A stretch of 64,000 nt of DNA from Margaritispora aquatica (Eukaryota; Ascomycota; Leotiomycetes; Helotiales; Discinellaceae). The notes under the pieces are model-generated. The model did not search any database and was not told where the DNA came from. It was given only the letters and a program-made list of their open reading frames with translations. Below are positions 1 to 64,000 of this stretch, one piece after another (positions within the stretch are counted from its first letter, which is position 1; each line of letters starts with the position of its first letter). The stretch covers positions 310,001 through 374,000 of the forward strand of contig VJWN01000011.1 in NCBI GenBank assembly GCA_007644065.1, written 5' to 3'. Position numbers and translations under genes: made by a program.

Positions 1-3000
1 ACAGGGGTGAGCCTGGGGATACTGGAAATTTACTTTGTTTTATGAGATGGCTATTTTGTATAAGTCTGGCGGATCTTGAGTATCCAACCAGGACCAATCT
101 ACTCTGCAATGTTTGGGTGGTGATTTACAACACAAGGCTATTCATGGTAGTGAGGCTGGGAATACTGGATATATTACAACCTTTACAAGTTGGTTATTTG
201 TAAGGGCTTGACGGATTTTGGTTTTCCCGTCGCCTGTTCGAACCGATCGTAATTTGTAATGTATCAGTTGTAATTTACAATTCAGGCAATAGACCACTCA
301 ATTTCTTTCATCGCATCTTCTAGAGTGACACAATTGATTATATCACTCTTCCCTTGTGCGTCGAGGTTCAGTCTGACTGAAAAGTGTCGTCCGACTTCTC
401 GCTCTCGCTTAGCTTTTGCACCAACTCAGAAAATCTAGCCCCTCCAGACCACGACCCTTGGCGCATTGAGAAATGAACTGGTCCAGTGCAACTGCCTGAT
501 CCTGTGGCATGATGATTAGCTATTGGCTTGTCCCATCGCTCTGTGTTAGAGGCTATTCGGTAAGGAAAGTTGGTCATCTATCTTCTCTACTTCAAATAAA
601 ATTTCCATATACAGACTCGAGTCTTCCATAATCTATGACTTCACTTGACCTCTCAAAATCCCCACAACCAGCAATTCGCAATCCACAAACCTCAACCCCG
701 GGCTTCGGTTCACCACTCTCTAACTCCTAACCAAAACCCAAACCCAAAATCCCAACAAACCTCCAAAGTGACTCACATAGCTCCAGTAACACGTTGTGGT
801 ACCTACCAAAGATCTAGCCTCACCCCACCCAATCTACCCATGAAACAACAACTTGGAGAGAGTCTCCACGAGCAGGTAATTCGGAAACACTGCCACTAGC
901 ACCTAGCGTCTCTTCCTTCCCAGAAATATTGGGGACCCCACTGTTCCTTCCCATCGAGCCTAACTAGTAGCCCTATGGTAGGTGTGTTGCTTGAGTTATT
1001 CTCGAACGGTACGCAGCGGAAAGTAAAAGTACCGAGAGGGTGGGGAGTCACTATGGGATCTTATCCAATCTTTGGAATTTGATGCGATTGGTGCCTTAGC
1101 CCTTAGTCTTAGGATTAGATCTAATGCAGTAATAGTAACTGTCAATTTAGTAAGTTCACGGTATACATGTGTGCCGAGTGGAGTGTCCATCAATTTACGT
1201 TGGATTCATCACAATTACACTCGATCCGACGATAATAAGTGGCTGTCCTTTTTTTTTCCTATTGTCTTTCCGTTGTTCGTTGTTCGTTTGTCGTTTGTCG
1301 TTTTTCGTATTCATCCTCTGATCTAGCTAACTGCTCATTCGATAGCCAGAAAGGTCAATATTAACTCTAGGTATTCTAGCGCGCAGTCTGAGAACTAACA
1401 GATAGTGGGTAGTTGCTTCAAAAGAATGAGCTCATTCGGTGTCCAATTGGTTTCCCATCTCTATTCTTTTTGGACCTACAAAGTTTCCATGGATAGCGAG
1501 GCTCTCATGCCGAGTTTCTTGTAAGAAGCACGTCGTGTTGCTCCTTCTCCCTACATTTACGCTCTCTCTCACTTCTCGAATCCGCTGCGAGGAACGAGCC
1601 AGTCTCAATGGAACACAGCACATGCTGCAGACTCCCCCCGCCCCCAGAATTACATGGAACTCTGTTCTCTCTTCATCGCTAAAAACCACTTAAGCGAATT
1701 TAGGACCATCTTCCACTGAACGTAAGAGTACACAACCTGAAAGTGAACCCTACTTCAAGAATAATATCCGAAACAATATCTGAAATTAGATTGAACCTCG
1801 CAGATACTGTTTCTGACATAGTTTCACCAAAATCATAACCCTCCGAAATGAGCCCAAAGAAGCCAAAGGGGAAAAAATGCGCCTAGACTAGCTTGGTGCA
1901 CACTTATCACAAAATTCAATGCCACACAGATCATCTCATCTCTGCGATTACGAGATTCTACTATCAGTGAGGTAAAATCACTGTAGTGAGAAATTAACTG
2001 CCATGTATCGTGTGGAATTCAGTAGAAGGGTAGATGAAGTCTTGTTTGGTCTTGTAGAGGGCGGGAGGGGCGCTTGACTTGTCGGTAGGGTAAATTCTGA
2101 GGTAATGTTTCAGTGTGTACAGGAAATAGGTAGAAGCATGTGTTGTGGTGCAGTGTGATTAGGCTTTTAAGCAATTTCCATTTCCACATACGAATTAACC
2201 AGGGTAAATTGATGCCTCGAACAATTGCCTAACAAATCTGACTTCGAAAATGACTAAGAGGTTCTCCGTCATAAGAATGACTCTGGACACTGCCTTACTC
2301 TAATTATCAGACATTACGAACTGATCGAGATATATAAGATATCGAGAGTTCAAGGTACTCGTTTTCCATTGAGCTTTCATGCATGTGGAGAAGGCACTGT
2401 CCGATCTGCGATTGCTAATTGTTAATTGCAATAGTTCTCGTCTACATTGTGCACGTTTCCCGACCTCACTGAGCAATTACTTATTGTCTCAACTAGATAG
2501 CCTAATATGCTTCTCAATGTCCGGAGGACGAGGAGCTGCCATTAACCTTGCGTCTGCTGTGCCTTAGGTGAATAGAGAGGGGTGTATTGATGGAAATGCA
2601 GTGCCATAGTTGAAATCTATGGTCGTTATACAGTTTAGGGGGTGGGGGAGAAATTAAACATCATTGAATTCAAACCAAGACTAAAACGAGGACTTTTCTT
2701 TATCTAATTGATCAAGCTAACGGGTTCCATCCTCACACTTTTGATTTTCTGTAAATTTTTAGGAGGTTGTATGCCTACCAGTTCACCATACTGTAATTTC
2801 CTTAGTCGAAACAGAATCTCTCAACCCAGTCTCACACGTCACCAAGTACACTTCAAAAGATTTGTAAAATTGAATTGATTGGGATGAACGCCTATAAAGC
2901 ACTGCATTCTATATCACCATGATTGATTCCATGAGCCATATGAATGCTACCCGCCTATATGAGATCCTAGCATCCAAACTACGGAGCACAGGCGCATTAC

Positions 3001-3051
3001 CCATACATCGCCCATGATGCATCGACTTTTCATCCCCGTATGTAAAACAAT
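1..3051. other. gene-free stretch with a diverged tandem duplication at its left edge
   Basis: I see no convincing gene. Open frames here are short and have no recognisable motif. Positions about 7-149 and 150-300 are two diverged copies of one sequence (see the repeat entry). The rest is unique-looking AT-rich sequence; 2900-3051 probably holds the 3' flank of the Arb1 gene. Confidence 0.5.
7..300. repeat. diverged tandem duplication, about 145-bp unit, two copies
   Basis: The stretch starting GTGAGCCTGGGGATACTGG at 7 recurs as GTGAGGCTGGGAATACTGG at 150. Later segments also match in order: CTGCAATG near 103 with TTGTAATG near 254, and TGATTTACAACACAAGGC near 121 with TAATTTACAATTCAGGC near 271. 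The offset grows from 143 to 150, so small indels separate the copies. Many differences are G/A or C/T. Confidence 0.6.
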
Positions 3052-5068
3052 CTAGACAGCTCCTGCAGCCATCATCTTCTTTCTCAGATGATTCTTGTAC
3101 TCTCCGATAGACCCAGGCCACTTTCGAATGGTCTGGTTCTCGCAAACCATGATGTCCTTGGCAATCTTATCAAGCAGACGGAAATCGTGAGAAACGACCA
3201 CAACACCTCCAGTGAATGCGTTGATGGCATCAGCCAAACTATGCGGAGTTAGTAATTAATCTATCTTTTATCGGGCAAAATACATACCTGTCAATAGTTG
3301 GGATATCCAAACCGTTAGTAGGCTCGTCCAAAAGCAGCATATTTGGACCATCGATAGCGAGCAGGGCAAAGACGATTCTTGACTTTTGACCTTCGGAAAG
3401 AGTACCCATAAGAGCAGTTTGAGAATCACCACTAAGACCGTACTTTCCGAGTTGTTGTCTCCAGTATTGGTAGTCTTGAGATTTGTCGGCATACTTGTCA
3501 CGGACGAAGTCGAGAGCGGACTTAGTAAGGTCCAACTGCTCAGCGGAATGTTGACTGTAGACACCCATCTTCAAGTGAGTATGGCGGGAGACGACACCGT
3601 TGGTAGGTGAAAGCTTTCCGGTCATGAGACGAAGGAGAGTTGACTTTCCAACACCGTTAGGTCCAACCAATGCAGTACGGGAGTCCATGTCCACACCGAG
3701 ATCGAGATGCTGGTAGAGATCATCCTTGCTGTTTCCGGAGTATGAGAAAGTCACATCGTCGAATGAAAGAACTGGGGGTGGGAGCTTCTCTACATCTGCG
3801 AAACGGAAGGTGAAAACACGGTCCTCGTCGACCTTCTGGATCAATCCATCGGCCTCCATCTTGTCCAAAATCTTCTGGCGAGACTTTGCCTGTCTGACCA
3901 AATTTGCGTAGGTACCGGCTGAAGCAATGAACTTCTTGATGTGAACAATTTCGTCCTGTTGCTTGGTGTAGGCCTTCATTTGGTTGACTTCCTGTTCAGA
4001 TCGAGTCTTCGAGTAGGAATCGTAGTTACCACCATAGTAGATGAGTTGCTTCTGACGCATATCAATCATGTTGGAGCAGACACCGTTAAGGAAATCCATG
4101 GAGTGGGAAACAAGGACAAGGGTACGATCCCACTTCTTCAAGTATTCCTCCAACCACACACAAGCCTCCAAATCCAAATGGGCAGTAGGGTCATCGAGCA
4201 AGAGAAGAGAAGGCTTGACGAAGAGAGCCTTGGCCAAAGCCACACGCATACGCCATCCTCCGGACATATCCTTGGTCTTCTTCTGAATTGTCTTCTTATT
4301 GAAACCAAGACCAGTAAGGATAAGGGATGCGCGAGTGGAGAAAGTTGAGGGATCCATGGTTTCCATACGCTGATTTTGTTAGCATTTGAGATAATATTAG
4401 GTGGGATCAGGTTTGATGTACCTCATAAAGGTCCATAAGAAGAGGGCTTTCTGGTCCATCGTCCTCGAGAATTCTCTCAGCCTCCTTGTCAAGTCTCTCC
4501 ATCTCGTTTTCTGCCTCACGTACGACCCACTCCAAAGCACCGAGGTCACTTGGAGGAGCACCTTCGTTGAGCAGGTAAATGTCGACATGGTCTGGGATAG
4601 GGAATTCGCGCTTGTCAATAGCCTTGAGCAATGTAGACTTTCCGCAACCGTTTTCTCCGAGAAGACCATATCTGCGTCCATATGTAAGTTCCATAGTGGT
4701 ATCTGTAAGGAGGACTCGGCCGTGGAACACAAGGGAAACACTAGTAATCTTTTCAAGGTTAGTTAAAAATTCTCTACCTAATCTGACTCGAGTTTTACCT
4801 TGACATCTCGCGATTGCTTCAGGGAACTGAGCACACCAGTTGTAACTCTGTCGGAAAGCCCATGTTTGTCCATTTGCTCCGCCAATCTCTTGATTTCAGA
4901 AGCCTTCTTTCCTGTACCATCGGATTCATCGTCACTTGTGCCGGCAGATGCGTTTGCACTCTTGCTAGCCTTCAGCTTAGAGGTGGCTGTCTTCTTGGGA
5001 GGAGCTGTGCCATCCGCGATGGCAGCAGCCTTCTTAGCATCACGCGCTGCTTTGGATGCTGAAACCAT
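3052..5068 (-). CDS. ARB1: ABC-F ATPase Arb1-type, ribosome biogenesis factor
   Basis: Cytoplasmic/nuclear twin-ATPase of the ABC-F family without membrane domains; yeast Arb1 acts in 40S and 60S subunit biogenesis. Four exons join in frame: 5068-4799, 4748-4422, 4369-3288 and 3238-3052 (introns 50, 52 and 49 nt), giving 621 residues, close to the usual length. A lysine/alanine-rich N-terminus precedes nucleotide-binding domain 1, with Walker A GENGCGKST (about 121-129), signature MSGGW and Walker B LLLLDDPTAHLD. The inter-domain linker has the typical YYGGNYDSY. Domain 2 has GPNGVGKST (about 435-443), LSEGQKSR and LLLDEPTNGLD. The DDPTAHLD form in domain 1 is, as far as I recall, normal for Arb1. 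Start is the first ATG of the frame. Confidence 0.93.
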
Positions 5069-5947
5069 CTTGTATTATGGTTCGTTCAGGTAATTTTGGG
5101 GTGATTTCGAGATGTGATGAGGGGTCGCTGATTGCGATTTTCCTTCGTAGTGGGGTGTGGGCTTATCGGTTAGCGATTGGACTGATATGGAAATCAAAAG
5201 CAGTTATTGTACCTGAATGTCTATCAAACACACCTATAAAGAAAGTTGGTTGTATAGGAAATGGTAGACCTCGTCGCAAAATCCAAATACCAAAAGATGG
5301 AATATGGGTGAAAGAGGTGGAGGTGGATGGAGGTTGCAGAGTGGCCACCAAAAAATTATCAACTGCGGGATCCAACAAGGCCTGTGGACGAAACCAGTGA
5401 AAAGTGGGGCCATCGATAGACTAAGGGGACCTAATGACGCAGAGCACGTGAAGTCCAATCATAGGGCTGTTTTGGTAAGCGTGGACGAATATACTTTAGG
5501 TACTGCCATTAAGTATATCTTCATATGGAATAATATCTTCATTTTCTTCTTTGAACTTCTCTAATACGGGTAGATATCTACTGGAAATTTACACGCGAAG
5601 GAGCATTTCCTCGTTGCCACGGTTTCTTATGAAGCTCTTGGCAATCAAGCCATGCTTTACTATGTTTTCCTGGTCCGTCACTCGATTCAATCGGTTTTAT
5701 TGCATGCTATTACTGCAAATCATCGAACAATCTGACAAGTGTCAAATATGAGCTAGAGAGTGTCAGTCTCTTATTCAATTTCATCTTAGCATTGTCGTTG
5801 AGGAGGATGATATCCTTGCCATCATGCGCTGGGCGTGTGTTGGAAATAATCCTTCAATTCAGGCTGCCGTTTTGCGCACCACTCTATATATCCTAGATCA
5901 TTTCTTGTCTTAATTTTCACTTTCCTTATACATTTCCAATCTCAAAA
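5069..5947. other. intergenic, shared 5' flank of Arb1 and the small membrane protein gene
   Basis: Both neighbours start from this gap, so it should carry two promoters. A TATA-like TATATCC lies at about 5886, some 60 bp before the membrane-protein ATG. I find no coding frame with recognisable content. Confidence 0.4.
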
Positions 5948-6586
5948 ATGTCACAATCAGTTGGTCGACAGATGGCTCGAACTCTCGGGCTGTTTCAAGG
6001 ATTGGTGGCATTGCCAGCGATGCTGATTCTTGGAGAGTTGTCCATGTTTGCGCTATTCGAAACACGGATCCCGATATATGATTTTCTGTTAGTCACACTC
6101 TTCCAAAATATTAGTCTACTACATACTAAGTTCATGGAACAGTGCTGTCACATTCAATGCCTTCTTCGCAGCCGGAGTAATTTTCGTTGTTTTGGTTCAA
6201 CGGAACATTATAATGACTCGCAAAATCACGGTGTACTTCGAAAAGGCGAAGTCAGGTTTTGCCACTGCAACTTGGCTCTGGATGCTCCTCGATACGATCG
6301 TTGATCCAAACCATTATTGGTATTATCGCCGACCAAATCATGAGGGACGAGGAAACAGGATAGTGCGAGCCTGTTTGAGTGTTATTGTTCTCTTGTATGC
6401 CTTCCATTCGTAAGATTGTGAAGCAATTATCCAGAAGCTAACAAGTTTAATTCTTTCAGCATCATATACTACCCGACCCTAGTTTTTGCAATTGTTGATG
6501 AGAGTATGCATGAGAATGATCCAGAGGACGAAGAGGCTAGTGCTAGCGACGCTGTAGGAGAAAGACAGCCATTGCTGAGTTCGTAA
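5948..6586 (+). CDS. small fungal integral membrane protein, function unknown
   Basis: Three exons, 5948-6087, 6143-6409 and 6460-6586, join in frame to 177 residues; both introns have clean GT-AG ends (GTTAGT..ACAG, 55 nt; GTAAGA..TCAG, 50 nt). The protein shows about four hydrophobic segments: residues about 12-35, a helix starting near LAVTFNAFFAAGVIFVVLV after intron 1, one near ATATWLWMLL, and one spanning the last splice junction (LSVIVLLYAF into IIYYPTLVFAIV). It ends in an acidic cytosolic-looking tail, ESMHENDPEDEE, closing with PLLSS. I recognise no family or catalytic motif. A role in a membrane is inferred only from hydrophobicity. It is divergent from Arb1. Confidence 0.7.
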
Positions 6587-7008
6587 TATTGAAAAGAAGA
6601 CGCTTTTTGAGCACAAAAATCTGAGAAGGTTGGTGACCAGGGTGATATGCACAAGTCGAGGCTGTCGAAATTCGTCATCGTGGGAGAAGAAAATCTGGCT
6701 GGTTAGAACGTGAGCATGACGCTGTATATTGTACTGAACTATCATATACATTGAAAACTTATACAAATGGAAGATCTAGGAGAAATTCCCCTCAGATACC
6801 TGCGATACTTGGACCTTATAAATGAGCTAGACATCAGCTTGAAAAAAAGACGAATTTGGCCAGCCTCGAGTGGTAGGTAATTCTATTTGAGTATCTACTT
6901 TTCAAAATATAAAATACAACCTCAAACATTTCCACAAAACTCCAAATATCCGAACACCAATGCCTCGCTATAACTAGTCGCAAGTCCAATTTTCACAAGA
7001 AACCCATC
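6587..7008. other. intergenic between convergent genes
   Basis: Holds the 3' flanks of the membrane-protein gene and of the BKACE homologue. Nothing else is recognisable. Confidence 0.4.
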
Positions 7009-8856
7009 TTAAAAAGCTTCAGCCTCGAGGTCTATCTTCTCCTCATTGTAGGCGTATTCTCCCGCCCATAAAGGCATATCAAGCATTTGCCTTGTCTCAT
7101 TGGCACTGAGGACTTTGCAACCAAGCGCCAGTAACTCGTCCTTCAATCCTCGCACCTGCTCAGCGGTGCTTCCTTTACGCACACCACCAGGTACCGAGGT
7201 ATCACACACGCTCAAAGCATCTTCCAGTCCGATTCTAACACCGTCAAGCTCAAGTTTGACAGTCAGTCGAGCTAAAAGCAATTGCATTGGTCCGGGCATC
7301 AAGATGGAAATCTTTGCTTCGGGCATGCCGCTCCTGATCTCGTCTACCACAGGTTGCAGTGATGCTGCAGCTAGCTGCAGGGCCTTCTCAAGGTCATCAT
7401 CCTTTCCAGCTTGCAGAAGAGAGTAGATTTCTTTCCGTCTTGGTACAGGGACAAGTGAGTCGTCTTCTAATCCACCTCCCTCAACCCGTCGATGCTGATC
7501 AACGCCAGCAACAAGCATCAATAGCGGTGGGATACCAGTACCCACCAAAGTTGCCTTGAAATTGCCGATGGTCTCGCGCAAAATTGTGAAATTGAATACC
7601 TCGATCTCGGGTCTCACTCGAAGCCTTCGACAGCAAGCAATTTGCTTCTCCAAGTACGCTGGCGAGTTATCATATCCACCCCCATTCTGGAACAACACTT
7701 CAGCTGGGCTCAGTGTACAGATGTCCGGTGCTCGTGAATCGGGTTTGTATGCTTTCAAGTGTGCCCGCCGGATCGGCGACTCGGAATCGACACCACCGCG
7801 CATACTGGTTGACAGATTGAGTATGGTGGAAGGAATGAGTGACTTCAAGGCTGGAACGATAATATCATAGTCCTCCGGCACGATCTTATTTGCTTGCGAC
7901 CCAAGCACGATAGGGACAGATAACCAAGGAAAGGTATGTGTGACTTCATCGCTCCGTTCTCGAGTATGCAAATGGACGATCGCAGCTCCTGCTTCGGCAG
8001 CAGCAGCAGACTCGGCAATGATAGCTGAGGGTGTGATTGGGAGGTAAGGCGATGCACCTCTGCTGTGTTGAGAATAGCCCGGACCGGTGAGCTTCCATCC
8101 TGCTAGCACGAGGTCATCGACAGCCTGTTCGTTCGAAGCACGGAGTGTCTGCACGAGTTCTAGTGGGATGTAAGATTCCATTCCCGCATGGCGCCAGATG
8201 AGACCACATGCTCCATCTGTCGTCCAGCCTTGAGTTGTGAGGTGTAAAACAAGCTTTGTGATGAGTCGTTGGCTCTTGATCTTGTTGAACCAGGTGGCGG
8301 GAAGTGTGCGGCTTGGTGAAGTTGAAGCTGTGTGAAATTTCAGGACTTTATTCTCTTCAACCAAGGCAGTGTCTTGGAGAAATTGGCTGATTTCTACTGT
8401 AGTGAGTGCTGCTTTGACGATGTCGGTGTCAAATGAGATCTGCGTCGATTCGCTAATAACCAGTCCACCAGCAATCGATTTCTCCCATCCCTTATTCTTC
8501 TCAATTCCTGTCTGAAGCGATCTATCCGTTTCTACCAAGAAATCTAGTAAGAACTTCGGCTCGGCTGGATTCAGGTATCGTGGTACACCACCAATCGGTG
8601 CTGCTGTGATGTAAACCTGTCTCTCCTCTGATTTTTCCGTCACAATTGTTTCCAAAACGCTCCCAGACGAGTCATCGTGTTCAAGATGTAAAGAATTTCT
8701 CCTGGAAATTGTCCCAGCAGCAAGCTTGACGGGATTGAAGGCACAGGTGGTTGACCACAGGACCTTCACAATTCGCATGATACTTCTGAAGTCGCTGGAG
8801 AGTTGCATCCTAATGCCTTCGTAGCCGGAGAGCATGGTGTCGTTTCGATCAATCAT
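7009..8856 (-). CDS. beta-keto acid cleavage enzyme (BKACE, DUF849) homologue with long internal insertion
   Basis: Intronless, 615 residues from the first ATG of the frame at 8856; upstream codons to 9000 are open but lack ATG. The BKACE family (for example lysine-fermentation Kce) are zinc TIM-barrel enzymes that cleave beta-keto acids with acetyl-CoA. Seen here: the first strand YITAAPIGG (about 82-90), the zinc-binding HLHTRE (about 295-300) after an alanine-rich helix, RPEIEVFNF (about 415-423) corresponding to the conserved glutamate, and late motifs GVRIGLED and PGGVRKG. Typical members are about 270-310 residues. Here about 80 residues precede the barrel and roughly 190 lie between strand 1 and the HLH motif. 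Substrate is unknown; cleavage activity is inferred from kept metal ligands. Confidence 0.8.
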   Translation of the reverse strand: MIDRNDTMLSGYEGIRMQLSSDFRSIMRIVKVLWSTTCAFNPVKLAAGTISRRNSLHLEHDDSSGSVLETIVTEKSEERQVYITAAPIGGVPRYLNPAEPKFLLDFLVETDRSLQTGIEKNKGWEKSIAGGLVISESTQISFDTDIVKAALTTVEISQFLQDTALVEENKVLKFHTASTSPSRTLPATWFNKIKSQRLITKLVLHLTTQGWTTDGACGLIWRHAGMESYIPLELVQTLRASNEQAVDDLVLAGWKLTGPGYSQHSRGASPYLPITPSAIIAESAAAAEAGAAIVHLHTRERSDEVTHTFPWLSVPIVLGSQANKIVPEDYDIIVPALKSLIPSTILNLSTSMRGGVDSESPIRRAHLKAYKPDSRAPDICTLSPAEVLFQNGGGYDNSPAYLEKQIACCRRLRVRPEIEVFNFTILRETIGNFKATLVGTGIPPLLMLVAGVDQHRRVEGGGLEDDSLVPVPRRKEIYSLLQAGKDDDLEKALQLAAASLQPVVDEIRSGMPEAKISILMPGPMQLLLARLTVKLELDGVRIGLEDALSVCDTSVPGGVRKGSTAEQVRGLKDELLALGCKVLSANETRQMLDMPLWAGEYAYNEEKIDLEAEAF

Positions 8857-9000
8857 TTTGGTAGTAATGAGAATCAATAACGAGCCTTCACGTTCAAAGA
8901 GTTGCTTGACTGGGTTCGATCGAGTTGGGGTACGGTAGATAGACTTAAGCTTCAGTGTTGCACACCCATGTACGTATGATACTGAGTGATAGATAGACAA

Positions 9001-9631
9001 CGTGGGGAAGGGGTAGGTGACTACATATTTGAGGGGTGGTAGGTAGTCTAGTCAGTGTGATCTGACATTACCTACAGTGCCTACTTGCTCGAGTGTCGAA
9101 GCAGTGCATTTTTTGGCTGGGTACACTGCTCGGGTACCGAAGTCGAGTAGCGAATTCGGGTACTTCACACTAAAGATACTTTCCCAAATTCAAGCAAATA
9201 CTTGATCTGTATTGCTATCCGAGTGACGAACAATTAAGTCCCTTTCATCATTTTGGTATGCTTTTGCAATGTTAAGCCGAGATTTTCGAATCGGTAAGTC
9301 GAGCGTCATGTTCGGGAAAAGTGGGTCCATGTGGCGATCATGTCATGTCAGGTCAGAAGCGAATGCATTACTACAGAATCTTGTGATGATGGCTTAACCT
9401 CATTGATAAAAAGATAGCGATTGAATAGAGTACCGGTATTTCATTCAGATACAGAGAAGAGGATTTGAGCATTAAAGAGATGTATTGAGTGATGCGATTG
9501 AAATTGAAATTGCTATGTATGAAATAATCCCTCTAAGAAGCAGATAACTCCATTCGCCAAACCGTAAGAGAGATTCTGAAACACCTACAAGAATACAACG
9601 ACTGGATACACAAGGATCGTTTTAAGGGTTC
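9001..9631. other. intergenic, no gene seen
   Basis: Upstream flank of the BKACE homologue and downstream flank of the 2EXR pseudogene. No coding or RNA feature recognised. Confidence 0.4.
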
Positions 9632-10848
9632 TCACTCCTGAGGCGACAAATACTTACCATCAACGAGATCCGTCATCCCTGCAAAGGGGAAACAGTGCAC
9701 ATCTCTGAGATGATACGTGAGAATCGTAATAGGATGTGTCGGATCATCTGACATGCCGTGATTATAACCTCTGGATGATCCACAGTAGCACACTACTGTA
9801 CCCTCGCGAGGAATAATATGCCAAAGCAACCCCTTCATGATCTTCTTCCCCTTGACGACAACTTTATGCCCAAGATGCCTAGCCGCATTCACCATACAAG
9901 CAACCTGGTAGAAAGGATAGATAACATCAGGAGAGAGTTGCGTATTCGCGAGTTCTTGCATAGCCAATCGGCTGTTGCGCAACTCGCTCTCATTTACAGC
10001 AGGACACCACATTCGTGCCTCGTCGTAGCCTTTCATGAGAGCCGTACTCTCACGATCTTCGTACAGATCTGGCGTCTCCCATGCCATATTCTGCTTTAAC
10101 CATTTGACCTGCAACGGTGCCAAGTCATCAGCAGTCCCGGTAGCAGCAGAGACCATACGTCCATAGCTAGCGGTGCGGAAGTCCTTGTCCTCAGATTGCA
10201 AATACGCAGCGAAGCGGTGATAGACGGGACTGAGGCGCGCCGCCAGGACAGGCGTGTTGGCACCAAGTTGCAGCCCCAGCAGGAGCGACTTAAGCAGTTC
10301 GAGCGTGGCGACGGTCTTCTTGAATCTATCCTCAGCGTATATGCTGCCTTCACGGCTCGTGCGATTCCGTATAGTAATCTCACACATCGCAGCCAACGCA
10401 CTCGCTTCCAGAACCGGGAGCGCAAGCCTGGGCACCCAGGACCAGAAGTTCTCGAAGTGCGGCTTGATCTCCACGCGATGGATGACAGCCATATCAACGG
10501 GTTAGGCGCGGCTTATACGCGCGAACTCCTCGACCCCGCCAGGGAAGTACAGCGTATCTTGTGAGGGATTGACGAGTACAGAATCATTGAAGCACAACAG
10601 ATAGGTCTTGCAAAGACGAGGTGGGCTTCCTTGTTCACAAGGAGAAAGCGGCCTGTGTAGCTGTTCATCCTGAGAGCAGGACGGTAGATTATCTGCTCAT
10701 CGTCTAGGATGATGAGACGGCCTTCGAAGGCGAAGTGCCAGATTGGGAGGCGGAGCTCGGTAGGAAGGAGGGGGAAAAGCGTGAATGTCTTTGGGACAGT
10801 GCTGGGTTGCAGCTCGGTGCAAGGGAGCCGCGTAGATAGACCTGACAT
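9632..10848 (-). pseudogene. 2EXR-family gene broken by a frameshift and a nonsense codon
   Basis: The N-terminus carries the 2EXR signature FPLLPTELRLPIWHFAFEG followed by LLVNKEAH, as in a large fungal family of unknown function. From the ATG at 10848 the frame runs to about 10613, then the conserved continuation (CKTYLLCFNDSV, then NPSQDTLYFPGG) is found one frame away, implying a 1-nt deletion near 10605-10625. That frame then meets a TAA (plus-strand 10502-10504) inside an otherwise continuous match, after which it stays open to 9632 for about 290 codons ending HLRDVHCFPFAGMTDLVDG. No GT-AG intron can bridge either break. Sequencing error in the assembly is the alternative for one or both lesions. 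Confidence 0.7.
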
Positions 10849-11945
10849 CTTTGGTTCTATTTTGGTGTTGCTGTTGGTTGGTGGTAGTAGTTCTTTGAAA
10901 TAGTGGTAGTATTTCTGAACTGCTGAGAGTTGATGACGATTGTTGAAATGATCTGAAGATTCACTGAGTTTATAAAATTATCATCGTCTTGTTTTCTCGT
11001 GACAAAGGATAGCCACAATAGCGTTGTTCTATCTGCTCTTTCAACCCTCTTAAGAATATTACCTTTGTTCGCATTTATCTCCTATTTTAGTGATCAGTCG
11101 TTGACTTTGGTCTCGCTGGTCTGGTCTCGTCGATCAAAGAACAACAGAATCAGAACAACGAATACGGATTTCCTCGAGAATCCGACGTCGAAAACTTATC
11201 AATAGAGATAACAATCGTGGTTGTAATACATACCGTGCAGTTTTACTGTTCTAGCATTGGATTATGTTGAAAATATCTGAAGTGGTTTATGCTTGATATC
11301 TAAGAAGTGTCATTTGTGAAAGGGTCAACGATATCAGAATCATATTTCTTTCACCCCGTCTACCTATTAGCTAACAAATCTTGAATACCTCCAAATCATG
11401 TGCCTATGTTCTGAAAAGTTAACATGTGTAAAGGGAATCAAATTAGAGTTATCTTTAGACATACGGATAAGTGAGGAATGAGTGGCGCAACATTTGACAT
11501 CATTATATCATTGCTATTAAAATTGGTTTAATTTTAAACTAGGAAATCTTTCGACATGCCTATGAAAATGAACATGTAAAAACGGTTACTATAGCTCGAG
11601 GGTCGAGGGCACATCCCTCACTTGATCTTGTTAGATTGGTTTTACGGTAAGTTATAGCAAAGGAAAATAAGAGCAAGATTAATTCGGGAAAGAGTCGCTT
11701 ACTCGCAAAACGTCAAATGATTCGAAAATAAGACGTGACTACCATATTTAAACACCGGGCGTAATTTCAAATGGAAACCCAAAGTAGTAAAAGATGGGAA
11801 GATCTTGCAGGATTTGCTCTTTCAGGAAGCTGACGCTTGTCTACTGGCTAGAGCATCCAGAACGGAATCCCAATACGAGCTGCGAACAAAACACAATAGT
11901 CCAACCCATCGAGAGACAGCTGTCTAAGTGTAAAAGTTGAAGACA
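10849..11945. other. intergenic between two decayed 2EXR genes
   Basis: AT-rich, no open frame with recognisable content. Two thirds of it is upstream of the broken 2EXR gene; no promoter element stands out. Confidence 0.4.
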
Positions 11946-12092
11946 TCAAACACCTAAAGAAAGATACTCACCATCAACCAGCGTAGTCATACCCGCTTGT
12001 GGGTGATTATATACATCCCGCAGATGCAGCGCAACCTTCATCTCATCAGTGTAGCCCCTGAGCAGCTCCCGCCAGAAGTGGAGGACATTGAT
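11946..12092 (-). pseudogene. C-terminal remnant of a 2EXR-family gene
   Basis: About 48 codons read in frame to a TGA at 11946-11948 and contain ALHLRDVYNHPQAGMTTLV then DGEYLS. This parallels the C-terminus of the neighbouring pseudogene (YHLRDVHCFPFAGMTDLV then DGKYLS). Upstream of about 12092 the resemblance stops and no 2EXR N-terminus is present. It is therefore a truncated paralogous copy rather than a small gene. Confidence 0.6.
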
Positions 12093-12586
12093 AGAGCTAG
12101 CCAGTAGGTTTGTGTAATTACAAGTAGAATTTTAATTCTGTTCGTTTGTTACATTGAATCTTTTAAGAGTTTAGTGTTCTTAGGACTTCCTTCTGCCTAT
12201 TAATATTGGGTGTTGTGCAAGATGAGGTATAGTGATGCAACAACCACAAAGGCCTTGTTTCTCGGAAGACCATAATAAAGACGTGCATCAGCTAAAAACA
12301 AAGAGCATTCAAGTATTCTAAATGAATTGTTGAGTACATGTAAGGAACATCTTAACAAGGCTCTACCTGTCCTGCGTGTTTGCTATGGCACTGCACAAAA
12401 AACGACAAGTTGAAAAAAATTGGTGAATACAGACGAAGAACAAATTCACGTTCTGTTCCCAATTTAGGTCTAAAAGGCTCACTTTCAGCCGAGTATCTTT
12501 TATTCCATAAGACTTTCGCGTCGTTTTTCGCTCAGTGATCTATCAATCAATAAATCAACCAACTGATCAACCAAACAGAAAAGAAA
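12093..12586. other. upstream flank of the acyltransferase gene
   Basis: No coding content recognised. The gene-proximal part (12530-12586) is CAATCAACCAAC-rich, as expected of a fungal 5' leader. Confidence 0.4.
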
Positions 12587-14083
12587 ATGGATTCTCAAGA
12601 TTCCTTCAACTGGCAACAAACATCGCCAAACATCTACTCTCGACCCCTGGACGAAGCAGAGTTATACTACGCCACCAATGTCAAGACGTGGGAGGGCTCA
12701 GGCCGTACAGCCAGTGCCATCACAGCACATATCGGTATCTCCATCAAGACCCCTTCCACCACCGATCTAGCAACTTTGCTCTCCCAAGTTGAAACTTCGT
12801 TCCGCTATGCTTGGAAGCAGATCCGCTACCAGTGCCCTCTGCTCGCCTCAGCTGTTCGCCAAAATTCCGAGACTGGAAAGTTGGAGCGTTGTTATCAAGT
12901 TGCAGATCAGGGTGTGCTCGATGAGTGGATGGGTAGAACTTTCTCCTTCATCTCCTCAGGTCAAACTTCCCTTGAGTTCATGAACAAAGATCCACCCGTC
13001 CCCTTTGCTGCTCTATTTCTATTTCCAAACAAGAGGGAAAATGACAAGATGCGCATGAAGTTCGATCTTGTGTTCCGTTGCCAACACGACGTCTTGGACG
13101 GGCTAGCAACGTACGCAGTACTTGATAACGTCGTCCGATACGCAGCTCACACCTTCCACACTCACCCAGCTGACCTGTGTGTCCCCTTCGGAGACGAACA
13201 CAAGAAGCTCACACCACCACTCCGTGCAGCTCTTGGACTTCCTTCCCCAACCGAGCGCATCTTCACGGACTCTGAACTCAACGCCATGCAGACAGGACGA
13301 ACAAAAGACCGTGCCAGTGCTCTTGCAATCCCTTTCATCGCAGATGCACAGCTCCCAGGCTCAACCCATTCTATTGCGGTGTCGTTTTCATTTGATCAAA
13401 CGAAAGCTCTCCTCGCTGCGTGCAAGCGAGAGCACATGACAGCCACTCAAGCGATCCACGGCTCCATTGCACTTGCAGTTCGTGATTTGCAGCCCAAGCA
13501 AGCACTTGCATCCCAAGGAAAGTATGTCAGCTATGCTCTCGTCAACTTGAGGAAGTCTTGCGTCGCTCCCTACAATGAGCCTGAATATGCCATGATGACA
13601 TGCCATGCAAATTCCACATCCTCGCTTGTCGTGCACATGACCATCCCCTCGAAGAACGAGCGTGCAACTGTACAATCTCCAGATGAGTACAAGAAAGTAG
13701 TTGAGCAGGTACAGACATTTTATAAGACTAAAGCCATGCCAGCAACTTTGCTTGATGCACCACTCTGCTTCCAAGCTCGCACTGCTTCTTATCCCACAGG
13801 AACTCCTCTCGTTCCTCCTCCTGCGTCAAACCCAGGTGTTGCGCTCTCTAGCATGGGTATTGTCGATAATTATGTGCAGAGTCAATATGGACCTTTTGAG
13901 GTTCATGATCCGTGGTGCTTTACAACGGAGTTCTCTCCCGGTATTGGTGTCATGCTTACTACTTGGAAGGGCCAGATGCATCTGCGTGCTGCTTATAACT
14001 CTGTTTTCCAGAAGGGGGAGACGGTGCGCACTTTCTTGGAAAGCGTGAAGAAGATTGCAATGGAAGGCTTGGATATCGTTTGA
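12587..14083 (+). CDS. HxxxDG acyltransferase, Tri3 / condensation-domain-like
   Basis: Intronless, 498 residues. The central HDVLDG (about residues 168-173, after FRCQ) fits the HxxxDG catalytic motif shared by condensation-domain, BAHD and Tri3-type alcohol O-acetyltransferases, where histidine deprotonates the acceptor and an acyl-CoA or carrier-bound acyl group is transferred. The N-terminus RPLDEAELYY resembles the start of Tri3-like proteins, and a late segment (FSPGIGVMLTTWKGQMHL) matches their penultimate strand region. No signal peptide or membrane segment, so probably cytosolic. No other secondary-metabolism gene is next to it, so the acceptor cannot be guessed. The ATG at 12587 is preceded by a purine-rich AAAAGAAA context. 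Confidence 0.7.
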   Translation: MDSQDSFNWQQTSPNIYSRPLDEAELYYATNVKTWEGSGRTASAITAHIGISIKTPSTTDLATLLSQVETSFRYAWKQIRYQCPLLASAVRQNSETGKLERCYQVADQGVLDEWMGRTFSFISSGQTSLEFMNKDPPVPFAALFLFPNKRENDKMRMKFDLVFRCQHDVLDGLATYAVLDNVVRYAAHTFHTHPADLCVPFGDEHKKLTPPLRAALGLPSPTERIFTDSELNAMQTGRTKDRASALAIPFIADAQLPGSTHSIAVSFSFDQTKALLAACKREHMTATQAIHGSIALAVRDLQPKQALASQGKYVSYALVNLRKSCVAPYNEPEYAMMTCHANSTSSLVVHMTIPSKNERATVQSPDEYKKVVEQVQTFYKTKAMPATLLDAPLCFQARTASYPTGTPLVPPPASNPGVALSSMGIVDNYVQSQYGPFEVHDPWCFTTEFSPGIGVMLTTWKGQMHLRAAYNSVFQKGETVRTFLESVKKIAMEGLDIV

Positions 14084-17069
14084 TTATCGGCGTCTGATGC
14101 TGGGTTTCGCGGTGATGATGATGGTGATGATGGTGATGATGCTGGGAGGCGCCTTCTATGCAGTATTGACGTGCGAATTCGCGGGCTATACCTATTTGCT
14201 CTCTTCTATGGAAGGAGACCTTGGGGTACTTTTCGGAGTTCCTGGTCTTCCTTCTATATATGGTAGGGTATATGGTCAGAGCCATTGAGCTCCTGACACG
14301 ACGGGAAGCGAGCTTCTTTACAAAATCTCGCTCTTCCCTACCTTACCTACCTTACTTACACTATACATCAATCAAAAGTACCTCATGAAAATTCCCATCC
14401 TCTGAAGTGATTTATGCAATCCACATGAGTCTAATGATTATATAACAGAATGTCTTTCCTTCGCTTGTTCCATCTCGCAGTTCTGGATGATAGGGCAGGC
14501 CAGACTCACCTTGGTCAAAGCCAAACAAAGCGTGGCTGGTACGCAAATACCTCAGGATCCCAGTTGGAAAGAAGACTCGTCTACAGGTAGAAGAATTTCT
14601 CTCCAACAATTTTATAATGTGAAAGACATTTGACATGTTGTGACGCGTTGTTGCCATGCTCCATCCAGCTGTGTTTCTGTACCTCAACGATGATAAATTG
14701 TGCCAGCCTCGGAAGGCAAGAAAGAGGTGAGAATTTTCCTTTTGATCCTTGGTCAGGTTTGGCAGATGAATTGGCATGATTGAATCGTAGATCTCTACAT
14801 CTAGACCTCACACTTGAGTCAAGATGCAATTGGCAATCACCGAAACCAGTAAGTGCCAAGAATCGTACATACCTACCTCTCGTAGGTAAGGTAGTGAGTA
14901 ACTTTGAGTAATGTGGTAGTGTGGTAGTGTGGTAGTGTGGTAGTGTGGTAGTGTGGTAGTGAGCATATTCCTAATTGGGATTTTGGATCGAAGGTAAGTT
15001 TCAATGTCTTACCCTACAAACCAACCATCCCTTCATACTTCCATCCTTCCTGAAATCATTGGCCGGAGTTACGATCTCGACCATGTCGTTCGCTCTCCTA
15101 GTTGGTTCAAGCACGAGTCAGGATAGTCAGGATTTGTATCACATGACGAAACTATCTTTCGTCACCCTGTTATCCAAAAAGTAAAAAAAAAGTCAAAACA
15201 CATAGATATCAACCAAAAGCCATATATCAAATATCAAGGCAGCAAAATTCATGCTTGGTACCAAGGGACGGTATTTGGCATTATAAAACCCTGCCGTGAG
15301 GATTTTCTAGGACAAGTCCTAGGCAAGGTACCTAAGGTACCTTTAGGCCTTGGTTGGACGGGGTCATGTGATTAAGGATCTATGTGGTCTCTGACACCTA
15401 CATACCTAGGTAAGATACCTTAGCCAAGGGGGAGATTCTGAGTTTGCTTGGATTTTTTGAATTGAATTGAATTGAAGGTTGGACTTGATGGAGGATTCCT
15501 GTCAGAATCGGTCCGTCTCTCAGCCATCCATACCAGGTAAGGTAGGAAGTACATTGTACTAATGACTACAAACCGGCCTGAGCCCCAAGACAAGACATCA
15601 GACAAGAGAGACAAGACACGGCACACATACGAACATTCCCACCTGCTTATTCATGCCATTGATCTTGAGGCTGGAACCGTCTCACAAATTAGGCAAGTCC
15701 ACAGAACGGTGGATTGGAATCTTTTCTCCTTTTCCACGTGGCAGATTGGGGCAGATTGGGGCGGCACAGTGCATTGGCAGATTGACAGTTGGACGGTTGA
15801 ACAGTTGAACAGTTGAAGTGCTGCTGAACACAGACAGACAAGGAGAAACCGAGATCCACCCGATCGCTTGCAAGCCTCCAATTCAGAACGGGTGTTTGCT
15901 CCGGTACAAAAGCCAAGTGAGACTTGGAATTGCTCATCAAAATTCCAGATCCTTTTCATATGAATTCATGAAATCCCTAGGGTCCCCGGTACATGGGAAT
16001 AAACTTCAAACTGGAGTCGAGAAAAATCCCTACAATCAATCATCCTCCACTCATCTGGCATCTTCATCGGAGACTCCGTCCCACTGACAAGTTCCAATCG
16101 TCATCATTGGTCGTGAGTGTTTGTGTTTGTCGTTCCTTTTTGATTGTGCTTCCATTAGCCGAGGTGGCGTCCTACTTCTGGGCTGAGACTCAGAGCTGGT
16201 CCAAGCAAAAAAGTTGCAGAAGATTTCGGACGAAGTATGAAACCAACGGTTGTCATAAAAAGTATATTGAAGAGCCTCTCCTCGTATCTATGTATGTCGC
16301 GTCAGTATTCATGTTTCGGAAATTCTCTACTGACCAAAAAGCAGTTTGGATAAACACTTTCGTTTAAAATGTAACCCTCTTCATCAAGTGATGTTCCTCA
16401 TCATCTCCCCCTCGACTCCCTCGAGATCTGGGCTGAAAGATTGCCAGCAACAGCACGGATGATTGACAAGGACCCCTCCATCTTTCTCTTGTCCCTCCCC
16501 ACTTGGTGGTCCACCTTCCCCAAGGGAACTTCACGTCCTTCAACGTCCACCTCTCAGCTCGTGTTGCTCCTTGACCCCTCTGAAGTGGAATCTGCACCAT
16601 CGGCAGTATCCAAGGGTACCTTAACCATCATACGGACGTACTAGGTTTTCTAGGATCTTATCCTAGAATCCAAGGATCCAATTGACAGACCCGGTAAGCC
16701 AAATCTCTTCATCCGGCATGTGGTTCTCCAGTGAAATAAGGTCCTGTATCCTGGCTGGAGGAATGGAAGAATGGAAACGTGTGATGCCTGCCCTGCATAC
16801 ACCGTACCTTGCCTGAGTACAGTATTGCAGCCCCATCGTCAATCGTTTGCTCCGTCAACCAGATCTTCACACGCCATACCCATGACCGTAACCACCTAAT
16901 CAGACGTCTATCAGTTCTTCCGCTCGGTCCTACTGCATGTGTGAAGCTTATGTACTTTTGTACATTACCAGCGTCTATTCTCCTTTCCAAGTAACTTTCC
17001 AAGAACCGGCTCCCCGATTGATGTCGTTCTTGTCACACCAACGAACGGTTCAGATGAACAACTGTCAAA
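14084..17069. other. long gene-free stretch with simple repeats
   Basis: I see no credible gene in about 3 kb. It contains an octamer repeat at 14912-14961 and many copies of TACCTA/TAGGTA and AGGTACCT-like words (for example 14337-14356, 14870-14895, 15318-15350, 15400-15422, 15535-15545). A degenerate GCAGATTGG/GACAGTTGGACGGTTGAACAG run lies at about 15750-15818. Short frames here have no recognisable content. Confidence 0.45.
14912..14961. repeat. tandem octamer repeat (TGTGGTAG)n, about six copies
   Basis: Six near-perfect copies of TGTGGTAG run in direct order, then the sequence leaves the repeat at GTGAGCATATTCC. It lies in a non-coding stretch. Confidence 0.85.
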
Positions 17070-18332
17070 ATGCCTAGTGTCGCCTCTTCAACGCTGGCGC
17101 CTCTACCAGAGGTGCTGAGCAAAGGCTTGGTAGCGGTAGCAACATCGGGCATGGTCTCGTTCTTGTGCTCAGCATCACTTTTCCTGTATCTCACCTACCG
17201 TCTAATCTACTGGCGATTGACCAGCGACGCTCAGTACACACCCAACCAATTTCTCGTTTTGATCTACAACCTCTTGCTCGCCGACATCCAACAAGCACTT
17301 GCGTTCATGCTAAATGTGGTTGCATTGCGCAATAACGCAGTAGTGGTTGGCACCTCGTCTTGCTGGGCTCAAGGCTGGTTTGTGTCTACAGGAGATTTAG
17401 CTTCAAGTGTATTCATTCTCGCCATTGCGTTACATACCTTCTTCGGAGTGGTCAAGGAGTATAGACTTCCGTCTAAAGCATTCTATGCCTGCATTGCTGG
17501 ATGTTGGTTCTTTATCTACTTTCTGGGTGCTATTGGACCACTTGTTCACGGGGGAGACTTTTATGTTAGAGCAAGTGCATGGGTTCGTGACTTCCTTCCC
17601 CAGTTCAAGATATATATATGCTAAACTATCAAACAGTGCTGGATCAATGAAAAATACGGTCTTGAACGTCTCTGGCTGCATTACTTCTGGATCTTCGTCG
17701 CCATGTTCACCACCATAGTAATCTATTCGCTCATCTACATCTACTTGTACAAGCAAAAACGGTCACCACATTCCATCTCACCCAAAATCATAGCTGGCAC
17801 CTCAGCAACACCGCTCATGATTCTCTACCCACTCATCTACACCGTCTGTACCGCTCCTTTGGCCGCAGGCCGTATTGTCGCCCTCGCAGGACACAAAGTA
17901 AGCCTCGCCTACTTTTGCGTCGCAGGCACCATGATCGCAGCGAACGGCTTCCTCGACGTGCTACTGTACGCAGGGACGCGCTCCGAGATCGTGTTCAGCG
18001 AGCGCCCTCCCGGCGCGGAGACAGGACTAGAGACTTTCGCTTTCATGGGGAAGGGACATCGCCTCGGTACGACGACGGTCATCCAGGCCAATGCCAACGG
18101 CCTGGGCGAGCGGACCACCGCTGTGGGCAGGATCAAGAGGAATAGGAATAGCGCCCGCGCGAGCACGAGCGAGGAGAATCTCTACGGTTTGCATCAGATC
18201 GGCGTCAAGGGCGAAGTGACGGTCGAGGTGCATACTTCGCGGCATGGGAGGGTGGGGCAGGATCGCCTGGCGAGGGACGCGAGTACGTGGGATCAGAGGA
18301 GTGGGAAGAGTGCACATAGTTTTGATGCGTAA
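17070..18332 (+). CDS. seven-transmembrane receptor, Git3 / cAMP-receptor-like fungal GPCR
   Basis: Two exons, 17070-17582 and 17637-18332, join after TGG to 402 residues (54-nt intron GTTCGT..ACAG). Seven hydrophobic segments are visible: about 18-45, 58-88, 100-125, 135-160, one just after the splice (LHYFWIFVAMFTTIVIYSLI), PLMILYPLIYTVCTAP and the AYFCVAGTMIAANGFLDVLL segment. CWAQGWF before helix 3 and ASAWCWINEKYGLERLW in the following extracellular loop supply the usual cysteine pair of fungal Git3/CAR-like receptors. The basic, serine-rich tail of about 120 residues (GRIKRNRNSARASTSEEN) is a plausible phosphorylation and G-protein-coupling region. Ligand is not inferable from sequence. 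Confidence 0.75.
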
Positions 18333-18661
18333 TGAGAGAGTTGTACAGTGAGACAAGGTCATTTTAGACTTGGGAGTGGGCGGTAGCATTTATTTGCATT
18401 TGATTTGGCGTTTTGATACCCTATTTAGAAATGTATACCACTAATGAAGTAATGCCCATCATTATAGCAAAAACTCCGTAGGGTGGTAGGACTTGTTTAT
18501 GAACCTGTCAATGCTAGGCGGTAACTTAGATAAACCACAAACGAACGCTAGTTACCTCCCTACCTTGTCTTGAAATCGACCTTCTAGTATCTTATAAAAT
18601 ATAAGGTAGGCTAGCTAGTCAAGCTTCCACGATATGTCTACAGATTATCTTTATCAGAACC
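18333..18661. other. intergenic between convergent genes
   Basis: Short 3' flanks of the receptor gene and the BTB-like gene. Contains further CTACCTT/AAGGTAGG words; nothing else recognised. Confidence 0.4.
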
Positions 18662-20278
18662 TCAATTAACCTCCTCGTCGGCGGGCATTTGTGTATCCAT
18701 ATTCCCAGCCCCTCCTTCGAAATCATCAACATCCTCATCGTCAACCTCGTCGACCTCGTCGATCTCTTCATCGCCCAAGTCTAAATCCTCGTCCATGTCG
18801 AAGTCGTCGTCGTCGTTCGTCTCCTCATCAATATCGTCCTGATTCCCATTATCACCGTTATTCCCACCCCGACCCCCAGTTCCATCCCCATTCTCATCTT
18901 CATTCTCATCCCCATCCCCATCCCCATCCCCATCCCCATCCCCATCCCCATCCCCATCCCCATCCCCATCCCCATCCCCATCCCCATCCCCATCCCCATC
19001 CCCATCCCCATCCCCATCCCCATCCCCATCCGCATCGTCATCGTCATCATCATCCCCAGCAGCAGGAACCGGGTTCACCCAAGGCGCATCACACCTCTCC
19101 TCACCCCACGGATGATGATGGAGAATGCCACAGATCTGCGCAATCATGTCTTCCTCAGCAGTGAACCCCAACCTCTTCACCTCCGCGAGCACCAAGTACA
19201 TCAGCTGCGCATACTGGGCCGTGTACCTGCTCTGTGGGGGTTTCTCGAAGCAGTCCTTGAAAAGCGACTCCGTGTCTGACGGGAACATGTCCTGGTCCAT
19301 TGCCGTCGCGTGGACGGGATGCTTGATGATATCTCTGGCTATGAGCCATAGACACGCTCGACCAAATCGATTGTTGAAAACTAGTGAGTGGGAATTAGCC
19401 TGGTTTCTGACCGCGAACGACCAACGAGATTGGGAAGATCTCAGAAAAGTCTGTTTGCAGGTCATGTGTCAGGATTTCCGCCTAATGCTTCAACAGACGA
19501 GAGTAGGTAACGCTGCTTGGGTATTGGAAGACTACAAACTGAAGGGGAAAAAAACCACTTACGACCATGCTCGAAACTAAACTCGATCATTTTTGGAGTT
19601 ATTCCTAAGCGCGACATTCCGATGTAATGAAAATCTTCCTTGAGAAATTTATCATCGTCGTTCATTCGCTTCCAATAGATGTCCAGAAGCACGTTCTGAA
19701 CGGTCGACATCTGCAAATAGTCGGCAAGCATCCAGACTTGCCTGATATCCAAGCCGGCATCATCTGTTTCCTCACGCCATTCGAATATCTAGAGAAACCA
19801 TGTATTAACTCGGGCGAGCTTCATAAGCATGATATACACGCAATTGAAAACAATCGGGGAGGACAACAATGCGCTCACGTACTGTAAAGGGAGGAGTCAT
19901 AGTTTGGGGGTGGTCAGAGGCGTCTCCGAACTCGCGCCTGTCAAAGCTGTTGCAGTCTCTAGTGTTCATCAAGTACGCATCGATAGGTGCAAACAGCGCT
20001 CCGTCAAAGCCGTGCACGTTGCCGATTTCGACAACCTGTAGATCCACGTCTCCTGCTGCGTTGGAATTGCCTCGATTAATTTCATGACGTATCCCAGCAT
20101 CCACGTACGCCGAGAACTGTCGGAGGAAGGCTTGCTTGTAAGGGCCATATGTTACGACATGGCCCCCGTTCCCAATCCTCAGAGTGACAGCAGGTTCGTT
20201 GGCGAACGAAGGGTCTGTGTTCAGCAGATATGTGCGGCGAGGGATGTTGAGGAGGTTCCCAACTTGGAAAAACACCAT
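18662..20278 (-). CDS. BTB/POZ-like protein with acidic Asp-Gly repeat tail
   Basis: Three exons, 20278-19883, 19788-19563 and 19380-18662, join in frame to 446 residues; introns are 94 and 182 nt. The N-terminal half follows the BTB-like pattern of fungal orphan proteins: LRIGNGGHVVTYGPYKQAFL, then VVEIGNVHGFDGALFAPIDA, then TPPFTIFEWREET and DIRQVWMLADYLQMSTVQN, the last resembling the end of a BTB fold. The C-terminal about 150 residues are nearly all Asp, Gly, Glu and Asn, including about 20 consecutive Asp-Gly pairs encoded by a hexanucleotide repeat. BTB proteins often bridge cullin-3 ligases or dimerise; that role is inferred. The start is the first ATG in frame; an extra upstream exon cannot be excluded. 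Confidence 0.6.
18907..19031 (-). repeat. hexanucleotide microsatellite (CCCCAT)n inside coding sequence
   Basis: About 20.8 perfect copies of CATCCC on the plus strand, read as GATGGG (Asp-Gly) on the coding strand. Flanking variants (CATCTT, CATTCT, CATCGT) extend the periodicity into DEN and DDD codons. The unit is a multiple of three, so length change keeps the frame. Confidence 0.95.
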
Positions 20279-20556
20279 TATGATAGTTGCGCGTTGGATT
20301 TGTGGCAAGAAGGGAAAAACTGCTAGAGACGGGATAAATATCACAATAAGAACGCGAAGATCCTTTGTGGTTGAACTTGGCCATTGTGTAGCGTGCTAGT
20401 ATTTCTTTGATGGATTCGCCGTTTCGGTCTCGATGAAAGCAACCATCAGAAATGCAAACAATGAAGGAAGTGTGGACATATGGAAAGCATAGATATTCAC
20501 AACTTTCTGACTTACAAAAGTTTCAACATAATAAACGATATACAATTACAGAGAAT

Positions 20557-21291
20557 ATGCCTGGCTATGATCCATGTCGACTGGTACCGAATGATCCCTT
20601 CGAGGACGATGAAGAAGATCGAGACTATGAGGAACAAGGCCTTCCTGTATATATGCAAAATCCAAGAACATTCTTAGAGTCGAGCGCTAACTCGAGTAGC
20701 TGGAAATATTTCAGATGCCATACAACACTGAGAAGGAGAAGGTTGACCGCATGCGAGCGAAATTGAGCTTCTACAATGTGAGGACGATAACAGATCTTTC
20801 AACGGTGGCAGCTTTGCGAGACAGAAAAAAAAATCACAATGAAGCCATAGAACGTTATTTAGAGGCCATTGATGAAATCCAACCTGTTCAGTAAGCCCAC
20901 GAGCAGAGAAGAGAAGAGAAAACTTCCAGAAAGTCCAACGTGCTGACTCGGGACTCGCAGGACACCTGGTGTCTTCATAGGGGAATATAGATATTCCACC
21001 TGGCCCTTTTTCCCAGGTATCATGACCGACCTCGATCGGCCCCACAGACACGCCGTGAAGGCTCACTTCGTTCCCGGCACGGAAATACTCGAATATTTCG
21101 TCGTGAATACCACGCTTCATGGCAAGCCGATAGGCAAACTGGACTCGCATCCGTTGTTCGTGCACACAGAAGATATTATCTTCCTACCACAGTTTGCCGA
21201 CAAATTGTGGGGACACAAGCAGATGGAAATTGAGATGATTCTACGAAAGTTAGAGAATCGGGAATTGAAAATAGAGTCTCAGTGGGTTTGA
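20557..21291 (+). CDS. hypothetical protein, three exons
   Basis: Exons 20557-20646, 20715-20890 and 20961-21291 join to 198 residues. Intron 1 (68 nt) has GTATAT, branch word GCTAAC and ATTTCAG; intron 2 (70 nt) has GTAAGC, CTGAC and CGCAG. Both splices keep one continuous frame, which supports a real gene. The N-terminus is acidic (DPFEDDEEDRDYEEQG), followed by a helical segment rich in Arg/Glu (EKVDRMRAKLSFYNVR) and a compact region with GVFIGEYRYSTWPFFPG and AHFVPGTEILEYFVV. I do not recognise the family; there is no signal peptide or membrane segment. It is divergent from the BTB-like gene, 278 bp apart. Confidence 0.5.
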
Positions 21292-22252
21292 TACAAGGAA
21301 TATTTATTGGCGTGAAGAAGGTGGTGGTTTGAAGGTGTTAGGGCATCTGACCTGGTATTCCAGAGTAGCTAAATAATACTACAACTTGCTCCCTGTTCAG
21401 ATCTTGACTAGCGCTTTGCTTTGGTTTGAAGCATTTTGTAGGCCTAGTCCGAGTAGCTTAGGAAGATTGGATCTTCTGCTCATATGGTAGATGTGTGAAT
21501 GTACCGGCTGAGCTACGGCATTTGACATCCTACTGCAACACAAGCCAACCTATTGTATAAGAAACAGAATACCCCCATCGATTCATTCTCTTTGAAAGAA
21601 ACAGGCCCCTCTCTCCTCTCTGGCTTGCCAGTACTGCTACTTAGCATTCAGACAATGACTGTGGCCTTGTATGATTGAGCAAGAACGCAAGAACGCAACG
21701 AGGCTAGAGATGTCTTGATCAAAGCCAAAACTCAGTTGATGGATAGTTTCCTAAGGTTCCTAAGTATTGCAAGCACTTATAGATCTTTATTTCTGTACTT
21801 CTCCCAATGCATGTAGCATCTAAACACCTTATGAGACGTTATCCTTACCTATGTTCTATGATACTCTCAGCTATATTCCCGTCTTCAACGGTGACAAATT
21901 TTGCGGCTCTGCAACTGACAATTTATTGACCGTAGAACATTCGCAGAAATTCTGCAGATACTTGACACAATCAAAATACATTAAAGCAGCCAATTTTCCC
22001 GGTTCAGCTAGGACATGTGTTGAAAAGTCCAGTCATTGAAGCATCATGTAACTTTGGAATCGATTTCATCGAGAAAAAAACGGCAGAATTCTTTGACAAG
22101 GCTAGCAAAAAACTCAGCACGCAATGTTTTCAGGGGCGGTCGGCTGTTAAGCGAGCGTAGCAAAATTCTGACCACCGCTAGTGCGGTTTGGCAATTTCGT
22201 AGGTATATAAACTACGACTCCCCTCCTTCTTTCCTGCTTTTCTTTTTTCCTT
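21292..22252. other. gene-free stretch
   Basis: No coding feature recognised. Its right end (22204-22211) carries a clean TATATAAA followed by a pyrimidine-rich tract, which looks like a core promoter for the small candidate gene that follows. Confidence 0.4.
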
Positions 22253-22485
22253 ATGTCGATTAATACGTGAGTTTCCCGCCCCCTTCAAGTCCAACAACAT
22301 CTGCACACATACACAGCATATTCCTGCAATATCACTTCAAACACTCGCTTGTGCACTATACTGACGGTTTTCAAAAATTAGTTCAAAGAATCTTTTCTTT
22401 AGTTAATATCCTCCATTCTGAATTCTCTACTCGAGCTTCAGACTCCAACCTGGACGATGAGCCGATCCTCGATGCCCACGAGTGA
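22253..22485 (+). CDS. candidate very small two-exon gene
   Basis: TATATAAA at 22204-22211 and a CT-rich tract precede an ATG at 22253. Exon 1 (22253-22266) reads MSINT across a 50-nt intron (GTGAGT..ACACAG) into exon 2 (22317-22485), giving 60 residues ending DSNLDDEPILDAHE. Promoter, start and intron are well arranged, but the peptide has no recognisable motif and codon support is slight. A non-coding transcript or chance arrangement is equally possible. Confidence 0.25.
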
Positions 22486-22697
22486 AACCTTTTACTCCCG
22501 AACTGTCTGCAAAGATGGCGGTGATCATTTATTTGGTTACTGTATAGGGAGTGGTGATGATCTCAGCCTTTTCTGCACCGCTTTCGAGCGTGTAGTCTGG
22601 GTGGGTGTTGATGGACGTCTGACAGGCTATCTTTTTTTTTCATTATGGCTTTTGGCTTGACCAAAGCATGAAGAAGAATTTGCGTGGAATTTTCAGG

Positions 22698-25084
22698 TTA
22701 CACTATGGTCAGGCTGCGGATGTCCAATCCTGCGTCCCAATCCCAGTCGCGCTTCCCTCCGCTCCAATACCCATCTTGTTGCTCCTCCAAACTTGTTTCT
22801 CTTCTAGCCATCATAAAGAATCCGATTCTCTTGTAAGTACCATCCTGCCGTTCCTCCAATACGATCCCCGTTGGTTCAGGCCCGCGCGTCACCTCTAGAA
22901 ACACGTATTCTCCATCTTCAATCTGCATGGCCGCCAACACATCTGCGATATCTCTCACAGCCCTAGGTACTGGAAATATCACTGCAGGCGGGAACACAGA
23001 GATACTGACGACCTGTCCTGGTCGCGTATACTGGCGATTCTTCTGCGGATTCTTAAATCGCGGATTTTGCAGCCCATGGTCCGGGATGATATAGTCCCAG
23101 TACTACATTGTCAGCACACATCACCACATTTCGAGAAAACATACCAAATGCGCACTCTGGTCTAAATCTACAATCACGAATCGTTCCTGGACATTCTGCC
23201 ACGACATTCTCCTCACTGGACCTCTCAGTTTCAATACACCACTCGAAACCTCAGCCATCGGTGCAAGCTCCCTCAGCGGCTTCACCTCCACACTCTCAAT
23301 TTCGACCTCTGTATTCGCGATCCAAGCCCTAGGACTTCGCATGATAACTTTGCCATCGAGGCTTGCCCACGACCAACTCGGGGCTCTATACTCTATCTCC
23401 TTCTCCTCTTTGGGGGCGATGGCGTGGTACCATAATAAGCTATATGGCAGAGAGCTCTTCCACAATCCAGCTAGATAAACATCACCAGATAGCCTCGCAA
23501 ACTCTGCTGCTATGCCTGATAGAGCAGGCAATTTGTCCCTTGGGTCAGTCATGTCGCGGGTCGTGTACTGCCTTACTATATCTCTCCATTCGTTATTCAG
23601 GTCCTCTCTATCTACAATCGGATTCGCCTCTTCATGAAACTTTCGTCTCTTCACAGTAGGTAAGAGCTCTTTATCTCCATTTGGAGGCGTGCCCCCAAAG
23701 GATGCGCTCTTAGTTAAACATTGCCATTGTAATGGTCCAGATCCATAAACCAGGATCCTAGGTGCCAACCATGATTCTTGCAGTGTCCAAGCCCGCTGAT
23801 CAATCGTTTCTTCCCTGAACTCCTTCATCTCAAATCCGCAATCTGCATCTGCGGAAATGAAAATGGTGTCTGTGTCGTCTTTGAATACTTCTGCTCCCAG
23901 ATCATCCTCCTCTGGTAGGAAATACTCCAATGCAAAGACGTGGTTTAGAATGTCTTGCATGCCCTGCCTATGCTCTAGAAACCCGTCATTGCAATCCTTA
24001 GCCAGTGCTGCTGAGATAGTGACGATAGCTCCTTTGTAAATCTGTGGCATTTTAGAGATTTCAATTGCTTTATCTTCGTCTGAATCTTGGATGATGCATA
24101 GAGAGTCAATCCACAGATATTTGATCCCTAGTTTCCTCACAACTTTAATGGCATCTTGAAGCGTCTTGGGTAACCTCGAAATTTGAACACCATCTGTGGC
24201 GAAGGTAGAGAGCGTTGCCTGAGTAGTCACCAATTGTCTTGTCTTTCCCCAACAGTAGCTAAGTGCTGCGTATTGCGCACCAAGTCCTTCGGTCACGAAT
24301 ACTCTTACCTTTTCCTCTCCAAGAGCTGAAACATCGAGTACTCTCGTTGGTAAAGGCGCTGTCAAATTTGGCTTCGGGCAATCCGGATGCGAGAAGATAC
24401 ACTCTGCGATCCATTGTCGTCCTGTCTCATAAGCTCGTGGCTGATCTATGACTGGTTGAGCGAAGCGCTGCTTGATTGTTTCTCCAGTATCACTTCCTAT
24501 TACTGTCAATTGACAATTTTTTCCCTACACAGTGACGAAGCTGTGAGAAAATACAAACCTTCGAAAGCGAAAACACCAAAGGTATCTTCGTGCCCATGAT
24601 ATATAGTCTCTACGGCCCCATCGCCTAGGAGTCTCTCCACTCCATCTGCATCCTGTATTGCAAGTGTCAAAGCCTTGATGTTGCCTGACGCTGACCTACC
24701 TGAATCTTGGACAAAGGCGGAAATCGTCGAGTTTTCCGAATATTTCTTGTTTCATGTATCATCAGCTTAGGTTCTAAATTCACCCCTCATCAATTCTCAA
24801 GCTGTTTCTATTCAAACCTTAGATGACCTAGATGGTGCCTACTCCTGAAATAGCGAGCTACTCACTGGACCATGCTCAGTTCTCAAAATCGCTTCCAGCC
24901 AAAAACTGGCAAACAAACAGCCTTCCTGAACAGCAAGCATAAGTTCATAAGCTGTACCCAATGCTATCTTTCCTCCTGCCATGAGCTGTCTCTTGTTGGA
25001 AGCTGAGAGAAAGATCCAGCATAGAGGACAGCCTGTGACGCAAGAGTGTATGCCGTCATCCTGACCATTTGGGCGGATACACAT
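22698..25084 (-). CDS. heterokaryon-incompatibility (HET) domain protein
   Basis: Four exons, 25084-24866, 24745-24559, 24502-23145 and 23102-22698 (introns 120, 56 and 42 nt), give 722 residues. The HET domain (PF06985) is clear: YAALSYCWG (about 213-221), LPKTLQDAIKVVRKLGIKYL, WIDSLCIIQD, MPQIYKGAIVTISA, then RAWTLQESWLAPRILVYG. An N-terminal CVTGCPLC pair may bind metal. The C-terminal segment (APSWSWASLDG, then a beta-rich tail) is usual for the large HET family. HET proteins trigger cell death on fusion with genetically different mycelium; most family members, like this one, have no known partner. The first intron has the weakest support: its acceptor is chosen because an in-frame TGA precedes it. 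Confidence 0.85.
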
Positions 25085-27317
25085 GTTACTGGCGACTTGG
25101 CCCTGTGGGCCAGGAGTTTATATGTCTAGATCTTTGGAGATTTAAATCGGTGTAAAACTCGAGTGAGGGGACACGGAGTACGAGAGAAAGTAAGCGAAAC
25201 ATATAGGGAAGGTGCCAAGGCGTGAAGAAACTCAGCCCCTTCTGGTCATACATACCCATGTCCTCAATGTGGGTTGTTCTCGATGTAGAAAAGTGTTACC
25301 TAAACCATCCAAAAGATGGGTTTCTACTTACTCATGCAAATGGTATTCCATCATCCCAACTTTTTTATTTTCGGGCAACAAGCACAACAAGATGCGAGGT
25401 GGATTGGTGCGAAGCTGAGGAAATGGTGAGTGCAAAGATTGCATTTTGATATAACTAGCTGTTAAAATTCTTGTCCAGCTTCTAGAATAATGTTGTAAGT
25501 GATTGTTTACTTGAATTTCATCTTTCTTTGTTAAGACTTAAGGGAGATAGTAAATGGTGTAGTTTCAAGTACGTTGTGGTCAATTGAACATCATTGAATA
25601 ATACGTGAGTGGTGTTGAATTTACATGTATAATATGAATTTTGAATGTACCATTTGAGCTTGCTCAATCATAGGCTATTCAATTCAAAGCTATGAAGGCC
25701 TTATCTCCACAACTATATTTGCGCTCCACCAACGAGGATCTAAATCGGAGCTCAGTCATCACTTGTGGAACTTGCCAAGTTTCCCTCCTCGTGACACAAA
25801 GACAACTTCCTGTGGTGTATAATTTAGACAGATCACGTAGTTGTGATGTCAGATATTTACATAGTGGTCATATAAGAGGCAGCTGTTAAAACTTGAAAGG
25901 AGAACCGCAAGTGACAGCGAGAGAGGATTTGGTCAGTTGACAAAAGAAGCAAGAATGGTATATCCTACCTCTCATACGAAATCTTTCATGAAATAATTAT
26001 AAGAAGTGCAACTTGTGTTTCAAGCATCCCCTTTTAAATGAGCATGACGAGTTCTTGGTGGTAATACCGGACAACAACATCGTCAACCATTTGAGATGCC
26101 ATGATTTTCTTTAGAAACGAGAACCTCAAACATTGCCGTGCAAGCTATATACAAACACCAATCCACTGTACTGTAAACTATCTCAATGGGAAGCGTGGAA
26201 TTTCATCAACTCGGGTTCAAGCTAAATTTTCACGAAAGCGTGGTCTAAGAATAGAAAGCCACTTTCAAATCGCACTTCTACCACGCTAAAAGCGAGCTCT
26301 TGAAGGCTATAAAACAACAATACCCCACGTCCTACTTCATGGACAGCAATTCATACAAGTGATATCAATCCCGAGAAACATCGTGTAAGAAGAAACATTT
26401 CTAGGGAAATGCTGATATCTCTTGCCGGAGCAAAAATTGCTCAGTAAGTCCAATGAATACTAGAATATAATATCTACATCTGCCTAAAGCAGCAAATAAC
26501 ACACTCAGAACCACTACCTCATATCACCCCAAACAACCACATCCTTGAACGACCCAATATGCACATAACTCATCCCATTCTGCTTTGCTCAGCAAGTGCT
26601 CCAGCAAAACTAGGGCCCGTACCCTTCTATACACATAAGGCATGTGCTTTTTTGTAAATTTGCTTGGCTTCTCTTTAGTCATTGGAGTGAGGATGCTGCA
26701 CCAAAGGAGATGACATCAAAAATTTATCCATATCCTCCTCAAATTCTTGTACACTAATGTATCACTTAAAAAACCTTGGTAACTGCCCTAGGTAATTAAT
26801 TGATTAGAGATATGTCTAGGCGTTTGAACAATCTGTTTTCTTAGTGTCATGGAAAGGAGATTGGCAGATTTAAATTTTATCACTAGAAACTTCAGCGACA
26901 GATATTCATGAAACTATATTGTATTACACGCCTAAAACTAATTGATCTGCCATACTCCAACTGTGCCTCACAGAGCCGACCGATCCAGTAGGACAGAATG
27001 CAACCCAAAGCAAACATTTTCCCTAGAACGCCGGTTCGATGCTTGGTGATGCAATTTGGCAGACGCAAGGAAATACTTTAATACAGGCATAGGGTACGCG
27101 ATGTACAAAGCAGGAAAAAAGACCATTGCGGGTATCGCTATCCATCCCTATAGCTGGATGCCAATAGCATCCAGCCTACAAACACAATTAAAGAAGCAAC
27201 GTATGTGCAGAATAAGCTAACAAAAGCTCCCTTCAGGAAGGAAGCAAGCTTCAGGAATAACTCAGGAGGTCCCATAGAAGGAACCTGCCGGGATGGTGGT
27301 AGTACAAATTTTCAGTC
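25085..27317. other. gene-free stretch
   Basis: About 2.2 kb of AT-rich sequence without a supportable gene. A CTATAAAAC at about 26307 followed by an ATG at 26339 gives only an eight-codon frame. The right end is the 3' flank of the BAR gene. Confidence 0.4.
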
Positions 27318-28830
27318 TTAATATCGGGCGCTAGCTGAGACCGTGTCAGATCTTTTCATGGGTGGAGGTGGTGGAGGCTTCTTTGCTCTGCTAGGTGGTG
27401 GAGGGGGTGCCTTTCGACCGTTTGTAGTATTTGCCAAAGTTGTATAACTTGCTGTTCGACTTGCAACACTTCCCTGAGATGTAGCAGGGCTAACGGACCG
27501 TTCTCCGTAGTATCGGTCCGGGCTGCCGCTGTTCAGGGTTGAATCGTCAGATGGATCGCCGAAAACATCTGAGCCGGTGTAAACACGGTTCGAAGGTCGC
27601 AAATGTGCTCGAGCGGCTCCTGGATCTTGGGGTATGCCAGCCTTGCGCATGCTAGACACTGGAGTCGACTCACGATGAATCGAAGTAGGGCCCTGAAAGG
27701 TAGCAGAACGGCCAATAGTTGGTCGCTGCGGTGACTCCGGGTAATCATCATAGTCACGACGTTCGACACGAGTGTCTAGGCGAGAAGATGAAGGTACACG
27801 TCCTGTGGAGCGGATTGAAGGTCGTACAGTTTCGATTTCTGGCATTGGTGGGGGGTCCTCATGAGCAGCGTAACGATCATTGTAGGAATGTGCGGTGTTG
27901 GAGCGAGACCTTGGGTTTTGTCGCTTTTGTTCTCGGTGTGGTGGAGAGGATGAACTAGATTCATTAGTTAAGAACAGAATATTCCAATTAATGAGCATAC
28001 CCAGCAGGCCAGTCTCTCTTCAGGCGGAGAAGCTCATCACGACATCTGTCATAGTACTCAAGTTCGGAATCCAAGAATGCCCCCAGATCTGCGACGCTGT
28101 CTGCTTCGGCCTCTTTGATATCTTGCATGCGACGGAGGACATCCTCGCTGGACTCCTCGTACTTGGCTTTTTGTGACCGAAGTTCCTCTTCAACTCTGAA
28201 ATCCTCCCTCTTTGCCTTTTGCATCTTCGAAAGAGAAGTATCATAGGCAAGTCTGCGGTTCTCGAGCTTCTTTCGTGCAGCCTAGAATCATTAGTGATTG
28301 CAATATGATCACTGAGTGGACACTTACCTGATATTCCTTCATCATTGCCAAAGACCGCTCCAGAGACTCAAGCCAGCCATTGGTAGCATTTGAAACGTAG
28401 CTTTCTTGAACTCTTGCAATCTTCTCATTAGCTCTTCCCATGCCTATTATGGTCAGCCATTGCTCTCTTGCGAGGCCAATATACATACTTATGAGACAGT
28501 TTCCAAATTCCGAGTCAGGTTCAAAATCCTCTCCATGAGTTATCATAGTCTGTCCTAGATATCCGACCGGCAGAATCTTCTCCTTATCTTCAACTTCGTT
28601 GCGCTTCGACAACGACTTGACGTAGATAGTCATTGACTTTTGCAGTTTCTCCATACCTAGATTGTGTCAATTGGTTTCCCTCAATCTGCCATAGCGAACA
28701 TACCCTCGTGTCGAAGAGCCATCTCCATCTCTAGAGATCTAAACTCCTCTGATACTGCTGTTTTGGACTCCTGGCCCATCTTCTCGCCAGCCCATTGCTT
28801 GACCCGGTCGAGCTTCTTGTTGATGTTCAT
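27318..28830 (-). CDS. BAR-domain protein with proline-rich tail, endophilin-like
   Basis: Five exons, 28830-28704, 28656-28489, 28443-28328, 28281-28001 and 27954-27318, with four 44-47-nt introns, give 442 residues. The first about 235 residues are a BAR domain: N-terminal amphipathic start NINKKLDRVKQWAGEKMG, then long charged helices (MEKLQKSMTIYVKSLSKRNE, KKLENRRLAYDTSLSKMQKA, SVADLGAFLDSELEYYDRC). BAR dimers sense or induce membrane curvature in endocytosis. The C-terminal half is disordered, basic and serine-rich, ending in two runs of six prolines (APPPPPPS, KPPPPPPM), likely SH3 ligands. No SH3 domain is present, unlike endophilin itself. Confidence 0.85.
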
Positions 28831-31341
28831 CTTGGCGGTTGTTGGTAAAGGAGGCGTATGATTCTCAGAATTTGTACAGTCTGCAAGTAAAGGTGGAGAG
28901 AGGTTCGAGGACAAGTCGAGAAGAGTCGAGTTTCAGCGGGGTTCGATTTATTGTTATTGTTGATGAGCAACAAGCCACCAAGTTCGATTTATCCAAAGGA
29001 CAGTCAACCGAAACTCTTAGTCTAAAGACACCTTGGGAACTTGGCAGAAGCGAGTGTGTTGAAGGGAAGAAGTAATCAAGAGGACAGGATCGTAATGGCT
29101 TTGTTGACAGAGTTCGATAATTCTATTGGAGACTCGGGGGCAGCGCAAAGAGTGATATGATCCTGGGAATAGTGACGATCGTATTGATTTCGTTGGTCAA
29201 AGTTGGAAAAGAAGGTGTGTCTGCACTCGTCTGCAGCGGTACAGCAGAGAGAGAGTGGAATGCGAATCGAACAGTGGGTTTTGGGGAGGCAAGAAAGTTA
29301 AGGGGAGGATGAGGACGAGGCAGGTATGGGTATGAATGGGTATGGATGGGGATGGGTATGTGGGGATGGAACTTTATGCAATGTGCAATGCAATGCGAAA
29401 TACGGTAGGTGTGGGTTCGTACTTGAATGGAGGAGGACAGTGTAAGTGTAAGGTGGGTTAGGTGGGTTGGGTGGATAGATAGAAAAGGGCAGGTAGAAAC
29501 TGCGAATGGGATATAATTATTATATTGCTGAAGGTGTGGATATCCAGATCTGATGGAATTCTAGCAGTTGTCTAGGTTATTGCATTGCGTTCACCATCAA
29601 TTAGACAAGTGACAAGTGCGGGTTAGTGGTAATAGAATAGAATACCTTAGTCTCTTTTCTATGCACTCTTTAGAAACCACATGTTTGGTGGTCTCCTGGT
29701 CGTTTCTACTACTTGACAAAATATGTTTTCATCGGGTTCGACAGACATGCGCCACCAAGCCCCTTTCCTGCCGGCTCAAGGTACCAGACTTCTTTCACCT
29801 ATCCTCTCCCTCTTCATCAAGTTTGTCCTTTGGGAATTTACCGCCTCCTTTTCGGTCATCAATTGATTCATTCGAGGATCGACCAAGATCAAACCATCAA
29901 ATAACATACTCATCCAATCGTTCCTCGTTTCCCTTTGGTCTGCTTTTCAACGGCTGCGCCACGATTATTGTGGATGAAACAATTTGCAGCCATTTCAGCG
30001 AATGTTCAAGAGCCTTTCCAATGCCAATTGATCCCAGATCTGACGCGGCAAAAAGCACGCGCGGAAACACGACATCTCCCATGCCATTTGCCCAGTGGCG
30101 ACATCATCAAGCGCTGCTGCTCCAAACTGTAACATGCCATGAACATCCTCGAGTCCTTGGAACTTGCCTCACTGGCGCTCTTCTGAAACCCTTATACACA
30201 TGCAGATATATTTAGCTCCCCCAAAGAGCCGCCAAGTTTCAAAATTTCCACATATTCCAGAGCTTAATTTTGGTGAGAGACTTGTTCTCGAGCCGGTCTG
30301 TTGTTGGTTGACCTTCTTTCTCCACTTGCCGCCAGATGGGGTTGAGACCAGTCTGGATGCTTGAGGGGATCTCCTAGCTCCTTGACAACTTCAGAATTTC
30401 TGAGTGGCATCATCCTTTGATGTTTGGATGGGTGACCATACATTCTCCGTCCATGACAAGATACAATAGCTTGTTTGTCAAAAGTATTGCCCAGTGCTGT
30501 CACCTTTGCCAGTCGTATCTGGAATGCATTATCTTGGCAAAATGTCTTTGAGGTCGGCAGTGTCGGAAAGCGGTGATCATCTGGGGAAACGTTGACCATG
30601 CGAGTTCATGGTCATCACTGTCTTCGATTGATTTGATTGATTACCGTATTCGAGTGTCAATCTGTCCCTCGTGATTCTTGTGATTCTTGTGCTTCAAGAA
30701 TGATGTCAAGCGTACTTTCATTCGGATGCTTCGGGCATTGCCTATGCGAGGTGACTGGGCTGGTGAGGTATCAAAATCGTAAGTTGATATCACATGAGCT
30801 GCCGACTATTTTGTCTTTTCTCGCATGTATTTATGCTGATAACGCCTCATACTGTATATTTGAAGCGATTGTGACATTGATCTTCGAGGGAGAACTCTCC
30901 ATGAACAGTTTCTTCTTCTCTGTTAATTGACAATATTAAAAGCACTGTCAGTCATGCTTTGTCACGTGACGATGACATGCCAGGTTCTAGCTCGGACGGG
31001 GCGTCAAAACTCTGCAACACAAGCGTCACTCGCAATACTTCAGTCCAAACGGACGAGCCAAACTAAGTTGAAACCCTGAAGGAGTATCTGAAAATAGTAT
31101 GTAGTTCATGAAATGCTGACTTGATCATGGCGAGTCTGTGTACATTGAATTCCTCGGCTAATGATATTCCCCACTCGTCCACAACCCGATTTTTAGTAAA
31201 ATTCGCAAAAGAAAGCCAACCCCCCGAGTTCTTCCCCAAAAGATTAACACTGAAGTCTTCGGAGTATAATCGGAGTTCTACAGTGTCAATACCTACTTGT
31301 AAATGTCCTTTGCACTTCCACTCCAAAAGTGCAAAAAGAAA
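28831..31341. other. gene-free stretch, BAR gene promoter side
   Basis: 28831-29100 is the 5' flank of the BAR gene. 29325-29365 has a GGGTATG/GGATGGG-like degenerate repeat and 29450-29475 a GGTGGGTTAGG run. A 199-codon frame near 29616-30215 has no recognisable motif and I do not call it. The pol III terminator of the tRNA gene lies at the right end. Confidence 0.4.
31333..31337 (-). terminator. RNA polymerase III terminator of the tRNA-Met gene
   Basis: On the minus strand TTTCTTTTT follows the last tRNA base directly, with the T5 run at these positions. Confidence 0.7.
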
Positions 31342-31502
31342 TGCTCTCTGTGAGGCTCGAACTCACGACCTTGAGATTGCTGTTCCTGTGAACAGGTACA
31401 TCATATTGAGATATGAGACTCACTGATGAAGAATTAGTATTGATTATATAAGGAAGAGATGTGTGACTGAACATACCGCTCTACCAACTGAGCCAAGAAA
31501 GC
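31342..31502 (-). tRNA. tRNA-Met (CAT) with canonical intron and an extra 54-nt spliceosomal-type insertion
   Basis: Acceptor GCTTTCT pairs with AGAGAGC, followed by discriminator A. The A box (TGGCTCAGTTGG) and B box (GTTCGAGCC) are intact. A 34-nt intron (31411-31378) sits after position 37, the normal eukaryotic site, beside anticodon CAT in loop CTCATAA. A second insertion (31476-31423, 54 nt) lies between G26 and position 27: it begins GTATGT, has ACTAAT 13-18 nt before its end, and finishes ATCAG. Removing both gives a 73-nt tRNA identical to the copy at 44954 outside the anticodon stem. The stem TGAGT/TCTCA is fully compatible. It is either functional with unusual splicing or a recently silenced copy. 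Confidence 0.85.
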
Positions 31503-33608
31503 TATTAATGTTTGATGGATGCGGAGATGCTCGGAGATTTTATGAAGCCCAGTGTGGGCGAAAAATGAATGAAAGCAAACTCGGGAGTAGAACTCCACAC
31601 TCTAGCTTTAAATTGCTGGATAGTAAAATATATGAACATGTTGAACTTGGCTGCTCGCAATCTAGCATATTGATCCTTCTCATCGCTCGTCGAGGTTTAC
31701 AAACTTCTTTTCATCGACGTCGAATAAAATAAGATATTACCACAAAACTACCTTTCAGAATGATTTCAGGTGCATTGTACAGTTAAAACGTGCTCTGATG
31801 GAATATTCAGATGACTGTTTGCGTAGGTGCCTTGCATACACTTCCCAAGTATGATTTGTTTGCTTAGGTGACATGGGATTCTGCTACATGTAAGTGGGGA
31901 GTGTCTAGAGTATCGAGGCGAACACGAGCTATGCATTTTACGCTTTCAGTACTGCCATTGCTTGAAGCTATCTTTGATTTCGTCACATTTGCAGCTGTTG
32001 CATAGGGAGGACATGACTACTTTGCCGTGAGGCACAAAGGCCGTCGATGAGGACAAGTCCTCCATGAACAAGCTGTCAATATCAAATTGTCTACAATGCT
32101 TGCTCGGAGCTGGGTTTGCCATGTGCAATATAATGTATCCTGAGTGCGTCACTTTCTTCAGCTCATTATGAATTCTAGACTTCCTCCCTGCGTCACCTGT
32201 GAACATATGAATTAAAAGAATGGATACATGTCCAAGCAAAGGCTTCAAGTGAAAATATATGTTGTCTTTGCTGATGATTTAGTTTGCATTTCTACGGCCC
32301 TAAAGCGTAGTGAAAATTGATGAAAGTCGCCAAACATACATCCTCCTATTTCCATGTCGCTTGTGAGACACGAGTACTTGCCGTGGCCAACTCACGTCTC
32401 AATTTTCCGTTTTCAATTTCTAATCCTCTTTCCTCCTGTCAATCACAACTACAACTCTATACCATAACTTCTAGATATATGGTAATCACTCCCGAAACCT
32501 CGACGACCATGCAAATTCTCACCCTCATCAAGAACTCAACGCTTCTGCTCTCCTCATCAATATGATCTCCTTTAAATATATGCTGTAAAACACAAAATAA
32601 CGACAAAAGACCACCGAAGTCCTTTTCCCACGCCACGATACTAAAGAGCTGCCCCAAGCCCAAGAACTACGAGCTCCAGCCTGTCCATTCTGTAGAGCAC
32701 CATTGCTGGAAATGACAATACCTTTCACATGACTTCCACGCTACCTCCTGGTAGTATAGTAATATACCCAGCCTGTGTGTGATCTATTTGTCAATGCGAA
32801 TCTGCTATCTGGCTCTGTATGGACAACATATGCCGATGCTATTCCGCCGTTGATCCACCCCAAGCCATACGATTTAGCCAGAGTTGAAAAGCCGATGCTG
32901 ATGGTTGAGTATAGCTAAACTGTGGTTTCAGCGCTCCTGATGTGGTTCCGGTTTTGGATAGTGATTGTGCAATGATAGAAGTGCTTTCGGTATTGGAAGT
33001 AATTAATTGGGATTTTTTGCTGGACTAAGTAGGATATGAATCATTTTGATGACATAGATCTTGTTTGATAAGAATGTCTTGGTATCAGCTGCCAGCATGT
33101 AGCTCTTATACCTAGATAGATATTGTGCGTACTTGGAGCAACCGAAGAGTTCACATAGTTGAAGTGAATATGGCAGTAGCTTGCCTCTGCAGAGCCAGAA
33201 CTTGGATTCTGTACAGCATTTCCATCTTAGGGTGAAGGAAGTCGGAAGAAAGTTGATGCTGCAATTGGAGTAATCACATCCAAAATAATGATAACGGATG
33301 TAGTCATCACCCAAACCACAAATTGGGCATAAGCGTGTTTTCATTTCAATTCACCTCTACTGAATGATTGAATGCAAGATTCTCCAGGAAGAAGACACTC
33401 ATCAAAAGCACAATCAATTCTTTCCCGTTCTGAAACTCGCCAGCAAATTCTCAAATTCATCGTATAACATTGAGGCTCTGGCTTCATCTTCTCGTTCGTA
33501 GTATTAACCCTTCCTAGCAAGCGTTCCAACCACAACCTCCAACAAACATCAACGCCAAACCTTCCAAACGCCATCATAAGTACAAACCGAAAAACACAAA
33601 CAGCAAAG
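31503..33608. other. gene-free stretch
   Basis: No supportable gene in about 2.1 kb. The 5' flank of the tRNA (31503-31560) shares short words with the flank of the other tRNA-Met (CATCAAA close to the gene and a GCCCA..TGGGCT inverted repeat farther out). The right end is the 5' leader of the secreted-protein gene. Confidence 0.4.
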
Positions 33609-34522
33609 ATGCAACTACTCAGCACCATCTTGAGCTTTGCGCTCCTCCTAATCTCCTCAACAATGTGCTCCACCTCCCAGGAATCCCACAGAAAAAGCTG
33701 ATCGTGATTCTCATCAACAGGTCGTTGAAACAGGCGCCATTGCTGATCTCCAAGCCAAGGGCTCCACCGTCGAGCGCGGCTGGTATTTCAATGGCACGAT
33801 TGGTGACTTCACAGTCAACCGTCGATGCAAGTCTCCATTGCCTCCTCTTTCTCTCACGCCAAAATGGAATTCTGACATCAACACAGGAGGTCTATGCCCA
33901 CGCCGAGCAAATGCACCCCGAGTTCGACAGCACGACTATCCTCGATCCCCATGTAGTTCGGAGCGCCAATCTGGAGATTTTGTCGAAGCGTGAGAGTGTA
34001 AGATATTCTCTCCCCTCCCCTGCATTCACGCACTGCCATACGTCGAGGCATAGCGCGATATCTAATTGCGAACCACAGGCTATCTGCTACCCCGTCCTAG
34101 GACAAGATTGGGCCCTCGCCAATGCAGACAACATCGGCTACCAACTAGTCAAGATTCGCAGCATGGGCGGGTTCTGCACCACTCCCCGAGGACCTGGCAC
34201 CTGCGTGATGTTGTCTTGCCTCCACAGCTCAGCTATCTTCTTGTGCATGGACAATGTAAGATTTCTCTTCTCTTCTCTTCCCTTCAATACCACTTGCTAG
34301 CAAACGAGCCCGACCCCATCCCTCGCCACTATGAAGCACACTATGTGTTACCATGCAAGACCTAGAACTGACGAAAATAAACAGGACAAGCAAGGCTTCA
34401 AGGCAACATGCGAAGTTCCCGGTAATCTCGGCCTGGTTCTTTACCACAAGTGTCGCCACGACGGAGTTGTCGGTGGACAGATCTTCTCAATTGATGGCCA
34501 GTGGAACATGTTCTTCGCCTAA
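33609..34522 (+). pseudogene. small secreted cysteine-rich protein gene with a disrupted first exon
   Basis: A signal-peptide start MQLLSTILSFALLLISST begins at 33609. The best continuation (EKADRDSHQQVVETGAIADL, then VERGWYFNGTIGDFTVNRRC) is in the next frame from about 33661 to 33830, and later exons 33887-33997, 34079-34255 and 34385-34522 return to the first frame. The later exons are well spliced (GTAAGA donors; introns 81 and 129 nt) and encode AICYPVLGQDWALANADNIG, GGFCTTPRGPGTCVMLSC, SSAIFLCMDN and LYHKCRHDG, a pattern I associate with fungal secreted cysteine-rich proteins. A compensating insertion and deletion, or a sequencing artefact, would explain the frames; an alternative is a weak GTCAAC donor at 33814. 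Treat as probably broken. Confidence 0.5.
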
Positions 34523-36181
34523 GAGTATTGCTTCTGAGTGGTCTTCATAGTACTCCATAGCCAGAGCGAATGGGTCGCAATTGCAGTTCTCTTCGATTCC
34601 GAGATCTATAGGACATTTTGTTGTAGGAAGATCAATGGATGCCACCATTGCATTGCATATGAGGGGATATCTGTGGATAGATGTCCATAGTATGGAATGA
34701 ATGAAATTTCGCATATTGCCCCACAGCGTCCAACCTGTTTAAGTGATGTCTTTTGCTGTACTAGTTAGTCGTAGAAGAAAGAGATATTCATGCTACCCAG
34801 CCAGCAACTAAGGCTGAAGGCATCAAGAGATAGTATTCGATAGCTCAGAAAGACGCAATTATTCTCAACTTCAAAAAATGCTTTCTGTGTAAGTGGCACG
34901 TCCAGGCCCCTCAACATCACCATGTAGGGCATAGAAGGAATAAAAGACCTTTTTGCCACTTCTTGTAGCTCTATCATGCATCCCCAAAAGTCAACTGCCA
35001 ATTGAACTTTAGTGACTTGGCTTTGGACATTGCAACATCGATGCAAATTGCTTACCGATATGAAGATATATATGGCTTATGGAGGTAGAGTAACAGAAAG
35101 TAGCTTGTTGATATGAATTAGGATCCGATAGAGACATCCAACAATGTCAACTCGGCATTCAAACTTCCTACGCAATACCAAAGATGCATAGATGTGCTGT
35201 TTGCTATCAAATATGATGTTGCTGAAGGTAAATACCAGTATCTTCAGGCTAGATACATCGAAGTCCATGTATCTGCTTTCATTCAGAAGACCACGTTTAG
35301 GACAGTCAATTGCGTTTCGAACAACAAATACTTGGGAGTCATGCGTACTGAATAGTCACCAAACTCCTTGAATACGTCCAATTCTTGCAGTGATATAACA
35401 TAACGCATAGCCAGGAAGTAGCTGTAGGTGATTGTTCGATATCATCAGTATATAAGTTGACATTATTTTGACTGATGTGCAAATGCCTTTGCTATAATAA
35501 GCTTTTCTCTCAACGCTGCACTACCTAGATTGAGAAAAAAAGCTGGTTTGAGGTATAATAGAAAAATGCTGGTCTCTATGCATCATATTTTAGACTGCAT
35601 ACCTCAATACAGATAGGCAGACCGACAGCGAAGGAGATACCAAAATAGTTCAGACTTGAGGCATTTCAAAGATCAACAAACTCGCATGAAATTGAAATCC
35701 TAGCCACGTAGAAGGTATTTGAAACCTATTGCAGATTCCCACTCCGTCTGAAGTTGCAATCATATGCTTCCGCCTGAACTCAAGATTTCGATGTTATTGA
35801 CCCTCCGACAACCAGGACCTGAAGCCGAAAATTGAATATCGTGGGCGCCTTTGTTTACAGAGCCTTCCCACCACCACCACCACTACTCCCACCGCATCTC
35901 TGCCTCGAGCTCTAACAAATCCTAATTTCTGACAACAACGCTGCTTATTACACACTCTACACACTCTGCAGATCCAACCAAAGCATTGTACCGCCATTTG
36001 CTACTGCATTCCAGTTGCGCAAGACCTGTTTACCTTCTCGCCACGCTACGAATACCACCTTTGAATGACATATAAACCCGTGACTAGACCAAACTTCATC
36101 AAATGGTAAATGATTCAGAGTAGCTTGCGCAAGCAGCGCTAACGTTATCAATAGGAGAGAACTGTTTTCAGCCAATTGAGA
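34523..36181. other. gene-free stretch
   Basis: No gene recognised. 35870-35960 is rich in CCACC and CTACACACTCTACACACTC words, probably the 5' leader region of the following gene. Confidence 0.4.
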
Positions 36182-37462
36182 ATGGGTGAAATCACCAGGT
36201 CTCAGGATTCGTACATCCCATCCTTCGCCACCCCACCGACCAGCCATAAGTCGGACATGAGTTCGGACAGTGATTCAGAGATCACAAGTGATGAGCATAC
36301 TCCAATCGAGACGAAATATCCCGAGCCGCCAGACTTCATTTCAGGCGCCGAACGTAACAAGAAGTACAAGCTTGAAGATGGAGGTGATGGTTCGGTTTAC
36401 ACCGCGACAGATGGAAGCGAGATCCTAATGTACAAATCGGATGGCAAAAACGCGATGCTTGATGGCGACCTCTCCGTCGATGAGAGTATTGATATTGCTT
36501 ATGAGACTATCCGAAAGCTTGGCATGGATACCAGAGTGACCCTCCTTATGCTCCGTCAAGATCGCCTTATGGTCGAGGAAATGCTGAACACCACACCCAA
36601 GGCTGTCCTCGAGGCTTCATGCGCCGGTATTGAAAGTGAGAAAAATCTCAGGAAATTGGAGAGAATGGCCGATACCAGAGAGATCCTAGACTTGATGGAA
36701 ACCCAGCTCGAAGGTGAAGAATATATCAAATCGGGAATATATCTCTTCTACATGCTGCCACGTCAATATCGAATAATGGATGGTATGAGGCGCTCCCCAT
36801 TGGATGTGCGCTTGAATATGGATGGTCCCAATGATCGAATCCACAAAACTCAAGTTAGGTTGGAAGATGCTGAAAGAATTGGGGGTTTCCCTGGCCGTGT
36901 CGCTCTCACCGAGGCTCAAAGAAAGGAACAGATTGAAGCTCTGTATAAGGAGGATCAAAGCCGTGCGGAGCCTTTCTTTTCGGTCAACAAGGTCGATGAG
37001 CTTCTCGACCTGGGAGAGTCTCGATGGTTGGCAGAGCTGTCGATGGATGCGAGCCAAAGTCGCTATAGCAGTAGCCCTTACGGTGATCTATTTACAGCCC
37101 TGCGGGGTTATGATTTGGAGAGGATCCAAACCAACAAGGAAGCCGATAAGAAGACCGATGAGAAAGCTGGTTTTGAAACACAGTTTGGTCGGGCTGGTGT
37201 CGATTACGCCAAGATGTTATATCATGAGAATTTCAAGGTGGACAATAAACTTGGAGGAGAAAAAGCCAACGTTCAAAAAGCCGACATTCATGACGACGTC
37301 GGTTGCGATGATTCTGTCCACTGCCATGATGGTAGAAGCTCTGATAAAATGAAGAACCAAAAAACCAAGAGCAATCTCTTCGAAGAGCTCGCCAAGCATG
37401 GGTACAGCCAAGATCAGTTTCCTCATATTGCTGACGACCAGGTGGACTATTGCTTAATCTGA
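36182..37462 (+). CDS. hypothetical protein, intronless, 426 residues
   Basis: A long single frame with fungal-like codon use from the ATG at 36182. The N-terminus is disordered and acidic (SSDSDSEITSDEHTPIE, PEPPDFISG). A helical, charged middle follows (RKLGMDTRVTLLMLRQDRLM, SEKNLRKLERMADTREILDL), then GIYLFYMLPRQYRIMDGMRR, a charged segment around TEAQRKEQIEALYKEDQSRA, and a C-terminus with CDDSVHCHDGRSSD. There is no signal peptide, membrane segment or motif I recognise. Antisense frames overlapping it are shadows. Length and composition make it likely to be real, but function cannot be assigned. Confidence 0.6.
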   Translation: MGEITRSQDSYIPSFATPPTSHKSDMSSDSDSEITSDEHTPIETKYPEPPDFISGAERNKKYKLEDGGDGSVYTATDGSEILMYKSDGKNAMLDGDLSVDESIDIAYETIRKLGMDTRVTLLMLRQDRLMVEEMLNTTPKAVLEASCAGIESEKNLRKLERMADTREILDLMETQLEGEEYIKSGIYLFYMLPRQYRIMDGMRRSPLDVRLNMDGPNDRIHKTQVRLEDAERIGGFPGRVALTEAQRKEQIEALYKEDQSRAEPFFSVNKVDELLDLGESRWLAELSMDASQSRYSSSPYGDLFTALRGYDLERIQTNKEADKKTDEKAGFETQFGRAGVDYAKMLYHENFKVDNKLGGEKANVQKADIHDDVGCDDSVHCHDGRSSDKMKNQKTKSNLFEELAKHGYSQDQFPHIADDQVDYCLI

Positions 37463-38171
37463 GCATGGTAGTAATTTCGGATTGCCGGCGGATGCAGTTT
37501 GACCCTCGATACCAGTCTCAATAAGCAAGTTGATGCTTGAACATCGTCCATTTGATTAGCCAACTAGAGCTACATTCCCTCCAGCTAAAGAGGGCTAGCC
37601 GATTCTTCGGTAAGTATGATACTACTCGACAGTCTACGATCGGTGGTGGTTTCTAGTCGATGCGATTTTTTATCTTTTGCGAGTGGCTCCCGTCGACAAC
37701 CTGTCGAGATGTCCATTGACAATTCCTTGCACAGTCAAGATTTTCGACGACGATGATTGCGCTAAGTCTGAAGTGTTTGAGATGGATACTCGGATTTCTC
37801 TGGTCCTCATTGGCGCGTGACTTGCAATTTCTGGAGGAGCCATCATGTTTCTGATGAGGTGGTCTTTCTGCATAAAGGGAGAGTTGTTTCTGATTCGCGT
37901 TTGGGAACCATTTGGGAATCATGGTCGATCCACGGTCCGCTGCCCGCAATCAAACAATAACATGGTCTCTTCAAGTTCATTGATCATTAGCTCTCTGTCT
38001 GTGGGGGTCCATGTCGTCAAGAGGTATTAGTTGATGAGTCATCAGATTTGTTCGAGGTTGTTTGTCTAACCTGGACATTTGCATTGCCTACGTTAAGTTT
38101 AGTTTGGTTCATGAGCGATATAGCCGATAGAACCGATGGACACTAATCTACCGTATCTCATCTGACGTTTT

Positions 38172-38203
38172 GATTCAATGATTCAATGATTCAATGATTC
38201 AAT
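38172..38203. repeat. octamer repeat (GATTCAAT)4
   Basis: Four perfect direct copies of GATTCAAT, then TG. Confidence 0.9.
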
Positions 38204-38380
38204 TGTGGAAGTTGTGATGAAACTGTTTCGATGGCGAAATGTATGATGGTAATGATGGTCAGGTGGTAAGAAAGAGGAGGTGAGATTCTATTGTTCACAT
38301 CAAATCGAATGCGAGTGACCAGTGATGTTGTCGGCGAATCCCCACTTTTTACATCGTCGCAAGATTACTCGAGGGAAGGT

Positions 38381-38487
38381 ACAGTTTACGGTTTACAGTT
38401 TACCGTTTACAGTTTACGTTTTACAGGTTACGTTTTACAGGTTACGTTTTACAGGTTACGTTTTACAGGTTACGTTTTACGGGTTAA
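38381..38487. repeat. tandem repeat of a 14-bp unit ACGTTTTACAGGTT and shorter variants
   Basis: About four near-perfect 14-bp copies plus a last copy with GGG (38416-38487) follow a run of 7- to 14-bp variants (ACAGTTTACGGTTTACAG..). The growing regularity from left to right suggests expansion by slippage. Confidence 0.85.
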
Positions 38488-38786
38488 ACCCATCTCACCC
38501 GTTCCTTTTTCACAATCGATTACTAATCCTCCTCCTCATCCTTGCCATTCCTCCAGATCTCCCCTTCATCAGCTTCAACCTCGACAAACCTAGAAGGTAA
38601 GATCTTACATATTCCCCCTCGGCTCCAGGCTAAAAGGGGGTTGAATAAGCAGGTCGGCTAATTCAACGGTTATAGTTCTGGGTGCCTCCAAGTAAAGCAC
38701 CTTCTTTCATATCCTACCATAATGGCAAGTGTCATCTCTAACACCAATCAGCCTTCTTTTTCTTTCATGATTTTGCCGGACATTTA

Positions 38787-38850
38787 GTTCCAGTTCTAGT
38801 TCCAGTTCCAGTTCCAGTTCTAGCTGTTGTCCCAGTTGCTGTTCCAATTT
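38787..38850. repeat. degenerate hexamer repeat (GTTCCA)n
   Basis: About ten copies of GTTCCA with GTTCTA and GTTGCT variants. Confidence 0.8.
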
Positions 38851-39418
38851 CTCTTCCATTCACAGCATGATTCAGGACGGAGAATACCGTCTGCAGCCAC
38901 TAGTTGAAGAGGAGTGGAGTGGAGTGAACCGGAGAGAGTGTCCGGAGTAGAAACTTCACAATTCATTTGAGTCGAGGATAGATAAGAAGTGTCTATATCA
39001 TCTCTAGGGTGCTCAATTCTATCGCATTCGCTTCTTCACATGCGCTAAGGGTCATCACGTCCACTTCTTGCCGAAGGTAGATGCTGTCTCTGGCTTAAAC
39101 ATGATATGTTCTTCGGAACCTCTCCGCACAGATCGCTCCAGTATGCATCTCCGGTCGTTGATGTGCATGACATTGCTTGATTATCCCCCACATAGAACAA
39201 AGTGCTTTTCTCCCGAACATAAGGTTGCTACCCGCTGCCCGCTATCCGCCATCGACCGTCCAGCTTTCTATGGCTATGTCTCACATCTAGGCTTCTATTT
39301 GTGGTCGATACTGTACAGTGTCTCAACATGTCCTTGCATTTTGCTATCACACCCTTCTAGATGACTTCCCGTCCGTCTGTCTCAACGCTACCCACACAAA
39401 ACATGCATGAGGAGGTCG

Positions 39419-40403
39419 TCAACAATGCTTGAAAACGGCTGGTCTCTTTTCCAAAAACGCTTCCATGCCTTCGGTCCTGTCTTGCAAAGAGAAAGTACTG
39501 TAGTAAAGTGTCTTTTCGTGCTGCATGCCTCCATCAAGATTGGTCTGTTCCGCTGAAATGGTTCAGTGAGGTCGCAAAACATTTGGGGGTCTTGCTTACC
39601 ATTCAAGATTGATTGTCGAGCAATTTGTATAACTGGTGCGGACATTGAAGCAATGTTTTGTGCCAGAGCTAGTGCTGCTGGAAGCACCTTACTCTCAGAA
39701 GGAAAACTTTGGGATACTAGGCCGAGTTGGTGGAGTTCTGCACCGCTGATTGTTTTGCCTGTCAGAATCAACTCCATTGCCTGTTGAATAATTGGTTAGT
39801 AAAGCCGAAGGCTAACATCAAGTATGGATGTCACCTTAAATTTGCCCAAGGCTCTCGTCAATCTCTGTGTACCTCCGGCGCCTGGTATGGTGCCTATTTT
39901 CATTTCTGGAAGACCGAAACTTGAATTGTTTGCGGCATAAATGATGTCGCACTATTATGACTTAGCTAGTGAGCCTTCCTGGATTTGCGCCTTACCATCA
40001 TGGCAATTTCAAACCCGCCTCCAAGAGCAAAGCCGACGACTGCAGCAATCATCGGCTTTTTCATCCTCCCAAAGGCATCACACAAATCTTTGAGATATTC
40101 CGTTTTGTGTGCTTCGGCTGTTGAAAGGCTGACCAGTTCGTTCAAATCTGCCCCAGCTGGTTGCCATCAGTATGGGTGTATGCCTTGTCGGCAAAACGTA
40201 GCAAATGACTTACCTGAAAATGGGCCACCAGGGCAACCTGTTAGGACTACGGCCCTAACATCATCGTTCTTTTGTAGAGCTGCAATAGTATTCACAAGAT
40301 CAGTGATCAAAGCTTGGGACAAAGCATTTCGCTTATGGGGCCGGTTGAGCTCCAGAACCGCCACTCCTTCGCTGATGTTGCAGTTCAAGATTGAGTTTGC
40401 CAT
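39419..40403 (-). CDS. enoyl-CoA hydratase / crotonase family
   Basis: Five exons, 40403-40214, 40156-39996, 39951-39835, 39780-39600 and 39552-39419, with introns of 44-57 nt, give 260 residues, the normal crotonase length. Seen: [11 protein letters not shown] near the N-terminus, the oxyanion-hole segment [47 protein letters not shown] and the C-terminal [20 protein letters not shown] ending in KRPAVFKHC. The reaction is probably hydration of a trans-2-enoyl-CoA, though crotonases vary. No mitochondrial presequence and no SKL-type peroxisomal signal; the start is tight, with a short N-terminus. It shares a 500-bp divergent promoter with the adenylation/TmpA-like gene, suggesting co-regulation. 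Confidence 0.9.
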
Positions 40404-40904
40404 TGTGTTGATTATTCGCTTTGTTCACTCGGGGAGACTCTCGATGTGTAGAAGACTTTCAATCTGTGGAAGACTTTCGGTGCGTGGGTGAGATATACTT
40501 GATGGTTCGTCAAGGAAATTCAATTTGCCCACAGGTCTCATAAAGGTATGATTGTGGACCGTTCTGGGCTTCCACATCGCAGACATATTCATAACACCAC
40601 TACTAGACATGGTTTAAAGGCGACGGTCTAGACTCAACTCCTCGGACGGGCATTCCCTATCAGATGGGGGTTAACATGATCTTGCAAAATCTTTCTTGAG
40701 GTATGACTGTACACCACGTGGGACTCCCAATCCATCTTTCCAGTTGATTCAAATTCGCAATCTTCCTCGGGTACTCCCACCAATGCGGTATGCCTCTCCG
40801 AAGCGAGTAACGTGGGTCGGAGAGGTCTATACTCAGCTCTGTATTTATATCGTTTGTGTCAGACTAGGGTTCCAAATCAAATCATTGAGTTATCGACAGT
40901 CAAG
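40404..40904. promoter_or_regulatory. divergent promoter between hydratase and adenylation/TmpA-like gene
   Basis: 501 bp separate the two ATGs. A TATA-like TATTTATA at about 40842-40849 precedes the plus-strand ATG by 56 bp. Imperfect repeats of a GGAAGACTTTCGATGTG-like word occur around 40437-40485. No known operator was identified. Confidence 0.5.
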
Positions 40905-43900
40905 ATGACTTCTCCTTTCAAAAATATAGAGAGCTTATCCTCGAACGATCAAGTTCTATTTAATAAGTTCGGTAGAGGACCGGTGGCGAATATCCCATTC
41001 GAATTCATTCACCAAGCCATCGAACACTTCGTCGATACTCAACCAGATGCTATAGCTGCGGACCACGAAGGCGCCACAATCACTTACAGAGAACTCGAGC
41101 ACTCTGCGAATATCCTCGCGAATAGGCTGGTCAAAAATGGACTCCAACCACGTCAGAGGGTCTGTCTGGTCGTTCAGCGTTCTATCTCTATGGTCGTAGC
41201 CATTCTTGCAGTCCTAAAGTCAGGCTGTCAATATACTCCCTTAGACGGCGGAGTTGCACCAGATGATACCATCCGCCATGTCCTTAGCGATACTGGAGCA
41301 CAGCACATCTTGACTTTTCGGCGGTTCAAGAATCGGATCACACCTTTCGTCACCTCGGACTGCAACATTGTTATTCTCGACGAGCCTGCAGAGAGCGATG
41401 GCAAAGCCTCATCCAGTCGTCCCTCAGTGAATATTGCTCCGACAGATGGAGCATACATGATATATACATCAGGTATGGAAACCAAGTAGACTTGCCTCTT
41501 TCTTACTGACTTGTCGAAAGGCACTACAGGAAGACCAAAAGGCGTAGACATCTCTCATGTTGGTGCAACAAATCTGCTCTGTTTATATCCTGGGAATTTG
41601 GGCATCAAGCCAGGTACAAATGTGGCTCAGTGTCTTTCTATCTCATTTGACATGGGTCAGTGTTCATCCTCAGCCTCATATGCATCATCACTTACAGTTC
41701 TAGGCCAATGGGAGATTCTTTCCACTCTCATGAATGGTGGTACTTTGTTAATACGCAATTCTGACTGGGTTGCAACTTTGAAACGTGTGAGTATTAGCTC
41801 CTCCAAAACCATGCCACATTGGCTAATTTTCACAGGTACATACCGTCATCTCAACGCCGTCAATTCTTCAAAAGTACAAGAAAGCGGACTTTCCCAACAT
41901 CAAAGTCGCCGTGGTCGGTGGTGAACCATGCCCCAAACTGTAAGCCAGACAAGACACCCTCCTTTACATCGCTAACCTCCACTTAGGCTAGCAGACGAGT
42001 GGTCTAACAGTTGCCTGTTCATCAATTGTTGTGGCCCAACGGAGGTTTCGATACTGAATACAATGCTAGAGTACAATCCTCTCGAGCCACTCTCGATTGG
42101 AAGTCCCGTGCCAAATACAAACGTTTACATCTTGGACGACGACGAGAAGCCAGTTCCTATCGGGTCTACAGGCTACATGTGGGCTGGTGGTCGATGTGTT
42201 TCTAAAGGGTATTTGAATTTGCTAGAGTTGACCGCAAGGAGGTACAAGTTGGACACCTTTGTGGGTGACGGGTAGGCACATCTCATCCTCGAAGATATGC
42301 ACCACTAATGAGACACAGCTCGAATATGTTCAACACTGGCGATCTAGTTCGATGGCTTCCAAACGGCAACCTAGAACATAGAGGTCGAGGCGATGACCAA
42401 GTAAAAATCAAGGTATGTTGCAAATCATGCATCTGTCAAAATTTCGCTAAATATCCACCAGGGGTTTAGAGTTGAGCTTGACAGTGTTTCTTCTGCAATT
42501 GAGGTAAATTCTGCTTTCCACATCCTGGCTTTAGGCGCTAATCATTCATTCGCGCAGAGAACTCCTGGTATATCGAAAGCCTGCGCAATTTTCCAAAACA
42601 ACGTCCTTTGGGGATTTTATTCTGGTGTCCTCACTGAAGAGGCGCTTGTACGACAGGTCGTTGCTAAACATCAACCATACTACGCCATTCCTTCTAGGTG
42701 GGAGTACAGATCCATTCTTCCGATGACGCTGAATGGCAAGATCGACAAACGAGCTTTGATGGCATCTGTCACAGCCTCACCAGGCGAAACAACGAAGTTG
42801 ATAAGTAATATCAAGACAGTTGCACAACCAGAAACATACGTACCTGTCAATAAAGAGAAGTCCTTGTCATCTTCGACATCGCAAATCACTTCTCCTTCAA
42901 CAAGCAGCCTCGAATGTGTAGATAAAAAAGCAATCATCGTCAGCACCGAAATGATATCTGGTAGCAAATTTCGAGCAGTAGCATTGTTCAGTCAATACCC
43001 TCTCCCATCGAAGAAAGGAGTTCATCGCATTCGAGCCCTACGCTACAGGATCTTCAACCTTTACAGCCGGTTTTTCACCTTTGTCTCTCTCTCCAATCTT
43101 GCTGTCATACTATGGATTCTGGGCAGTCATTCTGCATCCCCACACCTCAGCCTCTCAAAGCTCTTGACGGCAACAGCTGCGAACTTTACTGTTGGGATTC
43201 TTATGCGTCAAGACCACGTTGTCAATGCCCTGTTCAAGATTTTCTGCTCTGTACCGCTATGGACACCGCTGTTCATCCGTAGGAACTGTGCACGGATATT
43301 CCACATTGGAGGAATTCATAGCTCTGCTGGTCTAGCTTCAACGATTTGGTTTCTCATATTCACCATTATGATTACGATCCAAGGAGATATGATTGCCGTT
43401 ACCGTTATTTCCTGGCTGATTATCACACTTCTGCTTTCAATTGTCACTACAGCTCAGCCTTCATTTCGAAGAAGATTCCACAATCGCTTCGAACTCACTC
43501 ATCGCTTCGCAGGATGGTCAGCTCTAGCCCTGTTCTGGATCCAAACGCTCATCCTAACTGCTCTAACTCGTGGTTCTGACTCCATTGGCAGTGCACTCGC
43601 TCTTACTCCAGGCTTCTGGCTCCTCATCATAGCTACAAGCTCAGTCATCCTCCCATGGCTCAATCTCCGCAAGGTCCCGGTTCGAGCTGACGTCCTATCT
43701 CCCCACGCCGTGCGCCTGTATTTCGAACACTGCACACCCATTATCGGTGACGGGGTGCGTCTTTCCAAAGCTCCTTTGCTAGAGTGGCACGCTTTCGCAG
43801 CTATATCCAAGCCCAATGAAAAAGGCTTCTCTTTGATCGTTAGCAAAGCCGGGGATTGGACAACATCAGTTATTGAGCGTCCGCCAACTGCGATTTGGGT

Positions 43901-44318
43901 TCGTGGCGTGCCTGCTTCTGGCGTCCTACGCATCGCCACCCTCTTTAAATCTATCCTCCTCGTCGCAACAGGCTCAGGAATCGGGCCTTGCTTGCCAGTC
44001 ATCTATGCCGCTGCATCTTCAGCCCCTTACATTCCGGTTCGCGTCTTATGGTCGACGCCTAGTCCACTCAAAACATTCGGTGATGAGGTTCTGGATGCGG
44101 TGTATAAAGCTGATGAGAATGCTTTGGTGTGGGATACACGGAAAGATGGGCGGCCTGATTTGTTGGGTTTGATATGGGGCATGCTGTGTGAGGAGAAGGA
44201 GAACGGGAATGTGATTGAGGCTGTCTGTGTCATTAGCAATCAGAAGGTTACGCAGATGGTGGTGTATGGGCTTGAGAGTCGTGGCGTTAAGGCTTTTGGG
44301 GCGGTGTTTGATTCATGA
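40905..44318 (+). CDS. adenylation (AMP-binding) domain fused to a TmpA-like membrane flavoprotein
   Basis: Eight exons (40905-41472, 41521-41655, 41704-41786, 41836-41939, 41987-42271, 42319-42412, 42462-42503, 42558-44318) give 1023 residues. Residues about 30-505 are an NRPS-type adenylation domain: [46 protein letters not shown] and NGKID with the catalytic lysine. A linker follows; I see no carrier-protein GGxS motif. Residues about 600-810 hold about five or six membrane helices with His-containing [12 protein letters not shown] and ELTHRFAGW. Residues 815-1023 look like a ferredoxin-reductase-type FAD/NAD module ([20 protein letters not shown]). This half resembles A. nidulans TmpA, a membrane flavoprotein affecting conidiation. 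Substrate and electron acceptor are unknown. Confidence 0.85.
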
Positions 44319-44560
44319 TTGCTTCTGGGATGATGAGATGGTGGGATGAAAGCTTAGAAGTAACGTCATGACTGTAAATTTGTATAGGGTTGGTTGGATA
44401 TAACGTACATAGAATAGATATCTCATTTTCTGATGAATCCAGAATCCAGAATATGCCTGTAAGTGAACTGGAGAAATGATGTGAAAGAAGCGAGGCTGTC
44501 AAAATATGTTACTGTCGAGGACGGAAATAGAGCTGGATAGAATATCGGGATAACACCTTT
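44319..44560. other. intergenic, start of the repeat island
   Basis: 44503-44560 (GACGGAAATAGAGCTGGATA..) has a diverged inverted counterpart near 45483-45535. Confidence 0.5.
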
Positions 44561-44725
44561 GAATGTGCTTAGATATCATACACATTATAAAGATAATGTG
44601 TTTAGAAGTTATACACATTGTAAAGAGAATGTACTTGGAGTTGACGCACATTGGCAAAGAAGATGTGCTTAGATATCATACACATTGTTAAGAGAGTGTG
44701 ATTAGAAAGGGTGCACATTAGAAAG
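44561..44725. repeat. minisatellite of five 32-34-bp units with inverted-repeat core
   Basis: Five direct units start at about 44561, 44593, 44626, 44660 and 44693. Each opens with an AATGTG-like word and ends with CACATT plus an AAAG-like tail, so adjacent CACATT..AATGTG words can form hairpins. A sixth, inverted unit lies at 45452-45483. It lies between the TmpA-like gene and a tRNA-Met gene. Confidence 0.85.
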
Positions 44726-44953
44726 TATATATATCAAACGAATATCTTAAAAAATTTCCTTTTAGATGCTTATAATACTTGGACCTCATATCAGTTAGAT
44801 TTTCTGGCATTGGCGAAGCCCAATTTGGGCTGCCACAAGGAGAAGCGATGGTGTGTCCGTCGGCTCGGCTCGCAGAAGGTCACCTGACGCACACACATCA
44901 CTGTGAGACTTCATATACCAACACTCCGAATTTGCTTCCATCAAATAAGAACA

Positions 44954-45063
44954 GCTTTCTTGGCTCAGTTGGTAGAGCGTAGGTCTCATAAGCTCATTAT
45001 GAAGAATCTGATACAACAGAATCTGTAATCCTAAGGTCGTGAGTTCGAGCCTCACAGAGAGCA
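44954..45063 (+). tRNA. tRNA-Met (CAT) with canonical 37-nt intron
   Basis: Acceptor GCTTTCT pairs with AGAGAGC (one G-U), D arm TGGCTCAGTTGGTAGAGC, anticodon stem TAGGT/TCCTA with a T-T closing mismatch also seen in fungal elongator tRNA-Met as I recall it, loop CTCATAA, and T arm GTGAGTTCGAGCCTCAC. The intron (44991-45027) follows position 37. The mature form is 73 nt plus CCA. A T5 pol III terminator follows 7 nt later. Confidence 0.9.
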
Positions 45064-45070
45064 CATCTTC

Positions 45071-45075
45071 TTTTT
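45071..45075 (+). terminator. RNA polymerase III terminator of tRNA-Met
   Basis: TTTTT in CTTCTTTTTGCA, downstream of the tRNA 3' end. Confidence 0.7.
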
Positions 45076-45451
45076 GCATTTTTCTGCCGTCAAGAGATTC
45101 GTTGAACGAGTTGCGATGTGCATCGAATTCTTTTGGCGTATCTGTGATGGACAGTGATTGAAGTGATTCGCAAACCTGTGTGGAGACTGGCTCGTGGGTG
45201 TGGGGGCTGTACTGGTGGTGGTGTTTGAAGAGAAGTTGACGATTGGGGGTTTTAGGATTTACCCCTCTTTTAGCGAGGCTTGGCTGATGCAGGGTTTGGT
45301 CTGGACATTGGATTGTGATGGTTTAGAGATGCACAGCGAGCGAGGTCGGCTACATTCGTTTTCGTCGAGGCCGAAAGATTAGACAATGCAAATATTTAGG
45401 TATTATGGTTATTAAGGGGAAATTTCCCCCGACTCTTTTTGATACTATACT
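45076..45451. other. intergenic within the repeat island
   Basis: No gene supported. 45395-45451 resembles, in inverted orientation, the sequence right of the minisatellite (44715-44782). Confidence 0.4.
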
Positions 45452-45483
45452 CTTTCAATGTGTATAACAGTTATACACATTCT
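45452..45483 (-). repeat. single inverted copy of the 33-bp minisatellite unit, near-perfect palindrome
   Basis: AATGTGTATAAC at 45457-45468 and its exact reverse complement at 45470-45481 are separated by one base. Read on the minus strand with its flanks it matches one minisatellite unit. Confidence 0.85.
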
Positions 45484-45559
45484 GGGGCATCGTCCACATT
45501 CTATCCAGCTCGATTTCTGTCACCAACAGTGATGAATTTCACAGTTTTGGAGTTGCTAC

Positions 45560-46260
45560 ATCACCCTAGTAGAAGTATTTTTCTTTCCTAGTCTTCTATA
45601 AACTTCTAAGCATACTTACGTGAAGCTAGCGTTTAATTCTATCCGTATAAAATAGGGGGCTTAGTAATTTTAGAGTAAGTAATAAGTTATTACGTATATA
45701 GTAACTCTTTTAGCGAATCTCTTAACGGTAGAAAAATATAAAAAGAAGATATACTCTCTATAAGGCTCGAACTTACGACCTTAGGATTTTGTATATTAGA
45801 TTCTCTATAAGAGTATCTATTAGATATTCTATTCTCGCTTACGTAAATTTATAGTGACTAAGAACAAATTACTTTAAAAAAAGGTTATAAAATTCGTACG
45901 GTATTCCCTCTACGTAGAGTGTTATAATATTAGATTAGTAGATTAGAAGCTCGATTTATAAGATTCTTCCTCGTATCGTTAGATTTTTTAGGGAGAATAA
46001 TATCTCTACTAGCCTCGCCGAGATCCTGTAAGCTCTTTATATTTAGGTTAAGTTTCGTAAGAATATAATACGATAATATAAGCTTAGCTTTAGCCCCGAT
46101 CTTATTCTAATTTCCTAGATATTACGGACCTCTAACCGAAAATATAGGTTAATAAATCTATCGATATTTTCTTATTTAACGATAGTATCTCGAGAATTAA
46201 GAATCCTCCGTCTAAAGTAATAAACTTTATAACCGTTTCAACGTGATACTAGAATTTGTA
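45560..46260. mobile_element. AT-rich RIP-decayed repeat tract, element unidentified
   Basis: The composition changes sharply: TpA words dominate, CpA/TpG words are scarce, while CpG survives. That is the footprint of repeat-induced point mutation on a duplicated sequence. It includes the mutated tRNA-Met copy. I see no transposase or reverse-transcriptase motif and no terminal repeats, so the element class cannot be named. Confidence 0.55.
45700..45840 (-). pseudogene. RIP-like mutated copy of the tRNA-Met locus and its 3' flank
   Basis: On the minus strand this aligns with 44990-45115 of the intact locus, through ATCCTAAGGTCG, GTTCGAGCC, the AGAGAG acceptor end, CTTCTTTTT and AAGAGATTCG. 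Differences are mainly C-to-T and G-to-A (GTGAGTTCGAGCCTCAC appears as GTAAGTTCGAGCCTTAT). The acceptor and T stems no longer pair and the anticodon half is hard to align, so it should be non-functional. Confidence 0.75.
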
Positions 46261-47527
46261 GTCGTATAGTATCTAGTATTCGATATCGATGTGCTAGATT
46301 GGCTTTGTGGTTTGGTTGTTGATGCGTCTGACTTAGAAGTAGAGAAGTCATTCCCCAATGCAATCGAGAAACAAGCTATCGATATGTACGGTCCATCTCT
46401 GAGCTACTTACAATTAGTCCTGCCTCAACAATGTATTATGGTAGACTGGCCAATTATGAAAAGCATCCAGGGGAAGAGGTGGAACCCTTTATGTGGGACT
46501 TTGTTGCTTAACGGGAGGGCAAAAACTATATTGGAAGCTTGCAAGGCATCAATTAGTCTGAAGTAGACCAAGAAAGGTCTCCTAATCGGTAAGTCATTCC
46601 AGCTCTTGGTAAAGATTCTCCATGCTAATAGGGTGATAATAGAGTGTTTGTTGGTTAGCAACTACTGCCTAGAATCCGTTTTCTCAGAGACTGATAAGAT
46701 ATCACCAAATCGGGGAAGACATTCTATAGCGATGAGTAGTAGAGCAGGCTGCGAAGGTAGGAAACATGGGGCTTTAAGCGACATATAGTCTCGGCATGCG
46801 TGTATTAGTCCACCAACTCATCTCAATCAAATCCACAGTTACCTTGTACCGATGAAGGGAGTATGCTTGTCGACAGGAACAACTCTTCCCTCCAACCAAC
46901 TCAACTCACACAGAAATAAAGTGAAAGATCGCACTGGCACATAACAGAGATTTTTAGAGCAAGTATGCTGAGTTGCTGTAAGTTCAGACCTGAAAATCGA
47001 AGTGTTTTATTGCTTCCTAAGAACCCAACGCCGGACTTGTCATTTCTCAGAGCTAGGGGGGTTCTCTTTCGCAATTAAGGCCATTCGCATCTATTTAGAA
47101 ATATCTAGTGGAAGGTAATGAATCAAATTCTAAAACACACCACAACACATGGCCCAACTCCAAATTGCACGAGGCTGACAGATCAAATTTGCTATATAAA
47201 CCTTCTACTTATTTTATTCTAAAAATTAGAACTTCAAGATTACCAACCCGGGCTCCAGCTGCAACACTCTCATTGAGGATGACTTGAACGTCTTGCGAAT
47301 ATCATGTGATGTAATGCCCCAAGACGGGCGCGCCGATCACGTGCGAATTATGTCCCACGTCACTTACCTTCCATTGTTGAGGTAGATTCCTTTCCTTCTC
47401 GACATTACCTTAGCTTGAGTTTGACGCAAATGAATCACGAGTAAGAAGTCAACGAATCATCAAAGACAAACTCCTCCATCTACATATTTAAGGAACTGAA
47501 GAGACGATCATTGGCTTTCCTAACACA
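46261..47527. other. non-RIP flank with an orphan open frame; promoter of the 2EXR gene
   Basis: A 91-codon frame at 46291-46566 (LEVEKSFPNAIEKQAIDMYG..) has balanced composition but no recognisable motif and no splice partner that I can see. The last 130 bp hold ATATTTAAGG at about 47483, a possible TATA region for the 2EXR gene. Confidence 0.35.
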
Positions 47528-48238
47528 ATGGCAGATCAACCTCTAATTGATCTCTTCAGTCAATGCTCCATTCAGCCGCAAGCTATCACTTCATCCAACA
47601 ACAACCAAATGTTCACCCTCTTCTCCCAAATGCCAACTGAACTGAGACTCAAGATATGGAGAGTCGCCCTCCCTGGTCTACGAGTCGTCGTTGCTCGATA
47701 CGACAAAGGCCATGCGTGTACGAGCATGACTAAGATTCCAGCAGCACTGCTAGTCAACAGAGAATCCAGAGAAGAAGCAAAACGGTTCTACAAGCTCAGC
47801 TTCGGTGGCAATGAGAAACTTCCTAATCAAGAAGCTAAGGTCTGGTTCGACAACTCCATTGATCTTCTCTACATTGATGACTCACTTGGTTGTCCTGTCG
47901 AGGGAAGAAACGGTTACACCGCCTCGATGCTTGCGATGCGCAGTGTTTTCCGCAATATATCAGACCTTGTGAATGTGCAGGCGATAGGCATGAAGGCTGA
48001 CTTCTTGTTCTGGTTTTGTGCCAGGACAGCCAGGCTGAAAGTTTTCCAAACTTTTAGTGGTGTTATTGAAGCATATATCATTGACTTGGAACCCGACTTA
48101 CTGCCAGCGAGGGAGGAGAATTTGGCGTTTACCCTTCTATCTTCTGAAGTTGTGAACAGGCGATTTTCAGATCTAGAGGAACTTCGAGCTAACACTGGTA
48201 TACACTGGGTACCAGCCTCTCTCGGTAGGAAACTATGA
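47528..48238 (+). CDS. 2EXR-domain protein
   Basis: Intronless, 236 residues. The 2EXR signature is clear: MFTLFSQMPTELRLKIWRVA, then PGLRVVVARYD, PAALLVNRESREEAKRFYKL and VWFDNSIDLLYID, in the family order. The biochemical role of 2EXR proteins is unknown; the N-terminal LPxELRxxIW resembles an F-box, so a degradation-adaptor role has been suggested by similarity only. It lies 1.7 kb from another intact member in the same orientation, and two decayed members lie at 9.6-12.1 kb. Confidence 0.8.
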   Translation: MADQPLIDLFSQCSIQPQAITSSNNNQMFTLFSQMPTELRLKIWRVALPGLRVVVARYDKGHACTSMTKIPAALLVNRESREEAKRFYKLSFGGNEKLPNQEAKVWFDNSIDLLYIDDSLGCPVEGRNGYTASMLAMRSVFRNISDLVNVQAIGMKADFLFWFCARTARLKVFQTFSGVIEAYIIDLEPDLLPAREENLAFTLLSSEVVNRRFSDLEELRANTGIHWVPASLGRKL

Positions 48239-49940
48239 AGACAAATGTCACTTTTATTTTCAGCCGAAATATATACAGCAGGGGATTGGGATTGTTCCCA
48301 ATTGTAGCCTATCTGACAAACTTTGCTCGCTGAATCCCATCACATAACTATCAAGCTCACTCTACAATCAATTTCCACCAAAATTTCCAACTTACACCGA
48401 CAATCTGTAAGACTTCCACTCGGAACATCTTTGGGTGTTATCACGACTATCACCCCAGGACAATCTCCGATATATCTCGTGATGCTTTGACAGTTCCTCT
48501 TTACGCGATAACTATAACGCCTGCATCGTGGAGGAACAAAGATATTGATAACATGATTGATACCGCTTCAGATATCACATATCTCAATTCGTTAAATCTA
48601 CGCCTCATCCTATAGGTGTCTGGCCATGAAAAAAGGAACCTCCTTAAGGCTGGATTTTCGTGTAAGCTGTAGACTATTCTGCCCATTCACGTAACAATGC
48701 GGGCCATTTACTAGGACTCAAGCATATCTGGTGACATCTTGAACATCACTGGAATGGAGGGAGCTGCATCCCGGCGCAATGTTAGCCTGTTTGGGGAAAG
48801 ATTATTATTTTAATCTTAGCCGTTTCTAAGATATTTGCAGCAATCCAAACCATATATTGATATTACAAGTGAAGGATGGAGCAAGAGCTGGGCAGTCCTG
48901 GAGTGTTCCAAATGTTAAAGACGTAACAAGCTACCCACTTCGCCTATTGATTTTGCTGTATTCCGTGAAGCCCAACAATATGTCGCTCTTCCAGATAAAT
49001 TTGTCAGAGAAACATAGGCATAAGAAATTCGCTTAAGTGGCAGACCTATAAAGCATTGGGTATCCCAAGATCGAGCACTGATTCCCTCGATTTGTTTTGA
49101 GAAGTCGATACAAAGCTGAAGAATACATTAAATGACATAGGCGAACTGGACTGGAGACTTATTGTATATAAATGAGATACTTTGGCAGCGGCGAGCACAT
49201 ATCAACAAGCAAACATTCCTGATGAATGATTCTTTGCCTCAATATATTACAACACCATATGCATAGCCCATGAAGAAGAAGAGCAATGTGATTTCAATAT
49301 GCATGCCAAGCCAGTGAATTCATGGAAGGTGACATTGCTTATAGTTATAAATCTTCAGGCACTAGAGTGGTCAATTGCATAGTTATAAAAGCAATGAATC
49401 TCATAGTTTGCATCATAACTTCTGGTTAGAAGTCAAGAAAATAGGAAACAGATGGATATCGCGCTGTATATCAGCTAGTATGAGCAAATATGATCCTTGC
49501 AAACAAGCCTTGTCTGTATAAAGATTTTGGCTAAGCAGTGTCAAGCTCCGGTTGTTCTGGTTAAGCTATATACTATCTTCTGGTATCCTGTCGAGCTTTC
49601 TTCCCTTCTCTGATTCCGGCGGAGGACGTTCTCCCCTCGCTAATTCACCTTGACATAGAACGAATGCTTTGCAGTCGAACCTGCGCAAACAACTCATAAT
49701 TCGTACCTCATCCAATGATATGTCCCGAAAGAACTTGAACGGTTAGCTTTCTCGAATTCAACTTCTTCGTGATCGCGTCATCACGTTAGCTGAAAATTAT
49801 ACCGCATTTCAACCTCCTCAGCGAATCATCGATACATAATGACTAAACAGCAAGGAAGCGACAGTCGAAGCTTGCTAGGCCACCACTCAGTCCAGAACGC
49901 GCCTGATATTTGAACGACTTCGTATCATCAAAGTCTGCAA
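48239..49940. other. gene-free stretch between two 2EXR genes
   Basis: No supportable gene or RNA; AT-rich. I looked for further 2EXR remnants and saw none. Confidence 0.4.
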
Positions 49941-50901
49941 ATGTCAACTAATCCCCAAGCCGCACCAATCGTGGTGACCAAACTCTCAGGCCAATCTGCC
50001 GACCAGTCTCCTATCAACACAATGCTTACCGTTCAAAACCAGCTAGAAGTTGAGTATGTCTCTGATCATCTTGAAAGGTTCTGGTAGTTGTTGACAACGC
50101 ATTAGTATTTTCCACGAGATGTCGGCCAATGTCTCGGTAGAAGTTCTCGAGGAGTTCACACTTTTCCCCAAGCTGCCGCTGGAACTGCGTCTGATGGTTG
50201 TATGTAGCATTTCATTCTTTGCGGGTGGAACAATCTTCCTCCCAAAGCCCGCGACTTTCAGATGTAATATCTGCATAAAGCCACTAAGAAGATAACTTTA
50301 CTGATCGCTCAACCAGTGGCGACACACACTCCCAGGACCACGCTTGATCGCCGTGACGCTGCCAAAGGCAAGCAAAGCGGGCGACCTTTACAGTCATAAC
50401 TTCATGCCTCCAATGGCGCTCCAGATCCACAAGGAATCAAGGTCAGAAGCCCATTTATTCTACAGGCCCCGTCTCACCCATGTAAGTGAGCGTTACAAAC
50501 CAATCCAAGAGCGCACATCTCCCCAGATTCTTCTCAACGACACCACAGACTTGCTATATCTCAGACCTGCTGATTCCAACGATCCTACTATCGTCGAAAT
50601 GACTTCCCCTGGGAGGTTTTTGATGACAGTAGAGACCGCTGGCCTGAAGCGGATAGCCCTTCATTTTACAATGCACGATTTGTATGCGGAACACATCCTT
50701 GGTTACAAAGCTATGGCATCTCTTCTAGGCGGATTCACTGATGCTGATCACATCTATTTGGTCCATAGGGAAAAGCCACCGCCAGGAAGCACTTGGTCCC
50801 TAGACCACTCTGCTCTAGATGGGAAAGTTCATGCAAGCCTTCAAGCTGTCGCTTCGCCAGGATTGAGAAAATTCAGGTTTGCCACCTGGACAAAAAAGTA
50901 G
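49941..50901 (+). CDS. 2EXR-domain protein, three exons
   Basis: Exons 49941-50053, 50106-50199 and 50317-50901 (introns 52 and 117 nt) give 263 residues. The signature FTLFPKLPLELRLMVWRHTL spans the second splice, which supports the model; PGPRLIAVTLP, MALQIHKESRSEAHLFYRP and ILLNDTTDLLYLRP follow in the family order. The N-terminal about 45 residues before the domain are polar and disordered. Start is the first ATG of the frame; a later ATG (MLTVQNQ, residue 29) could also serve. Function unknown. Confidence 0.8.
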
Positions 50902-51404
50902 AGTCCGAATGGTGTGGGTCACATGGAATCCTCCATGCAAGTTTGCTACCTACATACAGCTTAAACAGAACCGACAGTCATCATAAATGTTTCTGGACAC
51001 CTGTTCTTACCTCTGCGCTCTTTGCTTCTATATATCAGGTTTCTGATACCATTTTCTCTGAATTGGGTTGGGATGGAGGAGGTAAAGCCTCGGACATCAG
51101 ACGCCAACAAGATGTATCCACAATGCGATATTCATCATGCAGTAGATTCAAAGACATGATAAAAATAAAACAAACAATCTCTCAATCTCATAACATGCCA
51201 AAGTGATAACTGCGATACAGACGCAACTACGTCCTGCCTGAAGCAATATGTCCATTACAATATAATAGTATAACAACATGATGTACAAAAGAAGTCATCA
51301 TCGCTTGCTCGTCGCTCAGTAGAAGAAGAATCAAGAACTCCAAGCTATGCCGTCTATATCGCAAGATCACAAGCCCATTATACACCTCCAGAAGCACCAA
51401 ACAC
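50902..51404. other. intergenic between convergent genes
   Basis: 3' flanks of the 2EXR gene and of the Vam7 gene; nothing else recognised. Confidence 0.4.
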
Positions 51405-52547
51405 CTAACGTATCTTCCCCACCCTCTTCTTCGCAATCTCAATCTTTTTCCCTACGCGCTCGGCGTCCTCATCCACTCTCTTTAGCATCTCATTCTGGAG
51501 CTCCAATTCACCATGGATTGCGAGACCCATCTCCCGCTGCCTCCTTACAATCTTGCCCAGCTCCTCAACATCTATGTCCTGGTCTTGCATCAACTGTTTC
51601 TGGAGCTGCAATACCCCCTCATTATCCAGCTCTCTCGTCCTTTCAGTCTCAGGCACAGGGGCTCCGAGAACTCGTCCACTCGGCCTCGCAACACCAGGCC
51701 CAAACAACGCATTCTTGTCTTGAGTCGACGCAGCAGCATTATTCCCATTCGATGCTCCAGAGCTCTGGTTCTTCGATGCAATACTGACAGCCAGCTTCTC
51801 CAACCCCTCCTTCTCGACCTTTGCACTGCCAAGTAAATCCCTCCTCCGTCTCAGCTCTCCCGCTCCAACCCTACCACCATCACCACCCCTCTTCTCATTA
51901 TCCGCCATAATCTTCAGTCCCTCCTCCAGAGTTCCAAGCAAGCCCCCAGCTTTAACCAAGCACCTCTTCGCATTTGCACCAGCCTCATACTGAGCCTGCG
52001 CCGTGGTCGCTCCATCCCTCCTCGCCAAAAACAGCCTCGCATCATGCAGCTGTCCCTTCATCTCCCTCTGCAGATCCAACCACACGCCGGGCTCACTAGC
52101 CACCATAGCCGCCTTGCTCGCATCTCCGCCCATGGCCCGCTGGTTCGCTGCAATCAGCTCATTGCGGACCGAGGAGCTGCTCCCTGAGCTGCCTGTGCTG
52201 GGTAGGTTGAGGAAGGACCGCCACACGGAGGTCTCGCGCCAGCGACGATCAGGGCCTTCTGCGATGGCGCGCAGGTAGGTTTCGAGGCCTGCTCGGCGGG
52301 TTTCTGTGAGTTCCGGGGAAGAGGCGGTGGACTTGAACCATGATTTTGAGGGAAGCGGTGCGGGAGGAGGTGAGGAGACGATGTTGCTCAGGGCTGTGTG
52401 GAGGGTTGCGAAGTCAGAGTAGCGTTTCTGCACGACGAAGGTTCGGAGAGGTAGGCGGAGGGTTATGTTGTAGAGTGTGTATGGTTTCTCGTTCTTGTTG
52501 TTAGAGAGAATGGTGGAAGGGATCGAGATCTCGAGGGGTGGTGCCAT
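51405..52547 (-). CDS. VAM7: Vam7-type vacuolar Qc-SNARE with PX domain
   Basis: Intronless, 380 residues. The N-terminal PX domain (about 1-120) has YTLYNITLRLPLRTFVVQKR followed by YSDFATLH, the phosphoinositide-binding arginine context, and LPSKSWF. A variable middle contains NKNALFGPGVARPSGRVLG. The C-terminal SNARE motif (about 312-375) is heptad-rich with the Qc glutamine in MQDQDIDVEELGKIVRRQRE and IHGELELQNEMLKRVDEDAE. There is no transmembrane anchor, as in yeast Vam7, which reaches the vacuole through PI3P and drives homotypic vacuole fusion with HOPS. The length is somewhat above yeast Vam7, due to the linker. Confidence 0.92.
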   Translation of the reverse strand: MAPPLEISIPSTILSNNKNEKPYTLYNITLRLPLRTFVVQKRYSDFATLHTALSNIVSSPPPAPLPSKSWFKSTASSPELTETRRAGLETYLRAIAEGPDRRWRETSVWRSFLNLPSTGSSGSSSSVRNELIAANQRAMGGDASKAAMVASEPGVWLDLQREMKGQLHDARLFLARRDGATTAQAQYEAGANAKRCLVKAGGLLGTLEEGLKIMADNEKRGGDGGRVGAGELRRRRDLLGSAKVEKEGLEKLAVSIASKNQSSGASNGNNAAASTQDKNALFGPGVARPSGRVLGAPVPETERTRELDNEGVLQLQKQLMQDQDIDVEELGKIVRRQREMGLAIHGELELQNEMLKRVDEDAERVGKKIEIAKKRVGKIR

Positions 52548-52964
52548 GGCAGCGATATCGTGTGTAGACTTCTAGCAAGGAGATTTCTAAAGGAGACTTT
52601 ACAAAGAGCACAAGTGATAGATGTCTCTGTTGTCGGAATACTTTAATGAAGATTACCTGTGACTTGGAGCTGGTAATGCTTGGCGATAAGCCTTGCATGA
52701 ACGGTCAGATAGCCGCCTTGTGGAGTCAGAAGATCAAAGACATCATTCAGATGAATCACAAAGAAATGTCCCAATTAAACGTGTAGAAATTGTTCATTGG
52801 TTTGAGTCTTCCGTCCCAAATCTAGTTTTGTAATATGCTGGCTAACTTTCATCAATCATTGGATCCGCATTGCATACATCCTGTAATGTGTATAACTCCA
52901 AGTCCAAAGCATCAATCGCAGCCTCTGCATTGCCATCTTGGTATCATCATCGTAATAAGCAAAT
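52548..52964. other. intergenic, Vam7 promoter side
   Basis: 5' flank of Vam7 and 3' flank of the EB1 gene. No further feature seen. Confidence 0.4.
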
Positions 52965-53872
52965 CTAGAACGTTTCCTGATCATCAACACCCTCTGGCTC
53001 AGCTGGAATCTCAAACCCATCCTCAGTTGAATACAAGATGGTCTGGATATGCTTAATCAAGCCATCCTCCTGCTTCTCAATTTCTGGATCCTCCTCGCAC
53101 GCCTGTTGTACCAGTAACTCGATGTCGCGGAGCTTACTGAAGTAGAAATCCCTCTCACGCTCAAGACCTTGTACCGTCTCCTTCAAAGTATTGTTCTCTT
53201 GTGCTAAAGCTGCACTTCCAGGACCTCCACCAATTTTGGCAGCTCCACGGCCTGTAGTAGGCGTGGTACCTCTTCGTGTCGCACCAGCACCGGATGTCCG
53301 TGGGGCAGGGGCAGCAGCGGCTGGTGCTGAGCCAGAAGCGCGTCGCCGGGCAACAGCATCGTAGTCCCCACCTGGAAAGTATTGATCCCAATACCGCTTG
53401 CTCCATTGTAGGAATTCCAGGTTATCTTGCATCTTGCACTTAATGAGCTGTTCGACGTTGACGGGACGATCGATGCCATGTCTTGTGAAGCAGTCTTGTC
53501 TGGGGTCAGTATTTGTTTTCTAACGCTTGGGCGGCGTATGAGGGGTTCTCACTTTGAAGAACCTTGAAGTTCTGCAGATACGCATATTCGGTATTGACAT
53601 TAAACTTGACTCTGGCCATCGGGACATCGAGGTAGATGCTGTCGAAGACCTGGCAGAGGGCAGCACTGCTGGGAGCTTAGCTGTTGTTCGCCGTGGTTGG
53701 AGAAGTGCGGGGGAGGGGTTAGTCCACGTACCCAGTTCCGCATTGTTCGACCTTGGTAATGTTTAGCTGTAGCAGATTATTGAGCCATGCCACGAGCTCT
53801 TGTCTGTTTGTAACGCGCTGTTAGAAACATTCTGTGTTGTTGATGCGCTGGAACCCACCTTGATTCTCCCAT
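52965..53872 (-). CDS. EB1-family microtubule plus-end protein (Bim1/Mal3)
   Basis: Four exons, 53872-53859, 53803-53732, 53665-53553 and 53494-52965 (introns 55, 66 and 58 nt), give 242 residues, the usual EB1 size. The first exon is only 14 nt. A calponin-homology domain opens the protein: RQELVAWLNNLLQLNITKVE, CQVFDSIYLDVPMARVKFNV, and IKCKMQDNLEFLQWSKRYWD. A basic Ala/Pro/Arg/Thr-rich linker follows, then the EB1 dimerisation coiled coil with LERERDFYFSKLRDIELLVQ. EB1 tracks growing microtubule ends and recruits partners. The C-terminus ends DDQETF, resembling the acidic-aromatic tail of animal EB1. Exon 4 uses acceptor GACAAG, chosen to keep the CH domain in frame. Confidence 0.93.
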
Positions 53873-56086
53873 CTTCGAGATATTCGAGAAGGTTGTGAAA
53901 TATACGTTGAAGACAGAGTTTGTATTAACCTGTTGGACGGTAGCTTTCGAAGTAGAACAGTTCCGCAAAGCGTGGATTATTACAGAAGAATCTGCGAATG
54001 TAAATCGCGAAAGATTTCTTTGGTTCGCTGATCCCCAATCGTACAAGAACTCAATTTCGCCAGGGCAACCGATTAACCCCTTGTCACATGATTAACTCTA
54101 TCCCAATCATGCAGGTGCAGTGCTACCAATGTTTACTTCTAGGCTGCCCCCTTAGCTGGATGATTATTGGATTGATGAGCTCTAATATAGTCAAGGTAAA
54201 AAATGTATAAGCACTGCCTATTCTCGGTTTAAGATGCTACCAATTATGAAGCATAATCCAAGCGCTTTTCCACGTTTTTTGAGTGCCTGCGGTTCCACAT
54301 TTACTCGCCTCCTGTGACAACTCTACCAAAGTCCCATAATTTTGAGACGATCCCTCTATCAGCCATTTCAAATGCCGATTCGTGCTGATATGCTCAAATA
54401 TACGCCTCTAGCAGCTTAGATCTTGTGGGGATTTTTTGTTCTTTTAAAAAAAAACAAAGCAGCTAAGTATATAAAGTGCATTTAACACGATCACGATTTG
54501 TCTTCGTCGAGGCTAACTTTTTATAATCGGAAAGTAACACATGAAGGCTACCTCAAATGATGTAACTTCTATAATTATAGGCCTTTATTTATACGCACCT
54601 AGATTGTAGATGTGTACAACATTGTAGTACCTTCACAATGATTGTTTATGTTTCTAAGACCTTTGACTCGACGAAGACAAATTGTAATAGCCTCGATCAT
54701 CTGCATAATTATCATCTTAGCTACCAGAAGCCTAAGCTCCAAGCCATTTCGAGCTTGAATTGCCGTCCCTGTGTATTCTCTCCATAGTTTTCATTTGATC
54801 GTTTCAGTGTAGGTTCTTCTGGCCTGGGTTGTATTTTAACTGCGTGAGTGACTTGCTTGAAGCTGTATTCGTAGTGTTGTTACGACGAAGAATGCTTTCC
54901 GTGAAACCTTAATAGCTTGGGCACCCCCACTGCACGTTCTGCCGTCTCGATCTGGAGCTTGCTATTCGCCGTCTTCGCTTGCAGTATACTGCTCAGATCT
55001 CGCTTACCAACTTGCAGTATGAGTTTGTTGAACAGGCTACCATAAACTTGATCATTCACCTTAACTTAGTCGTTCATACTCAATAAGTGCTCGAATGCAT
55101 TCAGCTACAGGGAATTCTCGTTCGCGCTAGTATATAGTAATATAAATGCTTATGGAACCGTGGGTTGATGTTTGAGTTCTTCCCTTCACAGTGAATATGT
55201 TCTTACCTCGAAGATCAAATTCTTCTTAGACATAGTCGCCATAGTCGACCTAATGATACCTGTGAAGTTCATTGAACTGAGAGATCAATCATCATCAAGG
55301 CGACCATCAAATCCTCATCACGACACTCTGCTGCTGAGAGTGGCATTGAGAATTTGAGTTGTCTGATATCAAATATAGTATCTTTAGATGTGCAAATAGA
55401 GCAAGCACATTTCGATATCGAATCTACTATGATCCGCACCGTTGGTGCTTTTGTTGTTTCCACTCCCCTATTTTTGTTCGCTTAGCCGTAGCTCCCAAGC
55501 CAAGTCTTTCGCTGGAATCGAAAAAAAAACGCGCTTCAACCTCCGGGATCACTCATAAGCAAGAGACCATAGAGCACCGCAATACGAGTCGGAAAATAGA
55601 TGAGGGCATGCCGATGCCAGACGTGTGGCTTGAGCATAAAAAGAACACCTGCTTGGGTAAAAAAGAAAAGACGATAAGATACGGAAGATAAGATAGTTGG
55701 GATCAATATGGAGACGAGCTCTTCGAAGGGAGACGCCACTAAAAAGTTTTCCAAGTAAGTCTGGTGTGGCTTTTACCGGAGAAAGATTTACTATACTAGA
55801 GAAGGCAGGTTAATAGTTCGAGACTAGGCATGTGATCCTAGTCAAGTAAGGTAGATTCAGCGAACATGAGCAGTTCATATCTCTACAGTGCAGCAATTTT
55901 CTTTTTGAAACTTACTTCCTTGAATATGAATTCAGAACTTGAGTCAACAAGTACACAAAACTGCAGTCTTGTGGATGTATGTATCAAGTGCCTGCTTGTT
56001 CTGTTGGGGATCACAAACATAGGAAGACTTCCGGTCAAGAGACACTTCTCTGGACGTTACAACGCATGAGAAGATTTTTATTCTTC
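53873..56086. other. gene-free stretch
   Basis: About 2.2 kb. No coding frame with recognisable content, no tRNA, no clear repeat. Confidence 0.4.
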
Positions 56087-56652
56087 TTACTTTTTATGCT
56101 GTGCCCACTTCTCCAGTGCAGCAGCATTCTGTGCTGCCTTCCTCGAAGCAGGTGTATCTAATCCAACACCGCTCAAGAACAGTACTCGCATAGTGGCCCC
56201 GGCATAAACGAACCCCACATTGCCCCAGTCCATTCGATTCCACTTCAAAGCATTCCAATATATCTCGAGACCAAGATCCTTGACACTGTACAGATGTCCA
56301 AAATCTGCCAGCAGCAGTCCGAATAACACTGTTTTCCAAACTCGAAGATCAGAAGTCGAACGTAGGACTAAGGCTTCGTTCATAGCAAACAAGAGGTACA
56401 AATTGGCGAGCTGGGAGAGCACAATGGTCGTCGAGAGCGGGATGTTGCTTGCAGATGATGGGGCCGAGGTTGCATGAGTGAGCTGCAGGTATTCCAAGGG
56501 TCTAAAGTGGGCAAAGAAGGCTCCGACTAGGGCGGATATTGGCTTCAATCTGTTAGCTGTTGCAATTTCAAATGGTAAATGCAAGTTCGCACTTCGATAA
56601 TGAGGAAGAAGATGGTGTAAAAGGCGGGCAATCTGAAGGCCGGAGCAGCCAT
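56087..56652 (-). CDS. DUF7704-like small fungal membrane protein
   Basis: Two exons, 56652-56593 and 56542-56087 (50-nt intron), give 171 residues. The splice joins FYTIFFLIIE to PISALVGAFFAHFRP, a junction typical of this fungal family as I know it. About four hydrophobic segments are visible: 5-28, IVLSQLANLYLLFAMNEALV, TVLFGLLLADFGHLYSV and NVGFVYAGATMRVLFLSGVG. The C-terminus is short and basic (RKAAQNAAALEKWAQHKK). Function is unknown; it is expected in an internal or plasma membrane. Confidence 0.75.
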
Positions 56653-57930
56653 GATTGGACTCTCGAACCACCAAATATGCGAACTGTCGTGAATGATTGG
56701 CACTGCGGCAATGTGCAAGATTCTGCGGGTGTTCAAGTCGAGAGTCAAGAAGATGCGGTGAGCGCGCTTCACGCTAATTAAGCTCACGATCTCCTGTCGT
56801 GCCTCCGATCGGTCTGTGGAGTGCGGTGAGAGAGAGTTGGGAATGATTTAGTCGGACTTCATGCTTGTTTCTGCTTTTGTTTCTAGTGTTCGAAGTTGGG
56901 AGCCCGACGGAAAAGAAAGTCGGTTTGAGACGACGGTCGAGGTCTCACTGAAGCATGAAACTGTGACTCTAGAGTGGAGATATCTACAGTACCCTGCAGA
57001 ATTGATGCAGTTCCTGATCATCGACTGGGCCCAAGGATTGAGAATTGAAGGCATATTTAATGCACCACGGCACCAAATCACAGCAAGAGATGGCCAATTG
57101 TAATCTGCACAGGGACCATAGGTGCGTCTTGAATGCAGCAACAATGCAAGATATATATACACAAGATATACAGTCCTCGACTACATGCTGCAATATAACT
57201 TCGTGGAGCAACAGGAAGACAAGAGAGGCATGCTCTGAGTGAAAATAAAATGAGCGTAGAGAATTTGGCCCACTGAATCATGATATGAAAAATGTGATGG
57301 AAACTAACGTGCAAAATACCAGCTGGTGCCGTGTTAACAAAGTCAAGCCTGGAGTTCAATAGACAATGGAAGTGTCTGTAGCCGATCATGTTTCGGAAGG
57401 GGGGAATTCAGCCTTGCATTTATTCCCACCATACTGGATCGTACTGGACCATACAAAAGTCTTTGCTATGGAGGGAATAGTGGCATGAAAGCTTGTGGCG
57501 TCTCAATTACATCCAATCAATCGGAGCAACGAGGCAGGCTACCTATCATTTTTGCCTCCCCTTGTCATAAACAACCACGCATTCCATCCCATCCCCTTCT
57601 TGAAACTAACGGCTGCCGTCAAAACAAAAACACCACCTCTTCTCTTCTCTTCACTTTTCGTCCTGCCACTCCCTTGATTCGTATACAGTGATTCACTCCT
57701 GTATTCACCAACTCAGTCTTTACTATTTTACAAAAGGGGCACCTTTCGCCTCTCCTTCTTTCCCTACGTTCTCTACCCACCGGGCCCTTGTCGAATCCTT
57801 CTCCTTGAGTGCCCTAGGAAATCCTTCATACCTACACTTGTACCGCGTACTCTGCGACAATCTCTAATTCACCTTTTGGGTAATTCAGAAAATTTGGCAA
57901 TATAAGGAAGTGACCGAAACAGCCATCATA
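56653..57930. other. divergent intergenic region
   Basis: Starts of the DUF7704-like gene (-) and the F-box gene (+) both face this gap. The last 300 bp are pyrimidine-rich, consistent with a long 5' leader of the F-box gene. Confidence 0.4.
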
Positions 57931-59974
57931 ATGACACAAACGTTCCCCCAAGAAGATGCTTCCATCCGAGACCCACGACCTTCTTCAACCTCTTTCCGCA
58001 CGAATTACGATATGAATGAGTCAAAGGATTCCATGACAGGATTCCCGTTTCGAAAACGATTACAATCTTTGCCGCTGGTTGGAAGAGATACGCTTCTTTC
58101 TCATGAACTGCATGGGATGCACCTCGACCCAGCCAGTGCAATCCCCAACCAAGAGGAAGGAAAGAAAACGGGTGGCATACGTGCGATGTTTCGAAGAGCA
58201 TCGATTTCGATTAGAAATAGACAAAGGCGCCATTCGCATGCCGTTGAGGAGCGACCACAGACGGCATGGAATAGATTGAAGACTGCCACGAGTTTCCATA
58301 GACACTCGCGACTTTTACCAACTTCACTAGAGTTTGAGAGCGATTCGGAATCACAGGAAATCGTCCTCTCTCCCATCCCTGGGAGTGGAAATGCGCCTCC
58401 CTTGATACCGCATGGATATGGAGGGGCAGCCGCAAGGGCGACTGCCGCAGCTCAAAACGAGTACTTTGCGCGAAACCGACAGTTATTCCTACCAGATGAT
58501 CAGTTTGGGGACAGGGAAAGCGGAATCGGTATCGCAGTGACGGTGGCAGATGTGGTGGAATACTCGCGTCATATCTCAAACGACCTTATCAGTCGAGTTG
58601 ATTTTATCTCGGAATTGCCGACAGAATTATCAATTCAAGTTTTGGAATGCCTTGACCATGTTACGCTTCGTAATACATGTCTAGTGTCTAGAAGATGGGC
58701 AGAGATATCTTCCTCGCAGCATGTATGGAAAAGGGTCTTTATGCGTGAGCAATCACGGACATACGCGACTGGCAAGCCTATTGCTCCTGGATCTGGTCTT
58801 GGATTGCCAAACCAAAAGCCAGATAGCGACTGGAAAGATTTATATCGCATTCGCGAAGAACTTCGGAACAACTGGTTGACAGGCACTGCGGAAGCGGTAT
58901 ACCTTAATGGACACTTGGACAGCATTTATTGTGTCCAATATGATGAGTAAGTGGCTCGACTTTGCGTGACTTTCATAAATATTGACCCATAATAGGAACA
59001 AAATCATCACAGGCTCACGCGACAAGACAATAAGAGTTTGGGATATGAATACATACAAATGTACCTTGGTTATTGGTCCTCCAGAGGTCATTGAAGATCC
59101 ATCTATCATGACTGGTGACGACGAGAGGCCACAGCATTTTGCTACTATGCCAGACAGAGACAGGTTTGCCGAAGCCGCACCAAAAGCTGTCACCTTTCCT
59201 ATACATCACAGCCAGTCTATTCTTTGTTTACAGTACGACGAAGATATCCTGGTCACTGGATCGTCGGATGGTACATGCATTGTATACGACATCAAGGATG
59301 GTTATCGACCGATCCGTCGACTACGGCATCACACTGCTGCAGTGCTCGATCTCACATTTGATAAGCGATACATCGTCAGCTGCTCGAAAGATGTTAGTAT
59401 CTGTGTTTGGGATCGGGAGACCGGTGCCATGTTGAAACAGCTTCGAGGACATGCGGGACCAGTTAATGCTGTACAAATGAGGGGAAACACAATTGTGAGC
59501 TGCAGTGGAGATTTTAAAGTGAAGTTGTGGAACATCGATACAGGCAAGAACATCAAGGAACTTGCTGGTCACACCAAAGGGCTTGCGTGCAGTCAGTTTT
59601 CAGAGAATGCTCAGTTCATTGCATCTGCTGGTAACGATAAAATTATTCGCATCTGGAATGCTAACACTGGAGAGTGTACAAAGAGGATCACAGCCCATGA
59701 TAATCTAGTCCGTTCATTACACATTGACTCGGTCAGTGGCCGACTGATTTCGGGTAGCTATGACCAAGATATCAAAGTCTTTGACATGGCGACGGGATCT
59801 CTCATTCTTGATTTCCCTAAATGGCATACAAGTTGGGTCTTGGCAGCCAAGTCAGATTATCGCCGCATTATCAGTACTGGTCAAGATCCCAAGATCCTCA
59901 TTATGGACTTTGGGATGAAGATAAAAGGGATTGAGAAGCTCAAGAGTGATCAAGGGGTGGTTGGCGTCAATTAG
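57931..59974 (+). CDS. F-box and WD40-repeat protein, SCF substrate receptor
   Basis: Two exons, 57931-58946 and 58996-59974 (49-nt intron), give 664 residues. A disordered basic/serine-rich N-terminus of about 220 residues precedes an F-box (about 227-272: ISELPTELSIQVLECLDHVT, NTCLVSRRWAEISSSQHVWK). A WD40 propeller follows from about 320, with repeats ending IRVWDM, CIVYDI, ICVWDR, VKLWNI, IRIWNA, IKVFDM and LIMDFG, that is seven blades. F-box/WD proteins such as Met30 or Cdc4 bind Skp1 and present phosphorylated substrates for ubiquitination. Which orthologue this is cannot be told by eye. The first ATG in frame is used; 57910-57930 lacks an ATG. Confidence 0.9.
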
Positions 59975-60556
59975 CGAGAGTGTCTGGTATTATGGAGTAG
60001 TATTTACATTTCAACGCGGGGATTCGTTGCGGCATGGTATACCCATTTTCTTTGGTTAAAGAACACCAGGGGGTAATATTCAATGTTTTTTCTTGACATT
60101 ATATGGTGGATTGTTATTTTAGCGGGCATTGGTTTTGGAGGTTGGCATGGCTTCTAAATTACAATAGAATTATTATGTTGGAATATCTGCATCTTGTCTA
60201 CAGTGAACTAGACATTATCTCGAGCTTGCAGTGCTACTTGGGAGATGAGTTAGTTTATTGACATACTGATAGAGAGTTTGATGATGTATAATATCCTATC
60301 ACAGCTGGTGCTATAGATACTTGAATATTCTCATCAATGGTATTTCAGGAATAGAGAAAATATTCTCGAGATACAAAGTAGTTTTTCACTTTCGCTGTGA
60401 GATGAATGAGGACAAGACTAAATATGGTTAGCTCAAGATAGTTCGCTTAGAAGTGGACCCACCCACTAGCGCCCTCCCACACTGAATATTCGCAAAACTT
60501 TCTGACCTCAAAACCCCAGCGAAGTTCCATCACGACAACATCGACAAACCGCAATC
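59975..60556. other. intergenic, eS7 promoter region
   Basis: 3' flank of the F-box gene, then the ribosomal-protein promoter. The leader just before 60557 is AC-rich (CATCACGACAACATCGACAAACC). No ncRNA recognised. Confidence 0.4.
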
Positions 60557-61629
60557 ATGTCTGCAATCAACAAGATCGCCGCCAACAGCCCTTCGCGCGC
60601 AAAGCCCTCAGAGCTTGAGACCAGCATCGCTGGTGCTCTCTACGAGCTCGAGACCAACTCCGCAGATTTGAAGGCCGCACTCCGCCCTCTCCAAATCGTC
60701 TCCGCCAAAGAGGTAAGCAATTGAACAATCTTAAACAGTCCAGCAGATCCAAGACTCGCGAAAACATTCGACCATGGCTCGCAGCCTCCTTCTATCACAA
60801 TCGAAACGATGACTTGGGCGGCAGCGGCGGCGCTGGCATACATACAGACGGGTATATTCATACTTGAGATACAGAATGGATACATTGTGTGTGTTGGATG
60901 TCGGTGTGGATGTCTCTCTGCCTCTGCCCATCCAATCTTTGGGAGGGTATGCATTGTACATGCGCTCGCTCGCGCGCCCCAGTTGTGGAATCGGAATTGG
61001 ACGGGCTGCGGACCATCGTTTTCGTTCTCTGCTTCGTCAGAGAAAGTGAAAACGTGGAGATCGCATGCTGACTTTGATCGCTCTGTAGATTGAAGTTGGC
61101 CACGGCAAGAAGGCTATTGTCATCTTTGTCCCCGTCCCATCCCTCGCTGGCTTCCACAAGGTGCAGCAACGGTATGTTTCTTCCATTTTTCTCGTTTACC
61201 TTCCCAAGCTCGTTCCTCCACACTCCCGCTTCCTCAAGAAAATCAAAGATCTAATAAAAACACAGTCTCACCCGTGAGCTCGAGAAGAAGTTCTCCGACC
61301 GTCACGTCCTGATCCTCGCTTCTCGCCGCATTCTCCCCCGTCCAAAGCGAAGCAACCGCTCCCGCACTTCGCAAACCCAGAAGCGTCCCCGTTCCCGAAC
61401 CCTGACCGCTGTCCACGACGCCATCCTCACCGACCTCGTGTACCCAGTCGAGATCGTTGGCAAGCGTCTCCGCACCAAGGAGGACGGCTCCAAGATCCTG
61501 AAGGTCGTCTTGGACGAGAAGGAGAAGAACGGAACCGACCAGAGACTCGACACCTACTCCGAGGTCTACCGCAAGCTCACTGGCCGTGGTGTTAACTTCG
61601 AGTTCCCCCAATCTAGTGCTGAGTATTAG
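60557..61629 (+). CDS. RPS7: ribosomal protein eS7 (40S S7)
   Basis: Three exons, 60557-60712, 61089-61171 and 61266-61629, give 200 residues, the usual eS7 length. Conserved segments: [16 protein letters not shown] across the second splice, [51 protein letters not shown], and [18 protein letters not shown] at the C-terminus. It belongs to the small ribosomal subunit. Intron 1 is 376 nt, by far the longest in the window, with a GTAAGC donor and a CTGACTTTG branch region; long first introns are common in fungal ribosomal protein genes. Confidence 0.97.
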
Positions 61630-61908
61630 ATGGTGCTTATTGGCTGGTTGCATGGTTGATCGGAAGGTCACGGGCATGGGAAGGAAGGGATGAAAAGTCT
61701 TTAGTGCACTGTTCTTCGATGGGATGGGATTGAGTTGCCTAGGCTTGGGCTCATCATGTCACTTGGGAGGCGTAGCTAGGCATTGACATAGGCTTGCGAA
61801 TAAGAGAGCTTACCACCACAAACACAAACAAGCAAACATGAATTCAAAAAAAATGTTAAAACAGTCTCATGGTGCATAAAATCAAATGGGTATATTGCGT
61901 GCCGAAGT

Positions 61909-63711
61909 CTAAACTTTTGCGATCCTGCCTAAGCCCAACACACACCAGTATGCCAGCTCTCTCTTTTCCCTCACTTCTTTCTCCTTATTGAGTGAAGCCA
62001 ATCCAGCCCCTTCATCTTGTGCAGCATCTGACTCCCACTCGACCCTAACAAACACAGGAATCTCAAGTACATCCTCATCTTCTTTTAATGGACCTTTATC
62101 GCGAGCAGCTTCATCAGTTTTTAAGAATCCCGGACCGCTTGTGGCGAGAGATGCGGGCACCACTTCAACAACCACCGAGACCCAATTCCGACCCTTCTCC
62201 CACACCTTCCCAGCTTCAGCTTGCTGCTGTCCTTCGCTCGCTTCAGCTTTCGTGCGTCTCCTCTCCCCAGTAGAGCCTCGAGTTCCACCCTCCCTCAATG
62301 CCTCCTCCCACGCATCAGTATTGGCACCAACCTCGAACTGGGGACACAAAACCGTGACCTTGCTGGCGAAGCGTCCAGGGGTCTGAGCCGGGGTGGCTAA
62401 CGTGACTTTGACGGAATCGAACAAGGGGTTCTTAAACGTCAAGAGGAACTGGGTAGGTTTCATAGGTGTGAGTAGTGAGGATGATGAAGAAGTTGGTTGA
62501 AGTGGCCTGATACTGATGCTAGGAATGTAGTTCAATGCTACTAAGCGAATGCGAAAGCGAGTTGTTTGAACCTTTGATTCTGGCTTGGATAAAATGTGGC
62601 GACAGGTTCTGCAGCGCTTGGAGCGTTTAGTGCGGAGAAGATATGCTATAGGGCGCAAGTCTGACAGAAAGTGAGCCTGGTGGTTGGGAGGGGTTTCTTT
62701 TTGAAGAGTAGAAGTTGTGCTATGCCATCCTTCAGATTGAAGTTTCGACACGGCTTGCTCATCTAGAGATGTGATCTGGAGACCTTCAATGGCATTTTGA
62801 GCCTCTCTCATGGTACCCGTTTTTGACTTTGACTTTTTATCAACCACACTGCCGCCTGTGTAGAGGCCCATGATTCGTGAGAGTGCTCCTGGTGATCCGT
62901 AGCCATAATCTGCTGAGAAGCCCAATGAGCTGACTGGTGACGATTCTGCAAGCTGGGACTGGTAGAAAGACTTGAGAGACGAAAACTGGCTCTCCGGATC
63001 AAGCTTCTCATTTGGACTCAGCCTTAGCGGTGACAGAGGTTCTTCCAATGCGGACACGTCCTGGAAATCCCTCTTCCCCTCATCTCGACCTTTCCTTCGC
63101 TCTTTGGCAGTTAGTAGCAGTCCACCACCATTTTTGAGCTTGGATAGCTGAGTGTAGATTCCTTGTGGCTTGTCAAACTGTATGCCAATCTCGGTTGAGC
63201 TCCAGGCGCAACAAGGGCAGAAGAGTACGAATGGTCCACCTTGCGAAGCTTGCTCGGCCCCTAGTCCTTCAGGTGGTGCTTCCAGGCTGCTGACTGAAAG
63301 AGGAGCAATACATATAGGACATTGGAAGCAACTTCTAGTGCATCTTGCGACATAAATTAGCAGCTGTATAGCTCTGCGATGCAGACAGGCCTACCTATTT
63401 CCCTCACTCTTCACAGTGCCGCTCGGCACCTCGAATAGACAATTCGGGCAAAACCAAGTCACAATCTCGTCTAGTACGCATCGCGGACATCGTATTTGGT
63501 GGCAGTCCTCGCAGTATAACAAATGTTCTAGTGGGTACAAGCTATAGTTTGCTCTTGGAGCTCTTGGGTCGAAAGTCTTGTCATCGTCGTCTGAAGCATC
63601 ATCTTCGGTACTTAATGGTTCTTCGTTAATGCGCCTTGTAGGTAGATGATTCTCAGTGCATGGGCATTGAAAGTAGGAGTATGGAGTGAAAGTAGTGGTT
63701 GAAGAGGTCAT
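61909..63711 (-). CDS. dynactin subunit p62 (DCTN4 family)
   Basis: Two exons, 63711-63395 and 63343-61909 (51-nt intron), give 583 residues. The N-terminal zinc-binding region holds ordered Cys pairs: FQCPC, LYCEDCHQIRCPRC, WFCPNC, CFQCPICIAPL and FCPCCAWSS. The family text IGIQFDKPQGIYTQLSKLKN is followed later by CRTCRHILSKPE and a beta-rich C-terminus (PTQFLLTFKNPLFDSVKVTL; VRVEWES). p62 sits at the pointed end of the dynactin Arp filament and helps dynein cargo attachment; Neurospora ro-2 is the fungal example. The C-terminal region has a low-complexity Glu/Ala/Gln insert. Confidence 0.92.
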
Positions 63712-64000
63712 GTTAAGAAATCTGTGGGTTGAGATGTGGGGTGTTGGCAGCGTTGAGATGGTCTTTGGGAAGACGCGCTAGACTAGGGAAGGGTGTGCGG
63801 GTTTGGTGTTTCGCGACAAGTTCGAGATTTTGGCTTTGCTGCCACCAAAGTCTTTTTGCTCTCATTTCAAGTTTTCATCACCGGAGTCAATGATTATCAT
63901 AAAATCTGCTTGCCGAACATTAATTGCATCTGAAGGTAAATAGTGCTATATACAGTTTTCATTTCGTTACATTATAAGTACATTGCGATTCCAGCATCAA
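63712..64000. other. upstream flank of the dynactin p62 gene
   Basis: Promoter side of p62; no other feature seen before the window ends. Confidence 0.4.

Follow-up and report, generated by a model that had tools for sequence, protein, structure and literature searches.

At least seven nuclear tRNA genes of Margaritispora aquatica are interrupted by an insert that has the size and signals of a U2-type spliceosomal intron and lies off the canonical 37/38 intron site. One of them is an elongator tRNA-Met gene in the window (the whole stretch of 64,000 nucleotides that was analysed), and six more were found in the 42.36-Mb genome (49 contigs), with the extra introns located at 13/14, 26/27, 30/31, 51/52 and 59/60. 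From these sequences we propose, with a probability of about 0.86, that the genes are functional and transcribed by RNA polymerase III (pol III), with the spliceosome taking out the extra intron and the tRNA endonuclease the one at 37/38.

The interrupted tRNA-Met gene occupies positions 31502..31342 of the window on the minus strand and consists of three exons separated by two introns of 54 and 34 nt. Exon 1 (31477..31502, minus strand; nucleotides 1-26) holds the 5' strand of the acceptor stem, the D arm and the A box. It is followed on the same strand by a 54-nt spliceosomal-type intron at 26/27 (31423..31476) with GTATGT, TACTAAT and CAG, by exon 2 (31412..31422; nucleotides 27-37, TGAGT CTCATA, with the anticodon CAT) and by a 34-nt intron of the tRNA-endonuclease type at the canonical 37/38 position (31378..31411). 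Exon 3 (31342..31377) runs from nucleotide 38 to the discriminator and comprises TCTCA, the variable loop, the T arm with an intact B box and the 3' strand of the acceptor stem, and a pol III-type T-run terminator, TTTCTTTTT, lies directly 3' of the gene (31333..31341, minus strand). With both introns taken out the tRNA reads intact. A sequence-only reading of this DNA had described the GTATGT...CAG insert between nucleotides 26 and 27 (31476-31423) and a separate 34-nt intron after position 37, and both are confirmed. The ACTAAT branch motif that it named is also present but had been placed 13-18 nt before the intron end, where the actual distance is 11-16 nt, with 11 nt 3' of the branch A. 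None of 300,000 letter shuffles of this intron combined GTNNG with CTRAY 8-18 nt from the end and YAG.

The paralog used as comparator is a tRNA-Met(e) gene at 44954..45063 on the plus strand, which has a 37/38 intron of its own and no 26/27 intron. It is located 13.6 kb from the interrupted gene and is identical to it over nucleotides 1-26. The anticodon stem is TGAGT/TCTCA in the interrupted gene versus TAGGT/TCCTA in the paralog, and both of the changed pairs are compensated (two changes on each side, with pairing kept). DNA searches of the genome gave two tRNA-Met copies, one of which is interrupted. We also noticed a partial, inverted and mutated duplicate of the 44954 gene and its 3' flank at 45752..45814 (minus strand) together with the adjoining 3' flank; by reading, it shows the C-to-T and G-to-A changes expected from repeat-induced point mutation. 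Other features of the window are a fungal U3 snoRNA gene at 22373-22627 (plus strand; 126.7 bits against Rfam RF01846) and a gene for an AMP-binding protein at 40905-44315 (plus strand), the relatives of which are named NRPS12 or adenylate-forming reductase, with the best-scoring named ones coming from Pseudogymnoascus. The best-scoring named relatives of one window gene's protein are from Pseudogymnoascus (51-53% identity), followed by other Leotiomycetes, and its top match is a nameless entry at 62%.

The six further genes have their inserts in several parts of the tRNA body. Arg(CCT) (C23:1168604-1168738, minus strand) carries 49 nt after nucleotide 30 (30/31; GTTAGA...TACTAAC...TAG). Two Trp genes are interrupted after nucleotide 59 (59/60), by 53 nt on contig C6 (L088; GTAAGT...TTCTAAC...CAG) and by 54 nt on C9 (L090; GTGAGT...TTCTAAC...CAG). 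Both Ile(TAT) genes have the insert after nucleotide 13 (13/14), which is 71 nt on C6 (L093; GTACGT...AACTAAC...CAG) and 65 nt on C12 (L110; GTAAGT...GGCTAAC...TAG). The last case is a Tyr gene on C2 (L122) with 51 nt in the T stem after nucleotide 51 (51/52; GTTAGT...TGCTAAC...TAG). The tRNA numbering at these sites was assigned by hand. A 37/38 intron is present as well in five of the seven genes (Met, Arg, Tyr and both Ile) and absent from the Trp genes. The earlier proposal, a tRNA gene carrying a spliceosomal-type intron in its body, is supported and gains strength from these six cases.

Genes were collected with the Rfam tRNA model (62 of 1722 candidates scored), with patterns of a T arm plus terminator and with DNA searches, and flanks were inspected. 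Because only those 62 candidates were scored and the patterns cover only part of the T arms, the seven genes are a lower bound. In all, 76 nuclear tRNA genes were inspected (the seven and 69 others), so that 7/76 is a biased rate. Outside the 76 are the mitochondrial tRNAs on C38 and odd or doubtful ARAGORN calls in L035, L044, L061, L073, L087, L099 and L115. Neither an ARAGORN call nor a recognised split tRNA was obtained in L040-L043, L051, L053, L091, L097, L098, L100, L103-L106, L119, L120, L123 and L124, where reading by eye covered all of these no-call loci except L040-L043, L051, L053 and L103-L106. Model R1 gave no convincing match in L040, L041, L043, L051 and L053, and a query of ten tRNA sequences gave no match. 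Four odd tRNA-like genes have an insert near the anticodon loop, namely L035 (C12:788952-789105), L073 (C48:685604-685748), L087 (C1, near 1432524-1432687) and L115 (C1, near 3316008-3316145); these inserts are 65-94 nt long and without spliceosomal signals, and by reading the anticodon is GCA in two of the genes. On the mitochondrial contig C38 the same tRNA cluster occurs at about 5.3-7.4 kb and at 39.0-41.1 kb, which is perhaps the overlap of a circular assembly.

The splice signals are shared by the seven extra introns, which are 49-71 nt long. All start with GTNNG and end with YAG, six have the full GTNNGT (the exception being the Arg intron, GTTAGA), and the last CTRAY is CTAAC or CTAAT in every case, with 10-15 nt beyond the branch A. 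The tRNA itself fixes the borders of each insert to within a repeated base, so nothing in the way they were delimited required the signals to be there. In 300,000 shuffles per intron, all signals occurred together at frequencies of 0 to 3.0e-5. The introns of 59 other ARAGORN calls (distinct nuclear intron-containing calls, five of them doubtful, with the interrupted Met, Arg and a spurious L044 call excluded) provided a further control. None of the 59 had all signals even when the borders were allowed to slide, a comparison that is length-fair for few of them: 51 are at least 12 nt long, 22 at least 25 nt and only nine at least 40 nt, and the eight under 12 nt could hardly qualify. GT...AG was found nearby in 27 of these introns and GTNNG...YAG in one. 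We also assembled references for mRNA introns in this genome. An open-flank set gave 28 candidates, with GTNNGT found 17 times versus 8, 8, 13 and 10 times in four false-motif controls, which makes it too noisy to serve as support, and a set by coding score gave four introns. TTTT is absent from all seven tRNA introns, an observation without weight as only five of the 28 reference candidates contain it.

Removal of the insert restores a recognisable tRNA in each case. ARAGORN then calls a full-length tRNA for all seven genes, and the expected anticodon for four of them (Arg, both Trp and Tyr); in the spliced Met and both Ile genes it misplaces the remaining intron and reports other anticodons, and these anticodons were taken from a manual reading. 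As long as the insert is present, ARAGORN makes no call for four genes and assigns a wrong anticodon to Met and Arg and a wrong 3' end to one Trp; for Met the anticodon is also wrong when large introns are allowed. The Rfam tRNA model detected two of the seven interrupted genes and did not report the Met gene even at E values up to 1, and model R1 with filters off matched that gene only as two separate segments scoring 19.7 and 17 bits. The joined exon sequence is observed in uninterrupted paralogs of Met and Trp. In a folding of four mature forms the cloverleaf was the best structure for Arg only, and folding is therefore left out of the supporting evidence.

An alternative is that intron-like insertions have silenced the interrupted genes and turned them into pseudogenes, with other copies serving the cell. 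Uninterrupted paralogs do exist for tRNA-Met, Trp (three copies, two interrupted) and Tyr (at least two genes, one interrupted), and decay resembling repeat-induced point mutation is present in the window. In addition, Yoshihisa 2014 (PMC4090602) describes insertions in the D or T arm of eukaryotic tRNA genes as presumed pseudogene marks. The two Tyr genes differ strongly in the T arm (ACGTG/CACGT in L121 versus GCGCG/CGCGC in L122 with the insert removed) and are therefore not recent copies. Against silencing, mature Ile(TAT) used as a DNA query retrieved two copies, both interrupted at 13/14, and mature Arg(CCT) a single copy, also interrupted. Since every copy found of these two tRNAs is interrupted, pseudogenes are unlikely, with the proviso that DNA searches with single tRNAs may miss copies. 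Silencing is also at odds with the stems, which by reading are intact after insert removal, with the acceptance of the spliced forms as tRNAs by ARAGORN, and with the way in which paralogs have diverged. The two interrupted Trp genes are identical at 70 of 72 tRNA positions but at only 16 of 30 intron positions from the 5' site to the branch site, and their branch heptamers are identical. Similarly, the mature forms of the two Ile genes differ at 3 of 73 positions (by eye), while their introns agree at 22 of 44 positions over the same span with the signals kept. Conserved exons, a free interior and kept signals form the pattern expected from selection for splicing. We therefore regard pseudogenes as improbable. 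Where the sequence-only reading had left a choice between splicing of the pol III transcript and a newly silenced copy, the interrupted Ile(TAT) and Arg(CCT) copies and the kept paralog signals favour splicing.

The source of the transcript and the enzyme that cuts it were also considered. The spliceosome could act on pol II transcripts, with the tRNAs released from longer RNAs, and this would accommodate the fact that, by reading, the B box loses its last conserved C to intron sequence in the interrupted Trp genes and the A box is split by the intron in the Ile genes. Such disruption may reduce transcription, and it is here that a plain pol III model is weakest. On the other side, both boxes are kept in Met, Arg and Tyr (by reading), and a site resembling TATAAA, with no more than one mismatch, is present 22-65 nt upstream of five of the seven genes, compared with 40 of the 69 others and 19% of random positions. 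A run of at least five T residues also lies within 45 nt 3' of all seven genes, although four of them (both Trp, Ile on C6 and Tyr) came from pattern searches in which TTTT was required, as did many of the 69; in the three genes unselected for a terminator (Met, Arg and Ile on C12) the run is present in all. Such runs occur within 50 nt of 53 of the 69 other tRNA genes and of 3.5% of random positions. We regard a pol II origin as improbable, slightly more so than silencing. We give least credence to the view that the tRNA splicing endonuclease cuts out the extra introns at a structure like the bulge-helix-bulge (BHB), as in archaea and red algae, where the spliceosomal appearance would be a coincidence. 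Non-canonical nuclear tRNA introns with BHB motifs are described for Cyanidioschyzon merolae in the excerpts of PMC4090602, and with 27 combinations of borders and bulge lengths tried for each intron, four central-helix pairs could be formed in two of our seven. At the canonical offset, however, only one or two of the four pairs tested between intron +2..+5 and exon 2 +2..+5 were observed in any of the seven, and this explanation does not account for the GT, branch site and YAG found in all of them.

The origin of the introns was approached through their mutual likeness. Introner elements are known as many similar copies at several places of one genome, and an introner-like origin had been suggested for the Met intron. 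The likeness to introner elements is that new introns occur at several places of one genome, and the difference is that those are similar copies whereas the seven tRNA introns share signals only, except within paralog pairs. We searched the 42.36-Mb genome for the 27 nt that form the 3' half of the Met intron, the only one of the seven covered by a genome-wide copy search, and found no other occurrence with up to three mismatches. The suggested search for the Met intron as a member of an intron family therefore gave none, and an introner family was rejected since no further copy of the Met intron was found and the seven introns are alike only within paralog pairs. Reverse splicing, the other route suggested for the Met intron, may instead account for it. 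Aligned paralog introns scored 10 and 2.5, compared with 0.9 (sd 2.8) and -5.7 (sd 3.5) for interior-shuffled ones, and pairwise scores among the other introns showed little likeness. The paralog scores fit one insertion before each gene duplication, which is probably the history of the Trp and Ile pairs, and the presence of five isoacceptors with five sites points to at least five insertions. Group I or II self-splicing introns, which have a catalytic core of some hundred nucleotides, were rejected because the inserts are only 49-71 nt long. In IMG/VR, a non-fungal collection, the Ile exon-intron junction was matched exactly once, with no tRNA around the site; this was taken as a chance match, and the long frames of the surrounding stretch look phage-like. 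IMG/VR yielded no match to the Trp junction or to the exon patterns of Ile and Trp, and the Ile exon pattern gave none in the GTDB genomes, likewise a non-fungal collection.

The gene anatomy, the restored tRNAs, the splice signals and the lack of any uninterrupted copy among those found for two tRNAs are observed, and from there we infer pol III transcription, the spliceosomal removal and the order of the two splicing steps. Under the proposed mechanism, working nuclear tRNA genes would be transcribed by pol III with ordinary U2-type introns at non-canonical places of the tRNA body, and the major spliceosome would take the extra intron out of the pre-tRNA in the nucleus. Cloverleaf folding, end trimming and the endonuclease cut of the 37/38 intron would take place only after this removal. 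The yeast tRNA splicing endonuclease is located on mitochondria, outside the nucleus, and therefore nuclear spliceosome, export and endonuclease would be a natural order. The endonuclease works by a ruler mechanism which measures from the folded body (PMC4090602, excerpts), and for inserts in the D arm or T arm the spliceosome would therefore have to act first.

If the introns are spliced as proposed, the spliceosome would be able to act on pre-tRNAs and would be linked directly to decoding capacity. It is likely that several tRNAs, including all Ile(UAU) and Arg(CCU) found, need a spliceosome that works on their pol III precursors in series with the endonuclease, that spliceosome capacity and tRNA supply are thereby coupled, and that new spliceosomal introns land repeatedly in tRNA genes, where the usual tRNA finders overlook them. 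Because every copy found of two tRNAs is interrupted, the mRNA splicing machinery is probably needed for part of the translation apparatus. To our knowledge, the mRNA splicing machinery is not known to process tRNAs, and the splicing of tRNAs is regarded as a system apart from that of mRNAs. The gain of spliceosomal introns is itself an open question, and insertion sites in RNAs of known structure, free of coding constraint, offer a clean system for studying intron gain. Such interrupted tRNA genes escape the usual annotation and more cases may occur in other fungi; the excerpts of the tRNAscan-SE 2.0 paper (PMC8450103) describe a non-canonical intron search for the archaeal model. No report of tRNA genes with spliceosomal introns was found in the open literature searched, a scope that takes in few subscription journals and preprints, and an earlier description elsewhere is possible.

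Introns of fungal mRNAs have GTNNG, a CTAAY branch site near the end, YAG and a length of about 50-70 nt, and the seven tRNA introns share these U2-type features. They differ from mRNA introns in that their hosts are tRNA genes and their sites are set by no codon. The canonical 37/38 introns are likewise found in nuclear tRNA genes, and five of our seven genes carry one, but unlike the extra introns they are fixed in position, have no sequence signals and are handled by other enzymes. The ectopic tRNA introns of C. merolae and of nucleomorphs also occur in the D, anticodon and T arms with several per gene (PMC4090602; PMC3978253). Those of C. merolae are of the BHB type and those of the Guillardia nucleomorph are 3-24 nt long with a mode of excision that is not known; in the excerpts of both papers no spliceosomal signals are described for them, in contrast to the seven introns here. 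The direct precedent for a spliceosomal intron in a pol III RNA is the U6 snRNA gene of Schizosaccharomyces pombe, which has an mRNA-type intron removed by the spliceosome from an RNA made by pol III (PMC8917221, excerpts). Both U6 genes found in the present genome are uninterrupted (full-model matches of 108 and 106 nt). The U6 RNA of S. pombe is itself a part of the spliceosome, whereas the hosts in this genome are several tRNAs.
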